DNA from: a virus
Reading direction: 5' to 3' (one strand)
Virus record (IMG/VR): IMGVR_UViG_3300033144_002037
Location: 1 to 47,233 of that record
Length of the DNA: 47,233 bases
The notes below the pieces were generated by a model, which did no database searches, was not told where the DNA came from, and saw only the letters and a list, made by a program, of their open reading frames with translations. The first letter of the stretch is position 1. The number at the start of each line of letters is the position of its first letter. Below, piece after piece: positions 1-47,233 of this stretch. The position numbers and the translations under genes were made by a program.

Positions 1-81
1 GATTTTTGTGAACTTTGCCCTACGTAAGAAACCCTACGTAAGAAACCCTACATTGAGAGGGGATAGTGTTATCTCTGGAGG
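1..81. repeat. Terminal direct repeat, left copy
   Basis: Positions 1-37 are identical to 47087-47123, and 52-81 are identical to 47124-47153. The left copy has a 14-bp tandem duplication (the unit around GTAAGAAACCCTAC) that the right copy lacks. The repeat is imperfect, so it is not just a trimmed assembly overlap. It could be a genuine terminal redundancy, a tandem repeat at an origin, or the point where assembly stopped inside a repeat array. Confidence 0.8.
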
Positions 82-82
82 T

Positions 83-113
83 GGGTGTGGGTGTGGGTGG
101 GTGTGGGTGTGGG
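83..113 (+). other. G-quadruplex-capable tract
   Basis: Six runs of GGG (83-85, 89-91, 95-97, 99-101, 105-107, 111-113) are separated by 1-3 nt loops of T or TGT. This fits the G3N1-7 quadruplex rule with tracts to spare. It sits inside the terminal iteron region; the right-hand copy keeps only a short version. Confidence 0.6.
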
Positions 114-200
114 TATTATCTCTGGTTCCTACCGGACAGCCGTTAGCGGGAGAAAGAGAAGAGAAGAGCAGAGCTAAAGCTCTGTACGGATGCCTAAATC

Positions 201-217
201 GGTTCGTGGCATGAACC
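201..217. promoter_or_regulatory. Dispersed palindrome, copy 1
   Basis: GGTTCGTGGCATGAACC with flanks AAATC and AATCAAG. It belongs to the family GGTTCATNNNATGAACC and lies upstream of the rightward promoter. Confidence 0.65.
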
Positions 218-309
218 AATCAAGGGAATGGTTAGCCAATCAAGGGAATGGTTAGCCAATCTCACCGAGAAATATTCCCGTGCTCAACGAGAAACATTCC
301 CATGCTCAA
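216..309. repeat. Two sets of tandem repeats upstream of the rightward promoter
   Basis: CCAATCAAGGGAATGGTTAG is repeated exactly at 216-235 and 236-255. A 22-bp unit containing GAGAAAYATTCCC is repeated at 266-287 and 288-309 with two differences. GGGAAT in the first set and ATTCCC in the second are inverted relative to each other. The position, directly 5' of the -35 box at 339, suggests regulator binding sites. Confidence 0.6.
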
Positions 310-338
310 ATTTAGTTGGTTCGTGGGTATGAGGGAAT

Positions 339-367
339 TTGACATACACACGGATTCGTGGTATGAT
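339..367 (+). promoter_or_regulatory. Rightward sigma-70-like promoter
   Basis: TTGACA at 339-344, a 17-bp spacer, then TATGAT at 362-367: five or six of six consensus bases per box at the optimal spacing. A degenerate copy of the dispersed palindrome (352-367) overlaps the spacer and -10 box, suggesting an operator. The predicted transcript start (about 374) is almost at the ATG at 376, so the first mRNA may be essentially leaderless. Confidence 0.65.
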
Positions 368-375
368 GGAGTATA

Positions 376-2664
376 ATGGAAAAGCTGAAAGCGAACATAG
401 GTCAAGAAACGAGCGAAGAGATCGAGGAATTCAAAGCTCGTGTTGACGAACTAATCATCACTCAATTCGATAGATACATTGGTGAGCCAGTAAAAGCTGC
501 TGGGCGACTTGGACGGGAAGTAAGCGTGTTGAATATCCTCGACCCGAGAAAGACAGTGATTGACGAAACAAGCGAGTCATTTGGTCCGCTATTCCGGTCT
601 GCGAAGGGTGAAGGAGTTAGAGCTGGTGATCCACTCGAGGCAATAGCTGAAGCAACCGGCTTCGGTGCCTTCGGAGGAACAAGGTCAGTCTCCGCGGTTG
701 GTCAAATCAAAGGATTACCACCTAAGGCAGCCAAAGCGGTTCGTAAAGCCATGCAGCAAGAACTTAAGGCTCGTGGACCCGCAATGACCGCAGGACGAGA
801 AGCTGAGGTTGCGAGCGATATGATACGCTCAACATACTTCCACGGTAGAAAGACTTATGTAACCCCTAAACAATATGATACTGGCTCAAAGTTAGCAGTT
901 AACGAACCCTGGACCGGAAAATTTGAGCAGTATTCTGGTAAATCCCAATCTCGACCTGACTTTCGACACGCAAGAGGGAAGGAACTTGAGTTCGGCGAAC
1001 CACTCGGAATAAGTTTAAGTACTAAACCAGGGAAAGCAAGTGCCTTTGCGCATAGCTCTCAAGTAGCTCGTGTGATGCCACTCTTCGGTGGTCCTCCGGA
1101 ACATCAGACGGTTATGGCTTGGACTCCAAGTGGTGGGAAGGTAATAAAAGATGTATACGAAGCCGTACTTCGGAAGTCTATTCAGACGAATCCAGAGCTA
1201 AAATCTATGTTCACCGCTGGGATCTCTAAAGGTCTCTTTAAGGGTAGTTCGTTTTATGGAACAACTAAATCCGCACTTAAACTTAAGGTAGGTCAGAAAG
1301 AGTTTAACCAAGCTCTTGCAGACGAATACCTTGCTCGTGGGTTTAAGGCAATCCAATACTCCCCCCACCGCTTTGACGAATTCGAGCTCAAGATGTTCGA
1401 TCCTAAGGACGTGTTGATGGTTGACAAGCGGACCTGGCAAGGTACAGGAACCGAACCAACCTTCAGACGTATGGGCTTCCACGAGATAGGTGGGGTCAAA
1501 CGGCACGAAGAGTTTAAGAATCTAACTCAGCCGACTATGACTGGGGCTAAGATGGATCTCGCTGACTGGTATCGTCAGATTGACCTGGAGAAGATAATCA
1601 AAGAAGAGGTAGGGATGGGTTCACCTCCTCCAGTTCATACACTAAATATCAAACGTGCTGCGGGGACTAAAGACCCCGAGAAGTCCTGGGGAGTCTATCA
1701 AGGAGTCGGAGAGACAGGCTATGCTAAAGCCGACCAGATGAATGCGTTTATTAATAAGCATTTTGAGAAAGAGGAACTTCCAAGCTTTACCTCTTCAGTC
1801 GAAACGGTTAAACCAGGGACCGATGAATTCGTTGCTACAGATGTTGAGGGAGTACTTGATTCTGCGTGGAAAGACCTTGCAAAAGTCGCAGAGATGAGCG
1901 CTGAGGGAGATCTGGATAAGTTTGCTGGGGAGTTTAAACCCACTGACTTAGTTCTTGGTGAGACTTCCGGAACCAAGTATCTCGGCGGAGACATCTCGGA
2001 AGATATGCTGAGCAAGAATATCAAAGAGGTAAGTCTTGACGAATCGAGGATTGGTTCATCGTTTGAACCGCTTGAGGATATGGTAAGTCTGTTCGGAGAC
2101 GTGGAACCCTCAAGAGCCGCTAAGAAGCTCGCGGGTAAGTCACTCGGTGTTGCTGAGGAGTATAGTCAGCTTACGAAGAAACTTAATGATCAGTACCAAG
2201 CAGGTTTAATCACTCCTGATGAGCTCGCCTCAGGGAAGAAGGCAGTGCTTAGTCAACTCCAGAAGAAGACCGACGAGAAGGAAGGCCACCTTCTGACCAA
2301 GAAACTTAATAAGCCTAAAGAGGGAACTCTTCAAGAGATTCCTAAGGACGAGCAACTTGATCTAATCTCCCAGTCTGATATGGATGAGTTCTTAACTGAT
2401 GCCGATACCTTCGGTGAGGATATTGGGAAGATACTCGAGGAACGTCTTGGGCCACCCGACAAGCAACCTAACTTTTTTGATGACATGCCAAGTATGACAG
2501 TAGGCCAGACTAACAAGATTATGAAGAAGTACAATATTACACCCAAACAGCTCGCAAAACTTGAGGAACTGGCGTTTACTAAGTGGAATATGAAAACTCC
2601 ACTTGAAATTTATGGGTTCATCAAAGGGACCCTCCAAATCAAAGAGTCTGGGAAAGGATTTTAA
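376..2664 (+). CDS. Polyvalent protein with ADP-ribosyltransferase-like domain
   Basis: A 762-aa protein, first gene of the rightward block. Residues about 150-350 look like the ART-type domain of phage polyvalent proteins: YFHGR at 154-158 (the YHG-type first motif), GISLSTKPGKASAFA at 211-225, DEYLARGFKAI at 316-326, and FELKMFDPKDVLMVD at 336-350, where family members end with the Glu strand. Known: such domains transfer ADP-ribose from NAD+ to proteins and are often carried in virions or injected. Inferred: a virion-associated host-modifying protein. The C-terminal 400 residues are acidic, low in cysteine and unassigned. A palindrome copy lies inside the gene at 2053. GGAG lies 5 nt before the ATG, but the promoter predicts that the transcript starts after it. 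Activity is not certain, because the catalytic triad is read by eye. Confidence 0.6.
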   Translation: MEKLKANIGQETSEEIEEFKARVDELIITQFDRYIGEPVKAAGRLGREVSVLNILDPRKTVIDETSESFGPLFRSAKGEGVRAGDPLEAIAEATGFGAFGGTRSVSAVGQIKGLPPKAAKAVRKAMQQELKARGPAMTAGREAEVASDMIRSTYFHGRKTYVTPKQYDTGSKLAVNEPWTGKFEQYSGKSQSRPDFRHARGKELEFGEPLGISLSTKPGKASAFAHSSQVARVMPLFGGPPEHQTVMAWTPSGGKVIKDVYEAVLRKSIQTNPELKSMFTAGISKGLFKGSSFYGTTKSALKLKVGQKEFNQALADEYLARGFKAIQYSPHRFDEFELKMFDPKDVLMVDKRTWQGTGTEPTFRRMGFHEIGGVKRHEEFKNLTQPTMTGAKMDLADWYRQIDLEKIIKEEVGMGSPPPVHTLNIKRAAGTKDPEKSWGVYQGVGETGYAKADQMNAFINKHFEKEELPSFTSSVETVKPGTDEFVATDVEGVLDSAWKDLAKVAEMSAEGDLDKFAGEFKPTDLVLGETSGTKYLGGDISEDMLSKNIKEVSLDESRIGSSFEPLEDMVSLFGDVEPSRAAKKLAGKSLGVAEEYSQLTKKLNDQYQAGLITPDELASGKKAVLSQLQKKTDEKEGHLLTKKLNKPKEGTLQEIPKDEQLDLISQSDMDEFLTDADTFGEDIGKILEERLGPPDKQPNFFDDMPSMTVGQTNKIMKKYNITPKQLAKLEELAFTKWNMKTPLEIYGFIKGTLQIKESGKGF
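2053..2069. promoter_or_regulatory. Dispersed palindrome inside the first gene
   Basis: GGTTCATCGTTTGAACC, flanked by ATCGAGGATT and GCTTGAGG. It is translated within the polyvalent protein, where it encodes GSSFEPLE. Confidence 0.6.
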
Positions 2665-2667
2665 CTC

Positions 2668-3153
2668 ATGGGTGTCAATCCACAAGGAGCGAACGACACA
2701 TACCTAACCGCACCACTTCAGTATATCCGACCACATCATCGGAAGATGGCCAGGATGCTCGTTGGAGGGGTTCGGCCTTCGGAGATCGCAATGATTCTCG
2801 GCTTCACCACTGCTCAGATCACTCATGTTCTCGCTACTCCGCATATTCAGATAGAGGTTGCACGACTTGAAGCTATGTCCGATGAGATTGCGGTCGACAT
2901 GCGACTCGATATTCAACGTATGGCTCAAGATGCTGTGGAGATCATGGATGAGGATCTACATATGCCGATTACTAACCGCTTTGAACGGAAGCTCCGACAG
3001 GATGCTGCGAAGGATATTCTTGATCGTGCTGGAGTGCGTAAATCTGGGGCTTCAGCTCCACAACGACACCTTCATCTTCACCAGAACGTCAAAGATATGT
3101 CAGACGATGATCTGCGTGACTCGGTGTTTGATCTTACCAAGGAGAATGTATAA
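2668..3153 (+). CDS. terS: Terminase small subunit
   Basis: A 161-aa protein. Residues 33-61 form a helix-turn-helix of the TerS type (GGVRPSEIAMILGFT, then TAQITHVLATP), followed by a helical oligomerisation region and a His/Asp-rich tail. It lies three genes from the portal side and immediately before the large terminase, the usual place. Role: recognises phage DNA and presents it to the large subunit. The start has an AAAGGA-like site about 10 nt upstream. The assignment rests on HTH plus position rather than on strong sequence identity. Confidence 0.7.
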   Translation: MGVNPQGANDTYLTAPLQYIRPHHRKMARMLVGGVRPSEIAMILGFTTAQITHVLATPHIQIEVARLEAMSDEIAVDMRLDIQRMAQDAVEIMDEDLHMPITNRFERKLRQDAAKDILDRAGVRKSGASAPQRHLHLHQNVKDMSDDDLRDSVFDLTKENV

Positions 3154-3155
3154 TC

Positions 3156-3338
3156 GTGTCGAGTATCTGTTCATGCAATGAACCGTTTGAGGTTCGATGG
3201 AGTTTGTTCTTTGCTGGTAGCTTGTTCTTCGAATGGTTCCTTTGCTTTTTTATTGCTTTTGCTTTTGTGGTGGCGACCGCCCTTGTGGCGGGCGACGCCA
3301 TAGTGGCCGCTGGCGGCCCATTGAGGATGCTCTATTGA
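3156..3338 (+). CDS. Small hydrophobic protein between the terminases
   Basis: A 60-aa protein from a GTG start with AAGGAG 11 nt upstream. Residues about 18-50 are strongly hydrophobic (FFEWFLCFFIAFAFVV), one membrane segment. The TGA overlaps the TTG start of the large terminase as TTGA, so translation is probably coupled. Its 5' part contains a dispersed palindrome (3168-3184) that is translated. Both the DNA and the start of the protein (SSICSCNEP) resemble the 57-aa protein at 36987-37160 on the other strand (PSICSSYEP). Function unknown; membrane protein or leader peptide are both possible. Confidence 0.5.
   Translation: MSSICSCNEPFEVRWSLFFAGSLFFEWFLCFFIAFAFVVATALVAGDAIVAAGGPLRMLY
3168..3184. 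promoter_or_regulatory. Dispersed palindrome before the large terminase
   Basis: TGTTCATGCAATGAACC, followed by GTTTGAGG. It is embedded in the coding start of the 60-aa hydrophobic protein. Confidence 0.6.
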
Positions 3339-5191
3339 ACTTCCCAAAGATACATCGTGAGAATATGGAGTGGCGGAGAGAGATATTGGTTAAAGCCTCC
3401 TCGGACCTTGTCTACCGCGAACAGGTTCGCGAACTCTTTTTCAGGGATATCCTCTTCGCCTTCAACGCATTCTTTTTCACCTTGGATATTCGGGTGAAAC
3501 CTTACGCTGTTCTCCCCTTTTGTACTTATGACTTCCAAGATGATGCGATAGTTGAACTTGCCTCGGTGATCGAGTCTGCTGATGCGCTTCACACTCATGA
3601 TTTATTATGGGAAAAATCTCGTGATATGGGTGCGACCTGGATGATACTCCTTACCTTTGAGTGGTTCTGGCTCAATCAGAAACGTCCCTACGACTTTCTT
3701 TGTGGAAGTAGAAAAGAAGACTATGTGGACAAGATTGGTGATCCGAGGACACACTTTCATAAGCTACGCTTCAACCTCTATAAGCTCCCTCAATGGCTCG
3801 TTCCTGAGGGCTTTGACAAACGTAAGCATGATAACTTTTTGAAGCTGGAGAACCCAGTCTCGGGTGGGTCGATCACTGGAGAATCTAATAATGCGAACTT
3901 TTCGACTCAGGGACGATATTCGGGTATACTGTTTGATGAATTTGCCAAGTGGGAGACCACTGATGACGCTGCATGGACTGCTGCGGGTGATGCTACTCCT
4001 GTGCGAATTGCTAATTCTACGCCTTTTGGCGCGGCTGGTAAGCATTATGAACTCGCTACGAACAATATCACAAAGAAAGTAGTTCTTCATTGGTCACTTC
4101 ATCCAAACAAACGTGAGGGTTTATACTGTGTCTGGCCTAAACCAAGGGCAGCGGGGAAGACTGTCGATGAATATCACTGGCAAGGAAAAGCACTTAGATC
4201 TCCTTATTATGATCGAGAATGTATCCGACGTAAACCTCAAGAGATTGCTCAGGAACTCGATATTGACTACATTGGCGCAGGATTTCCAGTGTTCGATGGA
4301 GCAAGTGGAGAGCGTATACAAGCATTACTTAGATATTCGAAAAGCTCAGTATGCTATCTCCCTCATATAGATGGTTGGGACAAAGAGCGATACTCGCTTG
4401 AGAAGGTTCCTTCCCCCCACGAGTACGAAGACTACTTCAAAGTCTTTATTCCCCCAAGTGTAAACAAATCCTACATTGTCGTCTCTGATGTTGCCGAAGG
4501 CAAAGTCACCAGTGATGCCTCTGTGGTCAAGGTTCTCGAAAGAGAGACAGAGTCAATTGCAGCTTCGTATAATTCCCAACTAAACGAAGTTGATCTCGCA
4601 AAGGTGATATGGTTGGTTACTCAATTCTACACCTTCCCCGAGCGTGAAGAGCCCTGGTGGGCTGTAGAGGCTAACGGGCCTGGCCTCGCAACTTTTGATT
4701 TACTGGTCGAGAACCTTGACCTACCAAATCCTTACATGATGATGAAGTTTGACACAGCCAAACAGTCCCCAAGTTATCGGAAGGGTTGGTGGACGGATAC
4801 TAACTCGAAACGTAGTATGGTTGCGAGTATTCGGAATTGGCTTATCACTGGAACTGGTTGGTGTGATGCTAAGTGTTGTGGTGAACTCGTTACCTTTATT
4901 CGTACTAAGCATGGGAAAGCCGAAGCTAAGGTGGGTTGTAATGATGATGAGGTAATTGCGTTAGGTATAGCCCTTGAGGTAAATAAAGCTGCTCCCTGGG
5001 AAGAGCTATCACTGCTCGAAGAGGACTTTCTTGAACTCGAAGATCACATCCGAAGTAGGCCAGCAGGTGATGCTGAACCTACGCTTGAAGAACGCTGCCT
5101 TGCAACTGTGATTGCTAAGCAGAAACTTACCTATGCAGACGACTATGTCGGTAGTATTGATGGGGAACTCTCAGAGATGTTGGACTTTTAA
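3335..5191 (+). CDS. terL: Terminase large subunit
   Basis: A 618-aa packaging motor from a TTG start at 3335, chosen because GAGG lies 8 nt upstream and the start overlaps the preceding stop; an ATG at 3233 would add an unlikely Cys/Arg-rich leader with no ribosome site. ATPase: Walker A-like SRDMGATW (residues 95-102), Walker B GILFDEF (197-203), coupling motif NSTPFG (227-232). Nuclease: VVSDVAEG with Asp385, AVEANGPG with Glu445, and NDDEVIALG with Asp537/538, the acidic triad of the RNase H-like fold. Length and order match the family. It cuts and pumps DNA into proheads at the portal. Confidence 0.9.
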   Translation: MNFPKIHRENMEWRREILVKASSDLVYREQVRELFFRDILFAFNAFFFTLDIRVKPYAVLPFCTYDFQDDAIVELASVIESADALHTHDLLWEKSRDMGATWMILLTFEWFWLNQKRPYDFLCGSRKEDYVDKIGDPRTHFHKLRFNLYKLPQWLVPEGFDKRKHDNFLKLENPVSGGSITGESNNANFSTQGRYSGILFDEFAKWETTDDAAWTAAGDATPVRIANSTPFGAAGKHYELATNNITKKVVLHWSLHPNKREGLYCVWPKPRAAGKTVDEYHWQGKALRSPYYDRECIRRKPQEIAQELDIDYIGAGFPVFDGASGERIQALLRYSKSSVCYLPHIDGWDKERYSLEKVPSPHEYEDYFKVFIPPSVNKSYIVVSDVAEGKVTSDASVVKVLERETESIAASYNSQLNEVDLAKVIWLVTQFYTFPEREEPWWAVEANGPGLATFDLLVENLDLPNPYMMMKFDTAKQSPSYRKGWWTDTNSKRSMVASIRNWLITGTGWCDAKCCGELVTFIRTKHGKAEAKVGCNDDEVIALGIALEVNKAAPWEELSLLEEDFLELEDHIRSRPAGDAEPTLEERCLATVIAKQKLTYADDYVGSIDGELSEMLDF

Positions 5192-5199
5192 CCTAAATT

Positions 5200-5216
5200 G
5201 GTTCATCGTATGAACC
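5200..5216. promoter_or_regulatory. Dispersed palindrome after terL
   Basis: GGTTCATCGTATGAACC with flanks CTAAATT and GATTGAGTG, lying between terL and the next ribosome binding site. One of the best copies. Confidence 0.7.
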
Positions 5217-5242
5217 GATTGAGTGTCAATGGAGGAATCGAG

Positions 5243-5593
5243 ATGAAAAAATTATTAGGCTGTTTGGTGGTTGCTCTCTTGGGTTTTACTTCGGTAGCTT
5301 TCTCGTCACCATTTCTGATTAGTGACCCGCAGTGTAAGCTCGAGAATGATAATGGTTGTGCTGCTGGGTTTGAGCTCAGTCTTGATGATGGTGCCACCTG
5401 GGGGGTTATGGGGAGTCAAGATGTGGGCGCTGACAAAGTTATGATCCACCATGATCTTGGCGGTTTTCCAGAGGGGATGAATAATATTCAGGTAAGAGCA
5501 GTTAATCTATGGGGGGAATCGGCTACTATCCCTTTTTCCTTTACAAAATCAGTACCTTCGGCACCTACGAATATGGCGGTATCCCCGGAGTGA
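5243..5593 (+). CDS. Secreted protein with start of a fibronectin-III-like domain
   Basis: A 116-aa protein with a clear signal peptide: MKK, then a hydrophobic core LLGCLVVALLGFTSVAF, with cleavage likely near residue 20. The start at 5243 is supported by GGAGG 7 nt upstream; an upstream ATG lies in the palindrome and has no such site. The mature part has a beta-rich segment with three cysteines and ends with PSAPTNMAVSP, the sequence that normally opens a fibronectin type III domain, followed at once by TGA. It may therefore be a truncated relic of a longer surface protein. Role unknown; an exported phage product or virion decoration is possible. Confidence 0.55.
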   Translation: MKKLLGCLVVALLGFTSVAFSSPFLISDPQCKLENDNGCAAGFELSLDDGATWGVMGSQDVGADKVMIHHDLGGFPEGMNNIQVRAVNLWGESATIPFSFTKSVPSAPTNMAVSPE

Positions 5594-5643
5594 TGATTTA
5601 TGACATGAGAGTAAGAATATTTATTCAGGAGTGACGGACAAAC

Positions 5644-5955
5644 ATGACTATTCTTTGGGATGATATACTTGAGTGCCATAATATTTATAGTAAAGGCGTC
5701 TTTGCCGTTAAACTGGATAAATATCTCGGTGGGGATAAGTTACCTAATAAGAATGTTACTGCCGCTCATGCCGAAGTGGTCGTTAAAAGCTTTTTAGACG
5801 CTGCCTTGGAGAGTGATCTAAGGCATTGTTATATACGTATCTTTGCGTTCCCGAAGAAGACTGAGGAAGATGTACTACTTGATTATATTCTTTGGGTAGG
5901 GGAACTAACAATGGAACCTCCAGAAAACTGGTGGGAGGTAATTATCTATGGCTGA
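5644..5955 (+). CDS. Uncharacterised protein
   Basis: A 103-aa acidic protein with mixed helices and strands and no recognised motif. GGAG lies about 11 nt before the ATG. The 3' end overlaps the next start by 8 nt. It leads the fibre/appendage gene cluster and may be a small structural or assembly protein; that is position-based inference only. Confidence 0.55.
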   Translation: MTILWDDILECHNIYSKGVFAVKLDKYLGGDKLPNKNVTAAHAEVVVKSFLDAALESDLRHCYIRIFAFPKKTEEDVLLDYILWVGELTMEPPENWWEVIIYG

Positions 5956-6646
5956 GATATTCTCAACATCATTTGAAGGTGTTGGTGTTGAAGCAGGGTT
6001 TGGCGAACTTGTTGGGACCGGTTGTAGTCTTGATTGGGATAATAGTGATGTTGCACGACCTACAGGTGGCGGAGATGAAATAATTGAGTCTATCTCTGCG
6101 TCAACCGGTTGGAGAGCAACGGCGTATAAGGATCTTGGACCTGGTGGTCAGCCAATAAGTTATACCAGAGGTTATGTGCAAATAAAGTCTCATAGTTTGG
6201 CTAATACTAATGTTAAAATAGTTATGGCAGGAACAGACGAGAATAATGAGCGAACTTGGGAAGTGAATCTTTATCGTTATACTGATGGTAAGCTTTATTT
6301 TGTAGGAGGCGTATGGGATGACGGAGATTGGCGAGCACCAACAGCACTTTCATCTGAAGTAATACTTGATACCTGGTATAGACTTGAAGTAGAATATGAT
6401 TATACAAATACACATTGGGAATTTCGAGTTGATGGAGCAAAAATTGAGGACTTAGCACTAACAGGCTCACTAAGAGAAGGACTTAGGTATTTTGCTATTG
6501 GTGGCCAGAATGGTATAACTACTGGTATAGCAATGACAATGTATGGTGATCTATTTAAGGCTGACGACGCAGACTGGGTAGGGGCAGAAACAGAAGGGAC
6601 TATTGTTCCGTTGTGGCATCACCTAAATAAAAACATAGGAAGATAA
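5948..6646 (+). CDS. LamG/concanavalin-like structural protein
   Basis: A 232-aa protein, almost all predicted beta strand. Residues about 80-210 have the pattern of a laminin-G/concanavalin A-like jelly roll (YRYTDGKLYFVGGVWDDGDW; then DTWYRLEVEYDYTNTHWEFRVDG, spanning about 130-165). Such folds bind sugars or form trimers in phage appendages. GGAGG lies 8 nt upstream of the ATG. It belongs to a run of fibre-type genes through 10907. Likely a virion appendage or receptor-contact protein. Confidence 0.55.
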   Translation: MAEIFSTSFEGVGVEAGFGELVGTGCSLDWDNSDVARPTGGGDEIIESISASTGWRATAYKDLGPGGQPISYTRGYVQIKSHSLANTNVKIVMAGTDENNERTWEVNLYRYTDGKLYFVGGVWDDGDWRAPTALSSEVILDTWYRLEVEYDYTNTHWEFRVDGAKIEDLALTGSLREGLRYFAIGGQNGITTGIAMTMYGDLFKADDADWVGAETEGTIVPLWHHLNKNIGR

Positions 6647-6648
6647 CT

Positions 6649-8208
6649 ATGCAATTTCTAAGAGCAAACACGGCAGTTGATGTTTTGATTGGACCTTTTG
6701 TGGAGGATAGTGACGGAGATACTCCTGTAACAGGTTCTACACTTGATGTAGAGTTATCCAAGAATGGTCAAGCACTCGCGAATAAAAACGATGCTACGGC
6801 GCCAGTCCACGATGGAGCTGGGACAGTTGACGGATACTATAACTGTGAGCTTGACGCTACGGATACGAATACAGAAGGGACTCTAACCTTAGTAGTCCAT
6901 CATGCTGACTCGTTGCCTATTCGACACGACTATATGGTTTTGTGTGAAGCTGCTTGGGATTCCATGTTTGTAGCTAAAGATGACGGCTACATGGATGTGA
7001 ATATCAAAGCAGTGAGTGAGGATACTACCGCAGCAATTAACTTAGAAAGTGCTTGTGATAACTACTCGGCTACTCGTGGTTTGTCTGGTACAGCACTTCC
7101 TGCTGCAGTAGCCGACGCTGCTGGTGGATTAGTGATCAGTGATAGTGGAGCTCTTGATATAGATGAGATCTTTGATGCTATTATTACTGACGCAACAGGG
7201 GCAAATATTGCAGTGGATATTATAGCAGTTAAGGCTGAGACTGTAAGTATCCTCGCTGACACAGATGACATAGGTGCAGCTGGTGCTGGTCTTTCCGCAG
7301 TTCCGTGGAATGCAGCTTGGGACGCGGAGGTTCAAAGTGAATGTAATGATGCTCTCGTTGCATATGACCCTCCAACCAAGGCGGAGATGGACACAGGACA
7401 CGGATTACTCGCAACCGAAGCCAAGCAAGATGTTATTGATGGAGTAGTTGATACTATTCTCGTCGATACAGCGGATATGCAGCCGAGGGTAGTGGCAATA
7501 GAAGTAGATACGGGAACGACACTCCAGGGTGAGCTTGATGGAATCCAAGCGGATACTGAAGATATTCAGACTCAGATAGGTACAGCTGGAGCTGGACTAA
7601 CCGATCTCGGGGGAATGTCTGTCGGCATGAAGGGAGAAGTAAATGCTGAGGCAGATACTGCAATCTCTGATTATGACCCGCCCACTAAGGCGGAGATGGA
7701 TACTGGTCATGGACTCTTGGCCACAGAGGCTAAGCAAGACACGATAGATGGAGTGGTTGATACCATCTTAGTAGACACCGCGGATATGCAGCCCAGAGTT
7801 GTAGCAATCGAGGTTGATACTGGGACTACCTTGGACGGAAAGATTGATACTATTGATACAGTAGTTGATGGTATCCAAACTGATCTAAGTAATGCAACAG
7901 ATGGACTTGGAGCATTGAAGACACTTATCGACGCACTTAATGATGTTTCGGCCGCAGATATAAACGCACAGGTACTCGATGTGCTGAATGTTGATACCTT
8001 TAATGAGCCCGGAGATGAAGAGTTAGCAGTAGATACTACTCTTGTTGACAAGCTTGGCTATCTCTACAAGTTTCTCCGGAACAAGATTGAGACAACCTCA
8101 ACTCGGATTCACGTCTATAATGCAGCTGAAGATAATAAGGATCAGTCAGCGATTATCTCCGATGACGACACGACCTTTACCCGTGGTGAGTTTGGGGCAG
8201 GTGACTAA
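6649..8208 (+). CDS. Repeat-containing fibre/baseplate-like protein
   Basis: A 519-aa protein. The N-terminal 110 residues look like an immunoglobulin-like fold of the BppU N-domain type (DVLIGPFVEDSDGD, then HADSLPIRHDYMVL). The remainder is acidic, Ala/Asp/Thr-rich and probably a trimeric coiled or helical shaft. A block of about 55 residues beginning YDPPTKAEMDTGHGLLATEA starts near residues 239 and 342 and is almost identical in protein but heavily changed at synonymous DNA sites. The C terminus (DKLGYLYKFLRNKIETTSTR) resembles the end of related fibre proteins. Same architecture as the product of 8413-9729. Inferred role: tail or head fibre. Confidence 0.6.
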   Translation: MQFLRANTAVDVLIGPFVEDSDGDTPVTGSTLDVELSKNGQALANKNDATAPVHDGAGTVDGYYNCELDATDTNTEGTLTLVVHHADSLPIRHDYMVLCEAAWDSMFVAKDDGYMDVNIKAVSEDTTAAINLESACDNYSATRGLSGTALPAAVADAAGGLVISDSGALDIDEIFDAIITDATGANIAVDIIAVKAETVSILADTDDIGAAGAGLSAVPWNAAWDAEVQSECNDALVAYDPPTKAEMDTGHGLLATEAKQDVIDGVVDTILVDTADMQPRVVAIEVDTGTTLQGELDGIQADTEDIQTQIGTAGAGLTDLGGMSVGMKGEVNAEADTAISDYDPPTKAEMDTGHGLLATEAKQDTIDGVVDTILVDTADMQPRVVAIEVDTGTTLDGKIDTIDTVVDGIQTDLSNATDGLGALKTLIDALNDVSAADINAQVLDVLNVDTFNEPGDEELAVDTTLVDKLGYLYKFLRNKIETTSTRIHVYNAAEDNKDQSAIISDDDTTFTRGEFGAGD

Positions 8209-8411
8209 TGGCGGTTGATTCAAGAGTAAAAAGACAGTCAGCAACGTGTATGCTTGTTCCTTCGCTTATATTTGGAGCGCATCCTGCTGAGAACCCCGCT
8301 AATAGTGCTGGTCGTTGGGGGGCTACTTGGATGTACGCAGGAATAGAGATTGACCCTTTGGGTGGGCCAGTAGATATTGTAATCTTTAGACGAAGAATAG
8401 AGGGGTACTAA
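8208..8411 (+). CDS. Small uncharacterised protein between fibre genes
   Basis: A 67-aa protein starting in a TAATG junction with the preceding gene, so translation is probably coupled. The centre is Gly/Ala/Trp-containing (AGRWGATWMYAGIEIDP) and the C terminus basic. No motif is recognised. Its fixed position between the two repeat-fibre genes suggests a structural or assembly accessory. Confidence 0.55.
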   Translation: MAVDSRVKRQSATCMLVPSLIFGAHPAENPANSAGRWGATWMYAGIEIDPLGGPVDIVIFRRRIEGY

Positions 8412-8412
8412 G

Positions 8413-9729
8413 ATGGGCCAAGGTATTTTTCTTAGAAAATATGGGGTCGAAACTACTGTTCATTTCTCGCTCTTTGAGACTGACGGGATAGACTTTAAGG
8501 TTGATGCGGCTCATGCTGCCGGAGATACTACGCTGATTAAAGATGAGGGAGCTGAAGCAAGTACTGTTAATGCATTTGCGGACGAGGGAACTGGGTACTC
8601 ACTTGTTCTTACTGCTACTGAGATGCAGGCGGCAAGACTGAGTATCTATGTAGCCGACCAAGGGCAGAAGGATTGGTTAGATACAACTATTGAGGTTGAT
8701 ACCTATGGCAATGCGAGCGCAATGCATGCGGTAGATCTCGACGATGCAGTACGTGCGGGGCTAACCGCATTGCCCAATGCAGCAGCGGATGCGGCTGGGG
8801 GATTAGCAATCTCCGACGCAGGAGGACTTGATCTTGATGCTCAGCTTGCAAATACCAACGAAGTAACTGCTGCAAGGATGGGAGCACTAACCGACTGGAT
8901 TAATGGTGGGAGGTTGGATCTTCTTCTTGACGCAGTTAAGGTAGTGACTGATGCTTTACCAGACGCTGGTGCATTGAATGATCTCGGGACAATTCTTACA
9001 GATACTAACGAGATACAAGGGAAACTTCCTACGAATAAACTGATGGGAAGCTCGGATGTGGCTGACCATGATACTGATATTGATGCTATCTTGGTAGACA
9101 CAAATGAACTCCAAACTGACTGGGTTAATGGAGGGAGACTTGATTTACTCATTGATGCGATTAAGGTTATTACAGATGCACTACCGGATGCAGGAGCGTT
9201 GAGTGACCTTGCAACTATCCTCGCTGATACAAATATGCTCCAGACTGATTGGGTTAACGGAGGTAGGCTTGACCTATTACTTGACGCGGTTAAGGTAATC
9301 ACTGATGCCCTACCCGATGCGGGAGCATTGAGTGACTTAGCAACTATTCTTGCAGATACGAACGAACTCCAGGGGGATTGGACAAATACAGGAAGATTAG
9401 ACACGATCCTCGACTCCATTCTGGCAGATACCAACGAGCTCCAAACTGATGATATACCAGCGGCGATTGCAGCTTTGAATGATCTTGCTGTGACTGATAT
9501 TCTTGCGGACTCAACCGCGTTTAATGGGGCGGAGATGAACCCTGCAACTGCAGGGAAAGTTGCTTTCTATGTGAAGAAGCTCATGATTGCACTCGTCAAT
9601 AAGACTGTGATCACGGAGGCGAGTGGAAATGTTGAGCAGTTTGACGATGCGAATTCTACTCTCGGAAGTATTGCGACTGGACTTACTTCTGACGGAACCT
9701 ATACAACAAGATTGAGGTTAGTAAAATGA
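8413..9729 (+). CDS. Repeat-containing fibre protein with 43-aa repeats
   Basis: A 438-aa protein with an N-terminal beta-rich domain (about 1-95) related in layout to that of 6649-8208. A 43-aa repeat beginning TDWVNGGRLDLL and ending in DTN-LQ starts at residues 160, 235 and 278, the last two in tandem, with a partial copy after 320 and linker blocks ending in DTNELQ. The repeats keep the protein sequence while the DNA differs at most third positions. The C terminus (AFYVKKLMIALVNKTVI) is the usual end of this fibre type. Inferred: a trimeric appendage shaft. It overlaps the next gene by 4 bp (ATGA). Confidence 0.6.
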   Translation: MGQGIFLRKYGVETTVHFSLFETDGIDFKVDAAHAAGDTTLIKDEGAEASTVNAFADEGTGYSLVLTATEMQAARLSIYVADQGQKDWLDTTIEVDTYGNASAMHAVDLDDAVRAGLTALPNAAADAAGGLAISDAGGLDLDAQLANTNEVTAARMGALTDWINGGRLDLLLDAVKVVTDALPDAGALNDLGTILTDTNEIQGKLPTNKLMGSSDVADHDTDIDAILVDTNELQTDWVNGGRLDLLIDAIKVITDALPDAGALSDLATILADTNMLQTDWVNGGRLDLLLDAVKVITDALPDAGALSDLATILADTNELQGDWTNTGRLDTILDSILADTNELQTDDIPAAIAALNDLAVTDILADSTAFNGAEMNPATAGKVAFYVKKLMIALVNKTVITEASGNVEQFDDANSTLGSIATGLTSDGTYTTRLRLVK

Positions 9730-10190
9730 TGCTACTCGATTATAAGAAACTGTGGGACGAGCAAGGTTATGGAAAGGATAACCCTTACGCACGCTCGATT
9801 GCATTTGCCGAGAAGGCTGCGAGAAGAGAAGAACTTCATCGGGATGTTACTCAAGCGATTATCGGAGAGTTCTTTCTTGAACTTGCCGCTGGGAAGAAGT
9901 ATCCACTGGACAAATGTCCCTGTGGTTGTGGGATTGACAAGTCTGGTACTGCTGCAACTCATGCGTTGACTGGTAGGATTAGTCATGCGGGAGATCAGAT
10001 GCGGGAGTTCCGTGGTGAAGTTATTGCTAACGCAGTGAATGAGAAAATTCTTTGGCATATGAGCGAGGACAATGCTGAGTATACAAAGAAGTTTATGTCT
10101 CCGAAGAGGAAGCGGCGGGTAGCAGTTCATGTACTTATCCCTCTCGTTCCTGCGATAACTATTCTCACGTTGGTACTTATCTATGGCTGA
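9726..10190 (+). CDS. Tail-anchored small protein with Cys cluster
   Basis: A 154-aa protein coupled to the fibre gene through ATGA. Residues about 63-68 hold CPCGCG, a possible metal site. A basic stretch KRKRR is followed by one C-terminal membrane helix (about 133-152, HVLIPLVPAITILTLVLI). No enzymatic motif is evident. A membrane-anchored lysis or assembly accessory is possible but unproven. Confidence 0.5.
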   Translation: MMLLDYKKLWDEQGYGKDNPYARSIAFAEKAARREELHRDVTQAIIGEFFLELAAGKKYPLDKCPCGCGIDKSGTAATHALTGRISHAGDQMREFRGEVIANAVNEKILWHMSEDNAEYTKKFMSPKRKRRVAVHVLIPLVPAITILTLVLIYG

Positions 10191-10377
10191 GATTGATGAT
10201 CATATGGCAGCAGCAAGTACGGGGTTCTACCCAGATCCTGGGGATAGTCCTACTGATGCAGCTCGTGCAGGATTCTTTGCGAGTCTCGGACTGCTTGGAA
10301 CAGGTGGTTTACCTGGGGCTGCTGCAGCCTATACTGGCGGCTTGGGTAAATTTGGTACTCGAACAACGGAGGATTAG
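10183..10377 (+). CDS. Small Gly/Ala-rich protein
   Basis: A 64-aa protein overlapping the preceding gene by 8 nt. Rich in Ala and Gly (GLLGTGGLPGAAAAYTGGLG), with a proline-containing N terminus. No signal peptide or clear membrane helix. Function unknown; it lies among appendage genes. Confidence 0.45.
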   Translation: MAEIDDHMAAASTGFYPDPGDSPTDAARAGFFASLGLLGTGGLPGAAAAYTGGLGKFGTRTTED

Positions 10378-10379
10378 TA

Positions 10380-10907
10380 ATGGGACTTGGTGACCAGATA
10401 ATAACCGCTCAGAATGACCAAGACTTTAACACGGATATTGGTAACTGGGTTAAGGTAGGAACAGATACTGGTACCTGTACTTTTAGTTCAGCTTCCATAG
10501 GAGGAGCCGATGATAAACAAGCACTTTTAACTGCAGTGGGAGATGGAACCCTTGGTGCTTATCTTCCTACTGGGGATTGTCCAATTAGCGCAAGTACCAC
10601 GGTAGTCGTTAGTGCTAATATTCTTGTTCCCGTAGGGAATACACTTAAAGACATAGCTGTAGGACCAGCAGGTGATCTTGCGGGTGCTACAGGAAATGAG
10701 CTAGTGACACTAATTGGTGATCTCTGGACAAGGGTAGCAGCAACTGTTATTCTGGGCGTGGACGTAACTGGAAACCTTCAGATCGCATTTAATGGTAATC
10801 CAGCAGCATCGGACTTACTTTACTTTGATGATGTATCTGTATTACTTGTTAAAGTTCCACCGCTTGTCGGTGGAGGCTCTAAAACTTTAGGAACAGAACT
10901 TAAATGA
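10380..10907 (+). CDS. Carbohydrate-binding-module-like structural protein
   Basis: A 175-aa beta-rich protein. The order of motifs (FNTDIGNWVKVG near 19-30, a variable middle, then LLYFDDVSVLLVK near 145-157) is that of galactose-binding/CBM4_9-like jelly rolls, where a DDVSL-type strand closes the domain. CGGAGGA precedes the start. Likely an appendage domain that binds sugars; inferred from fold pattern only. Confidence 0.5.
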   Translation: MGLGDQIITAQNDQDFNTDIGNWVKVGTDTGTCTFSSASIGGADDKQALLTAVGDGTLGAYLPTGDCPISASTTVVVSANILVPVGNTLKDIAVGPAGDLAGATGNELVTLIGDLWTRVAATVILGVDVTGNLQIAFNGNPAASDLLYFDDVSVLLVKVPPLVGGGSKTLGTELK

Positions 10908-10920
10908 AGGGAGGTAAATT

Positions 10921-11220
10921 ATGGCAGCAGTAGAAATAAGAGGTAAAGCACTTGTTCAAGTGGTTGCGATTGACGCAGACTGGGACTTCGGAGAAACAGA
11001 GAGAATCTACTCTGTTGTGTTTACTCCGGGGGCAGCGAATGATGAGCTGATTATCTTTGACGCGTCAGTTGCTGGTGGGCTCTACGGGTGTTCTCTTTTG
11101 AGTACTGATGGAGAACCAAGGATTGAGTATTTTGGCGGCTCCCCGTGGAGACCTGTGATTGATTTCTCAGCATGTACACTAAGCGCCAACCATCGGGTTA
11201 AGTTTGTAATCCAAAGGTAG
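10921..11220 (+). CDS. Small beta-rich virion-like protein
   Basis: A 99-aa protein with an excellent ribosome site (GGGAGG 7 nt upstream). It has alternating hydrophobic strands and no Cys cluster or membrane helix (one Cys near 60, another near 86). Last of the appendage cluster before the membrane-protein cluster. Function unknown. Confidence 0.5.
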   Translation: MAAVEIRGKALVQVVAIDADWDFGETERIYSVVFTPGAANDELIIFDASVAGGLYGCSLLSTDGEPRIEYFGGSPWRPVIDFSACTLSANHRVKFVIQR

Positions 11221-11227
11221 AAACCTT

Positions 11228-11455
11228 ATGGCTAAGGATAAACGAAGGCCAGGAGTTGTTGGGAGAAGAAGTGTGGATATAGGACATTGCGCTACACATG
11301 AGGATTGCTTGGGTAAAATTGCAGCTAATACCAAGGAGATTTGTTGGATGAGAAAACTAATGATGGGAACATTAATTACTGGTATATTTACTTTAATAGC
11401 AGCTCTTGGGAGTCTTATAGTCCTTATCCTTGGGCACACGCTGAAGGGAGTATGA
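11228..11455 (+). CDS. Holin-like single-span membrane protein
   Basis: A 75-aa protein with a basic N terminus and one membrane helix near residues 46-69 (TLITGIFTLIAALGSLIVLIL) followed by a short tail. Size and layout fit a small holin or another inner-membrane lysis protein, but no endolysin is recognised next to it. The stop overlaps the next ATG (ATGA). Confidence 0.45.
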   Translation: MAKDKRRPGVVGRRSVDIGHCATHEDCLGKIAANTKEICWMRKLMMGTLITGIFTLIAALGSLIVLILGHTLKGV

Positions 11456-11637
11456 CAAAATTTCTATCGGCTCGAGAAGAGCTAAAGTTTCAGGTAATGG
11501 CGCAAGATTGTCACAACGTCAAACGGCTATTTGAAATTACCAGGCTCTGAGAGATAGCTCTTAAAGAGTTTGACCACCGTGAGTGGAAAAGAATAGTAAA
11601 GAGGCAAAAAAACTTTGATAAGGAGAATAGCTCATGA
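11452..11637 (+). pseudogene. Small gene interrupted by an in-frame TGA
   Basis: From ATG 11452 (ATGA junction with the previous gene) the frame runs 32 codons to TGA at 11548-11550, then continues in the same frame for 28 codons of ordinary coding composition (EIALKEFDHREWKRIVKRQ) to a TGA at 11635-11637. That second stop overlaps the next ATG at 11634, the junction style used throughout this genome. This suggests an original 61-codon gene, basic and helical, with a nonsense change, a sequencing error or readthrough at 11548. TGA is a normal stop elsewhere in the window. The product is unrecognised. Confidence 0.45.
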
Positions 11638-11837
11638 AGACACTTCTAATTAGTAGCTTGATAAAACTTATCGTAGGGATACTTACTCCCGAATTGCTGA
11701 AGAAGTTTGCGGATATGGTTCTCGACTTCGTTGAGAATTTTGTAGAGGGTACAAAGAGTACTGTTGATGATAAGATGGTACTTCCTTTGTGCGATGCCAT
11801 TCGAGCAGCATTTGATATTCCTGACGAGAAAGGATAA
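11634..11837 (+). CDS. Small amphipathic membrane-associated protein
   Basis: A 67-aa protein with AAGGAG 8 nt upstream of its start. The N-terminal 20 residues are hydrophobic (LLISSLIKLIVGILT), followed by amphipathic helix and an acidic end. Could be a membrane-active lysis accessory or an assembly protein. No family recognised. Confidence 0.45.
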   Translation: MKTLLISSLIKLIVGILTPELLKKFADMVLDFVENFVEGTKSTVDDKMVLPLCDAIRAAFDIPDEKG

Positions 11838-11840
11838 ACT

Positions 11841-12158
11841 ATGGGATTACGAAGCGAAGTTGCAAGTCTTGCAGGCCAAGTTGCAAGATTCCAGGATGTT
11901 CAGTTAGGCCAGGACAAGGTGATTAATCTTCTCGCGAAGGAGAACCAACGGATAAGAGAAGATAATCGGAGACTGGTTGGACAACTAAACAAACTGTTTG
12001 ATCGTCTTATGGCAAGAAACTTTGAATCTTATGCTAACTATCGGGGAGACCCAGAAGAAGCTAACCCGTTTACCTCGATTGATTCACCGTATGAACCGAT
12101 TGAGGATGAACAAAACATTGGCGAGGTGGTAGAAGATGAGACTACCGGGCGAAAGTAA
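11841..12158 (+). CDS. Coiled-coil protein before the portal gene
   Basis: A 105-aa protein. Residues about 1-62 form a heptad-like coiled coil (VASLAGQVARFQDVQLGQ, then LLAKENQRIREDNRRLVGQL); the rest is acidic. A dispersed palindrome is translated near the end as IDSPYEPIE (12081-12097). The 3' end overlaps the portal start by 23 nt. Possible portal or scaffold partner. Confidence 0.5.
   Translation: MGLRSEVASLAGQVARFQDVQLGQDKVINLLAKENQRIREDNRRLVGQLNKLFDRLMARNFESYANYRGDPEEANPFTSIDSPYEPIEDEQNIGEVVEDETTGRK
12081..12097. promoter_or_regulatory. Dispersed palindrome before the portal gene
   Basis: GATTCACCGTATGAACC within the longer symmetry CTCGATT...GATTGAGG. It lies inside the coiled-coil gene, about 40 nt before the portal start. 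Confidence 0.6.
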
Positions 12159-14067
12159 AGCGGCATTGCACTTGATGCCTAAGAAGAGTAAGACAACTAA
12201 GAAGGACGATGAACTCTGGTTTATAGTGAAAGAGAAGTATGATCTTGGACTGGAGATCAGACGACCTTTTGAGGCAAGATGGATACTCGCATTGGCATTT
12301 CTGAGTGGCAAGCAGTATACAATGTTTAATTCTACTGCACATATCCTGCAACATATTCAGAAGGTGAAGGGAAGATCACGAACTGTTGATAATATTCTGC
12401 TTCCCCGATGGAGACGCCAGGTTGCGGATATGGTGAGAACTCAACCAACTATGTCCGTAGTTCCGAGCTCCCAGGAAGATGAAGATATTAAAGCTGCGAA
12501 GACCGCGAATAAGGTTCTCAAGCATCTATGGCGGGCACTAAAGATGAAGAGGGTAGTGCGAGAACTTGCTGGTTGGATCTACGCTTGTGGTAATGGGTTC
12601 TTGGATGATCGTTGGAATGCTCGAAAGGGTCCAATCATTATGTCTCCGGGGGGTGACCCAGTTTATCTTGGTGACGTAGATGTTGGAGTTTGGTCTCCTT
12701 TTGATATTCTTGCCCCAGCTTACCATATGGGAGCGACAGAATTAGATATTATGCCTTGGTTAATTAAGGCTAAATATCGGGACTTAGGTTATATCCAAAC
12801 CAACTATAAAAAAAGGGGGAAGGATGTTACCAGTGAAACTCGTCCAAATCCTGTTGCTGGCGCTTCTCTCGTTTTTAATAGGGATATTCCTTTTGACTCA
12901 CGGGTACCTGGGGCTACTTTAATCGAGTTATACATTCAACCAAATGTAGAATTCCCGAAGGGTACATTTATTACTGCAGCCAACGGAGTGATACTCCAGC
13001 AGGAGAATTACCCATACGACTATTATAATCTTGAACAGTTTAAGGATATAGATATTCCTGGAGTGTTCTGGGGAAAGTCGACTGTTGATGCAAGTATGCC
13101 TCTGCAGATTCGTTGGAATAGGACGAACAATTCGATTGACGAGTTTAATTATACTGCCGCTAAAGGGAAAATGCTTGCACCTAAGAGGGCAAGACTTGAA
13201 ACTCTACCCGATGATACTCATGGAGAGGTGATACTTTACAATCCTGTGATGGGACATAAGCCCGAGCATATTAACATTGGGAGTCTTCCACCAACTTACA
13301 CTACTGCGTTGGAGATCACCAAAGGCTCAACTATGGATATGTTCTCGCAGCATGAGATTAGCATGGGGACTAACCGCTCGGACTTACGTTCGGGAGAGAT
13401 GGTAAGTCTGCTTCGAGAGCAAGATTCATTTGGGGCTATTCCAAGTCATGCTGTATTCGAAGAGGCTATGGAGAATACGTTTACTCGTGTCCTTCGGAGA
13501 ATTCAGTTTAGTTACACTCAGGAGAGGGTGATCAGTGTAGTTGGAAGGGATAACGAGTTTGAGGTGTTTGCGTTTATTGGCTCGGACCTTCGGAATAACA
13601 CTGATGTTCATGTGGCTCGAGAGTCTGCGCTACCGGATTCTCGTGTTGAGCGTATGATGATGGTAGAGAGGCGGTATGAGAAAGGACTCTATGGAGATCC
13701 TATGGACCCGGAAGTTAGACGAAATGTAATGAACCTTCTGGAAGATGCAAACATTGAGTATACGTTTGGAGATGTGAAGCTGGATGAAATGTACTCTCGT
13801 TGGGAGAACAATGTATTGAGTCAAGGTGATGTTGATATAGTGTTAGTTAACAACTATGACAACCATGAGATTCATGTTCGTGAGCACGGAAGATTCCAGA
13901 AGGGACTTGATTACCAGAAGCTCAAGTTGTTCAGACCACAAGTTTTTATCAAAATTGAGCAGAAGTTCTTATCTCATATTATGAGGCACCAGGAATTTCT
14001 TGATCAGATGCGAGAAAAGATGCTTGAGGAACAACGTTTTATGAAGGAAGGGGGTGGACCCGAATGA
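12136..14067 (+). CDS. Portal protein
   Basis: A 643-aa protein. Length, position between terminases and scaffold/capsid, and features such as the N-terminal helical region with WILALAFLSGKQY (about 49-61), the middle NNSIDEFNYTAAKG (about 330-343) and the helical core GTNRSDLRSGEMVSLLREQD (about 413-432) fit podovirus-type portals. It forms the dodecameric ring at the capsid vertex through which DNA passes. Start at 12136 has GAGG 8 nt upstream; a later ATG at 12175 lacks one. The stop overlaps the next gene by ATGA. Confidence 0.75.
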   Translation: MRLPGESKAALHLMPKKSKTTKKDDELWFIVKEKYDLGLEIRRPFEARWILALAFLSGKQYTMFNSTAHILQHIQKVKGRSRTVDNILLPRWRRQVADMVRTQPTMSVVPSSQEDEDIKAAKTANKVLKHLWRALKMKRVVRELAGWIYACGNGFLDDRWNARKGPIIMSPGGDPVYLGDVDVGVWSPFDILAPAYHMGATELDIMPWLIKAKYRDLGYIQTNYKKRGKDVTSETRPNPVAGASLVFNRDIPFDSRVPGATLIELYIQPNVEFPKGTFITAANGVILQQENYPYDYYNLEQFKDIDIPGVFWGKSTVDASMPLQIRWNRTNNSIDEFNYTAAKGKMLAPKRARLETLPDDTHGEVILYNPVMGHKPEHINIGSLPPTYTTALEITKGSTMDMFSQHEISMGTNRSDLRSGEMVSLLREQDSFGAIPSHAVFEEAMENTFTRVLRRIQFSYTQERVISVVGRDNEFEVFAFIGSDLRNNTDVHVARESALPDSRVERMMMVERRYEKGLYGDPMDPEVRRNVMNLLEDANIEYTFGDVKLDEMYSRWENNVLSQGDVDIVLVNNYDNHEIHVREHGRFQKGLDYQKLKLFRPQVFIKIEQKFLSHIMRHQEFLDQMREKMLEEQRFMKEGGGPE

Positions 14068-14402
14068 AAAAGGTTTCTCCTATTGATACATGGAATGAGT
14101 TTATTAATACTCTTATCTTAGCCAAGGAAAAGTGGCTGGTTCATAAGGAGGTGATGATTGAGCGAAGAACTATTGAGGATCTTCCGATAGAGGCACAACG
14201 ACAGTTACGCTACACTGATATTCATCGTGCCTCAGATTTTGCACGGATGTTACTGCAGTTTATCCATCGCTGGAGAACAAGTGGGGGGCTGACTGCAATG
14301 GTTATAACCCTTAAACCCGATGAAAGTGAGAAGAAAAAGAATGAGAAATCAAAACCTGAGTCTCCGCCGGATAGCAAGACTAGCTCTACACCCGCTGCTT
14401 AA
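14064..14402 (+). CDS. Uncharacterised protein between portal and scaffold
   Basis: A 112-aa protein coupled to the portal through ATGA. The first 85 residues are helical (WNEFINTLILAKEKW, then IHRASDFARMLLQFI); the tail is Lys/Glu/Pro/Ser-rich (KSKPESPPDSKTSS). Its last 83 nt overlap the scaffold frame, where A-rich codons (AAG AAA AAG) could allow slippage. No family recognised. Confidence 0.5.
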   Translation: MKKVSPIDTWNEFINTLILAKEKWLVHKEVMIERRTIEDLPIEAQRQLRYTDIHRASDFARMLLQFIHRWRTSGGLTAMVITLKPDESEKKKNEKSKPESPPDSKTSSTPAA

Positions 14403-15237
14403 TGAGCGGGGTGAAGCAGGGTCTGGCGACGGTAAGGAAGACCAAAAAGTAGTTATGGAAATCGACGGGGAGGAGAAGACCTTTACAGCAGACGATATTA
14501 CTAATCTGCTTGCGCAAGGTGCGGCTTCGACCCAAAAATCTCAACAGGTGGCAGGAATTCTTCAGGCTGCAGAACGCTACGGAGTAAGCGTAGAGCAGTA
14601 TCTACAGAATGCAGAAGGCACCTTTGGGGTTATGTCCAAGCTCATGGATGAGGGAATCATTGATGAGAAAGGCACCATCATTCAAAAGGCTCCGGGAGAT
14701 AAACCTGGAGACGACAAGAGTTTCGGAGACTTATTTGGAAAGTCTGGAGAGACTCCACCCGCAGGAGCGAAGCAAATGGAAGTTACAATGAAAGCTCTAC
14801 TTGAGCCAATGACGAAGCAATTAGATTCGTTAACAGAGAGTAACTTGAAACTTCGCAGTGATAATGTGAATCTCATGCGGCTGAGATTGTCCGACAATAT
14901 GCAAAGCAAGTATACGAACCTCAATGAGGAAGATGTTGTCCGAATCTTTAGCGTGGCTGAACGAGACAAGTCAGAAAGTCTTATGGCTCATGCCGAAGCT
15001 TGGAGCAAGAAAAAGATGGATGGAGAAGCTGAGCTGGAAGCGGAATTTGCCAAGAAGTATAATATTGATATCGAGAAGGCAAACGAAAATGCGGCCTTTG
15101 AACAGGACCCTTCAGGCGGAGCTGCCGCAATTTCACACGAGAAGAAGCTCTCATTCAAGAAAGGTGAGAAGGACTCGATTACTCCAGTTCAGGCTACCAA
15201 AGCATTCTTTAACAAATTCGAGGGGTTCAAGCCTTAG
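14320..15237 (+). CDS. Scaffold-like protein
   Basis: Up to 305 aa, directly before the capsid gene. Residues about 46-70 (MEIDGEEKTFTADDITNLLAQ region) and the charged helical body with a coiled stretch near 155-190 are typical of phage scaffolding or minor capsid assembly proteins. The start is uncertain: ATGs at 14320, 14341 and 14455 all lack a good ribosome site, and residues 1-30 from 14320 are unusually Arg-rich. Expression by frameshift from the preceding gene is possible. Confidence 0.6.
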   Translation: MKVRRKRMRNQNLSLRRIARLALHPLLNERGEAGSGDGKEDQKVVMEIDGEEKTFTADDITNLLAQGAASTQKSQQVAGILQAAERYGVSVEQYLQNAEGTFGVMSKLMDEGIIDEKGTIIQKAPGDKPGDDKSFGDLFGKSGETPPAGAKQMEVTMKALLEPMTKQLDSLTESNLKLRSDNVNLMRLRLSDNMQSKYTNLNEEDVVRIFSVAERDKSESLMAHAEAWSKKKMDGEAELEAEFAKKYNIDIEKANENAAFEQDPSGGAAAISHEKKLSFKKGEKDSITPVQATKAFFNKFEGFKP

Positions 15238-15249
15238 GAGGTAAATCCA

Positions 15250-16623
15250 ATGGCTTATGCGAATCTATCAACCTACGACGAAGTCTTAAAACGCTTCTAT
15301 CTTCCGGCCATTCGGGAGCAGCTGAATCATGATACGATTCTGGCTGATATTCTCGAGACCAATGAAGAAGATGTCAGCGGGAAGGAGGCTACGATTAACA
15401 TGCACTACGGCCGAACTACTGGCACGGGTGCGCGGGCAGACGGAGGAGATCTTCCGGATGCCAACTACCAGAAACACAAAACTTGTACTGTCCCGATGAA
15501 GTACAACTATGGGCGAGTGAGCTTTACTGGCCCGACCATCGCCGCAACTCGCGACGAGAAAGGATCTTATGCCAAGGCGGTAGACAATGAAATTACCGGC
15601 TGTGTGAGGGATTTCATGGTTGAGAACAACCGCCAAATGTGGGGCTCCGGATATGGTGTTCTCGCAAGGTGGCGTTCAACCGGCAGTGGTACGAGTTACA
15701 CGGTTCAGAAGAGCTACCGTAGCAACTCGGTAGGGTCTGATGGGTTTGGCTCGACATTTGGGGCCAAGTACATTAAACCTGATGGGAATAACGCTGCGGT
15801 TCCAGTGGTAATCACCGCAAGTTCTTCGGTTATGACAGTACTAACCGTTGACGCCACTGACATTGCAGTCTCGGCTGTAGTGGATACTGTTGCAGCCTAT
15901 GATACGGTGACTGTGACCGACCCAGGTGTCACCGAAGCTGCAGGAACATTCTACGTGAGACCTGCATCTCTCGTAACCTGCAACGCATCGACTGCCGCAG
16001 GAGCACAACGCCTGGAAATGATGGGCATCCGAGGGATTGTTACAGACGAAGATCTGGATGAAATCGTCTGCTTCGACGGAACCAACACCGGCTTTACGGT
16101 TAATGACCCGCTCCAGGGTCTGGCTGTTGCCACCTACACCTGGTTCAAATCCCACACTGATGAACATACTGCGGGTACTCGGTATGCTGGTCAACGAAGC
16201 CTCACCTTCAAGATGATGGACAGGATGTTTGATAAGGTTGAGGAGAGTGCGGGTAAGGACTACGGTCCGGATATCATCCTCACGACTCGGGCGCTCCGCC
16301 GGGAATACAAGGAGCTGTGTATCGCAGACCGGAGGTATGTGAATACCATGACCCTGGATGGTGGGTGGAAGGCCCTCGAGTTTAACGGCATTCCACTAAC
16401 CGTTGACAACGATGCTATTGACGGAGAGATTTACTTTCTGACCACGAAAGACATTCAGGTTTACCGGATGTCAGACTATGACTGGATGCAGAAAGACGGA
16501 GCAATTCTGAGCCGTATCTCCGGAAAAGATGCATACGAGGCAGTGTTGTTTCGCTATGCGGAACTCGGTACCTCGCGTCGTAACTCCCAGGGCGTGATCT
16601 GCGATCTGGATTACGATCTATAG
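15250..16623 (+). CDS. Major capsid protein
   Basis: A 457-aa protein with the strongest ribosome site in the block (AGGAGG, 7 nt spacing), as expected for an abundant product. The N-terminal part (LPAIREQLNHDTILADILE, then NMHYGRTTGTGARADGGDLP and KYNYGRVSFTGPTIAA) matches the N-arm/E-loop layout of HK97-fold capsids in podo-like phages. The middle (about 190-245) is Val/Ala/Thr-rich and may be an inserted beta domain. The C terminus returns to the conserved core (ITLTVDNDAIDGEIYFL-like order near 380-400). Confidence 0.8.
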   Translation: MAYANLSTYDEVLKRFYLPAIREQLNHDTILADILETNEEDVSGKEATINMHYGRTTGTGARADGGDLPDANYQKHKTCTVPMKYNYGRVSFTGPTIAATRDEKGSYAKAVDNEITGCVRDFMVENNRQMWGSGYGVLARWRSTGSGTSYTVQKSYRSNSVGSDGFGSTFGAKYIKPDGNNAAVPVVITASSSVMTVLTVDATDIAVSAVVDTVAAYDTVTVTDPGVTEAAGTFYVRPASLVTCNASTAAGAQRLEMMGIRGIVTDEDLDEIVCFDGTNTGFTVNDPLQGLAVATYTWFKSHTDEHTAGTRYAGQRSLTFKMMDRMFDKVEESAGKDYGPDIILTTRALRREYKELCIADRRYVNTMTLDGGWKALEFNGIPLTVDNDAIDGEIYFLTTKDIQVYRMSDYDWMQKDGAILSRISGKDAYEAVLFRYAELGTSRRNSQGVICDLDYDL

Positions 16624-16648
16624 GATTAGTTAAACTTTAATTAGCAAC

Positions 16649-16665
16649 GGTTCGACGTATGAACC
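16649..16665. promoter_or_regulatory. Dispersed palindrome after the capsid gene
   Basis: GGTTCGACGTATGAACC in the 80-bp gap between the capsid gene and the next; a G-rich stretch GGGTGGGTGGGCGG follows at 16671-16684. Confidence 0.65.
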
Positions 16666-16703
16666 AATGCTGGGTGGGTGGGCGGTAATTAAAGGAGAGG
16701 CAA

Positions 16704-17309
16704 ATGCCAATCAGAGACAAATCAATAGGATGGAAAGAGGGAAGAATCTATGTCCCCCTCAGAGCGTTTCAGGGACTGGATAATACTGGTACTCATACTC
16801 AGACACTGTCCCAGGGAACCCCGACCATTGAGGCGATTACGACAAGTGAGATCGTTGGACTGCCTATGACTGACGCAGACGAAATCTGTCATATCATGGC
16901 GATTCCAAGAGATCTTAATCGGGACAAGAAGGTGTTAGGGAGGATTTACTTTCAACACGCAGCTGCGGGTGCGGATAGTCCTGAGTTTATCTGGACCAGC
17001 AAGTTTTTCAAAAAGCAGGAAGCATTATCAGAGTTTGTGGCAGGGGCTGATAAATCTACGTCTTTTGCTGCGCATCTGTGTTCAACAACCAATCCGAGTC
17101 TTGAAGTAACCGCTTGGAATGATCTGTCCTGGGAGAGTTACATTGAGGCCGCCGACATTCTATACGCACTCAGTATTGAGCTTCATGATGATGGGGGTGG
17201 AGCAAGTGACGAGAATAAACTCCTGGCAATCGAGCTGGCGTATGAGATCGAAGCAACACAAACTCACCGGCAGAGAAGCAGGAACATTGCTGCAGCGAAT
17301 CCGGTTTAA
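16704..17309 (+). CDS. Capsid-associated structural protein candidate
   Basis: A 201-aa protein with AAAGGAG just upstream. It starts with PIRDKSIGWKEGRIYVPL and has a beta-rich body and an acidic Gly-rich loop (HDDGGGASDENK). Position right after the major capsid protein suggests a head decoration or head-completion protein. No family is securely recognised. Confidence 0.5.
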   Translation: MPIRDKSIGWKEGRIYVPLRAFQGLDNTGTHTQTLSQGTPTIEAITTSEIVGLPMTDADEICHIMAIPRDLNRDKKVLGRIYFQHAAAGADSPEFIWTSKFFKKQEALSEFVAGADKSTSFAAHLCSTTNPSLEVTAWNDLSWESYIEAADILYALSIELHDDGGGASDENKLLAIELAYEIEATQTHRQRSRNIAAANPV

Positions 17310-17317
17310 CCTTTAAC

Positions 17318-17334
17318 GGTTCATGGTATGAACG
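17318..17334. promoter_or_regulatory. Dispersed palindrome upstream of 17349
   Basis: GGTTCATGGTATGAACG followed by AATCGAGG. The GAGG of its flank serves as the probable ribosome site of the ATG at 17349. Confidence 0.65.
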
Positions 17335-17348
17335 AATCGAGGTATTGG

Positions 17349-18251
17349 ATGGCCCTCTACGATAAACTTACAAGTATAGATATTATTACCCCTATACAAA
17401 ATGACTACAAAATCCGTTATACGAAAGACTGTGAGCCTGTTGTGCTTCTCGAGAGCGTTTATGTTGCAACTCCCTGGTTACATCATCGGAAGGTTGCAGA
17501 TAGACAATGCGCAGTATGGCATATCTATTTCAAGAAGTATGGAATTATCCCTCAAGGTTGTCGACAATGCTGGAAGGTTGTCATGAAGATCAAGACGCTT
17601 CAAGGACTGTTTGACGTGAATGAGAAACAGGCAATGTCAGATTACAACTGCAAGTGTGGGCTGGAAACTCGGCCCATGACAGGTGGAATTGGAGGCTATC
17701 GAGCCTTCTGGTATGCTCCGATGGATAAAGGCCTCGCTGGAGGAAGAAAAATGTTCCGGAAGGTGCAGATGGACTTTCCAGGAGTGAAGTTAATCCTCAA
17801 GCGGGGGTGCACGGAATTTGAGAATGTGTATCATCCGTCTGATAAATGGGATGAGAAAGCACAAGAGCTTGCCTGGGATATGAAAGAGGAGCTGATTAAC
17901 GCACTTTTTCTGACCCAACGGACTCGCCCTGGTGGCACACCAAAGGTTCTTCAACCTTCGATAATTCGTAAATGGATAGAGTGGGCGTATGAGCATCACG
18001 AAGCTACGGGTGATGATTCTTGGAGTGATTATCTGGAAGGGCCTCCAATGCCTAATCCAAAAACCTACAATAGTAGTGGTCATAAGGATAAAGATTATGA
18101 GCAACGAACCGAATATCTCTACCCCAACGAAATCGACAGCTGGATTACCGTCCAAGAGCGTAGTAACACCGAAGGACCCGGCTTGGGGGAAATACCACGC
18201 GGAGGTATTGGCGCCGACATCCTACTCTTCGACGAAGTTCAAAAAAACTAA
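17349..18251 (+). CDS. Cys-containing uncharacterised protein
   Basis: A 300-aa protein. The ATG at 17349 is preferred (CGAGG 7 nt upstream) over an ATG at 17328 that lies inside the palindrome. Residues about 70-110 contain CRQCW and CKCG, a possible zinc site. The rest is mixed alpha/beta with Trp-rich segments. The last 155 nt overlap the next gene in another frame, which is unusually long for this genome. It lies between capsid and connector genes; role unknown. Confidence 0.5.
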   Translation: MALYDKLTSIDIITPIQNDYKIRYTKDCEPVVLLESVYVATPWLHHRKVADRQCAVWHIYFKKYGIIPQGCRQCWKVVMKIKTLQGLFDVNEKQAMSDYNCKCGLETRPMTGGIGGYRAFWYAPMDKGLAGGRKMFRKVQMDFPGVKLILKRGCTEFENVYHPSDKWDEKAQELAWDMKEELINALFLTQRTRPGGTPKVLQPSIIRKWIEWAYEHHEATGDDSWSDYLEGPPMPNPKTYNSSGHKDKDYEQRTEYLYPNEIDSWITVQERSNTEGPGLGEIPRGGIGADILLFDEVQKN

Positions 18252-18666
18252 CCATGTAGTAATGACGCCCGACAAAGGATTCAGGCGACAGCTCAAGACG
18301 TTGGACAAAGAACTTGACGTGGTTTGGGATTGGGGCTGTGAGAAGTGGGAGATCTGGAAGATACCAAAGAACGGACCTGCGTATATGGTAAGCCGAGTAC
18401 AAACCCAAGGTAAGGATTATCGAGAGCTCGGGCAGGACGTACTGATTAATCTCCAAATGCACCTGCAGATTGGTCCAGAGAAGATTCTGGATTATCTTGA
18501 GGAACATAACAACCAGTTGCGTCGGAGACGACAAGCAGCGTTTAAGGCAAAGGTTCTCGCAATGGCACAAGATGCCTGGGGGCCTTTGTTTACACTTACG
18601 AGTCAGGTCCCAAAAGACTGGTACGTGGAAGACTCAAAAGTTGACAAAATCTTGGAGGTGATATAA
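18097..18666 (+). CDS. Uncharacterised head-module protein
   Basis: A 189-aa protein. The start at 18097 has AAGGA 8 nt upstream; it gives a low-complexity Ser/Thr/Pro/Lys N terminus of about 55 residues that overlaps the preceding gene. A later start near 18262 has no ribosome site. The conserved-looking part (KELDVVWDWGCEKWEIWKIP, then GKDYRELGQDVLINLQMHL) and a basic helical section (NNQLRRRRQAAFKAKV) follow. Function unknown. Confidence 0.5.
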   Translation: MSNEPNISTPTKSTAGLPSKSVVTPKDPAWGKYHAEVLAPTSYSSTKFKKTNHVVMTPDKGFRRQLKTLDKELDVVWDWGCEKWEIWKIPKNGPAYMVSRVQTQGKDYRELGQDVLINLQMHLQIGPEKILDYLEEHNNQLRRRRQAAFKAKVLAMAQDAWGPLFTLTSQVPKDWYVEDSKVDKILEVI

Positions 18667-18920
18667 TGCCAGAAGCTAAGGTAGAAAAATACAAACTAAC
18701 CCCTGAAACTATTGCCTTCGTGAAGAACTATAAGAAGGTAAGGAAGGTTGGTGAGATGCTCAAGAATGTTATGGAGGTCAAGCTGATGGAGGCTGACCAA
18801 GTAAGACAAATGCTCCAGGAAGCAGAAGGAATGACACAGCAGATGATGGAAAACGCTCCTGAGAGTCCAACCTTCGAGTTAAGTGAACAAGACCTCGAGA
18901 AGTTTCAGATCAATTACTAA
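18666..18920 (+). CDS. Small helical protein
   Basis: An 84-aa charged, almost entirely helical protein (VKNYKKVRKVGEMLKNVM, then MLQEAEGMTQQMM). TTGGAGG lies 9 nt before the ATG and the start shares an A with the preceding TAA. Probably an assembly partner in the head-connector module; no family assigned. Confidence 0.5.
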   Translation: MPEAKVEKYKLTPETIAFVKNYKKVRKVGEMLKNVMEVKLMEADQVRQMLQEAEGMTQQMMENAPESPTFELSEQDLEKFQINY

Positions 18921-18930
18921 GGAGTAAGCT

Positions 18931-19767
18931 ATGAACGCTTATGAAATGCAGAAGGAAGTCCGAGATAATATTGGTGAGAGTACTGCGGCTCATTGGTCGG
19001 ACTTGGCAATACTGAGGAAGCTCAATGCGGGTCAACGGAAGGCGTATCATTTGATCAGCCAAACTGTGGGTGATTGGTTTCTCAAGAGGGAGACGATTAC
19101 TCCAGCGAGTGGTGTGGTTACCCTTCCTGCTGATTGTGGGAAACCTGTGTATATGGAGCAGGTTAGTACTGGACTTGAGATTCCTATAAATATTACAGTC
19201 CGAGAAAGACGAGCGTCTCGAATCATTGGAGTTGACTTTGATGGTGGTGCTGATGATGCATATTTGCTTGAGGGAAGTATTGAGATAAACAATGAGAACT
19301 TCTCTGGGAATGTGTATCTTTGGTACGAGAGAAGGATTCCAGATTTACACTTTGGGACAGCAGGTGCGGGGGGAGCAGCAAGTTTAACTCTGGCTGACGC
19401 ATACCAACACTCATTGCAGGATGATTACTATAATAATATGACCATCGAGATAGTGAGTGGAACAGGCTCAGCCGCACGAGATACAATTACTGATTATACC
19501 GCAAGTACTCGAGCTTGTGTGGTTACTGGAACATACTCGACGAGCTCGATTTATGGCTTAGTGAGTGTGTTACCCCGTGAAGCCTGTGATCTGATGATAA
19601 TTCATGCTACAATGGGATTAATGGCTAAGCCAAGTTCTAACGCAGACCAAGCGTATTTTAGCTTCTGGAATGCACAGTTGAGAGAAGCACAGAATACCCT
19701 TGAAGATTGGTGTAGTCAGCGATTAAAGAATTCCCTACGAACGAGACTTATGGGAGACTATGCGTAA
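18931..19767 (+). CDS. Head-tail adaptor protein
   Basis: A 278-aa protein. The first 50 residues (VRDNIGES, then WSDLAILRKLNAGQRKAYHL) and the terminal helices (YFSFWNAQLREAQNTLEDW) match the helical bundle of podovirus head-tail adaptors such as P22 gp4, with beta-rich inserts in between. It would dock under the portal and begin the short tail. AAGGAG lies 7 nt upstream. The next gene starts in a TAATGG junction. Confidence 0.6.
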   Translation: MNAYEMQKEVRDNIGESTAAHWSDLAILRKLNAGQRKAYHLISQTVGDWFLKRETITPASGVVTLPADCGKPVYMEQVSTGLEIPINITVRERRASRIIGVDFDGGADDAYLLEGSIEINNENFSGNVYLWYERRIPDLHFGTAGAGGAASLTLADAYQHSLQDDYYNNMTIEIVSGTGSAARDTITDYTASTRACVVTGTYSTSSIYGLVSVLPREACDLMIIHATMGLMAKPSSNADQAYFSFWNAQLREAQNTLEDWCSQRLKNSLRTRLMGDYA

Positions 19768-22184
19768 TGGTAACAGAACTACGAAAGGAACCATTCATAG
19801 GGGTTTATGATGGGGTAAGCCCAAGTATGTTACTGCCCAAAGGCGGAATCTCAGATGGAGAAAATGTTCGTAAGGTTTCTGAGGTAGGTGGGTGGAAAGG
19901 AAGAAAGGGGTGTACGCTAAATAACACTACCGCTGCGGAAAGTGGTGCGGCTGTTAAGAGTTTGCATAGGTATCTGAACCCTCTCCAAGACGATTACCAT
20001 TTTATTGCTCAGGTGAATTCAAAGTTACTTGATGCGACTAATGACCCACCTGCGAGTGGAACTACCTTTGGAACAGACTTGGGAGTAACTGTTGGGACTA
20101 CCCCAGGGTTTTCGTGTGTGGTTGGAGAGCATTGGTTTTATGCTGATGGAAGTGGGAGGCCTGTTGTATATAGCGGAATAGCGGTTAGCCCACTAGGATT
20201 CTTTTCTTATGATGATAGCTCGAGTGCATTAGGTGATTATACTAATGAGGTAAGAGATCGAAGAGCAGATACTACTGGATTGATTCTTGAAGCTGCAGCA
20301 GATTATGCAATAGTTGTAACTCAAGAACGATGTGAGGGATTAGTATTTGATCTTGGAGATGTTAACTCTAATGCAGTGACAATGACAGTTAGCGCGATGC
20401 GGAGTGGAACGTATACTGGTGTAAGTAATCTGAGCGATGGGACGGAAACTGGAGGGACAACTACTCTTGCTCAAGATGGGACGGTTACCTGGGATAGATC
20501 AACAAGTGATACACTAACTGTTGTTGGAAATATCCAGGGGTATGCGTATAAGATTACCTGGAGTGGCGCATTGTCAGGACCAGTTACTGTCAAGAGTTTA
20601 ACCTGCAAATCTGATGCAGACTTACTCAGTAATAAATGGAATGGTTCCTGGGATTGGGTAATCGGAGCAAGGTTTTATGATGTGTCAGAAACTGAGTATC
20701 AGGAATGTCTTGGAAAGGTAACAAATGAATCTGACTCACAGTATATTGAAATAAGTGAGGCAGCAACAGGAGACTATCTTTACTTTAAGACGCCTGAACC
20801 AGCAACTGGTGTAGGTTTGGGTGTTGCAACAGGCTATGGAAATACTGCAGATGCCCAGGTGGATTTGATTGAGCACTGGGATGGGGATTCATTTGTTACA
20901 GTTGGGACACTTACCGACTCAACACTTGACTCAGGGGGGACAAATGGCCTATCACAAACCGGAAAGATTCTCTGGGATGGAGCAAGTTTAGTTCCCCGGA
21001 GACGAACTTTTGAGGGTGATGATCTTCCCGGTTACTGGTATAGGATTAGTTGGGACGCAGCACTAAGTGTGGATGTAAGAATCTATGCAATGTTTTATGC
21101 TGCTGTACCAGAGATACTTACTACTGCATATGGAGTTATTGAGTTTAAAGGACGATTAGTAACTTGGGAAGATGATAACCGACTCCATTACTCAGCAAAG
21201 AACAAACCATTTTGTTTCTCTGGAAGTGACTCAGGGTACACTGACCCATTTGGAGGGAAGGATAGAATTCTCTCAGTCGGCAAGTTCTACAACGAGTTAC
21301 TTATCATGAAAGCCTCAGGTGTTTATCTAATGGAAGGGTACTCACCTGCTACCTTCGGAAGTCTTGAGATCTCAGATCGGATTGGGATAAGTTCTCCGAA
21401 AGCACTCCAGATTGCAGAGGTTGGTACTCCCGGAATGCATGAGGATGAGCGACAGAGTGTTGCAATCTGGCAGGCAGTAGATGGAGTGTATGCACTCGAT
21501 GGGAGAAAACCAAAAAAGATCTCCGGCCCTGTGAAACATTTCTTTGACCCAGAGTATGCCACGGCTATTCCAGCAGCGGACTTGGATGATCTCCAATCAT
21601 TTACTGATCCTATAAACAATGAATACCATCTGCTGACTCCAAGTGATGGAGAATTAGTTTATAACTATGCCTCAGATGAATGGTATCCCCCTTGGGATAG
21701 ATCAATTAATCTAGTAACAGGACTTAATCTTCTTGGAACAGATAACCGGAACTATACCTATGGCGCAAGTAGTGCTGGATTTGTGATGAGATTAGAAACT
21801 GATACCTCTGATAAGAATAGCTCTAACGCAGATGTAATAATTCAGTTCTCAATCAAGTCTCGAGGTTTCGGTGCGTTCGAGGAAGGTGGTACAAGTCTTG
21901 AGTTTACTTTCCGAAAACTGTGGGCAGAGCTTAGAGCACAGACAGCAGGGACTCTTTCCACAAAAACTTACAAGAATCTTGCGACAACGGGAGTAACTGA
22001 ATCAATTCCTGCTGCAATGTCTATGGTAAATTCAGGCTATAACCTTGTAGTAGATTTCCTTATCATGAGTATAAATAACTGTTGGGCTATGGAGATAGAG
22101 ATAATCTCTAACACAATGGACTCGAAGTTTGAAATTTGGTCACTCCTCTACGAACTTGAGGTGATTCGACCGATTAACCAGTAA
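19767..22184 (+). CDS. Tail hub/nozzle-like beta-propeller protein
   Basis: An 805-aa protein that follows the adaptor, the place of P22 gp10 or T7 gp12-type nozzle proteins. The N terminus (LRKEPFIGVYDGVSPSMLLP) is the usual opening of these proteins. Residues about 440-660 show propeller-like blades (AYGVIEFKGRLVTWEDD, then LLIMKASGVYLMEGYSP, VAIWQAVDGVYALDG, SDGELVYNYASDEWYPP). The central part (about 160-440) is Thr/Ser/Asp-rich and beta-stranded, perhaps an inserted carbohydrate-contact domain. Likely forms the tail tube end. Confidence 0.6.
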   Translation: MVTELRKEPFIGVYDGVSPSMLLPKGGISDGENVRKVSEVGGWKGRKGCTLNNTTAAESGAAVKSLHRYLNPLQDDYHFIAQVNSKLLDATNDPPASGTTFGTDLGVTVGTTPGFSCVVGEHWFYADGSGRPVVYSGIAVSPLGFFSYDDSSSALGDYTNEVRDRRADTTGLILEAAADYAIVVTQERCEGLVFDLGDVNSNAVTMTVSAMRSGTYTGVSNLSDGTETGGTTTLAQDGTVTWDRSTSDTLTVVGNIQGYAYKITWSGALSGPVTVKSLTCKSDADLLSNKWNGSWDWVIGARFYDVSETEYQECLGKVTNESDSQYIEISEAATGDYLYFKTPEPATGVGLGVATGYGNTADAQVDLIEHWDGDSFVTVGTLTDSTLDSGGTNGLSQTGKILWDGASLVPRRRTFEGDDLPGYWYRISWDAALSVDVRIYAMFYAAVPEILTTAYGVIEFKGRLVTWEDDNRLHYSAKNKPFCFSGSDSGYTDPFGGKDRILSVGKFYNELLIMKASGVYLMEGYSPATFGSLEISDRIGISSPKALQIAEVGTPGMHEDERQSVAIWQAVDGVYALDGRKPKKISGPVKHFFDPEYATAIPAADLDDLQSFTDPINNEYHLLTPSDGELVYNYASDEWYPPWDRSINLVTGLNLLGTDNRNYTYGASSAGFVMRLETDTSDKNSSNADVIIQFSIKSRGFGAFEEGGTSLEFTFRKLWAELRAQTAGTLSTKTYKNLATTGVTESIPAAMSMVNSGYNLVVDFLIMSINNCWAMEIEIISNTMDSKFEIWSLLYELEVIRPINQ

Positions 22185-22185
22185 C

Positions 22186-22202
22186 AGTTCACCGTATGAA
22201 CG
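22186..22202. promoter_or_regulatory. Dispersed palindrome after the tail hub gene
   Basis: AGTTCACCGTATGAACG with flank GATAGAGG, in the 28-bp gap before the next gene. Confidence 0.6.
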
Positions 22203-22212
22203 GATAGAGGTT

Positions 22213-23709
22213 ATGGTAAGTTCAGCTAAGAAACCATATCAGCGGAAACAGATGGGGGTAAGCGAATTCTACCGTGCTCCCGCGAGATTTCTTAAAAGTT
22301 CTCTCGAACTTGAGAGTATGTATGAGAAACCGTATAGAACCGGTGAGTATGGTGATATGCACCAGAGTCCAAATATTCCAGAAGTCCCACCACCTGTTCC
22401 TGGACCTGGGGGAGTAGTTTGTTTGTACTCACCAGCTGAATGTACCATTGGTATAGAGTGTTTTGCTGGGGCAGAGGTTAGAATTATAGGCGGACCCGAA
22501 GAAGCCGGAGCAGGATTCTTAGACCCTGAAGTAATTAAAGGAGCGATTGCAAAGTGGTCAGTGGATGATACTGGAAGACTCATGAGTATTTTAGCGGACG
22601 CAGATCAGCAACAAAATGTATTTCTTATCTCGTTCATAGATGGCTGGGGAAACGCATGGACTGATGAGATTGATATGAGTTGTGACACATACCCAGGATG
22701 GGCAATTGGAGTTATTTATGACGCTAATAACGTAGAACTTGGACTTGCAGCAGGAATAGATTCGAGTGAGTTTACTCATATTCTCTTCGGTTACGGAACC
22801 CACGCAAGATATTTAACAAATGTTAGTGGTCTTTGGCTTGAGGAGTCAATTAAAGACGAAGGTGCTCCTATTGAGCCCGACAAGTTGGCAAGTTTGTATG
22901 TTGATGGGTCAGATAATATCCATGTTCTCTATAATTCAGGAGCCTTTGGGTCAGTAAAGGTTACTTACGCAGAGAATTCAGGTGGGTGGGCTACCACAGA
23001 TTTAGAGACTGGTCAAACAGTTATGTATGCTAATGCTGGGGGAGAAGTCTTTCTTGATAGTAGTGGTTATGCCCATTGTATCTACTGTGTTAAGAACGGT
23101 GGAGATTATTCACTTCGTCACGCCCAAGATTCTGTTGGGGGGTGGAATATAGAGACTATTGCATCTAACGCTTTGTCATTTATCAAAATTAGTGCAGTAA
23201 TTAAATCTAATGATGATATAACGATAGCGTATAGTGGGGGCGGAGACGGAGATTTGCTCACTGCAGAAGGTAGTTGGGGATCCTGGTCACTAACCGATCA
23301 TGGAGAGGACACTGATGGAAGTGAAACTGCGTCTATTGTTACCCCTGGAGATGATGTATATATATTCTTCTGTGATGGATTAAATGTTAGGCAAGCGACA
23401 GATGCTGGGGGTGGTTGGGTACTCTCGACGCTCTTCGCTTGTTCTTACGGGCCACTATTTGTTGAGGCTAAGATCAATAACGCAGGGAAGATTCACTTAA
23501 GCTATACAGTTAGAAATGGTTCTGGACCTTTATTTTATGAGTGGTATGCCACGAATGAAAGTGGTGATTGGGTTCAAACTTATATTGCTGGTCCTGATGC
23601 AGGCCACGGTGTAGTGCTTTATAATGAAACTTCAAGTAGGGCTGAGGTTATCTACCAAGATTTTACAAGCGCAGTCGCAAGAACAATCAACCGAGGAGTA
23701 TTCGAGTAA
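22213..23709 (+). CDS. Beta-propeller-like tail/receptor-binding candidate
   Basis: A 498-aa protein. Residues 1-60 are basic and may attach to the virion; a Pro-rich linker (VPPPVPGPGG) follows. From about 120 to the end there are repeated blade-like units with the pattern DGSDNIHVLY, DSSGYAHCIY, NNAGKIHLSY and a GGW/GSW-type turn, typical of six- to eight-bladed sialidase or BNR-like propellers. No catalytic set is evident. Inferred adhesin. The ATG has GAGG only 2 nt upstream, so the start is not certain. Confidence 0.5.
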   Translation: MVSSAKKPYQRKQMGVSEFYRAPARFLKSSLELESMYEKPYRTGEYGDMHQSPNIPEVPPPVPGPGGVVCLYSPAECTIGIECFAGAEVRIIGGPEEAGAGFLDPEVIKGAIAKWSVDDTGRLMSILADADQQQNVFLISFIDGWGNAWTDEIDMSCDTYPGWAIGVIYDANNVELGLAAGIDSSEFTHILFGYGTHARYLTNVSGLWLEESIKDEGAPIEPDKLASLYVDGSDNIHVLYNSGAFGSVKVTYAENSGGWATTDLETGQTVMYANAGGEVFLDSSGYAHCIYCVKNGGDYSLRHAQDSVGGWNIETIASNALSFIKISAVIKSNDDITIAYSGGGDGDLLTAEGSWGSWSLTDHGEDTDGSETASIVTPGDDVYIFFCDGLNVRQATDAGGGWVLSTLFACSYGPLFVEAKINNAGKIHLSYTVRNGSGPLFYEWYATNESGDWVQTYIAGPDAGHGVVLYNETSSRAEVIYQDFTSAVARTINRGVFE

Positions 23710-23722
23710 GGAGGAATAAATC

Positions 23723-24253
23723 ATGGGTTTTGGAGATCTTTCAACATTCCTACCAAGAGGAGAGGGCGAGAAGCTGAACACCGAGCAAGCTCGAGCCGAG
23801 GGAGAAAAACGAGCAGCATATTTGAGCTCGATGGATCAGTTCTACGAAGGATTGGAGGAAACACAACGACAGTTTGATATCCAACAAGCTCTGGCAAGTC
23901 GTCAGTTCGAGTGGATGAGTGGCTTCGAGGAAAAGAAGCTCACCGAAGAGACAAGACTTGCTGACGAGAGGTTGGAGTTAGAAAGGACCCAGTTTGACGC
24001 GGACCTTAAACTTCGACGTGAGGAGCAGAACTACATGCAGTGGTTGTATGGTGAGCAAACCAGTATGGCCTGGCAGAAGTTTGATCTCGAGAAACGGGTC
24101 CTTGAGAAAGAGCTTGGTCCAACAGGTCCTCGTGCTCCATACGGAATGGCAACTCACTCGGCTTTTTCGGACAGGACTGGCGGAATGGACGCTTGGTGGA
24201 GACAGGGTAATCGGGGTGGACATATCGAGTACAAACAAAATCGCTGGATGTAA
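23723..24253 (+). CDS. Coiled-coil internal virion protein candidate
   Basis: A 176-aa protein with AAGGAGG upstream. Residues about 15-140 are a long charged coiled coil (RQFDIQQALASRQFEW, then TRLADERLELERTQFDADL), ending in a Gly/Trp/Arg tail. It precedes two large proteins at the end of the virion block, as small ejection proteins do in podoviruses. Inferred from architecture and position. Confidence 0.5.
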   Translation: MGFGDLSTFLPRGEGEKLNTEQARAEGEKRAAYLSSMDQFYEGLEETQRQFDIQQALASRQFEWMSGFEEKKLTEETRLADERLELERTQFDADLKLRREEQNYMQWLYGEQTSMAWQKFDLEKRVLEKELGPTGPRAPYGMATHSAFSDRTGGMDAWWRQGNRGGHIEYKQNRWM

Positions 24254-24264
24254 GGAGAGTAGTT

Positions 24265-25626
24265 ATGGCAAATCTAAGCTTAGGGTATCCGCCCTTAAAT
24301 CTTGGCGGAGGTAATAGTATGATGAGCTTCCTGGCAAGGATAAAAGCAGCTAAGATGAAGTTTCTACCAAGAACAAGTAGTCGTGGTAGGAGAAGCAGCA
24401 GTGGTGGTCGAGATTCAGAGCTTGCTGATGCTATATCTGTGAGCAAACATAACCTCGAGCTCGAGAAGTTTGATTATGAGCAGGAACAAGACGAGATTGC
24501 TGGGCAGAGAACAGACCGACAGTTTGCCTTCGATGTACAGAAGGAGGGGAGGCAAGAAGCTGACTCAGACTTCAAGGAGATGAAGTATGCTGAGGACAGA
24601 GAAAAAGCATTCTTGTATAAAATGATTGATCTACATACTGCTGCTGGGAAGAATGATAATGTAGCTTTCCAGAGGAATATCGAAGAGCAGATGATGAGAT
24701 ACCCAGGATCGCTAAGTCCTGAGGGAAGAGCACTCGCTATGTCGGTTTTGCGAACTGGTCCGTTTAGTGAGGTTGCACAGAAAGTACGGCGGTTTGAGGA
24801 AACAAACCCAAGACAGTCAATAACTGCTGACCCAGAGACAGAACCGCACGCTTGGGCTAAACAAGTAACATATGATAAGAACTGGCTCGCGGATAGAAGT
24901 GGTATTGCAACGGGTACTCGCCCAACTGTTCAGCCTCTTGAGTCAGTAGGGGAAGGGATATATTTGTCTACCGAGAATGGTGGTCAGATTGTAACCGAGG
25001 AGTTGCTTGGACTTAAGGATATGGCGAAGGCTGGAAATATTCCACTACTGAAGCTGCTTACAGATGGAGGGTTTTATGCAAGCTCTCGCACAGTAACCAC
25101 TGGTGGTATTGAGCGTACTGTTGCAAACTTTACAGACCTTAAGGGAAATGTAACCGCCAGAGATATTTCCGAGAAGCGACTTCCAGAGAATAAAGAGCTA
25201 CATAATTTTATTTCTCAGTGGGGTGGTTGGGAAGATCTAAGCAATGAGGACAGGGAGAAACGCCAAGGATCTCCGGTAGCAGAAGTAAAGAGACGACAGG
25301 AACGTGGTGATAACTGGCCCCAAATCTCTGCGGAATACTTCAAGCCAAGGTATGCAATGAACCTTATTCATTTGGCTGAAGAGCCAGCTGATTGGACAGA
25401 CTGGCCGGTGGTAAACTGGTTTACAGAGGATCGAGATTTAGGGAAACTAATCGCTCGTCCTGGAGACTTGGTTGACATACAGGGCACGATGGTGTACTAT
25501 GACACGGTTGAGGACCAAGTTTATAATGAGTTCAATGGCAGAGCATTGGGTGACCTTCAAACTGCAACAGAGTATTTGAGGTTGGTAAGAGCAAAACGAA
25601 GAGAAGAATCAGGTGGAACTTTCTAA
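24265..25626 (+). CDS. Internal virion/ejection protein candidate
   Basis: A 453-aa protein. The N terminus is basic and Ser/Arg-rich (RTSSRGRRSSSGGR, about 37-50), followed by a coiled coil near 60-110 (SKHNLELEKFDYEQEQDE) and a mixed C-terminal half. AAGGAGAG lies 7 nt upstream. It shares the heptad style (ARQF/RQFAFD) with the preceding gene, suggesting that the two interact. No enzymatic motif seen. Confidence 0.5.
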   Translation: MANLSLGYPPLNLGGGNSMMSFLARIKAAKMKFLPRTSSRGRRSSSGGRDSELADAISVSKHNLELEKFDYEQEQDEIAGQRTDRQFAFDVQKEGRQEADSDFKEMKYAEDREKAFLYKMIDLHTAAGKNDNVAFQRNIEEQMMRYPGSLSPEGRALAMSVLRTGPFSEVAQKVRRFEETNPRQSITADPETEPHAWAKQVTYDKNWLADRSGIATGTRPTVQPLESVGEGIYLSTENGGQIVTEELLGLKDMAKAGNIPLLKLLTDGGFYASSRTVTTGGIERTVANFTDLKGNVTARDISEKRLPENKELHNFISQWGGWEDLSNEDREKRQGSPVAEVKRRQERGDNWPQISAEYFKPRYAMNLIHLAEEPADWTDWPVVNWFTEDRDLGKLIARPGDLVDIQGTMVYYDTVEDQVYNEFNGRALGDLQTATEYLRLVRAKRREESGGTF

Positions 25627-25639
25627 AGGAGAATAACCT

Positions 25640-28600
25640 GTGGCTGAGATAAACTTAAATGAATTCAACTTCGCGGATGAACAATCCGAGGATGAGTTCA
25701 ATGAACGAACCGATCAAGTGGAACAGGGAATAGATCTGAGTGAGTTTAACTTTAGAGGAGAGGCTGGTAAAGCTCCACTTGGAAAGAGAAAGCTCCCCTT
25801 TCAGGAACAGTTTGACAAGTTCCCGATACCGTATCAGACTGTCGGACCACTCTGGTTTGCTGATAAGTTGTGGCAGAATCTGGACTTCATTCCCTTTGCG
25901 AAATATTTTCGTGAGGAAGATCGGGAAGAGTACTACGCTATGAGCCAAGGTGACCAAAACAAAGCTCTCGCAATGGAAACTCTCGGAGCAACACTTTGGT
26001 TAGGCGGAGGCTTGATTGCTAAAGGAGTTGGGAAGGGAGTCAAAGCAGGATATAATCTAACCAAGCGAGGATTACTTGGACTTAAACAGACTCCTAAGAT
26101 GGCACCAATCGAGGATATTGGTCGATGGACAAGCCAAAACTATCTAAAGGTTGCAGGGAAATTCTTGACTAAGGATATAGGACTAAAGAACGTAGAGGCT
26201 CAAGCAGTTGTCGGAGCCCTGCATGGGAAAGGAACCATGCTCAAGGATGCAGTTGTCAATGCTATGGGGAAGCCAAGCCAAAGATTCCTCGATATGATTG
26301 AGAATATACCCGGCCAGCCTTATGTGCAATATCGACTTCGGAAGGATGTTCTTCGAGGACTGGCTGACTACTCTCCCGAGACGGTAAGAAATCGTCACCT
26401 AATAAAAGAGTTCGGCCAAGCAGTGAGGAAACAACGTATCTTCGGGAAGGGTAAGATCGACGCTACACACGTTGAGACCATTTACAAAGCAGAGGCCCAC
26501 CGGTTCTACGGAAAGCTCGGTGCAAGAGGTAAGACTTTTGCTACCGCAACAGATAAAGAGTTAGTTAATTTTACCGACGACATACTCAAGAATCCAATCG
26601 GCCTCAAGTCTGTGGTTCAAATGACGAGACCAGTAGTCGCCCATCTCTTTCGACCTATTCGCCAAGTGTTTGGTTATGGTGACGACTTGATGGGAACCTA
26701 CCGATTTATCTACAAGCCAGTCAAAGACGCACTCGGAAGAACCAACGTCTACACTGGAGAGAAGGTTGCTGAACTCCAGAAGATGCTGATCGAACGAGGG
26801 TTTATGAAGACCACCAAGGGAGGTAGAGTTGTCCGAACTAAGCTGTTCACTAAAGATGTAGCAGATGCCTCGGCTAAGGTTATGAGTCAGGTAGACGATT
26901 GGATGGGACAGATAGCGAAAGCAGAAGACCCGAGACAAGTAGCGATACTCAGAGAGAAGATAGCCAATGTCTTCGACGGAGTAGCTTCCGGAGTTGATAA
27001 GACAACCGTAGGAAGATTGGTTGATGTCACACGTTCTCATTGGGATAAGCTCTATGCAGAACGGTTTGTTTGGAAACTCGGAGACGTGTTTGAAAAAGCA
27101 GGATTGAATACTGTTGGCCGAGGGATGAGTGAGAAGTTCATGGAGACAGTCAGCTCTAAGATCAGATTCGCTTTCTCGAGTAAAGCAGGCTTCGGGTCAG
27201 ATAAAAAGCTCGCTGAGATCAACAAGGTATTTGATGAGGTTAAGGGAATGCTCACCCAACAAAAGCGTAACCCTGTGGCAAGTTGGTTCCAAGACCGAGG
27301 AGAGGCTACGTTTCGTAATGGGAGGAAGCTCAAGGACGGGAAGTTTGAGCAAGTCCACTGGATGGATGATCTGGCTAAGGAGTTTAAGCTATCGGACAAG
27401 GGACAATTCTTTCAATACCTTGAAAACTATATGCCCAGATTAGGGGAAAGGGGAGCTCGTGCCACAGAAGAAATCTTTGGTACTATTGGTGGCAAACTCA
27501 GAACTTTCTACACGAGAGCAAGAGTTGCTGAAGCTGGCCCAGCAAAGAGGCTGGAATTTGAGAACCTTATACATAGTCGAATTCGAGCGCAAGCCAAAGA
27601 GATGTTCTTACATCAGGACCTACAGAAAGTTGCTCAGTTCGCAAAGGGACTCCCTCAAGAATGGAAGAATATAGTAGAGCAATGGTATGCGAGAATTCTT
27701 AATCTACCCGCGAGAGGAGATGTGTGGGCAGGGAAAATGCTCGAGCACTCGGTAGGGAATCTCCAAAGAGCCTTCGGTGGAACTGGACTGTGGGACCCAT
27801 TCCGAGTAATGCGATTAAGCCAGAACATAAATGATCTAACCTATATGGGATTCCTTGGGTTCAAACCATTCTCAGCAATGAGAAACTTGTTTCAACCATT
27901 GCTACTCGTGCCTGCAGATATGGGTGGGCTAAAGAATATTCAACACTTGGCAAAAGGCTATAAGATTGGGTTCTCTGAGGTAGGAAGAAAATACCTTAAG
28001 TCAATCGGAATAATAACTGACTATGCACCTGAGCTAAGACGAACCCCAAAGATTTTTAAGTTCGGAAAAAAGATCGGGAAGGTTGATGTTCCATCTAAGG
28101 AAGAAGTACGAGACGTGTCGATGTGGCTCTTCCAGAATAGTGATAGGTGGAATAGATATGTCACTGGTGGAGCGGCAATGAGTAAATGGGAGAGCGTATT
28201 CGCCAAGTCTGGGTTAAAAAATATCAAACCTGACGCATTTCTTAATCCAACGAAACGAGTTCAACGAATGGTTGACAACTTCATGGAGAAAGTAGGTGCT
28301 AATGGACGTCATCCTTGGATGAAGAGTGAGTTAGAGAGTACATTGAAAGCTGGAAGGTTTGATGATGCCAAAGCTACGTTTATTCGTGATGTAGTAGGGG
28401 ATACTCAATTCCTCTATGGAGGTACTGATGCACCCCTCGTGACTCATATCTTCGGAGCTCCAGGAAGGACTGCAACAATCTTTCAATCTTGGTGGATGAA
28501 CTATGGAACCCTCATGCACAAGTGGATGACCCAAGGATACGCAGATAAAAAGCTACAAGGTGTTATGGCTTGGATGATACCACAGGCTATAGGCTATACT

Positions 28601-28924
28601 GCTATGCGTGAGTTGTGGGGAACCCAAACTGCAAGAAGATCAACACTCCTCGGACCATTCCCAATGGGGGCAGAAGGAATTCCTTGGCCACCTATGTGGG
28701 AGCCGATAGTGAAACTCGGATTGATTGCTACTGAGATGGGTGGAGTAGCTGTCGGAGCAAGTGAACCAAAAGATGTAGGTCGACGAATCAAAGCTCTCGG
28801 TTGGACAGCGGTAGCATTTGCCCCAGGTGGGCTGCAGCTTAAGCAATTCATCAGAGGTGGAATGAAAGAAGGAGGTAAAGGAGTTGGTAAAGCAGTCATT
28901 CGCTGGAGTCCTCCGGAGAGGTAG
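25640..28924 (+). CDS. Large internal virion protein
   Basis: A 1094-aa protein, the largest in the window, starting with GTG at 25640 (AAAGGAG 9 nt upstream). The N terminus has two related short motifs (INLNEFNFADEQ and IDLSEFNFRGE) about 27 residues apart. The rest is helical and basic, with a hydrophobic stretch near 970-1000 and another near 1040-1070. No transglycosylase Glu motif or MuF motif is evident. Size and terminal position fit the ejected core proteins of podo-like phages. Its 3' end overlaps the convergent gene by 29 bp. Confidence 0.55.
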   Translation: MAEINLNEFNFADEQSEDEFNERTDQVEQGIDLSEFNFRGEAGKAPLGKRKLPFQEQFDKFPIPYQTVGPLWFADKLWQNLDFIPFAKYFREEDREEYYAMSQGDQNKALAMETLGATLWLGGGLIAKGVGKGVKAGYNLTKRGLLGLKQTPKMAPIEDIGRWTSQNYLKVAGKFLTKDIGLKNVEAQAVVGALHGKGTMLKDAVVNAMGKPSQRFLDMIENIPGQPYVQYRLRKDVLRGLADYSPETVRNRHLIKEFGQAVRKQRIFGKGKIDATHVETIYKAEAHRFYGKLGARGKTFATATDKELVNFTDDILKNPIGLKSVVQMTRPVVAHLFRPIRQVFGYGDDLMGTYRFIYKPVKDALGRTNVYTGEKVAELQKMLIERGFMKTTKGGRVVRTKLFTKDVADASAKVMSQVDDWMGQIAKAEDPRQVAILREKIANVFDGVASGVDKTTVGRLVDVTRSHWDKLYAERFVWKLGDVFEKAGLNTVGRGMSEKFMETVSSKIRFAFSSKAGFGSDKKLAEINKVFDEVKGMLTQQKRNPVASWFQDRGEATFRNGRKLKDGKFEQVHWMDDLAKEFKLSDKGQFFQYLENYMPRLGERGARATEEIFGTIGGKLRTFYTRARVAEAGPAKRLEFENLIHSRIRAQAKEMFLHQDLQKVAQFAKGLPQEWKNIVEQWYARILNLPARGDVWAGKMLEHSVGNLQRAFGGTGLWDPFRVMRLSQNINDLTYMGFLGFKPFSAMRNLFQPLLLVPADMGGLKNIQHLAKGYKIGFSEVGRKYLKSIGIITDYAPELRRTPKIFKFGKKIGKVDVPSKEEVRDVSMWLFQNSDRWNRYVTGGAAMSKWESVFAKSGLKNIKPDAFLNPTKRVQRMVDNFMEKVGANGRHPWMKSELESTLKAGRFDDAKATFIRDVVGDTQFLYGGTDAPLVTHIFGAPGRTATIFQSWWMNYGTLMHKWMTQGYADKKLQGVMAWMIPQAIGYTAMRELWGTQTARRSTLLGPFPMGAEGIPWPPMWEPIVKLGLIATEMGGVAVGASEPKDVGRRIKALGWTAVAFAPGGLQLKQFIRGGMKEGGKGVGKAVIRWSPPER

Positions 28925-29228
28925 AACAACCTTCATCGGCATCAGTATCGGTAGCTTCATCGGTAGCTTCATCTTTTTCCCATACAGCCTTATACCGCTT
29001 TCGCTCATCTATAAACCAAATCTCACCCTCAGGAACCTCGTCCGAAGCGATAACAGGTATCTTGTCCCGAGTTGCGGGATTCGAGTTAAGATGTCTCGCC
29101 CTCGCATCATCCATAAACACTGTGTCAAGAAGCTCAAGAGTAGAAGAACGTTGCTTCTCAAGAAGGACGACTCGACGATTAAGGTTTTCTATCATATCAA
29201 GTAGTTGGTCAAATCTTCTTTCAGCCAT
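28896..29228 (-). CDS. Small coiled-coil acidic protein at the end of the leftward block
   Basis: A 110-aa protein, last gene of the leftward block. Residues 5-33 form a short coiled coil (FDQLLDMIENLNRRVVLLEK); the C terminus is very acidic and Asp/Glu/Ser/Thr-rich. AAGGAG lies 9 nt upstream, and the ATG is in a TAATG junction with the helicase-like gene. Function unknown. Confidence 0.55.
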   Translation of the reverse strand: MAERRFDQLLDMIENLNRRVVLLEKQRSSTLELLDTVFMDDARARHLNSNPATRDKIPVIASDEVPEGEIWFIDERKRYKAVWEKDEATDEATDTDADEGCSTSPEDSSE

Positions 29229-30541
29229 TAGCCTTTCTCCTTTTCACTCGATTCGTTCATCGTTTGAACCGATTTAGTTGGATTAAGAATCTTTAGTGGG
29301 GAACGACGCTTACCACCTTGGTCAGTTGAACTTCCACCTAACCACTTAATCTTCTGATACTGTGGAGCACCAAACTGGTCGATAACCTTCCCGATTTGAA
29401 CCGTCCCCATACCTTCGATTGTGTCGAGAACCAGCATTAGCTCCGGTTTGTTTGTATCACGGAAGTTGATTGCGAGCAAATCTCTGAACTCTATCTCCCC
29501 ATGGATACGTAATTGAGTAATAATCTTCTCAGTATCAACTGAGGTCTTCGACCGACCATGACCTTCGAACGCAGAACTCGCTGTCCGGAGAGCCTCTTGG
29601 TTGAGCTTAATACCCTTCTCAATGTCGCCAAGTGAAATGACCAGCTCGTCGGAATAAGCGATGTGGATAGCCATAGCAGCCTTGATTGCTTGGACATGGA
29701 TACGGGAGAGGTTTCCACGCAGTCGCCTATCTTTGAGGTTCTTAGTCTGCTGCTCAAGTGTCATATACCAGGCTTCATAGTACTCATAAGCATCTGGACC
29801 CCAGGAGAACTCACCGATGAGATTAGTTTTGATATTCTTTAGATCATGCTTGAGTCGAGCGTAAAGTTTTGGGTCTGGTTCCGGTGGTTGGGCAAGCCAC
29901 TTGTATTTATCTGCAGCGGTAACGACGATGAGTCGAGTAGTAAACCCACCACCTATCGCTTGCTCTGGCATATTCTCGGCTATCCAACCAGGGGTAGTCG
30001 CAAAGAATCCGTTAATACAGAGGTTACGAAGAATATCTTCGCCCTCACCTGAGGTCTCGTACTTCCACGAGTCATGGGAATCCCACAAATCAGTGAGTGC
30101 GTCAATCATAGCCTTGGGGTCGACAGCAACAAACGAGCCAAATTCCTTACTGACTATCGTCATAGAGCTATGCAGAATGGGCGGCGAAGGAGTATTGCCT
30201 ATCTGGGGTGGGCGGAACATCTGGGTACCACGGACTTTGTCGAGAGCTTTGGTTAGCGCACGCTTCGTTGGAGAGTCAGCGAAGAGAGGAATGTCGATCT
30301 CTTTGAGTACGTCTTCGGAGAATTCGAGGGGAGATGCTTTCCGGCACTCACCAGGGGGTGCGACTAAGATGATATACATATTCGGGTAGAGCTTTTTGCG
30401 TCCCCAGGGTAGCCACACCTTACGTTGCACAGCTGAGGCAATAGTTGAGATCCCTCCCCAAAGCCAGAAGTGACGAGGAGTCTCGGTTTCTTCTACATAG
30501 TCGAGCAATGTCCATAACCAGTCTTCACATTTACGAGCCAA
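29228..30541 (-). CDS. DUF3987-type helicase/primase candidate
   Basis: A 437-aa protein from a TTG start (GAGGAGG 9 nt upstream; no better start exists). The N terminus (LLDYVEETETPRHFWLWGGISTIA, about 12-35) and the following YPNMYIILVAPPG match the DUF3987 family, phage proteins of helicase or primase-helicase type. The P-loop is non-canonical: APPGECRKAS in place of GxxGxGKS/T. An Asp/Glu-containing strand (SMTIVSKEFGSF, about 124-135) is the Walker B candidate. A winged-helix-like segment lies at about 330-400. It follows the polymerase, so a replication role is likely. A palindrome overlaps its last codons. Confidence 0.6.
   Translation of the reverse strand: MARKCEDWLWTLLDYVEETETPRHFWLWGGISTIASAVQRKVWLPWGRKKLYPNMYIILVAPPGECRKASPLEFSEDVLKEIDIPLFADSPTKRALTKALDKVRGTQMFRPPQIGNTPSPPILHSSMTIVSKEFGSFVAVDPKAMIDALTDLWDSHDSWKYETSGEGEDILRNLCINGFFATTPGWIAENMPEQAIGGGFTTRLIVVTAADKYKWLAQPPEPDPKLYARLKHDLKNIKTNLIGEFSWGPDAYEYYEAWYMTLEQQTKNLKDRRLRGNLSRIHVQAIKAAMAIHIAYSDELVISLGDIEKGIKLNQEALRTASSAFEGHGRSKTSVDTEKIITQLRIHGEIEFRDLLAINFRDTNKPELMLVLDTIEGMGTVQIGKVIDQFGAPQYQKIKWLGGSSTDQGGKRRSPLKILNPTKSVQTMNESSEKEKG
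29254..29270. promoter_or_regulatory. Dispersed palindrome near the end of the helicase-like gene
   Basis: CGTTCATCGTTTGAACC inside the symmetry CTCGATT...GATTTAG. It is translated in the C terminus of the DUF3987-type gene and lies about 25 bp upstream of the last leftward gene. Confidence 0.6.
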
Positions 30542-30773
30542 GGGATAAGCCCTCCTCTGAGTCTATCGCAATGAGCCTACGTGTTGGGGTACAAGTAATT
30601 GATACTCGGGCCTTCCCAAGGAAGTCCTCAACATCAAAGTGAGGACACCACTCACCACACTGGACAGATTGAGGAGCGAATGGACAATATAAATGCTGGA
30701 AGTATTCAGGGTTAGTAAATTGTGCTCGCCTTATAAATACTTGTGAGCTGGTGGTTGTAAGTTTATACTTCAT
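30531..30773 (-). CDS. Small Cys-containing protein between polymerase and helicase genes
   Basis: An 80-aa protein with AAGGAG 8 nt upstream and an ATGA junction with the polymerase stop. It contains five Cys, among them YCPF, QCGEWCPH and ITCTP, near residues 30-60, a possible metal site. The 3' end overlaps the TTG start of the helicase-like gene by 11 nt. A replication accessory role is suggested only by position. Confidence 0.55.
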   Translation of the reverse strand: MKYKLTTTSSQVFIRRAQFTNPEYFQHLYCPFAPQSVQCGEWCPHFDVEDFLGKARVSITCTPTRRLIAIDSEEGLSLGS

Positions 30774-33286
30774 TGGTAATCTCCTTTGATCTCCTTTAGC
30801 TCTCCCCAATTTGGACCAGTCTTGAAGTCACAGGGGATGGTGAGACTTCGACCATGAATGATTAGTGGACGTTCCATAGCTGAGCGAATGTCAATGATCG
30901 CTCGTGGAATGTCCTCGGGTTTAAGTTGAACAATAACTTCATCATGAATGTTGAGGAGTAGTTCCACGTATGGGAGCCGAGTATGGATTTCCTGTGCAGC
31001 GTCTTGGAGGATTCGCCCAACAGTATTCTGAGGTGAGAAGGCATAGAACGCTCGGTAGGTGTCATCATTGAGTCGAGCCTGACAGAGTCTCTTGTCACCA
31101 ATCGAGGAGATCAGGTATCGGTCAGCCTGGAGCTTCTCACGAATCTTACGCTTCCACTCTGCGAGCATTGGGTCTTTAGACTTAGCACCGGCAAGGATGT
31201 CTCGACAGGTCGAGAAGGGTAAATGGAAGCCAAAGCTGATTAGACTTGCTTGGAACTTATAAGGTCCCTCGTCATAGTTGGTTGCGTGTCGAGTAGTCTT
31301 ACTTAAGTCTCGGTACTCTTTATGAGTATGCTCAACACTTGTATATCTATCAGTAAAAGTTCCATCTTTAGCTAAATATTTAGTATCTTTAGGTATATCA
31401 AAAATATCCTTGGCATATTCCCAGTGAACATCAAGAGACCCATCAAGGAACAACTCGATCTTGGCGAGGTCCTCTGCTTCCCAGGCTACCACCATAGCCT
31501 CAGCTTGTCGAAGATCCGAGGCAAGGAAGACCATACCTTCGTCTGCAATGAATAGCTTCCTAACCATCCGACCCTCCTCAGAGCGCACGGGGATATTTTG
31601 GAGGTTACTTCCTGCCTGCTTCTTCTTATCAAAATCGAAGACGAACGGAGAACCCGACGAGTTAGTACGCCAAGTTGAAACCCACCCATACGCAGTCCGA
31701 ACTCGTCCATCTGTGTCTATTTGCATAGCGGTATAGGTTTGCGAGAGCTTGGCAAACTTTTGGTAGTCGATGATGTGCTTAACTATCTCACCCTGGAAGG
31801 CCGTCGGTGGATACTCTTTGTGGAGCTTCTGCAGAGCTTCTTTGTCAGTAGTAACCTTGTGGGTGTCACGACTGTAGTGAAGTTTGAGACCGAGATAACC
31901 GTAAAGAAGTCTCGACTTTTGATCAGTTGAGTTAAGGTTATAGACTCCCTCACATTTGAGATTAACTTGTTCTTGGTGGAACCGTGACTTATGGAGAAAG
32001 TCTGTGGCCAAATGCTCTTTGGCATTAACATTAATCTTCACCCCACGGAGAGTCATAGCAAGATGCGCAGGGAACACAGAGAGCGTACGTTCGTAATTCT
32101 GAGAGGTGCCGAGTTCTCGCCCATCACGCCTGATAATAGGGAGAACTTCTTTAGTCACACAGCAATCCCGCCCGTTATAGACTCCCTCAGCGTTGTCAGA
32201 CGACCGCTTCCCGAAGTGAACCTTACCATCGTCCTTATAGTACGGCTCCCACGTGTAGATAGACGCAAGGTTAGCAAGTCCCATATTGATGTAGGGATAG
32301 TTTGATTGGTGAGCCCACATGGTGTCCTCGAAGGTACCGGGGGCAAGGCGTAGGCCATAGTAACGACCGAGAACAGCTAAGTCATACCCTCCATTCTGGA
32401 ATATCTTCTTAGCAGGACAGAGAAAATACTGAGAGATTGCGACAAGTATCTTCGCGTGAAGGTTCTCTGGCCAGGCAAATCCACCTCCACGGATAAAGTA
32501 AATAGTATGGGAGATCTCTGGTGATGGAGAGAACCCTATCATCCAAACGATGGGACCAGTGACATCAGGGAGAGTCTCGATATCGACAGAACAGTCAGTA
32601 GAGTTTCGTGTGAACTGCTCAAGAGTCTGTATTGTTTGCTCGAATGACATATTGATCTCGAAGGTACGAGGCGGTCGGTGGAACTCACGGGAATGAGATT
32701 GCTCAAGCACTCGGTCAAGATCAAGAAGAAAGGTAGGTAGAAGGTTGAGCGCTCGCTTCTTTTTCTCACCAGTAAGCTTACGCTCTCGCATCTCCTGCTG
32801 TGACCGATTAACGGCTGAGGGATGATTCATCGGATACACTTTGAACCCCTCGACGAGAGTACAGGGTAAGACACTCCCTCGCCATTTGGTAATCCTCGAC
32901 CGACCAGTTAACGCACGGAGTGCTGTGGCACCCAAGGCGACGATCACATTGACTGACGAGGACTCATAGAGTGAGGTAAGCCGCTGCCTAAGCATCTCGA
33001 TGTGTTCCTCACCCTCCCAGGTAAGAAACTTATTCGACTTGTCACGGAAGAAATACCCTATGTTGTTCTTAGGTGGTCTCTGACAGAATACATTGTCGAG
33101 AATCACATCAGAGGTAATGATAGATTTTTGGGAAAAGCACCGCTTGAGAAGTTGACCAGCAGAGCCGATAAACGGACGACCTTCAAAGTCTTCTTCTTCA
33201 CCAGGTGCTTCACCCACGAAGCAGATACGGGAGGTATAGTCGCCCTCAGGTTGGACTATGTTAGTAGTAAGTCTATCGAGATTCAC
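30770..33286 (-). CDS. Uracil-DNA-glycosylase/DNA polymerase I fusion
   Basis: An 838-aa protein from a GTG start (GGAG 5 nt upstream; GTGA overlap with the upstream gene). Residues 20-195: family-4-like uracil-DNA glycosylase, with GEAPGEEEDFEGRPF (25-39), NVFCQRPP (65-72) and MNHPSAV (153-159). Only one of the four iron-sulfur Cys of that family remains (Cys68). Residues 230-380: 3'-5' exonuclease with DIE (235-237), NGGYD (298-302) and YNGRD (370-374). Residues 395-838: family A polymerase with motif A SDLRQAEA (Asp591), motif B RDLSKTTRHATNYDEG, and motif C IHDE (780-783). It replicates the phage genome; the fused glycosylase domain may guard against uracil. Whether that domain still cuts is unknown. 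Confidence 0.88.
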   Translation of the reverse strand: MNLDRLTTNIVQPEGDYTSRICFVGEAPGEEEDFEGRPFIGSAGQLLKRCFSQKSIITSDVILDNVFCQRPPKNNIGYFFRDKSNKFLTWEGEEHIEMLRQRLTSLYESSSVNVIVALGATALRALTGRSRITKWRGSVLPCTLVEGFKVYPMNHPSAVNRSQQEMRERKLTGEKKKRALNLLPTFLLDLDRVLEQSHSREFHRPPRTFEINMSFEQTIQTLEQFTRNSTDCSVDIETLPDVTGPIVWMIGFSPSPEISHTIYFIRGGGFAWPENLHAKILVAISQYFLCPAKKIFQNGGYDLAVLGRYYGLRLAPGTFEDTMWAHQSNYPYINMGLANLASIYTWEPYYKDDGKVHFGKRSSDNAEGVYNGRDCCVTKEVLPIIRRDGRELGTSQNYERTLSVFPAHLAMTLRGVKINVNAKEHLATDFLHKSRFHQEQVNLKCEGVYNLNSTDQKSRLLYGYLGLKLHYSRDTHKVTTDKEALQKLHKEYPPTAFQGEIVKHIIDYQKFAKLSQTYTAMQIDTDGRVRTAYGWVSTWRTNSSGSPFVFDFDKKKQAGSNLQNIPVRSEEGRMVRKLFIADEGMVFLASDLRQAEAMVVAWEAEDLAKIELFLDGSLDVHWEYAKDIFDIPKDTKYLAKDGTFTDRYTSVEHTHKEYRDLSKTTRHATNYDEGPYKFQASLISFGFHLPFSTCRDILAGAKSKDPMLAEWKRKIREKLQADRYLISSIGDKRLCQARLNDDTYRAFYAFSPQNTVGRILQDAAQEIHTRLPYVELLLNIHDEVIVQLKPEDIPRAIIDIRSAMERPLIIHGRSLTIPCDFKTGPNWGELKEIKGDYQ

Positions 33287-33504
33287 AATAACTCCTTTCC
33301 TGCTTGAATAACTGCCGGGTCTATGTGCAGAATACCATCTTCTGTTACAAATCCAGTAGTAAAGCAACGTCTGCTTGTGATTTTAACTTCAACTATATTT
33401 ATTGGATAGGTTCTACCCTCAAAGGTATAATTAATTCCACTCATACTTTTCAGAACAACACGCTTGATTAACCTTCGATGCTCCTCGATTGTGGATATCT
33501 CCAT
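33283..33504 (-). CDS. Small protein upstream of the polymerase
   Basis: A 73-aa protein. The ATG at 33504 has AAGGA 8 nt upstream; an ATG nine codons earlier lies within the palindrome. It is beta-rich with MSGINYTFEGRTYPINIVEV in the middle; no Cys cluster. The stop overlaps the polymerase GTG (GTGA), so expression is coupled. Function unknown. Confidence 0.55.
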   Translation of the reverse strand: MEISTIEEHRRLIKRVVLKSMSGINYTFEGRTYPINIVEVKITSRRCFTTGFVTEDGILHIDPAVIQAGKELL

Positions 33505-33524
33505 AACTTTTTCCTTTCTCGATT

Positions 33525-33541
33525 GGTTCATACGATGAACG
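33525..33541. promoter_or_regulatory. Dispersed palindrome upstream of the polymerase genes
   Basis: GGTTCATACGATGAACG with flank CTCGATT on one side, between the methyltransferase fusion and the 73-aa gene. Confidence 0.65.
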
Positions 33542-33549
33542 GTTATAGG

Positions 33550-35124
33550 TTATTCGGCTTCGCCACTCCTTAATGACGTCTGCCACTTAAGCATTTCTTT
33601 CTGGTCCTCCGGGTGTGCCCGCCAATAGCTCATCCATTCAGGGCTCCCAGGAATAGTAGAGTGGAAGTCCTCAGCAACTTCTGGTATGTCTCTAACCATC
33701 TGGCCTTCCGAAGAGTTATCACCCAAGACTCCATGATAGCCAAGCTGCAGGTTCCACAGTTGAGTAACAAGGTAATCTTCATCCTCGTCAATCTGATACC
33801 AACTCAAGGCGAGAGCCTTACGTAGTGACTCCGCAGCTACTGCGAACATACCGGAGCCAGCCATTGGGTCGAGAACCTTGTCACCTGGAGCACACGAACG
33901 GATGAATAGATCACGATAAATGTCTGGGTGCTTCGCGGAGGGATGGTTAAGTTTCATCTTCGGAGTGGGGACTGGAGTAGTAACAATGTCTGGGATACCG
34001 AATTTGGCAAGAGGTTTGGAGCCCTTCCGTGCATATGCTATGGATTCGTAGGATCGTCCTGGCCAGACTTCGGGGGCTCGGGTGCGGTGGGAACCCTTCT
34101 TGTGCCAGAAGATGGGCATTCGGTTGGTAGTGAAGCCTGCCCCATCAAGGGCTGAGTAAATAAGCTCGTGATATACGATTCCAAAGAAGAGATAAAGATG
34201 TGAGTCTTCGGACATGATAGCATAGAGGGACTTAAGCCAGGCGGGAAGTAAATCTTTAATCTTTTCTGGGTCGTCTTTATAAGATTTAGTTGTTCCAGTT
34301 TCTTTTGATACGACATCGAGTGCCACTCCCCAGGGTGGGTCAAAGCATACCACGTCAAAACTGTCAACCGGAAGATCCTCGAGTGAATCCTCCATCGTGC
34401 CAAGTATGCATCGGTTGTTATACTCAAGAATCCGACGTTGTTGATCAGACTGTGGTGCTCGTATCTCAGGCAGTGGGTCTCCATTCTCATCAACAGAAGT
34501 AACCTCAATCTGAGTCTCCTCAGCCTCTTTAATTGCATCATCGAGTGCCTCCTCTCTGGAGATTTCATCCTCTATCCTTTGGATAATCTTTCGAGCAGTG
34601 GTACGATTAGGCGCAGACGCAACCTCCGGAATCTCACGGGCGTACATAGCAATTTTAATATCGTCTTGAACACCACCGACTGAAAGGTGGAGTTCGTTAG
34701 CTGTATCACGTACACCATGCCCACCTGCGGCACCTGGACTTGTAGTGCCTCTCTCCTTTTGTCGGAGCTCATGTAGATGGAGGATAGCTTCACACTTGTC
34801 TTTGAAGTTAAGGTCTTCTCGTCGAATATTTTCGATAAGCTCGATTTCGTACAGGTCAACTTCATTAGTTACATCCTCCTTAAGGGTGTAAGAGAACTCT
34901 ATACCAAGCTCTCGACAAGCGGTAAGTCGACCTTCGCCAAAGATGAGAACGAGTGAATTGTCCTCTGGGTCATGACGACACAACCCTGGCTGGAGTTGAC
35001 CATAGTTAGCTATCGAGAACTTGAACTCTTCAAAAGATTTGCGATTTCTCGCGGTTTTGCGTTGACGATCTTGAACGATGATTTCTTCAGGGAGTGATTT
35101 GTATACCTGTGTTACCTCTCTCAT
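33550..35124 (-). CDS. ParB-HTH-DNA methyltransferase fusion
   Basis: A 524-aa protein. Residues about 1-110: ParB/Srx-type domain with GQLQPGLCR, GEGRLTACRELG (63-74, in place of the ParB GERR box) and IELIENIRRED (95-105). Residues 137-160: helix-turn-helix of ParB style (VRDTANELHLSVGGVQDDI). Residues 240-450: DNA methyltransferase with catalytic DPPW (262-265) followed by the AdoMet motif DPMAGSG (419-425), the beta-class order of N6-adenine or N4-cytosine enzymes. Related ParB-methylase proteins occur in phages and protect DNA or mark sites. The target is unknown. GGAG lies 8 nt upstream. Confidence 0.82.
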   Translation of the reverse strand: MREVTQVYKSLPEEIIVQDRQRKTARNRKSFEEFKFSIANYGQLQPGLCRHDPEDNSLVLIFGEGRLTACRELGIEFSYTLKEDVTNEVDLYEIELIENIRREDLNFKDKCEAILHLHELRQKERGTTSPGAAGGHGVRDTANELHLSVGGVQDDIKIAMYAREIPEVASAPNRTTARKIIQRIEDEISREEALDDAIKEAEETQIEVTSVDENGDPLPEIRAPQSDQQRRILEYNNRCILGTMEDSLEDLPVDSFDVVCFDPPWGVALDVVSKETGTTKSYKDDPEKIKDLLPAWLKSLYAIMSEDSHLYLFFGIVYHELIYSALDGAGFTTNRMPIFWHKKGSHRTRAPEVWPGRSYESIAYARKGSKPLAKFGIPDIVTTPVPTPKMKLNHPSAKHPDIYRDLFIRSCAPGDKVLDPMAGSGMFAVAAESLRKALALSWYQIDEDEDYLVTQLWNLQLGYHGVLGDNSSEGQMVRDIPEVAEDFHSTIPGSPEWMSYWRAHPEDQKEMLKWQTSLRSGEAE

Positions 35125-35366
35125 GCTTTGCTCTCCTTAATAAGTGCGGATAGTTCTTCCGGTGTTAGGCCTGTTTCGACGAGCAGCTTACTCATCTCTG
35201 CGTTTCGTTTCTTCTTCGTAGGTTTGCTAACCTTGCCCGCTGGTTGAGCACGATAACGTGCGATAGCTTCCCGAGTTCGATTCCGCTCGACGGAGAGACG
35301 TACGAGCAGCTGGTCGAATGGAAGCTCCGAAGGGGCAGGCCCAATGATTAGGGCAAGCTTATCCAT
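35121..35366 (-). CDS. Small basic helical protein
   Basis: An 81-aa protein with GGAGG 9 nt upstream. Pattern: short N terminus, charged helix (VRLSVERNRTREAIARYRA), Lys-rich linker (KPTKKKRNAEM) and a second helical motif (LLVETGLTPEELSALI). It overlaps the ParB-methyltransferase start by 4 nt, so it may be a partner or a DNA-binding accessory. Not a recognised family. Confidence 0.55.
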   Translation of the reverse strand: MDKLALIIGPAPSELPFDQLLVRLSVERNRTREAIARYRAQPAGKVSKPTKKKRNAEMSKLLVETGLTPEELSALIKESKA

Positions 35367-35670
35367 CAGAGGAACCCTCCTTTCGCGGCTTGGGGAGTAG
35401 TTGATCAACCTTACCCTCAAGTACCTCAATTCGGTCGAGGATAAGATCGAGTTTAAATGCGGTTGGCGGCTCTATATCACCAATAGTAGCATGAGGGTCG
35501 GTAGACACTACAATATTACCATAGTCCTCAAGAAGTTTACGTTCTTCCTTGTTCGACCACTTGACGTGCGCTCCACAATCACGACAGCGGATACCAATGT
35601 GGTCACCTTTGGCAAACCCACTAAAATCCTGGGAGTCGCATTTGGGACACTTCAGTTTGTTTAGTTTCAT
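35359..35670 (-). CDS. Zinc-ribbon protein
   Basis: A 103-aa protein starting at 35670 (GGAGG 9 nt upstream). CPKC at about 8-11 and CRDCG at about 29-33 form a four-Cys zinc ribbon; the C-terminal half ends in a coiled segment (KLDLILDRIEVLEGKVDQLL). It may bind nucleic acid or RNA polymerase; the sequence alone does not say. Its start overlaps the preceding gene by 50 nt. Confidence 0.6.
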   Translation of the reverse strand: MKLNKLKCPKCDSQDFSGFAKGDHIGIRCRDCGAHVKWSNKEERKLLEDYGNIVVSTDPHATIGDIEPPTAFKLDLILDRIEVLEGKVDQLLPKPRKEGSSDG

Positions 35671-35833
35671 CAGATTTGTCCTCCTTCCATTGATGGGTTT
35701 CTCGTTCCGAGATAACCTCGCAGATTTTCTCAAGAAGAAACTGAGTTCGTTCACCTCTCCCCGGGAACTTGCGATAGAATGCTTCGTAGATCTCAATCGG
35801 AACCTTGATGTGGATTTGTTTCAATTCAGTCAT
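35621..35833 (-). CDS. Ribbon-helix-helix-like small regulator candidate
   Basis: A 70-aa protein with AAGGAG 8 nt upstream. The N terminus (MTELKQIHIKVPIEIYEAF) followed by RGERTQFLLEKICEVI has the strand-helix-helix order of Arc/MetJ-type DNA-binding proteins. If so it would bind DNA as a dimer and is a candidate reader of the dispersed palindrome. The C terminus is charged and unstructured. The assignment is by pattern only. Confidence 0.55.
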   Translation of the reverse strand: MTELKQIHIKVPIEIYEAFYRKFPGRGERTQFLLEKICEVISERETHQWKEDKSDETKQTEVSQMRLPGF

Positions 35834-35851
35834 AGATTAGTTCTCCTTAGG

Positions 35852-35871
35852 AGGGGCCGAAGCCCCTCCAA
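35852..35871 (-). promoter_or_regulatory. GC-rich hairpin with UUCG tetraloop
   Basis: On the leftward strand GGAGGGGC-TTCG-GCCCCTCC forms a perfect 8-bp stem with a UUCG loop, between the ssDNA-binding candidate gene and the next ribosome site. No U-tract follows, so it is not a classic terminator; it may end decay or processing of the upstream mRNA. Confidence 0.7.
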
Positions 35872-35881
35872 GTGGTTAACC

Positions 35882-36397
35882 TTACTCGGCCTTCATTGGA
35901 ACCGAGTTGAAAATGTCAATCGAGTTCGAGATTCGATTAGGATCTCGGAAGTCAGGACCCTGCGAGACATAGATCATCGCCTCGTCACCCTGAGAGATCT
36001 CGAGTCGAGTTTCATCTCCCATGCTATCATAGTCGAAGCCACCAAAGGCTGCGCACCAACGGCCAAGTCGTTCGAACTTCTCATCGAAGACAGTCCGTCC
36101 GGAGACCTGGTTAATCATGGTTTCCTCGATGACTTTCTCGTCCTCGTCGAGATCGTTACAAGGAACAGGGAGAGAAACCATGAGCGGACGACCATGATAC
36201 TCAGGATTGTCATGCTGAACCCTAAGCGTCATCTGCCAGTTAACTCCACCACCATCGACGACCTCTTTGCCTGCCTTGCGTGCGTTGTTGGGAACTTCCT
36301 TCGGGTCCTTCGCAGCTCGGACGAGGTACCAGTCTTCGGGAAGCAACTTGGGTTCTGAGATTTCCGAGATTTTCTTACTACTTTCAAAGGTTGGCAT
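35882..36397 (-). CDS. OB-fold ssDNA-binding protein candidate
   Basis: A 171-aa acidic, beta-rich protein with AAGGAG 8 nt upstream. The pattern LLPEDWYLVRAAK, then VNWQMTLRVQHDNPEYHGRPLMVSLP (split around 50-80), and a helical/acidic remainder resembles phage OB-fold single-strand binding proteins of the DUF669 type. Hairpins flank the gene on both sides. It sits near the Sak4-like ATPase and Cas4-like nuclease, fitting a recombination/replication module. Confidence 0.55.
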   Translation of the reverse strand: MPTFESSKKISEISEPKLLPEDWYLVRAAKDPKEVPNNARKAGKEVVDGGGVNWQMTLRVQHDNPEYHGRPLMVSLPVPCNDLDEDEKVIEETMINQVSGRTVFDEKFERLGRWCAAFGGFDYDSMGDETRLEISQGDEAMIYVSQGPDFRDPNRISNSIDIFNSVPMKAE

Positions 36398-36413
36398 AAT
36401 ACTTACTCCTTAG

Positions 36414-36429
36414 GAGAGGCTATCCTCTC
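36414..36429 (-). promoter_or_regulatory. Hairpin just upstream of the ssDNA-binding gene
   Basis: GAGAGG-ATAG-CCTCTC on the leftward strand, 6-bp stem and 4-nt loop, ending a few nt before the TAAGGAG ribosome site. Could modulate translation or block mRNA decay. Confidence 0.5.
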
Positions 36430-36458
36430 GGTTAGAGGGTTAGTGGAAAGTTAGACTA

Positions 36459-36671
36459 CTATACACCACGTCTTGCGATTGCTGCGTTTGCCCACATTAC
36501 TGCTTCTTCAATCTTGGTTATCGCAAGTGACAACTCACGACAATCCTCGCAGTATTCAATGAGCAAGGCAGTAAACTCACTTCCTCGCCCTCGTATCTCC
36601 TCGTATTGATGAGGTTGATCACCTGAGGGTGGATGGTAAGTAAATCTACACGCAAGTTCTTCTCTATCCAT
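36459..36671 (-). CDS. Acb2-like anti-CBASS protein
   Basis: A 70-aa protein from ATG 36671 (GGAGG 8 nt upstream; a GTG nine nt earlier is less likely). The whole sequence follows the Acb2/Tad1-hairpin (DUF7681) pattern: RFTYHPPSGDQPHQYEEIR (9-27), a helical middle ending SRE-like CRELSLAITKIEEAVMW (44-60) and ANAAIAR (61-67). Known: Acb2 binds cyclic di- and trinucleotide signals and so blocks CBASS immunity. This one is shorter than T4 Vs.4 or DMS3 Acb2 (about 90 aa), mainly at the N terminus. Function inferred from the family. Confidence 0.78.
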   Translation of the reverse strand: MDREELACRFTYHPPSGDQPHQYEEIRGRGSEFTALLIEYCEDCRELSLAITKIEEAVMWANAAIARRGV

Positions 36672-36676
36672 TCTTA

Positions 36677-37012
36677 TCACCTCCTTTCTCTTCGAATTTT
36701 ATTATGTAGCATAGTGTGCTCTCTGACCGAGAGTAGTTCAAGGTTAGTGATACAGTTATTTGTTTTATCTTGATCTATGTGATGTACGTGAAGCCCCTTT
36801 CTGGGTTTGCTACCAAACTTATCCCAGACTAAAATATGTCCCCTATACGATCTCTGTTCCCAATCCTTGGTGAATAATGAGTAGCATGGGTATCCCTTTG
36901 AGCAGATAGAAGGAATCATAATATGTTTCTCTCTAACATTATAAACTCTACCCATATTAGATACTACGTAGAATTTCTTGAAATTTCTAACTGCTTTCCA
37001 ACCTTCTCTCAT
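36677..37012 (-). CDS. HNH homing endonuclease with NUMOD4
   Basis: A 111-aa free-standing endonuclease. Residues 5-30 (WKAVRNFKKFYVVSNMGRVY) are a NUMOD4-type DNA-binding segment. HVHHIDQDKTNN (75-86) with ITNLELL (88-94) is the HNH nuclease core. Known: such genes copy themselves into cognate sites. It lies between a small hydrophobic gene and the Acb2-like gene, a likely insertion. No intron is visible around it. The ribosome site is weak; the start overlaps the upstream gene by 26 nt. Confidence 0.82.
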   Translation of the reverse strand: MREGWKAVRNFKKFYVVSNMGRVYNVREKHIMIPSICSKGYPCYSLFTKDWEQRSYRGHILVWDKFGSKPRKGLHVHHIDQDKTNNCITNLELLSVREHTMLHNKIRRERR

Positions 37013-37160
37013 TTAAAACCCCCCATAGTGGGCGACCAGTCGCCAAAAGCAAAAGCAACAGCAAAAGCATAGACAAGGAAAAACAAACCGTACGAAGAAC
37101 GAGCTTGGCCGAACATACGAACACCTGGATGGGTTCATACGATGAACAAATACTCGGCAT
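36987..37160 (-). CDS. Small hydrophobic protein, relative of 3156-3338
   Basis: A 57-aa protein from ATG 37160 with GGAG 8 nt upstream. Residues about 19-41 are hydrophobic with a Leu run (MLLLLLLLLA), one membrane segment. The N terminus (PSICSSYEP) and the DNA, including the in-frame palindrome at 37132-37148 and the CTTTTGCTTTTG tract, resemble the 60-aa protein before terL. Its 3' end overlaps the HNH start. Unknown function. Confidence 0.5.
   Translation of the reverse strand: MPSICSSYEPIQVFVCSAKLVLRTVCFSLSMLLLLLLLLATGRPLWGVLNERRLESS
37132..37148. promoter_or_regulatory. Dispersed palindrome in the second small hydrophobic gene
   Basis: GGTTCATACGATGAACA at the 5' end of the 57-aa gene, the same relative place as in the 60-aa gene at 3156. 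Confidence 0.6.
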
Positions 37161-37185
37161 GGTTAGTACTCCAAGGTAAGGTTCA

Positions 37186-37350
37186 TTACCGGACAGGTTT
37201 ACCACCATCCGGACGTGAGATAAGTTGGGGAACATAAGGCTGGATTGAGGCGGTTGCACCACTCTCGTGTATGAACAAACCTTCGTACTTATCCCCACCA
37301 GATTTGCGAGCTGCATTCTCAAGGGTTAATTTGATTTCAAACTTTGGCAT
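37186..37350 (-). CDS. Small protein with strong ribosome site
   Basis: A 54-aa protein, easily missed for its size. AAGGAG lies 8 nt before the ATG at 37350. The sequence starts PKFEIKLTLENAARKSGG, then has a GLFIHES strand and a basic tail. It opens in an overlap with the gene above it. No family recognised. Confidence 0.55.
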   Translation of the reverse strand: MPKFEIKLTLENAARKSGGDKYEGLFIHESGATASIQPYVPQLISRPDGGKPVR

Positions 37351-37531
37351 CACGATTCTCCTTTTCGTGCATAAGGTTAACTACAATTTCAGTTGCATCT
37401 TCCGTAGCCTGGTCTATGCCGTGCTCAGCTACATAGTGACCACCATCTCGATGGATTACTGCGAGAAGATCAAGTAATAGACGCTTATGGTTATAATAAA
37501 GTTCGAGAAGTTCGAGGTTTTTATCTACCAT
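37337..37531 (-). CDS. Small helical protein
   Basis: A 64-aa, Leu-rich helical protein (ELLELYYNHKRLLLDLLAVI) with an acidic second half and AAAGGAG upstream. Overlaps the genes on both sides by 11-14 nt. Early gene of unknown function. Confidence 0.5.
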   Translation of the reverse strand: MVDKNLELLELYYNHKRLLLDLLAVIHRDGGHYVAEHGIDQATEDATEIVVNLMHEKENRDAKV

Positions 37532-37730
37532 TATTCTCCTTTCGAATCAGCGCATCATACGCTTGGTTAAAGTTGTTTTTGAAGTTGATAAGATCAGCCT
37601 TGGTTCGGAGAAACACAACTGTGTACTCAGTAAGTCCCCCGATATGGACAGAGTAAGAATACGTGAGCTTAGTCACATCCACCCTCGGGGCCTTATCAGG
37701 ATGAATGTTTACTATTGTTCGACTTGACAT
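37521..37730 (-). CDS. Small uncharacterised protein
   Basis: A 69-aa protein from ATG 37730 (AAAAGGAG 8 nt upstream). Beta-rich N-terminal two thirds (VTKLTYSYSVHIGGLTEYTV) and a helical end (FKNNFNQAYDALIR). Its start lies within the 3' end of the Sak4-like gene by 35 nt. No family recognised. Confidence 0.5.
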   Translation of the reverse strand: MSSRTIVNIHPDKAPRVDVTKLTYSYSVHIGGLTEYTVVFLRTKADLINFKNNFNQAYDALIRKENNGR

Positions 37731-38511
37731 CTTCTTTCTCCTTTTCTGCTCTGCGGTTAAGTAGGTCGGCAAAACCCACGGGCGGTGAGTCGAAGTCTAT
37801 CTCGATTGGGTCCTTCCAGTATTTGCAGAGCTTATTGAGGGAGGACCCGATGAAGGTATATTTTCGGTCCGCGAGAGTCTGCCAATAGTACTTACCTTTC
37901 TCACGCTTTGTGACATAACACTCGTTGAACCACGAACCAATCTCGTTGCGGAGACCCGAGCCAAAGACGGACGGAAACCACTCCATCTTATTGGTGTCCT
38001 TGTCTTCGAAGTTATAGAAGTGGCCGGTAAAGGCTATGTTAGCGGGAAGGGGTAAGACCTTGTTGATGAACTTTTCGGTAAGATGAATGTGTGGGCCGTA
38101 GTGAGCCTGGCTTGGACCACCTCCAGGAGAAGTAGACAACTTCTGGGCACCTGTACCCGTTAGCGTCAAACAATGCTGCATACACAGTCGGCGCAGTGAC
38201 GAGAGTCCGTCGAAGATAATCGTCTTGTACTTGAGTTTGTTGAGTCTCACTTGTTCCCATAGCTCGTCTCCTATTGTAACCGCTTCATTCCAGCCCTTGG
38301 TAAGACTGGTTGGGTTAGGAAAGATTTGATAAACGTCTACGTCGGGGAAGCCAATAATCGACTCCGAGCGAAGGTCTGTATCGACTACCAGAATTGGGGT
38401 AGCGAGAGACATAAGAGAGGTAGTCTTCCCTGTCTTGCTTGGTCCGACGAGTAAGACCTTGATGTACATTTTAGCTGGCGGTTTCGGCGGCCTTGCTTTC
38501 TCGAGGTACAT
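37696..38511 (-). CDS. Sak4-like RecA-fold ATPase
   Basis: A 271-aa protein from ATG 38511 (AAGGAG 8 nt upstream). P-loop GPSKTGKTT at 23-31; a strand LVVDTD (41-46) and Walker B TIIFDGLSS near 107-115; a GHFYNF segment later. This is the layout of phage Sak4/AAA_24 proteins, RecA-like ATPases that aid single-strand annealing and recombination with an SSB partner. Neighbouring Cas4-like nuclease and OB-fold candidate support that role. Confidence 0.75.
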   Translation of the reverse strand: MYLEKARPPKPPAKMYIKVLLVGPSKTGKTTSLMSLATPILVVDTDLRSESIIGFPDVDVYQIFPNPTSLTKGWNEAVTIGDELWEQVRLNKLKYKTIIFDGLSSLRRLCMQHCLTLTGTGAQKLSTSPGGGPSQAHYGPHIHLTEKFINKVLPLPANIAFTGHFYNFEDKDTNKMEWFPSVFGSGLRNEIGSWFNECYVTKREKGKYYWQTLADRKYTFIGSSLNKLCKYWKDPIEIDFDSPPVGFADLLNRRAEKEKEDVKSNNSKHSS

Positions 38512-38758
38512 GGTTATTCTCCTTATATTGGCCCGAGGGTTTGAAGATGGTTCCTGGTCCTTTGTTCCAGTCCATCCGGTGTTCATGCCCTGGACAGTAG
38601 TTAAATGGTATAGTGAATTTGTACAACTGAGAGTAATGAGAGAAACCCGAGTGCGAACCATAAGTAAACCCACAGTTAGAGCAAATCTCGTTCATCTCTT
38701 CAGGTAATGGCCTTTCCGAGTACTGTCCTTTTTCTCTATGCTTCCCAAGTCTCGCCAT
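38471..38758 (-). CDS. Small zinc-binding protein
   Basis: A 95-aa protein with AAAGGAG upstream. CSNCG near 26-30 and NYCPGHEH near 53-60 give a Cys/His metal site. N- and C-terminal parts are charged and probably flexible. The 3' end overlaps the Sak4-like start by 41 nt. Function unknown. Confidence 0.55.
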   Translation of the reverse strand: MARLGKHREKGQYSERPLPEEMNEICSNCGFTYGSHSGFSHYSQLYKFTIPFNYCPGHEHRMDWNKGPGTIFKPSGQYKENNHVPRESKAAETAS

Positions 38759-38930
38759 TGGCTATCTCCTTTCGTAGGTTCTTACCGCACCAGGGGCAGA
38801 AGTTGAAACCAACCACTTTGGCCATAGGATGAGGTCCATCCTCGGCTTCATATTGGTGCTTGCACTCGGGTTTAGGTTCGAGCTCGGCTTTGGCGTCTTC
38901 CTGCCAGGCTTTGTGAGTTTTGTTCTTCAT
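38736..38930 (-). CDS. Small zinc-ribbon protein
   Basis: A 64-aa protein. CKHQYE (near 23) and FCPWCGKNL (near 44-52) are a zinc-ribbon-like set, the second half typical of CxxCG knuckles. ATGA overlap with the upstream gene. Role unknown; several such mini zinc proteins occur in this block. Confidence 0.55.
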   Translation of the reverse strand: MKNKTHKAWQEDAKAELEPKPECKHQYEAEDGPHPMAKVVGFNFCPWCGKNLRKEIANGETWEA

Positions 38931-39100
38931 TCAGGTTCCCCCTCTCCGGTAACTACCTCAAAACTGAATGTCTCTCCGTTCTCGAGAATAGTACAAGAAA
39001 CCTCGATAATATTCTCAGTGTAAGGATAAACAGAGTCGACTGTAATATGTAGTAGTTTACCTTCTTGTTCCTTCCACGATTGTTCTAGCTCGTTTCTCAT
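38927..39100 (-). CDS. Small beta-strand protein
   Basis: A 57-aa protein whose ATG at 39100 overlaps the nuclease stop (ATGA), which decides this start over an upstream GTG. Short helix, then strands (LLHITVDSVYPYTENIIEVS). No family recognised. Confidence 0.5.
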   Translation of the reverse strand: MRNELEQSWKEQEGKLLHITVDSVYPYTENIIEVSCTILENGETFSFEVVTGEGEPE

Positions 39101-40065
39101 TCGCTCGCCCCCCTTCTCAGCCACGGTTCCCACTTAGACCCACGAAGGATGATACCTGAAGTGGTTAGTGGCTCAAACTTGGTGAATGGAATTCCATCGA
39201 CTCGACAAACGTTCTTGAACAGGCAGGGTGCTTTGCCAGCTCCGCCAGTACAATTAGTTGCGTCTTGGGTCATGGGCCAGAACCAGTTCTTCCAATAGGT
39301 CTGAGCGAGCTCGATGGTCCAAAGAGACTGCTCGCGGAACTCGCCAAGTTGGGACTTAGACTTCTTAACCAGACTCCGGGTGGTTCGAGGAGTCTTCCAA
39401 GCGGACTTTGCACCCGGACGCTTCTTAGTAACCAAATTCATGAGGCACCCGAAGACAGTCTCAGAACCGAGAAGCTCGTCAAGATACCACACATAGCCGG
39501 TGACTTGCGGAGCAAAATCCCATCGACCAACGAAGCCGTCGGACAAGTACTCGCTCGTGGTCTTGTTTTCGATTGCGAGGAAGCCATAGGGTTTCCACTC
39601 TATATAACCGTCCAAACTTCCCGCGAGGAAAAAGTCCGTACCCTTCAGTGGCCAGACCCAGCCGACTTCACTTCCCTCCGGCACCATCTTCCAGGGTTCG
39701 GATGGATGCTCCCGGATATAGTTACTCCAGATTGCTTCGAGATTGTCTCGAGAGTTGTCAATCTTTGGGTCTGCTTCACCTATCTCTCGATCATAGAATC
39801 GTTGACCTGAATCGAGTGCTTCGTTGGCGAGTACCCAGAACTCGGGCGACTTAGTATCAAGCACGGAGTCTTTGGGTTGGCCTTCGTACCAGGTTACCAT
39901 GATCTCTTGCCATGCACTACCCCAGGTGAAGTACGGTGGTCGAGTAGCATAGTCGTACCCTCGCATGAACCAATAGAACTTCCTGGGGCAAACCCAGACG
40001 AGAGTCTTCATTGTGTTATCCCAGATGATAGGGAATTCTTCTTCGTGAAGTTGCTCGTCATTCAT
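39097..40065 (-). CDS. Cas4/RecB-like PD-(D/E)XK nuclease with FeS cysteines
   Basis: A 322-aa protein from ATG 40065 (GGAGG 7 nt upstream). The nuclease core reads AGSLDGYIE (Asp152) and FLAIENKTT (Glu166, Lys168), the D-ExK set, preceded by a Glu-containing helix near 53. Cys26 (VCPRKFYW) and three Cys in NCTGGAGKAPC and LFKNVC (about 280-297) are placed as in Cas4 or AddB iron-sulfur nucleases. Likely a DNA exonuclease of the recombination module beside Sak4. Preceded by a 13-aa leader frame. Confidence 0.78.
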   Translation of the reverse strand: MNDEQLHEEEFPIIWDNTMKTLVWVCPRKFYWFMRGYDYATRPPYFTWGSAWQEIMVTWYEGQPKDSVLDTKSPEFWVLANEALDSGQRFYDREIGEADPKIDNSRDNLEAIWSNYIREHPSEPWKMVPEGSEVGWVWPLKGTDFFLAGSLDGYIEWKPYGFLAIENKTTSEYLSDGFVGRWDFAPQVTGYVWYLDELLGSETVFGCLMNLVTKKRPGAKSAWKTPRTTRSLVKKSKSQLGEFREQSLWTIELAQTYWKNWFWPMTQDATNCTGGAGKAPCLFKNVCRVDGIPFTKFEPLTTSGIILRGSKWEPWLRRGASE

Positions 40066-40103
40066 AGGATACCCTCCTTCATTTCGTCTAAACATTCAAT
40101 CAT
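40062..40103 (-). CDS. 13-aa leader peptide coupled to the nuclease gene
   Basis: ATG 40103 with AAGGAG 7 nt upstream encodes MIECLDEMKEGIL and stops with a TGA that overlaps the nuclease ATG (ATGA). The frame itself contains the nuclease ribosome site. Such tiny coupled frames can tune translation of the next gene. A chance frame cannot be excluded. Confidence 0.4.
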   Translation of the reverse strand: MIECLDEMKEGIL

Positions 40104-40124
40104 AGTTAGTCTCCTTCCTCGATG

Positions 40125-40141
40125 TGTTCATGGCATGAACC
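40125..40141. promoter_or_regulatory. Dispersed palindrome upstream of the nuclease gene
   Basis: TGTTCATGGCATGAACC with CTCGATG and GATTGAGG flanks, about 25 nt before the leader ORF. Confidence 0.65.
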
Positions 40142-40154
40142 GATTGAGGTTTTA

Positions 40155-40206
40155 ATAAGCTCTCCCTCCTGTTACGGTGCCAGCCCCTAAGTCGCCACCA
40201 GCTTAT
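40155..40206 (-). promoter_or_regulatory. Long imperfect stem-loop between genes
   Basis: ATAAGCT (40155-40161) and AGCTTAT (40200-40206) pair as the outer stem; GGTG (40176-40179) and CACC (40196-40199) pair inside. It lies directly after the nucleotidyltransferase stop and before the palindrome. Could be an mRNA 3' structure or weak terminator. Confidence 0.5.
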
Positions 40207-40210
40207 CAAT

Positions 40211-40939
40211 TTAGTCGATCAGTCGCATCAGCGCTTCCATCTCGTCGATTTCTTCAGCGGTTACGGACTTCTCGTCTTCTTCGAGCTTCTTATAGAAGGT
40301 GAGAATCTTCATCTTCGTTTCTTCGGGGCGCTCTTCCCAATCGAGGAACAACTTGAGGAGAAGTCCAGTACTCGGCCAGTAACCTTTTGCCCTATACTTC
40401 ATGACACGGTACATTGACGAGATTGGACAGTGGATGTTCTTGATGCGAAGACGGGAAGCGAGCTCATCTTCGATGAACTGTGGGTCAGCCGTAGCATCAC
40501 GAGCATTAAATAAGCCTATTCGTATTACCGTGAAGTCGAAGTTCTTGATGATCTCTTCCATATCTCCGTCGGTGACGATAACTCCCTCACGCATGGGCTT
40601 GATCAGCTGGATGGTTGGGCAGGTAAAGAAGGGATTTGGATGAGTCGGGCGGATATACGCTATCGCAATGTCATTCTCGTTCTTGATTCCGAGATTTGCT
40701 TTGGCGAGAGTGCTCTTCATACGCTCGAAGATCTTATCCTCGGGGCAGTATACGTCTACGTCTCCAGGCTTGGCAGGGTTAATGTTCGGGCTACACATCC
40801 ACCGCACATAGCCTCCGAGGATGATCGCGTCGTTCTCTTCGCAGAGGTAATAAAGCTGCTTGATCGGTAAGAATCCTCGGTAAACAGGGACAGTTACAAA
40901 CTTTTCTTCCTTAAATTTGTCACGTTCTTCTTTAGTCAT
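40211..40939 (-). CDS. Nucleotidyltransferase of the Pol-beta superfamily
   Basis: A 242-aa protein with AAGGAGG upstream. ILGGYVRWM (39-47) and KPGDVDVYC (57-65) give the GG...R and D-x-D motifs of nucleotidyltransferases (CCA-adding, poly(A) and related enzymes). The C-terminal half is helical. It adds nucleotides or acts on RNA ends; the substrate cannot be read. It could be a tRNA repair or RNA modification enzyme, which phages carry against host defence, but that is speculation. Confidence 0.7.
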   Translation of the reverse strand: MTKEERDKFKEEKFVTVPVYRGFLPIKQLYYLCEENDAIILGGYVRWMCSPNINPAKPGDVDVYCPEDKIFERMKSTLAKANLGIKNENDIAIAYIRPTHPNPFFTCPTIQLIKPMREGVIVTDGDMEEIIKNFDFTVIRIGLFNARDATADPQFIEDELASRLRIKNIHCPISSMYRVMKYRAKGYWPSTGLLLKLFLDWEERPEETKMKILTFYKKLEEDEKSVTAEEIDEMEALMRLID

Positions 40940-40958
40940 GTCGGGCCTCCTTTTGACT

Positions 40959-41159
40959 TTACTTGGTTAATAGTACTCTCAAGTCAGTTACAACGTGGGC
41001 GAGAGCTTCGATTGACTGGGCGTTTCCTTCCATGAGGTACATTCCTTTGACCTCTCGGAGTAGTGTATTTTCCGCTTGAGACCAAGAGAGTTTCTCGCGG
41101 AAGTATTCGAGCTTTCGATTAAGCTCTTTAACTCGGATTTCTAACTCGGACTTTAACAT
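40959..41159 (-). CDS. Small coiled-coil protein
   Basis: A 66-aa protein with AAAGGAG upstream. Residues 1-40 form a coiled coil (LEIRVKELNRKLEYFREKL). Overlaps the upstream gene by 32 nt. Unknown function. Confidence 0.5.
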   Translation of the reverse strand: MLKSELEIRVKELNRKLEYFREKLSWSQAENTLLREVKGMYLMEGNAQSIEALAHVVTDLRVLLTK

Positions 41160-41409
41160 TCTTTTCTCCTTTCTTGGTTAGTTTGTCCTCACCCATTGGA
41201 CAGAATCTGCAGGTAAAGCTGAGCCAACCTCGGCCTGCTGCATAGGTAAGGCACGGGTTATAGTTTGGACACATCATCCAGCGAAACTTTTCTACGTCCT
41301 TTTCACGGAGAGCTACCCAGGCTACCGGATTAGCTTTCTCCGGAAGTGGTTTGTCCACTTTTATTTGTCTGCTGGCCAGATTTTGGGCCAATGATTCTTC
41401 GCCATTCAT
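41128..41409 (-). CDS. Small Cys-containing protein
   Basis: A 93-aa protein from ATG 41409; the ribosome site is weak, so coupling to the overlapping upstream gene is likely. MMCPNYNPCLTY and TCRFCPMG (about 45-72) supply four Cys as a possible zinc or iron-sulfur site. Basic C terminus. Unrecognised. Confidence 0.5.
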   Translation of the reverse strand: MNGEESLAQNLASRQIKVDKPLPEKANPVAWVALREKDVEKFRWMMCPNYNPCLTYAAGRGWLSFTCRFCPMGEDKLTKKGEKNVKVRVRNPS

Positions 41410-41776
41410 CAAGGGTCTCTATCCATAAGTCTTTATCGAGGTTTTGTCTTATCAAGTCGAGCGCCTCGTCTTCACTCGAGATGGTGAGAAGATGATCGAG
41501 AACAAAGTCCTCTGCGGTCTGGGACTTGCCAGTGACTGAGACCTCTGCACTAACCGCCTGGGTCCGAATAACCTGAAAGAACACCGGGCTTGGTTGAGTT
41601 AGCTTGAACAGCGGCTTTATCCTCGTATGATTGAAGTACGAGTAGAGAAGATTGCGTAGCTTTGCGAGTAGCCGTTGGTCGGCCTGTCTAACTGTTACAA
41701 CCTCACCTGGTTTCAACTCCTCGAGCTTGTCGGTGATAAACTTTATCTGGTTGAATCCTTTTTTCTGGTAGGGCAT
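41330..41776 (-). CDS. Uncharacterised early protein
   Basis: A 148-aa protein from ATG 41776 (AAGGA 9 nt upstream). Mixed alpha/beta: QIKFITDKLEELKPGEVV, a helical segment ADQRLLAKLRNLLYSYFNH, then strands and a Gln/Ser/Thr-rich tail. The first half resembles small DNA-binding or winged-helix folds, but no family is certain. The last 80 nt overlap the next gene. Confidence 0.5.
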   Translation of the reverse strand: MPYQKKGFNQIKFITDKLEELKPGEVVTVRQADQRLLAKLRNLLYSYFNHTRIKPLFKLTQPSPVFFQVIRTQAVSAEVSVTGKSQTAEDFVLDHLLTISSEDEALDLIRQNLDKDLWIETLDEWRRIIGPKSGQQTNKSGQTTSGES

Positions 41777-41790
41777 GGTGGGCAATCCTT

Positions 41791-42021
41791 TTAGATTCCT
41801 TTAACCTCGGTTGTTACATAGCAAACTATTACCCAGGGTGTATCACCATAGGTACTTTTATCTACTTGATCGGTACTTCTCGCGAGTTCAAGTTGATGAA
41901 TAGCATCTTCTAAAGTATTGGTTGTAGGACCAAAAGTAGATGAACCCATGCCACCTTCTTCATTCCAGAACGCCTCCACCTGGAAGCTGATAATATAGGT
42001 TGCTTTCTTAGTTAGCTTCAT
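41791..42021 (-). CDS. Small early protein
   Basis: A 76-aa protein with AAAAAGGAGAAG upstream, matching the anti-Shine-Dalgarno loop of the RNA candidate at 42196-42393 over about 12 nt. Beta-rich start (KATYIISFQVEAFW), then acidic helix, then strands. Function unknown. Its start overlaps the preceding gene by 14 nt. Confidence 0.55.
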   Translation of the reverse strand: MKLTKKATYIISFQVEAFWNEEGGMGSSTFGPTTNTLEDAIHQLELARSTDQVDKSTYGDTPWVIVCYVTTEVKGI

Positions 42022-42172
42022 TGATCTTCTCCTTTTTCACGTAATCATTAACTATGACTTTGATTATATCTCGGGGCTTCGAGAATCCCATTCCCAAAGA
42101 CTTTGCTACTGCTTTGAGTTTGAGATAATCTTCCACAAATATATAGATTTGTTTTGATGGGCCAGTTTTCAT
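42008..42172 (-). CDS. Ribbon-helix-helix-like mini protein
   Basis: A 54-aa protein, ATG at 42172 with AAGGA 6 nt upstream. KQIYIFVEDYLKLKAVAKSL, then KPRDIIKVIVNDYV has the strand-helix-helix layout of CopG/Arc-type regulators. It is the first gene after the structured RNA region, so it could regulate, or be regulated by, that element. It could also read the dispersed palindrome. Assignment by pattern only. Confidence 0.55.
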   Translation of the reverse strand: MKTGPSKQIYIFVEDYLKLKAVAKSLGMGFSKPRDIIKVIVNDYVKKEKINEAN

Positions 42173-42195
42173 AGCTTTTCCTTTCTATGTGATTA

Positions 42196-42393
42196 GCTGA
42201 CCCCGAGCGGACCGTTCGAAGTTTCACTCAGGGCCAGCCTTACGCCCCGGCAAGGGACGATGGTTAGCGGGGAAAGCCTGTTGCCCAGGGTAGTCAAAAA
42301 GGAGAAAAGCTACCCACAGACTCCCCCCGCCGAGATAACCGTTTCTCACCTTCCTCCGGTGTCATTCCGGCAGTCATTCACTGGCGTTATCTC
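42196..42393 (-). ncRNA. Highly structured RNA candidate with anti-Shine-Dalgarno loop
   Basis: A roughly 200-nt intergenic block, distinctly GC-rich. On the leftward strand, helices are: GTTATCTC/GAGATAAC (42386-42393 with 42332-42339); CCCCGC/GCGGGG (42325-42330 with 42267-42272); 7 bp at 42316-42322 with 42275-42281; GGGTAG/CTACCC (42310-42315 with 42288-42293) closing a 16-nt loop 42294-42309 that reads CTTTTCTCCTTTTTGA; a 6-bp hairpin 42243-42259; and a 12-bp helix 42196-42207 with 42227-42238. GGTTA in the 42336-42340 segment can instead pair with 42262-42266, so two folds compete. Loop CUUUUCUCCUUUUU is complementary to this phage's AAAAGGAGAA ribosome sites. Family unknown; strand inferred from the operon. 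Confidence 0.55.
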
Positions 42394-42610
42394 TCGATTG
42401 GTTCGTGCGTTGAACCGATACTGCGAATGATTTTAAGTAGTCGAGAGCGGGCAATGTACGTCTTTGGGTGCGGTACATATCAAGGAACCGTCTGACAACC
42501 GCCGAGTCGGCACGGTAAACGTAGCCGATACTCCGAATATTTACTCGGACTTCCGAGATTCCTTGAAGATGTGCTACAGATTCGACGAGGTACCATTTTG
42601 AGTTTCTCAT
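42374..42610 (-). CDS. Small KTSF-like protein
   Basis: A 78-aa protein from ATG 42610 (GGAG 9 nt upstream). SKWYLVESVAHLQGISEVRV, then YRADSAVVRRFLDM loosely follows the KTSF-type pattern of short phage proteins. Its 3' end runs through the palindrome at 42400-42416 and the first stem of the RNA candidate. Function unknown. Confidence 0.5.
   Translation of the reverse strand: MRNSKWYLVESVAHLQGISEVRVNIRSIGYVYRADSAVVRRFLDMYRTQRRTLPALDYLKSFAVSVQRTNQSRDNASE
42400..42416. promoter_or_regulatory. Dispersed palindrome beside the RNA candidate
   Basis: GGTTCGTGCGTTGAACC, with CTCGATT and GATACTG flanks, a few nt from the first stem of the structured RNA. Confidence 0.65.
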
Positions 42611-42677
42611 ATTATTACTCTCCAAAAAATAAGGAGAGCAGCCAGGGCTACTCCCCATATCATCTCTTCCCAATCCT

Positions 42678-42977
42678 TCATGACTTGGCCACCAATTCCT
42701 CACGAACAAGAGCTGCGAGTTCTTCAGTGGATATGTTAAATTCCTTTGCGAGTGCGACGAGTTCAGACTCGGGTTCAGGTGGCGTCTCGTGCTTAACCAA
42801 GCCCCACTTGTACCAGTAATCTCGCTCGTCATGATCGAATTGTTTAACTTCGACCCAGAGCTTCTCCTCGAGTTGTCCGAGTTCTTGTTGTAGGTCGAAG
42901 ATTTTATACTTCACGATCTTGAGTTGGTTCTTGCGTCGGGCCAGGTGGAGGTATTCCATGAATTGCTCGGTGTTCAT
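42678..42977 (-). CDS. Coiled-coil early protein
   Basis: A 99-aa protein. Residues about 15-50 are coiled (IVKYKIFDLQQELGQLEEKL); a Trp/Tyr-rich centre and a helical end (FNISTEELAALVREEL) follow. ATGA overlap with the upstream gene. The end motif resembles that of 35121-35366 (LTPEELSALI). Unknown function. Confidence 0.55.
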   Translation of the reverse strand: MNTEQFMEYLHLARRKNQLKIVKYKIFDLQQELGQLEEKLWVEVKQFDHDERDYWYKWGLVKHETPPEPESELVALAKEFNISTEELAALVREELVAKS

Positions 42978-43198
42978 TCGGCACCACCTAACCGTGTTTT
43001 ACGATAAGAGGCCACGAGCCTGAGCGCGTTTCGGTGCGAGATGCCACGGAGACGCTGGTCTTTATAGTGGGTGTAGCAGATGGTTATGTTATGAGGTTGC
43101 TTGGCTTCGACGAGACGTTCTTTCAATCTCGTTGGGCATCCTTTGACTGCGCAAGTCTTACCAGACTCGCGTTCGCGATAATCATGAGTCTTTTTCAT
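42974..43198 (-). CDS. Small basic Cys/His protein
   Basis: A 74-aa Arg/Lys-rich protein with AAAAAGGAG upstream. CAVKGCPTR (16-24) and CYTHY (41-45) form a C-C-C-H metal site. Likely binds nucleic acid; unrecognised. Confidence 0.55.
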   Translation of the reverse strand: MKKTHDYRERESGKTCAVKGCPTRLKERLVEAKQPHNITICYTHYKDQRLRGISHRNALRLVASYRKTRLGGAE

Positions 43199-43212
43199 AT
43201 TCCTTCTCCTTT

Positions 43213-43548
43213 TTAGTCAGACTCGTACTCGTGCTTTTCTTGAGCATAGCAGATCGAGCATAATGCTACGCCTGCTCCAGTTACCTTTAAGTCTTCGTCA
43301 CCTCCGTCCGAACCACACTGGTGGCACAGGGACTCGGGGTCTTTGAAAATCTCATCTTGGCAAGTTTGGCACATCCCCGAGATGGTATACTCCTGTCTAC
43401 TCTCGGCGTCTTTGAACCCTCGTATAATCTTTCTACACCAAACACAGACGTTTAAGTTAATACTCGCCGTCCTTCCGAGTGAGCCTTTAGGCAGCAACGA
43501 GTTTATCACTTTCTCGATTGCTGGGTTCTTTCGTGTAGGAATTGCCAT
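43213..43548 (-). CDS. Multi-zinc-ribbon protein
   Basis: A 111-aa protein with GGAGG 7 nt upstream and a TAATG junction. Four CxxC knuckles: CVWC (35-38), CQTC (60-63), CHQC (75-78) and CSIC (96-99), giving two zinc ribbons. Possibly a nucleic-acid or RNA polymerase-binding early protein; no named family. Confidence 0.6.
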   Translation of the reverse strand: MAIPTRKNPAIEKVINSLLPKGSLGRTASINLNVCVWCRKIIRGFKDAESRQEYTISGMCQTCQDEIFKDPESLCHQCGSDGGDEDLKVTGAGVALCSICYAQEKHEYESD

Positions 43549-43856
43549 TAGAATGCCTCCTCTGCCATTAGGTTGACAACCTTTTTGAGAGTTTTTAACA
43601 TCGCAAAGAACTTGCGAATGTCGCCAATCGCGAGGGTTGCGAAGTTTACGGCGAGTTGTTCGGCTATCTCGGATTTGAAGTTTCGTGAGGTGTGGACAAG
43701 TAGCACGAGATCAGTAAAGAATTCGCGAGTTTTATCATTGCAATTCTCGCACTCACACTCGGCCTGTTTCTTGAGCATTGTTTCGAGAAGACTCATAGTC
43801 ATCTCTTTGAGTTCCTCGGGTGAAATGTTCTCGGTAAGTTTTTGGGCAGAATTCAT
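43548..43856 (-). CDS. Helical protein with a Cys pair cluster
   Basis: A 102-aa protein from ATG 43856 (GGAGG 6 nt upstream). Mostly helical; CECENC (33-38) is a possible metal ligand set. Overlaps the small basic gene above it by ATGA. Function unknown. Confidence 0.55.
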   Translation of the reverse strand: MNSAQKLTENISPEELKEMTMSLLETMLKKQAECECENCNDKTREFFTDLVLLVHTSRNFKSEIAEQLAVNFATLAIGDIRKFFAMLKTLKKVVNLMAEEAF

Positions 43857-43999
43857 GCGCCACCTCCCATCAAAACCTGGATATAGCGTTTCCATTGTTT
43901 GCCAAGGCCGTGAGTGGCACGAAGGCTTCCAAAGTATCTTGCTCGTGCCATCTTCCAACTGAGGCGGTTAAGTTTTCTTCGGGCAGTTTTCTTTTTCAT
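43853..43999 (-). CDS. Very basic 48-aa protein
   Basis: ATG 43999 with GGAG 8 nt upstream; the TGA overlaps the next ATG (ATGA). Sequence starts KKKTARRKLNRLSW and is rich in Lys/Arg throughout, with a Gly-rich end. It is the first gene after the 44.05-kb promoter. Likely a nucleic-acid-binding early protein; no family. Confidence 0.55.
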   Translation of the reverse strand: MKKKTARRKLNRLSWKMARARYFGSLRATHGLGKQWKRYIQVLMGGGA

Positions 44000-44046
44000 A
44001 CTCTCGTCTCCATTTTGAGGTTAAGGGCAATTTTCCCCCATTATTC

Positions 44047-44075
44047 AATGTACCATATTTTGGGGTAAATGTCAA
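44047..44075 (-). promoter_or_regulatory. Leftward sigma-70-like promoter, internal
   Basis: On the leftward strand TTGACA (44070-44075), a 17-bp spacer and TACATT (44047-44052). The transcript would start the 43999 gene. Two direct repeats of AATTACTTTTC lie upstream (about 44086-44116), 21 bp apart, and a dispersed palindrome is at 44126-44142. Confidence 0.65.
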
Positions 44076-44125
44076 CATTCCGAGAAAAGTAATTGTCCTC
44101 TTCGAAAAGTAATTTCCCCTCAATG

Positions 44126-44142
44126 TGTTCATGCGTTGAACC
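44126..44142. promoter_or_regulatory. Dispersed palindrome upstream of the internal promoter
   Basis: TGTTCATGCGTTGAACC with CTCAATG and AATCGAGTG flanks, some 50 bp upstream of the -35 box at 44070. One of the most symmetrical copies. Confidence 0.7.
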
Positions 44143-44162
44143 AATCGAGTGGGAACAAATGG

Positions 44163-44411
44163 TTAGTTAGTCGAATACCATTTACCATAGGTGTAAGTTT
44201 CCTTGGATTTAGTAAGTCCAAACTTAACCAGATAGTCAAAAAACGGCTGGACTTCCGAATCCTCAAGTTTGTCAATAATCTCATCCGGTATGGGTAGGCA
44301 TAGTCCGTGACAGTCTCGGCGGACGTGCAGGGACCAGCTTTTTGCCATAAGCCTAACGTGGGCATACTTAACCTCGTGCTTAAAGCGAGCTTTCATTTCG
44401 TCACTTGGCAT
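44163..44411 (-). CDS. Small uncharacterised early protein
   Basis: An 82-aa protein with GGGAG upstream. Basic N terminus with His and Arg residues (FKHEVKYAHVRLMAKSW), then acidic helix, then a Tyr-rich end. No motif recognised. It is the last gene before the regulatory gap at 44000-44162. Confidence 0.5.
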   Translation of the reverse strand: MPSDEMKARFKHEVKYAHVRLMAKSWSLHVRRDCHGLCLPIPDEIIDKLEDSEVQPFFDYLVKFGLTKSKETYTYGKWYSTN

Positions 44412-44413
44412 GA

Positions 44414-44620
44414 TTATATCTCCCTAATTTCCTCATGTTTAATCATTTTGTAGGTGACTCTATGTCTTGCCCGAGCGGTCTCAACGACTACCTGAATACA
44501 ATCTTCCTCGGGTGGTGACACAAAGTGTAGGAATTGGTCGTCACATCGAGTGAGTATTCGATAGAACGCTCGATGGGCAATCGACTTACGCTCAATTTTA
44601 ATGGGTGTACTGTTTGGCAT
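44414..44620 (-). CDS. Small basic protein
   Basis: A 68-aa protein from ATG 44620 (GGGAGGG 7 nt upstream). IKIERKSIAHRAFYRILTR, then acidic loop, then VVETARARHRVTYKMI: an Arg-rich two-part protein. Unrecognised. Confidence 0.5.
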   Translation of the reverse strand: MPNSTPIKIERKSIAHRAFYRILTRCDDQFLHFVSPPEEDCIQVVVETARARHRVTYKMIKHEEIREI

Positions 44621-44622
44621 AA

Positions 44623-45165
44623 TTATACCCTCCCTAAGTCTGTGTAGTGCATTAATGCCAAGTCTCGGCGGCAAGCTGTGCAATAGTAGGTTTTCCAACC
44701 ATTTTGGCAGTTCTTGTGGCGTATCGCTCCGATTACAAAGTGTCTTCCGCAGGGGCATTGGTAGTTGTACTTCTGTGTCTTGCGCTTAGTTGAATAAGCT
44801 GCTACGCTGATAGAATGAGTACGTTCCGCAGGCATACCGAGCCGGTGCATAATCATTCTCCATTGGTCCCCATGTGGTGAGGGACGCCAGCCTCCGTTAT
44901 GATCTGCGAGGCGTCGATTGATTACGTGAGCGAGTTCGTGAACAACTGTGGATTTGATTTCATGAGGGTGGTCGGTAAGCATGGACAGGTTGAGTCTAAT
45001 AACCGAGCGTTTACTATCTTCGATTGCTGTTCCGATGGTTCCGCCTCGTAAGCTGAAGTCGAGGGGCGAAAGTTCGAGGGTGATCTCTGGCCAGATAGAT
45101 TTGGCACGCATCTGGTGGTAGATTAGTTGCGCGAGAGCTTCATCACGTACTTCTTCGGGTGTCAT
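44623..45165 (-). CDS. SprT-like zinc metallopeptidase
   Basis: A 180-aa protein from ATG 45165 (AAAAAGGAG 6 nt upstream). VVHELAHVIN (74-83) is the HExxH zinc site, with His98 (PHGDQW) as the third ligand. A zinc ribbon follows with YQCPCGRHF and YYCTACRR (about 132-170). This is the layout of SprT/SPRTN-type proteins, which in eukaryotes cleave proteins stuck to DNA. In phages their role is unproven. Confidence 0.78.
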   Translation of the reverse strand: MTPEEVRDEALAQLIYHQMRAKSIWPEITLELSPLDFSLRGGTIGTAIEDSKRSVIRLNLSMLTDHPHEIKSTVVHELAHVINRRLADHNGGWRPSPHGDQWRMIMHRLGMPAERTHSISVAAYSTKRKTQKYNYQCPCGRHFVIGAIRHKNCQNGWKTYYCTACRRDLALMHYTDLGRV

Positions 45166-45188
45166 AGCTGGCTCCTTTTTGGTTGACC

Positions 45189-45218
45189 GGGAAGGTGGTT
45201 TGGGCAACCGACCTCCCC
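45189..45218 (-). promoter_or_regulatory. Hairpin before the SprT-like gene
   Basis: Arms around AGGTGGTT and AACCGACCT with a 5-nt loop and outer G/C pairs; one bulged G. Ends about 40 nt before the SprT-like start. Confidence 0.45.
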
Positions 45219-45230
45219 AGTTGGTTAGGT

Positions 45231-45464
45231 TCATTTCCAATACTTGATGATGTTTTTGAGGATTGATTTGGTCTCGTTAGCAATCGGACCTCGCCAATAT
45301 TTAATGTTGCCGAGAATATAGACTGCTTGAGTGTGGGCCGCGTGTTTATCCTCGATGGTTCGACCATGACGAGCATAGCCGATAGCCCAATCGAGAGCGG
45401 GTAGGTCTGAGTTGTCGAGAATGTTCTGACAAGCGTGGTAGAAGTAACCGAGAGAATCGTACAT
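45231..45464 (-). CDS. Small helical early protein
   Basis: A 77-aa protein with AAAAAGGAGAA upstream, a close match to the RNA loop at 42294-42309. Two helical segments with aromatic residues (LGYFYHACQNILDN and YILGNIKYWRG). Unrecognised. Confidence 0.55.
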   Translation of the reverse strand: MYDSLGYFYHACQNILDNSDLPALDWAIGYARHGRTIEDKHAAHTQAVYILGNIKYWRGPIANETKSILKNIIKYWK

Positions 45465-45488
45465 AATTTCTCCTTTTTAAACAGTTGT

Positions 45489-45514
45489 AGCCGAGGAAGT
45501 TTCCTTCCCCGGCT
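45489..45514 (-). promoter_or_regulatory. 11-bp hairpin with GAAA tetraloop
   Basis: On the leftward strand AGCCGGGGAAG-GAAA-CTTCCTCGGCT, one G-U pair, GNRA loop. It lies between the first early gene and the next. No U-tract follows, so a pause, processing or stabilising element is more likely than a full terminator. Confidence 0.65.
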
Positions 45515-45531
45515 CGGTTTCAGGATTTGGG

Positions 45532-46164
45532 CTATCCCTTTTTCTTCTTCTTGGCAATCATTGCCCGGATTGCTTCGATGTTCATTCCCGCCTCTTCCAT
45601 TTCAGCGTTCAAGGTTTCCATTTCAGCGGCGAGTTTTTTGGTTTTCGCCTTTTCAAGAGCGTTCTCGGTGGCTTGTCGTCCGAGTTCGTAACCATCAGCC
45701 AATGCCTGCATTTTGGCGTGTCCGCCTTCGACCAAAGGAAAATCTTTAAAAGGTGCCGTAGGTTTCGTTGGATCTGCGGTTTCGACGGCGGCGGCAGATT
45801 TGTCGACGGTTGTCTCGAATTGCGGTCCCGTCATAAGTTTTCGCCATAACTGGACCATTGCAGCCTGACCGTCAAGGTTTCGCTCGGTAAATACGGGCAG
45901 GGCAAAAAATTCGGCTACCGTCATGTCGGCACATTTTGCGACATTTGGAATGGCGCAGCCGATTTCATACTTTGTTAATGATTTTTTGCCCGTACCGATT
46001 CGAGAAATTAAAAAGTCGAATTTTTCGACACCACCCTCGGGTGGCGTATAAACTTCGGTATAAGCTACATAAATCGTATCGGGCCGTTTTGGTTCATTAT
46101 TCTCGGTCATAATTTTTAAATCCTCTTCTTTTAATGGTTCATATTTTGTTTCGATTTTTGCCAT
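45532..46164 (-). CDS. First early protein of the leftward block
   Basis: A 210-aa protein, nearest to the control region. Middle contains VYTPPEGGVEKFDFLISRIG, then GKKSLTKYEIGCAIPNV; the C-terminal 60 residues form a coiled coil (NALEKAKTKKLAAEMETL) ending in Lys repeats. The ATG at 46164 has a weak ribosome site; ATG 46110 has GAGGA 10 nt upstream and may be the real start (192 aa). Codon use looks somewhat more GC-rich than in its neighbours. Strongly expressed early factor is the simplest guess. Confidence 0.55.
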   Translation of the reverse strand: MAKIETKYEPLKEEDLKIMTENNEPKRPDTIYVAYTEVYTPPEGGVEKFDFLISRIGTGKKSLTKYEIGCAIPNVAKCADMTVAEFFALPVFTERNLDGQAAMVQLWRKLMTGPQFETTVDKSAAAVETADPTKPTAPFKDFPLVEGGHAKMQALADGYELGRQATENALEKAKTKKLAAEMETLNAEMEEAGMNIEAIRAMIAKKKKKG

Positions 46165-46221
46165 TTAGGTTTTCGATTTCACCACCCTTCATTTTTTATT
46201 TGTTCGGTTGTTCATTATATT

Positions 46222-46250
46222 AGTATTGCATATCACGTGCCATTTGTCAA
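46222..46250 (-). promoter_or_regulatory. Leftward early promoter candidate
   Basis: TTGACA (46245-46250), 17-bp spacer containing CACGTG, and AATACT (46222-46227) on the leftward strand; a TATAAT sits further downstream. It would start the first early gene. Confidence 0.55.
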
Positions 46251-46357
46251 CCTTTTGAGAAAAATAGTTGATTTATCTCGTAAGTTGTTGAATTTACACA
46301 GAATAATAATTTCCCACGGCTGGTTCAATTAATGAATAGGCTTCAGAAATGTTCAAA

Positions 46358-46397
46358 AGTTCAGGATATTGAACCGTTGGGTTCAGGATATTGAACC
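46358..46397. repeat. Tandem N6-spaced palindromes
   Basis: AGTTCAGGATATTGAACC (46358-46375) and GGTTCAGGATATTGAACC (46380-46397): GTTCA and TGAAC arms, spaced 6 nt rather than 5, 22 bp apart. Confidence 0.6.
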
Positions 46398-46442
46398 GAG
46401 GCCGTAACCCATTGGATTTATTGGAGATATTCGGATGGTTGG

Positions 46443-46460
46443 GGTTCATTATCTTGAACC
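46443..46460. promoter_or_regulatory. N6-spaced palindrome
   Basis: GGTTCATTATCTTGAACC: same arms as the dispersed family but with a 6-nt centre. Confidence 0.55.
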
Positions 46461-46501
46461 TCGGTAACCCATTGGTATTATTGGGTATTCCGACCTCGAT
46501 G

Positions 46502-46518
46502 GGTTCATGCGTTGAACC
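46502..46518. promoter_or_regulatory. Dispersed palindrome in the control region
   Basis: GGTTCATGCGTTGAACC with a CTCGATG flank; the N5 form. Confidence 0.65.
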
Positions 46519-46540
46519 GCTGCTCGAACAGTTCTATTTC

Positions 46541-46574
46541 GGAAAGGTTTACCTTTCCAAAGGTTTACCTTTCC
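46541..46574. repeat. Duplicated 16-bp palindrome
   Basis: GGAAAGGTTTACCTTTCC (46541-46558) is a perfect inverted repeat, followed at once by a second copy of its last 16 bases (46559-46574). Possibly a dimeric protein site. Confidence 0.6.
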
Positions 46575-46594
46575 AATGCTTCGTCTTCCACGTC

Positions 46595-46822
46595 AATTCA
46601 ATTATTCAATAGTAGTACAATTGAAACCATCCCCCATGCGAACATTTCTGTTTCCGAGTTATTCTCTGCTCGAAGTGTTTAATTGTTGGTAGAGTTAAAA
46701 AAAAAAAATTTTCTAAAGACAAAACATTCAAAACCTAAACATTTTAAACCGAGAAAGTTTCGTGTTTGAAAATTTCCGTGGGTGGGACCATTCCAATTGT
46801 ACTACTATTGAGTAATTGAATT
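46595..46822. repeat. 32-nt inverted repeat around an A/T-rich core
   Basis: Arms 46595-46626 and 46791-46822 are complementary at 30 of 32 positions (core CAATAGTAGTACAATTG). The 164-bp spacer includes an A12-T4 run (about 46697-46713) and A/T-rich sequence. This could extrude as a cruciform and is a good candidate for a replication origin or single-strand initiation site. Confidence 0.65.
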
Positions 46823-46839
46823 GTTGATTTGTCGTAGTG

Positions 46840-46965
46840 TTTGATGGTCGAACAGTCCAGATGTTGGATGGTTCAATACCTGGATGGTTCGATAGTGGGA
46901 AGGTTCAATGGTTAAACACTTCGATGGTTGAAATGTTTTAATGGTTGAACCATTCTCGGTGGCAA
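46840..46965. repeat. Cluster of GATGGTTCAA-like direct repeats
   Basis: At least six variants (GATGGTCGAA, GATGGTTCAA, GATGGTTCGA, GAAGGTTCAA, GATGGTTGAA, AATGGTTGAA) at irregular 15-30 bp spacing next to the inverted repeat. Candidate initiator iterons. Confidence 0.5.
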
Positions 46966-47086
46966 TGGTCCCGGAACCTAACTGTTCTGGTGCTGGATAG
47001 TTTTATTTCTGAAGTGTTCTGAAATTGACGCTTGGGGGGTTCGGGCTGTCGGCCCGGGGGTAAAAGACCTCAAAGAATAGACGAGT

Positions 47087-47233
47087 GATTTTTGTGAACT
47101 TTGCCCTACGTAAGAAACCCTACATTGAGAGGGGATAGTGTTATCTCTGGAGGCGGGTGTGGGTGTTATCTCTGGAGGTCGGTATTATCTCTGGAAGTGG
47201 GTATTATCTCTGGAGGTGGATGTTATCTCTGGT
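47087..47233. repeat. Terminal direct repeat, right copy, with 19-bp iterons
   Basis: This matches the window start as described for the left copy, then carries five copies of TTATCTCTGG at 47141, 47166, 47185, 47204 and 47223. The last four are spaced exactly 19 bp apart. The left end has two copies (69-78 and 116-125). Regular short direct repeats like these are typical of initiator-protein iterons or of packaging and termination sites. Which applies is not determined. Confidence 0.75.

Follow-up and report, generated by a model that had tools for sequence, protein, structure and literature searches.

A structured RNA element with an anti-Shine-Dalgarno-like loop in the leftward gene arm of an uncultivated phage

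Leader regions of mRNAs can act in cis by masking a ribosome-binding site with an upstream anti-Shine-Dalgarno (anti-SD) sequence. Trans-acting small RNAs of Gram-positive bacteria, such as RNAIII of Staphylococcus aureus, target SD sequences with pyrimidine-rich loops, and the autoregulatory leaders of ribosomal-protein genes can mimic rRNA. In the present work, we describe a structured non-coding RNA element located at 42196-42393 on the leftward (-) strand of a phage genome, identified from its minimum free energy, codon usage and G-U pairs, and we compare it with these three systems.

The window, meaning the whole 47,233-bp stretch analysed, is IMG/VR virus record IMGVR_UViG_3300033144_002037, and the phage is known from environmental DNA alone. 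The first ~130 bases of the window are repeated at its end, so the record probably represents a complete, circularly permuted genome. The rightward genes include those for terminase, portal and major capsid protein. The leftward genes encode a primase/helicase, a uracil-DNA glycosylase domain fused to a family A DNA polymerase (30770-33367, -) and a single protein combining a ParB-N-like domain with a DNA methyltransferase domain (33550-35124, -). The element belongs to this leftward arm and lies in a packed operon of 'early genes', flanked by a 78-aa open reading frame (ORF) and a 54-aa gene. The upstream 78-aa ORF (42374-42610, -), whose 3' end crosses a palindrome and enters helix P1 of the element, is of uncertain coding status, its codon score of -0.10 being low, yet inside the small-gene range. 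Further upstream stands a terminator-like hairpin with a T-tract (42633-42656, -), a weak candidate given that one was found against 1.0 expected in shuffles. Downstream, the 54-aa gene (42008-42172, -) has the binding site AGAAAGGAAAAGCTATG, which can pair with the P2 loop described below; the second gene (41791-42021, -) has the binding site AAAAAGGAGAA, an 11-nt complement of the same loop. The 54-aa product had been proposed to be ribbon-helix-helix-like, a possibility that was not confirmed: PHROG and Pfam searches returned no match and the structure model, of low confidence, shows two helices and no strand.

A leftward-strand RNA fold more stable than expected by chance

Folded as RNA, the leftward strand of 42196-42393 reaches -89.5 kcal/mol against -72.3 +/- 5.1 kcal/mol in dinucleotide shuffles, a z of -3.4, and one shuffle out of 200 is as stable. 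The + strand of the same interval gives a z of -1.8, and in a sliding 198-nt scan the leftward-strand energy minimum of the window falls here, at 42151. These values bear out the multi-helix structure that the first-pass annotation had described on this strand, and its sequences lie where they had been placed.

The fold comprises P1 to P4, all on the leftward strand. P1 is an 8-bp closing helix (42386-42393/42332-42339), and the P1 domain (42332-42393) encloses two or three small competing hairpins. P2 (42267-42330) is predicted to be built of a 15-bp lower stem (42316-42330/42267-42281) and a 6-bp upper stem (42310-42315/42288-42293), with a 6-nt bulge on the 3' side, three internal G-U pairs and no mismatch; the upper stem closes a 16-nt anti-SD-like terminal loop, CTTTTCTCCTTTTTGA (42294-42309). 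P3 is a 6-bp hairpin, CGTCCC/GGGGCG (42254-42259/42243-42248, spanning 42243-42259), and P4 a 14-bp hairpin (42226-42239/42196-42209, spanning 42196-42239) whose end lies 23 nt upstream of the start codon of the 54-aa gene. Several helices are thus present as annotated, but the lengths of 5-12 bp first attributed to them were slightly off, the stems reaching 14 and 15 bp. A second annotated hairpin, with a GGAGGAA loop, can form on a CACC/GGTG stem, but only in place of the CCGG/CCGG hairpin that, along with CAGT/ACTG, occupies the P1 domain in the predicted fold. A kissing interaction of this GGAGGAA loop with the P2 loop was not significant, 43 of 500 shuffles being as good.

In the predicted ensemble P2, P3 and P4 are near-certain and the P2 loop is unpaired. 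P1 holds when the element is folded in isolation and is lost in folds taking in the downstream gene, where 42380-42393 pairs with that gene. As a specific switch, this long-range alternative finds no support: P1 is lost to a comparable degree in 12 of 100 controls with a shuffled downstream sequence. The switch originally put forward, between 42332-42340 and 42262-42266, fares no better: five complementary bases exist, and the pairing has an ensemble probability of about 0.001 and costs about 4 kcal/mol. Two comparably stable, mutually exclusive folds were looked for in the predicted ensemble and not encountered. There is consequently only a slender chance that the element is a riboswitch-like sensor alternating P1 with another pairing. 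Both the GGUUA/UAACC pairing and that of 42380-42393 with the downstream gene do exist, but the former has so low a probability, the latter so many equivalents among shuffled sequences, and neither an Rfam match up to E 10 nor homologues displaying a conserved core accompany them.

The molecule of interest is the leftward-strand RNA. All nine non-Watson-Crick pairs of the fold are G-U and 1x1 mismatches are entirely absent, which favours a leftward-strand RNA over a DNA cruciform. With DNA parameters the fold has z values of -2.1 (same strand) and -1.8, both weaker than the RNA value. A role at the DNA level, as an origin, a single-strand initiation site or a protein-binding cruciform, could appeal to the dispersed palindrome adjoining the element and to GTTATCTC, shared by the P1 arms and the G-rich tandem repeats that lie at the ends of the genome. 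It is nevertheless very improbable in view of these DNA-fold values and of the G-U pairs, every one of which would become A-C on the other strand. In none of the three leftward frames does the element have coding-like codon usage (scores <= -0.22). A 41-codon ORF inside it (42224-42349) scores -0.03, between true small genes and off-frame controls.

Complementarity of the P2 loop to ribosome-binding sites

Exactly six copies of the phage SD consensus, AAAAGGAGAA, are present on the leftward strand, each at a ribosome-binding site; the P2 loop contains the seventh copy, inverted and exact. In duplex calculations a 19-nt loop segment was scored against 31 leftward binding sites, giving a mean energy of -13.4 kcal/mol. 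Random genome 19-mers reach -7.2 +/- 1.8 kcal/mol at these sites (0 of 400 as good as the loop) and shuffled loops -9.5 +/- 0.9 kcal/mol (0 of 200), so that the complementarity to the phage's own SD sites reported by the first-pass annotation holds beyond chance. A generic Bacillus-like 16S 3' tail was used as control; this tail, which may not be that of the host, yields -11.8 kcal/mol, a weaker mean than that of the loop. At rightward genes the loop averages -10.7 kcal/mol, a value equalled by 11 of 400 random 19-mers. The loop thus shows genuine complementarity, with a bias towards the leftward arm.

At the site of the 54-aa gene the loop duplex reaches -15.7 kcal/mol, compared with -10.2 for the generic 16S tail, and is matched by none of 400 random 19-mers and one of 200 shuffled loops. 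The site of the second downstream gene gives -16.8 against -14.1 kcal/mol with the same tail. The best partner is a distant gene starting at 29228 (-23.5 kcal/mol), and the site of the 54-aa gene ranks about 13th among all binding sites. Since many leftward sites fit the loop, and several distant genes fit it better, the adjacent operon is not a specific target of the pairing. Loop-site pairing is expressed here as duplex energies alone because the folding model cannot represent pseudoknots.

We tentatively favour, as a possible rather than a probable reading, a lineage-specific intercistronic cis leader in which the P2 loop masks the downstream binding sites. We infer that the structured non-coding RNA would be part of the leftward mRNA, placed between the 78-aa ORF and the 54-aa gene, and that P2-P4 would form a rigid block ending 23 nt ahead of the start codon. 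Exposed on P2, the 16-nt loop would pair in cis with the sites of the 54-aa gene and of the next gene, and this pairing would repress translation of both until ribosomes or another factor outcompete the loop. If the loop works in this manner, the phage would possess an RNA tuning initiation via its own SD consensus, a form of translational control open to testing in an uncultivated phage group.

The same complementarity could serve a discrete small RNA, either processed or transcribed from its own promoter, that would compete in trans for the SD sequences ahead of many leftward genes and so might, for instance, shut off early translation late in infection. We consider this unlikely. The complementarity does span the leftward genes (-13.4 versus -10.7 kcal/mol for the rightward ones) and exceeds that of the 16S tail, and the 5' end of the element adjoins the palindrome, a possible regulatory site. 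However, a scan of 41900-42900 for terminators and, among promoters, sigma-70-like ones gave only a rightward promoter match and the terminator upstream of the 78-aa ORF, and hence no leftward sigma-70-like promoter nearby. P4 is devoid of a U-tract and therefore provides no intrinsic terminator at the 3' end, and a distance of 23 nt to the next start codon suits a leader better. Distinctly unlikely is a broader trans function, in which the RNA loop would mimic the anti-SD end of the ribosome and control translation of the whole leftward gene set; the loop does match the phage SD consensus better than the generic 16S tail.

The long perfect stems (15 and 14 bp) located between two genes of a packed operon are also what would be expected of a processing or stability element, a reading that we hold to be somewhat unlikely. 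Its hairpins would be cut by a double-strand-specific RNase or would block exonucleases, setting the amounts of the mRNA pieces, and the loop sequence would be incidental; it leaves unexplained a complementarity that none of 200 shuffled loops attains.

Relatives, rRNA-like stretches and a dispersed palindrome

As annotated at first pass, the element matches no known family: Rfam 15 covariance models gave no gathering-score match across the window, and a relaxed search of 42100-42500 up to E 10 was also empty. No tRNA or tmRNA was detected, searches of phage, plasmid and E. coli DNA returned nothing beyond chance-level pieces, and no exact 18-mer of the element is present in the viral contigs searched. 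Related phages, amounting to ~2 Mb, were collected via capsid, polymerase and nuclease-like genes. Their capsid or polymerase is 45-73% identical, and gene order is kept across a large part of the genome, which includes the genes at 39.1-41.8 kb that adjoin the element. These relatives were scanned with DNA searches, with short-word BLAST and with a covariance model derived from the element, and no homologue was found; the sequence of the closest relative, G009 (59-62% in the polymerase and the 39.1-kb gene), stops short of the element region. Applied to 59 bacterial genomes, the same model had as its best match a hairpin-sized piece of 43 nt in one genome, near chance (E 7e-4). Hairpins with an anti-SD loop were sought in the relatives and none was convincing. 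A strongly folded region of G011 upstream of a shared gene was considered as a counterpart and proved to be coding. Another relative, G005 (50,823 bp; L132-L134), carries the polymerase gene at both contig ends with the same query match; several kb or more seem to be duplicated there, by assembly overlap or terminal redundancy.

As far as the data go, the element appears lineage-specific among the sequences compared. With no homologue among them, it is missed by family-based searches; its structure therefore has no covariation to draw on, which counts against the cis leader. Absence from every relative and selection as an extreme among many windows would also suit an element with no function, arising from chance inverted repeats or a decayed insert. 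We regard this as quite improbable, as the restriction of deviations to G-U pairs and the loop complementarity are independent signals. Whatever the loop does, the element is a clear single-genome structured RNA.

Within the P1 domain, a 31-nt stretch (42349-42379, -) resembles 16S rRNA 1155-1185 (helix 40) with 37.4 bits, at an E of 2e-6 for the element and 4e-4 for the whole window, each computed against one 16S. The likeness consists of exact blocks of 13 and 12 nt at the same spacing, with the loop altered, and none of 400 shuffles is as good. A further 25 nt of the element weakly resemble 23S 2440-2465 in E. coli numbering. When the helix-40-like stretch was compared with 289 bacterial genomes, the E 0.1 matches inspected were not 16S. 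We rejected rRNA mimicry and do not build upon it, because helix 40 differs here in its conserved loop and chance matches in large collections score alike.

A copy of a palindrome, GGTTCAWNNNWTGAACC (42391-42424), abuts the 5' end of the element. The dispersed palindrome CTCNATNGGTTCATNNNATGAACCNATNGAG, with core TTCA-N5-TGAA, has 16 sites in the window and none in shuffled sequence; they lie mostly at gene borders, at 197, 2049, 3164, 5196, 12077, 16645, 17314, 22182, 25691, 29250, 33521, 37128, 40121, 42396, 44122 and 46498. Under a strict test requiring the core and complementary neighbours, nine related records have 4-15 core sites each against 0-0.4 in shuffles. Core-bearing relatives include the near-identical G002/G003, G005-G009, G011, G024 and G034, and no sites were found in G017, G026 and G027, among others. 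The core is shared and the outer arms vary from phage to phage, and the palindromes resemble a set of operators for a phage DNA-binding protein, or partition-type sites, of drifting specificity. The ParB-N/methyltransferase protein is a candidate for their recognition. The dispersed layout is comparable to that of mycobacteriophage stoperators (PMC9283540, PMC6550527), but the palindrome here is symmetric. Between the divergent gene arms, the terminal direct repeat (47087-47233 and 1-130) contains a G-rich tandem array of GTTATCTCTGGAGGTGGG units and is a possible origin or regulatory region.

Comparison with described regulatory RNAs

Like ribosomal-protein leaders, the element contains an rRNA-like part, the 31 nt of the P1 domain that resemble 16S helix 40. 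It differs from them in that the conserved loop of this helix is altered and no ribosomal protein gene is nearby, and scores like that of the helix 40 match arise by chance in large databases. With RNAIII, the element appears to have in common a hairpin loop that is complementary to SD sequences in several mRNAs. Unlike RNAIII, its loop is U-rich with a single CUCC, it sits in a phage operon, and it has neither a promoter or terminator of its own that could be seen nor an Rfam match. Cis-acting SD-masking leaders differ from the element in that the pairing predicted here would have to span P3 and P4 as a long-range pseudoknot, and in that the loop fits many other genes; the element resembles these leaders in the position of its structure just 5' of a start codon and in its exposed pyrimidine loop complementary to the SD sequence.
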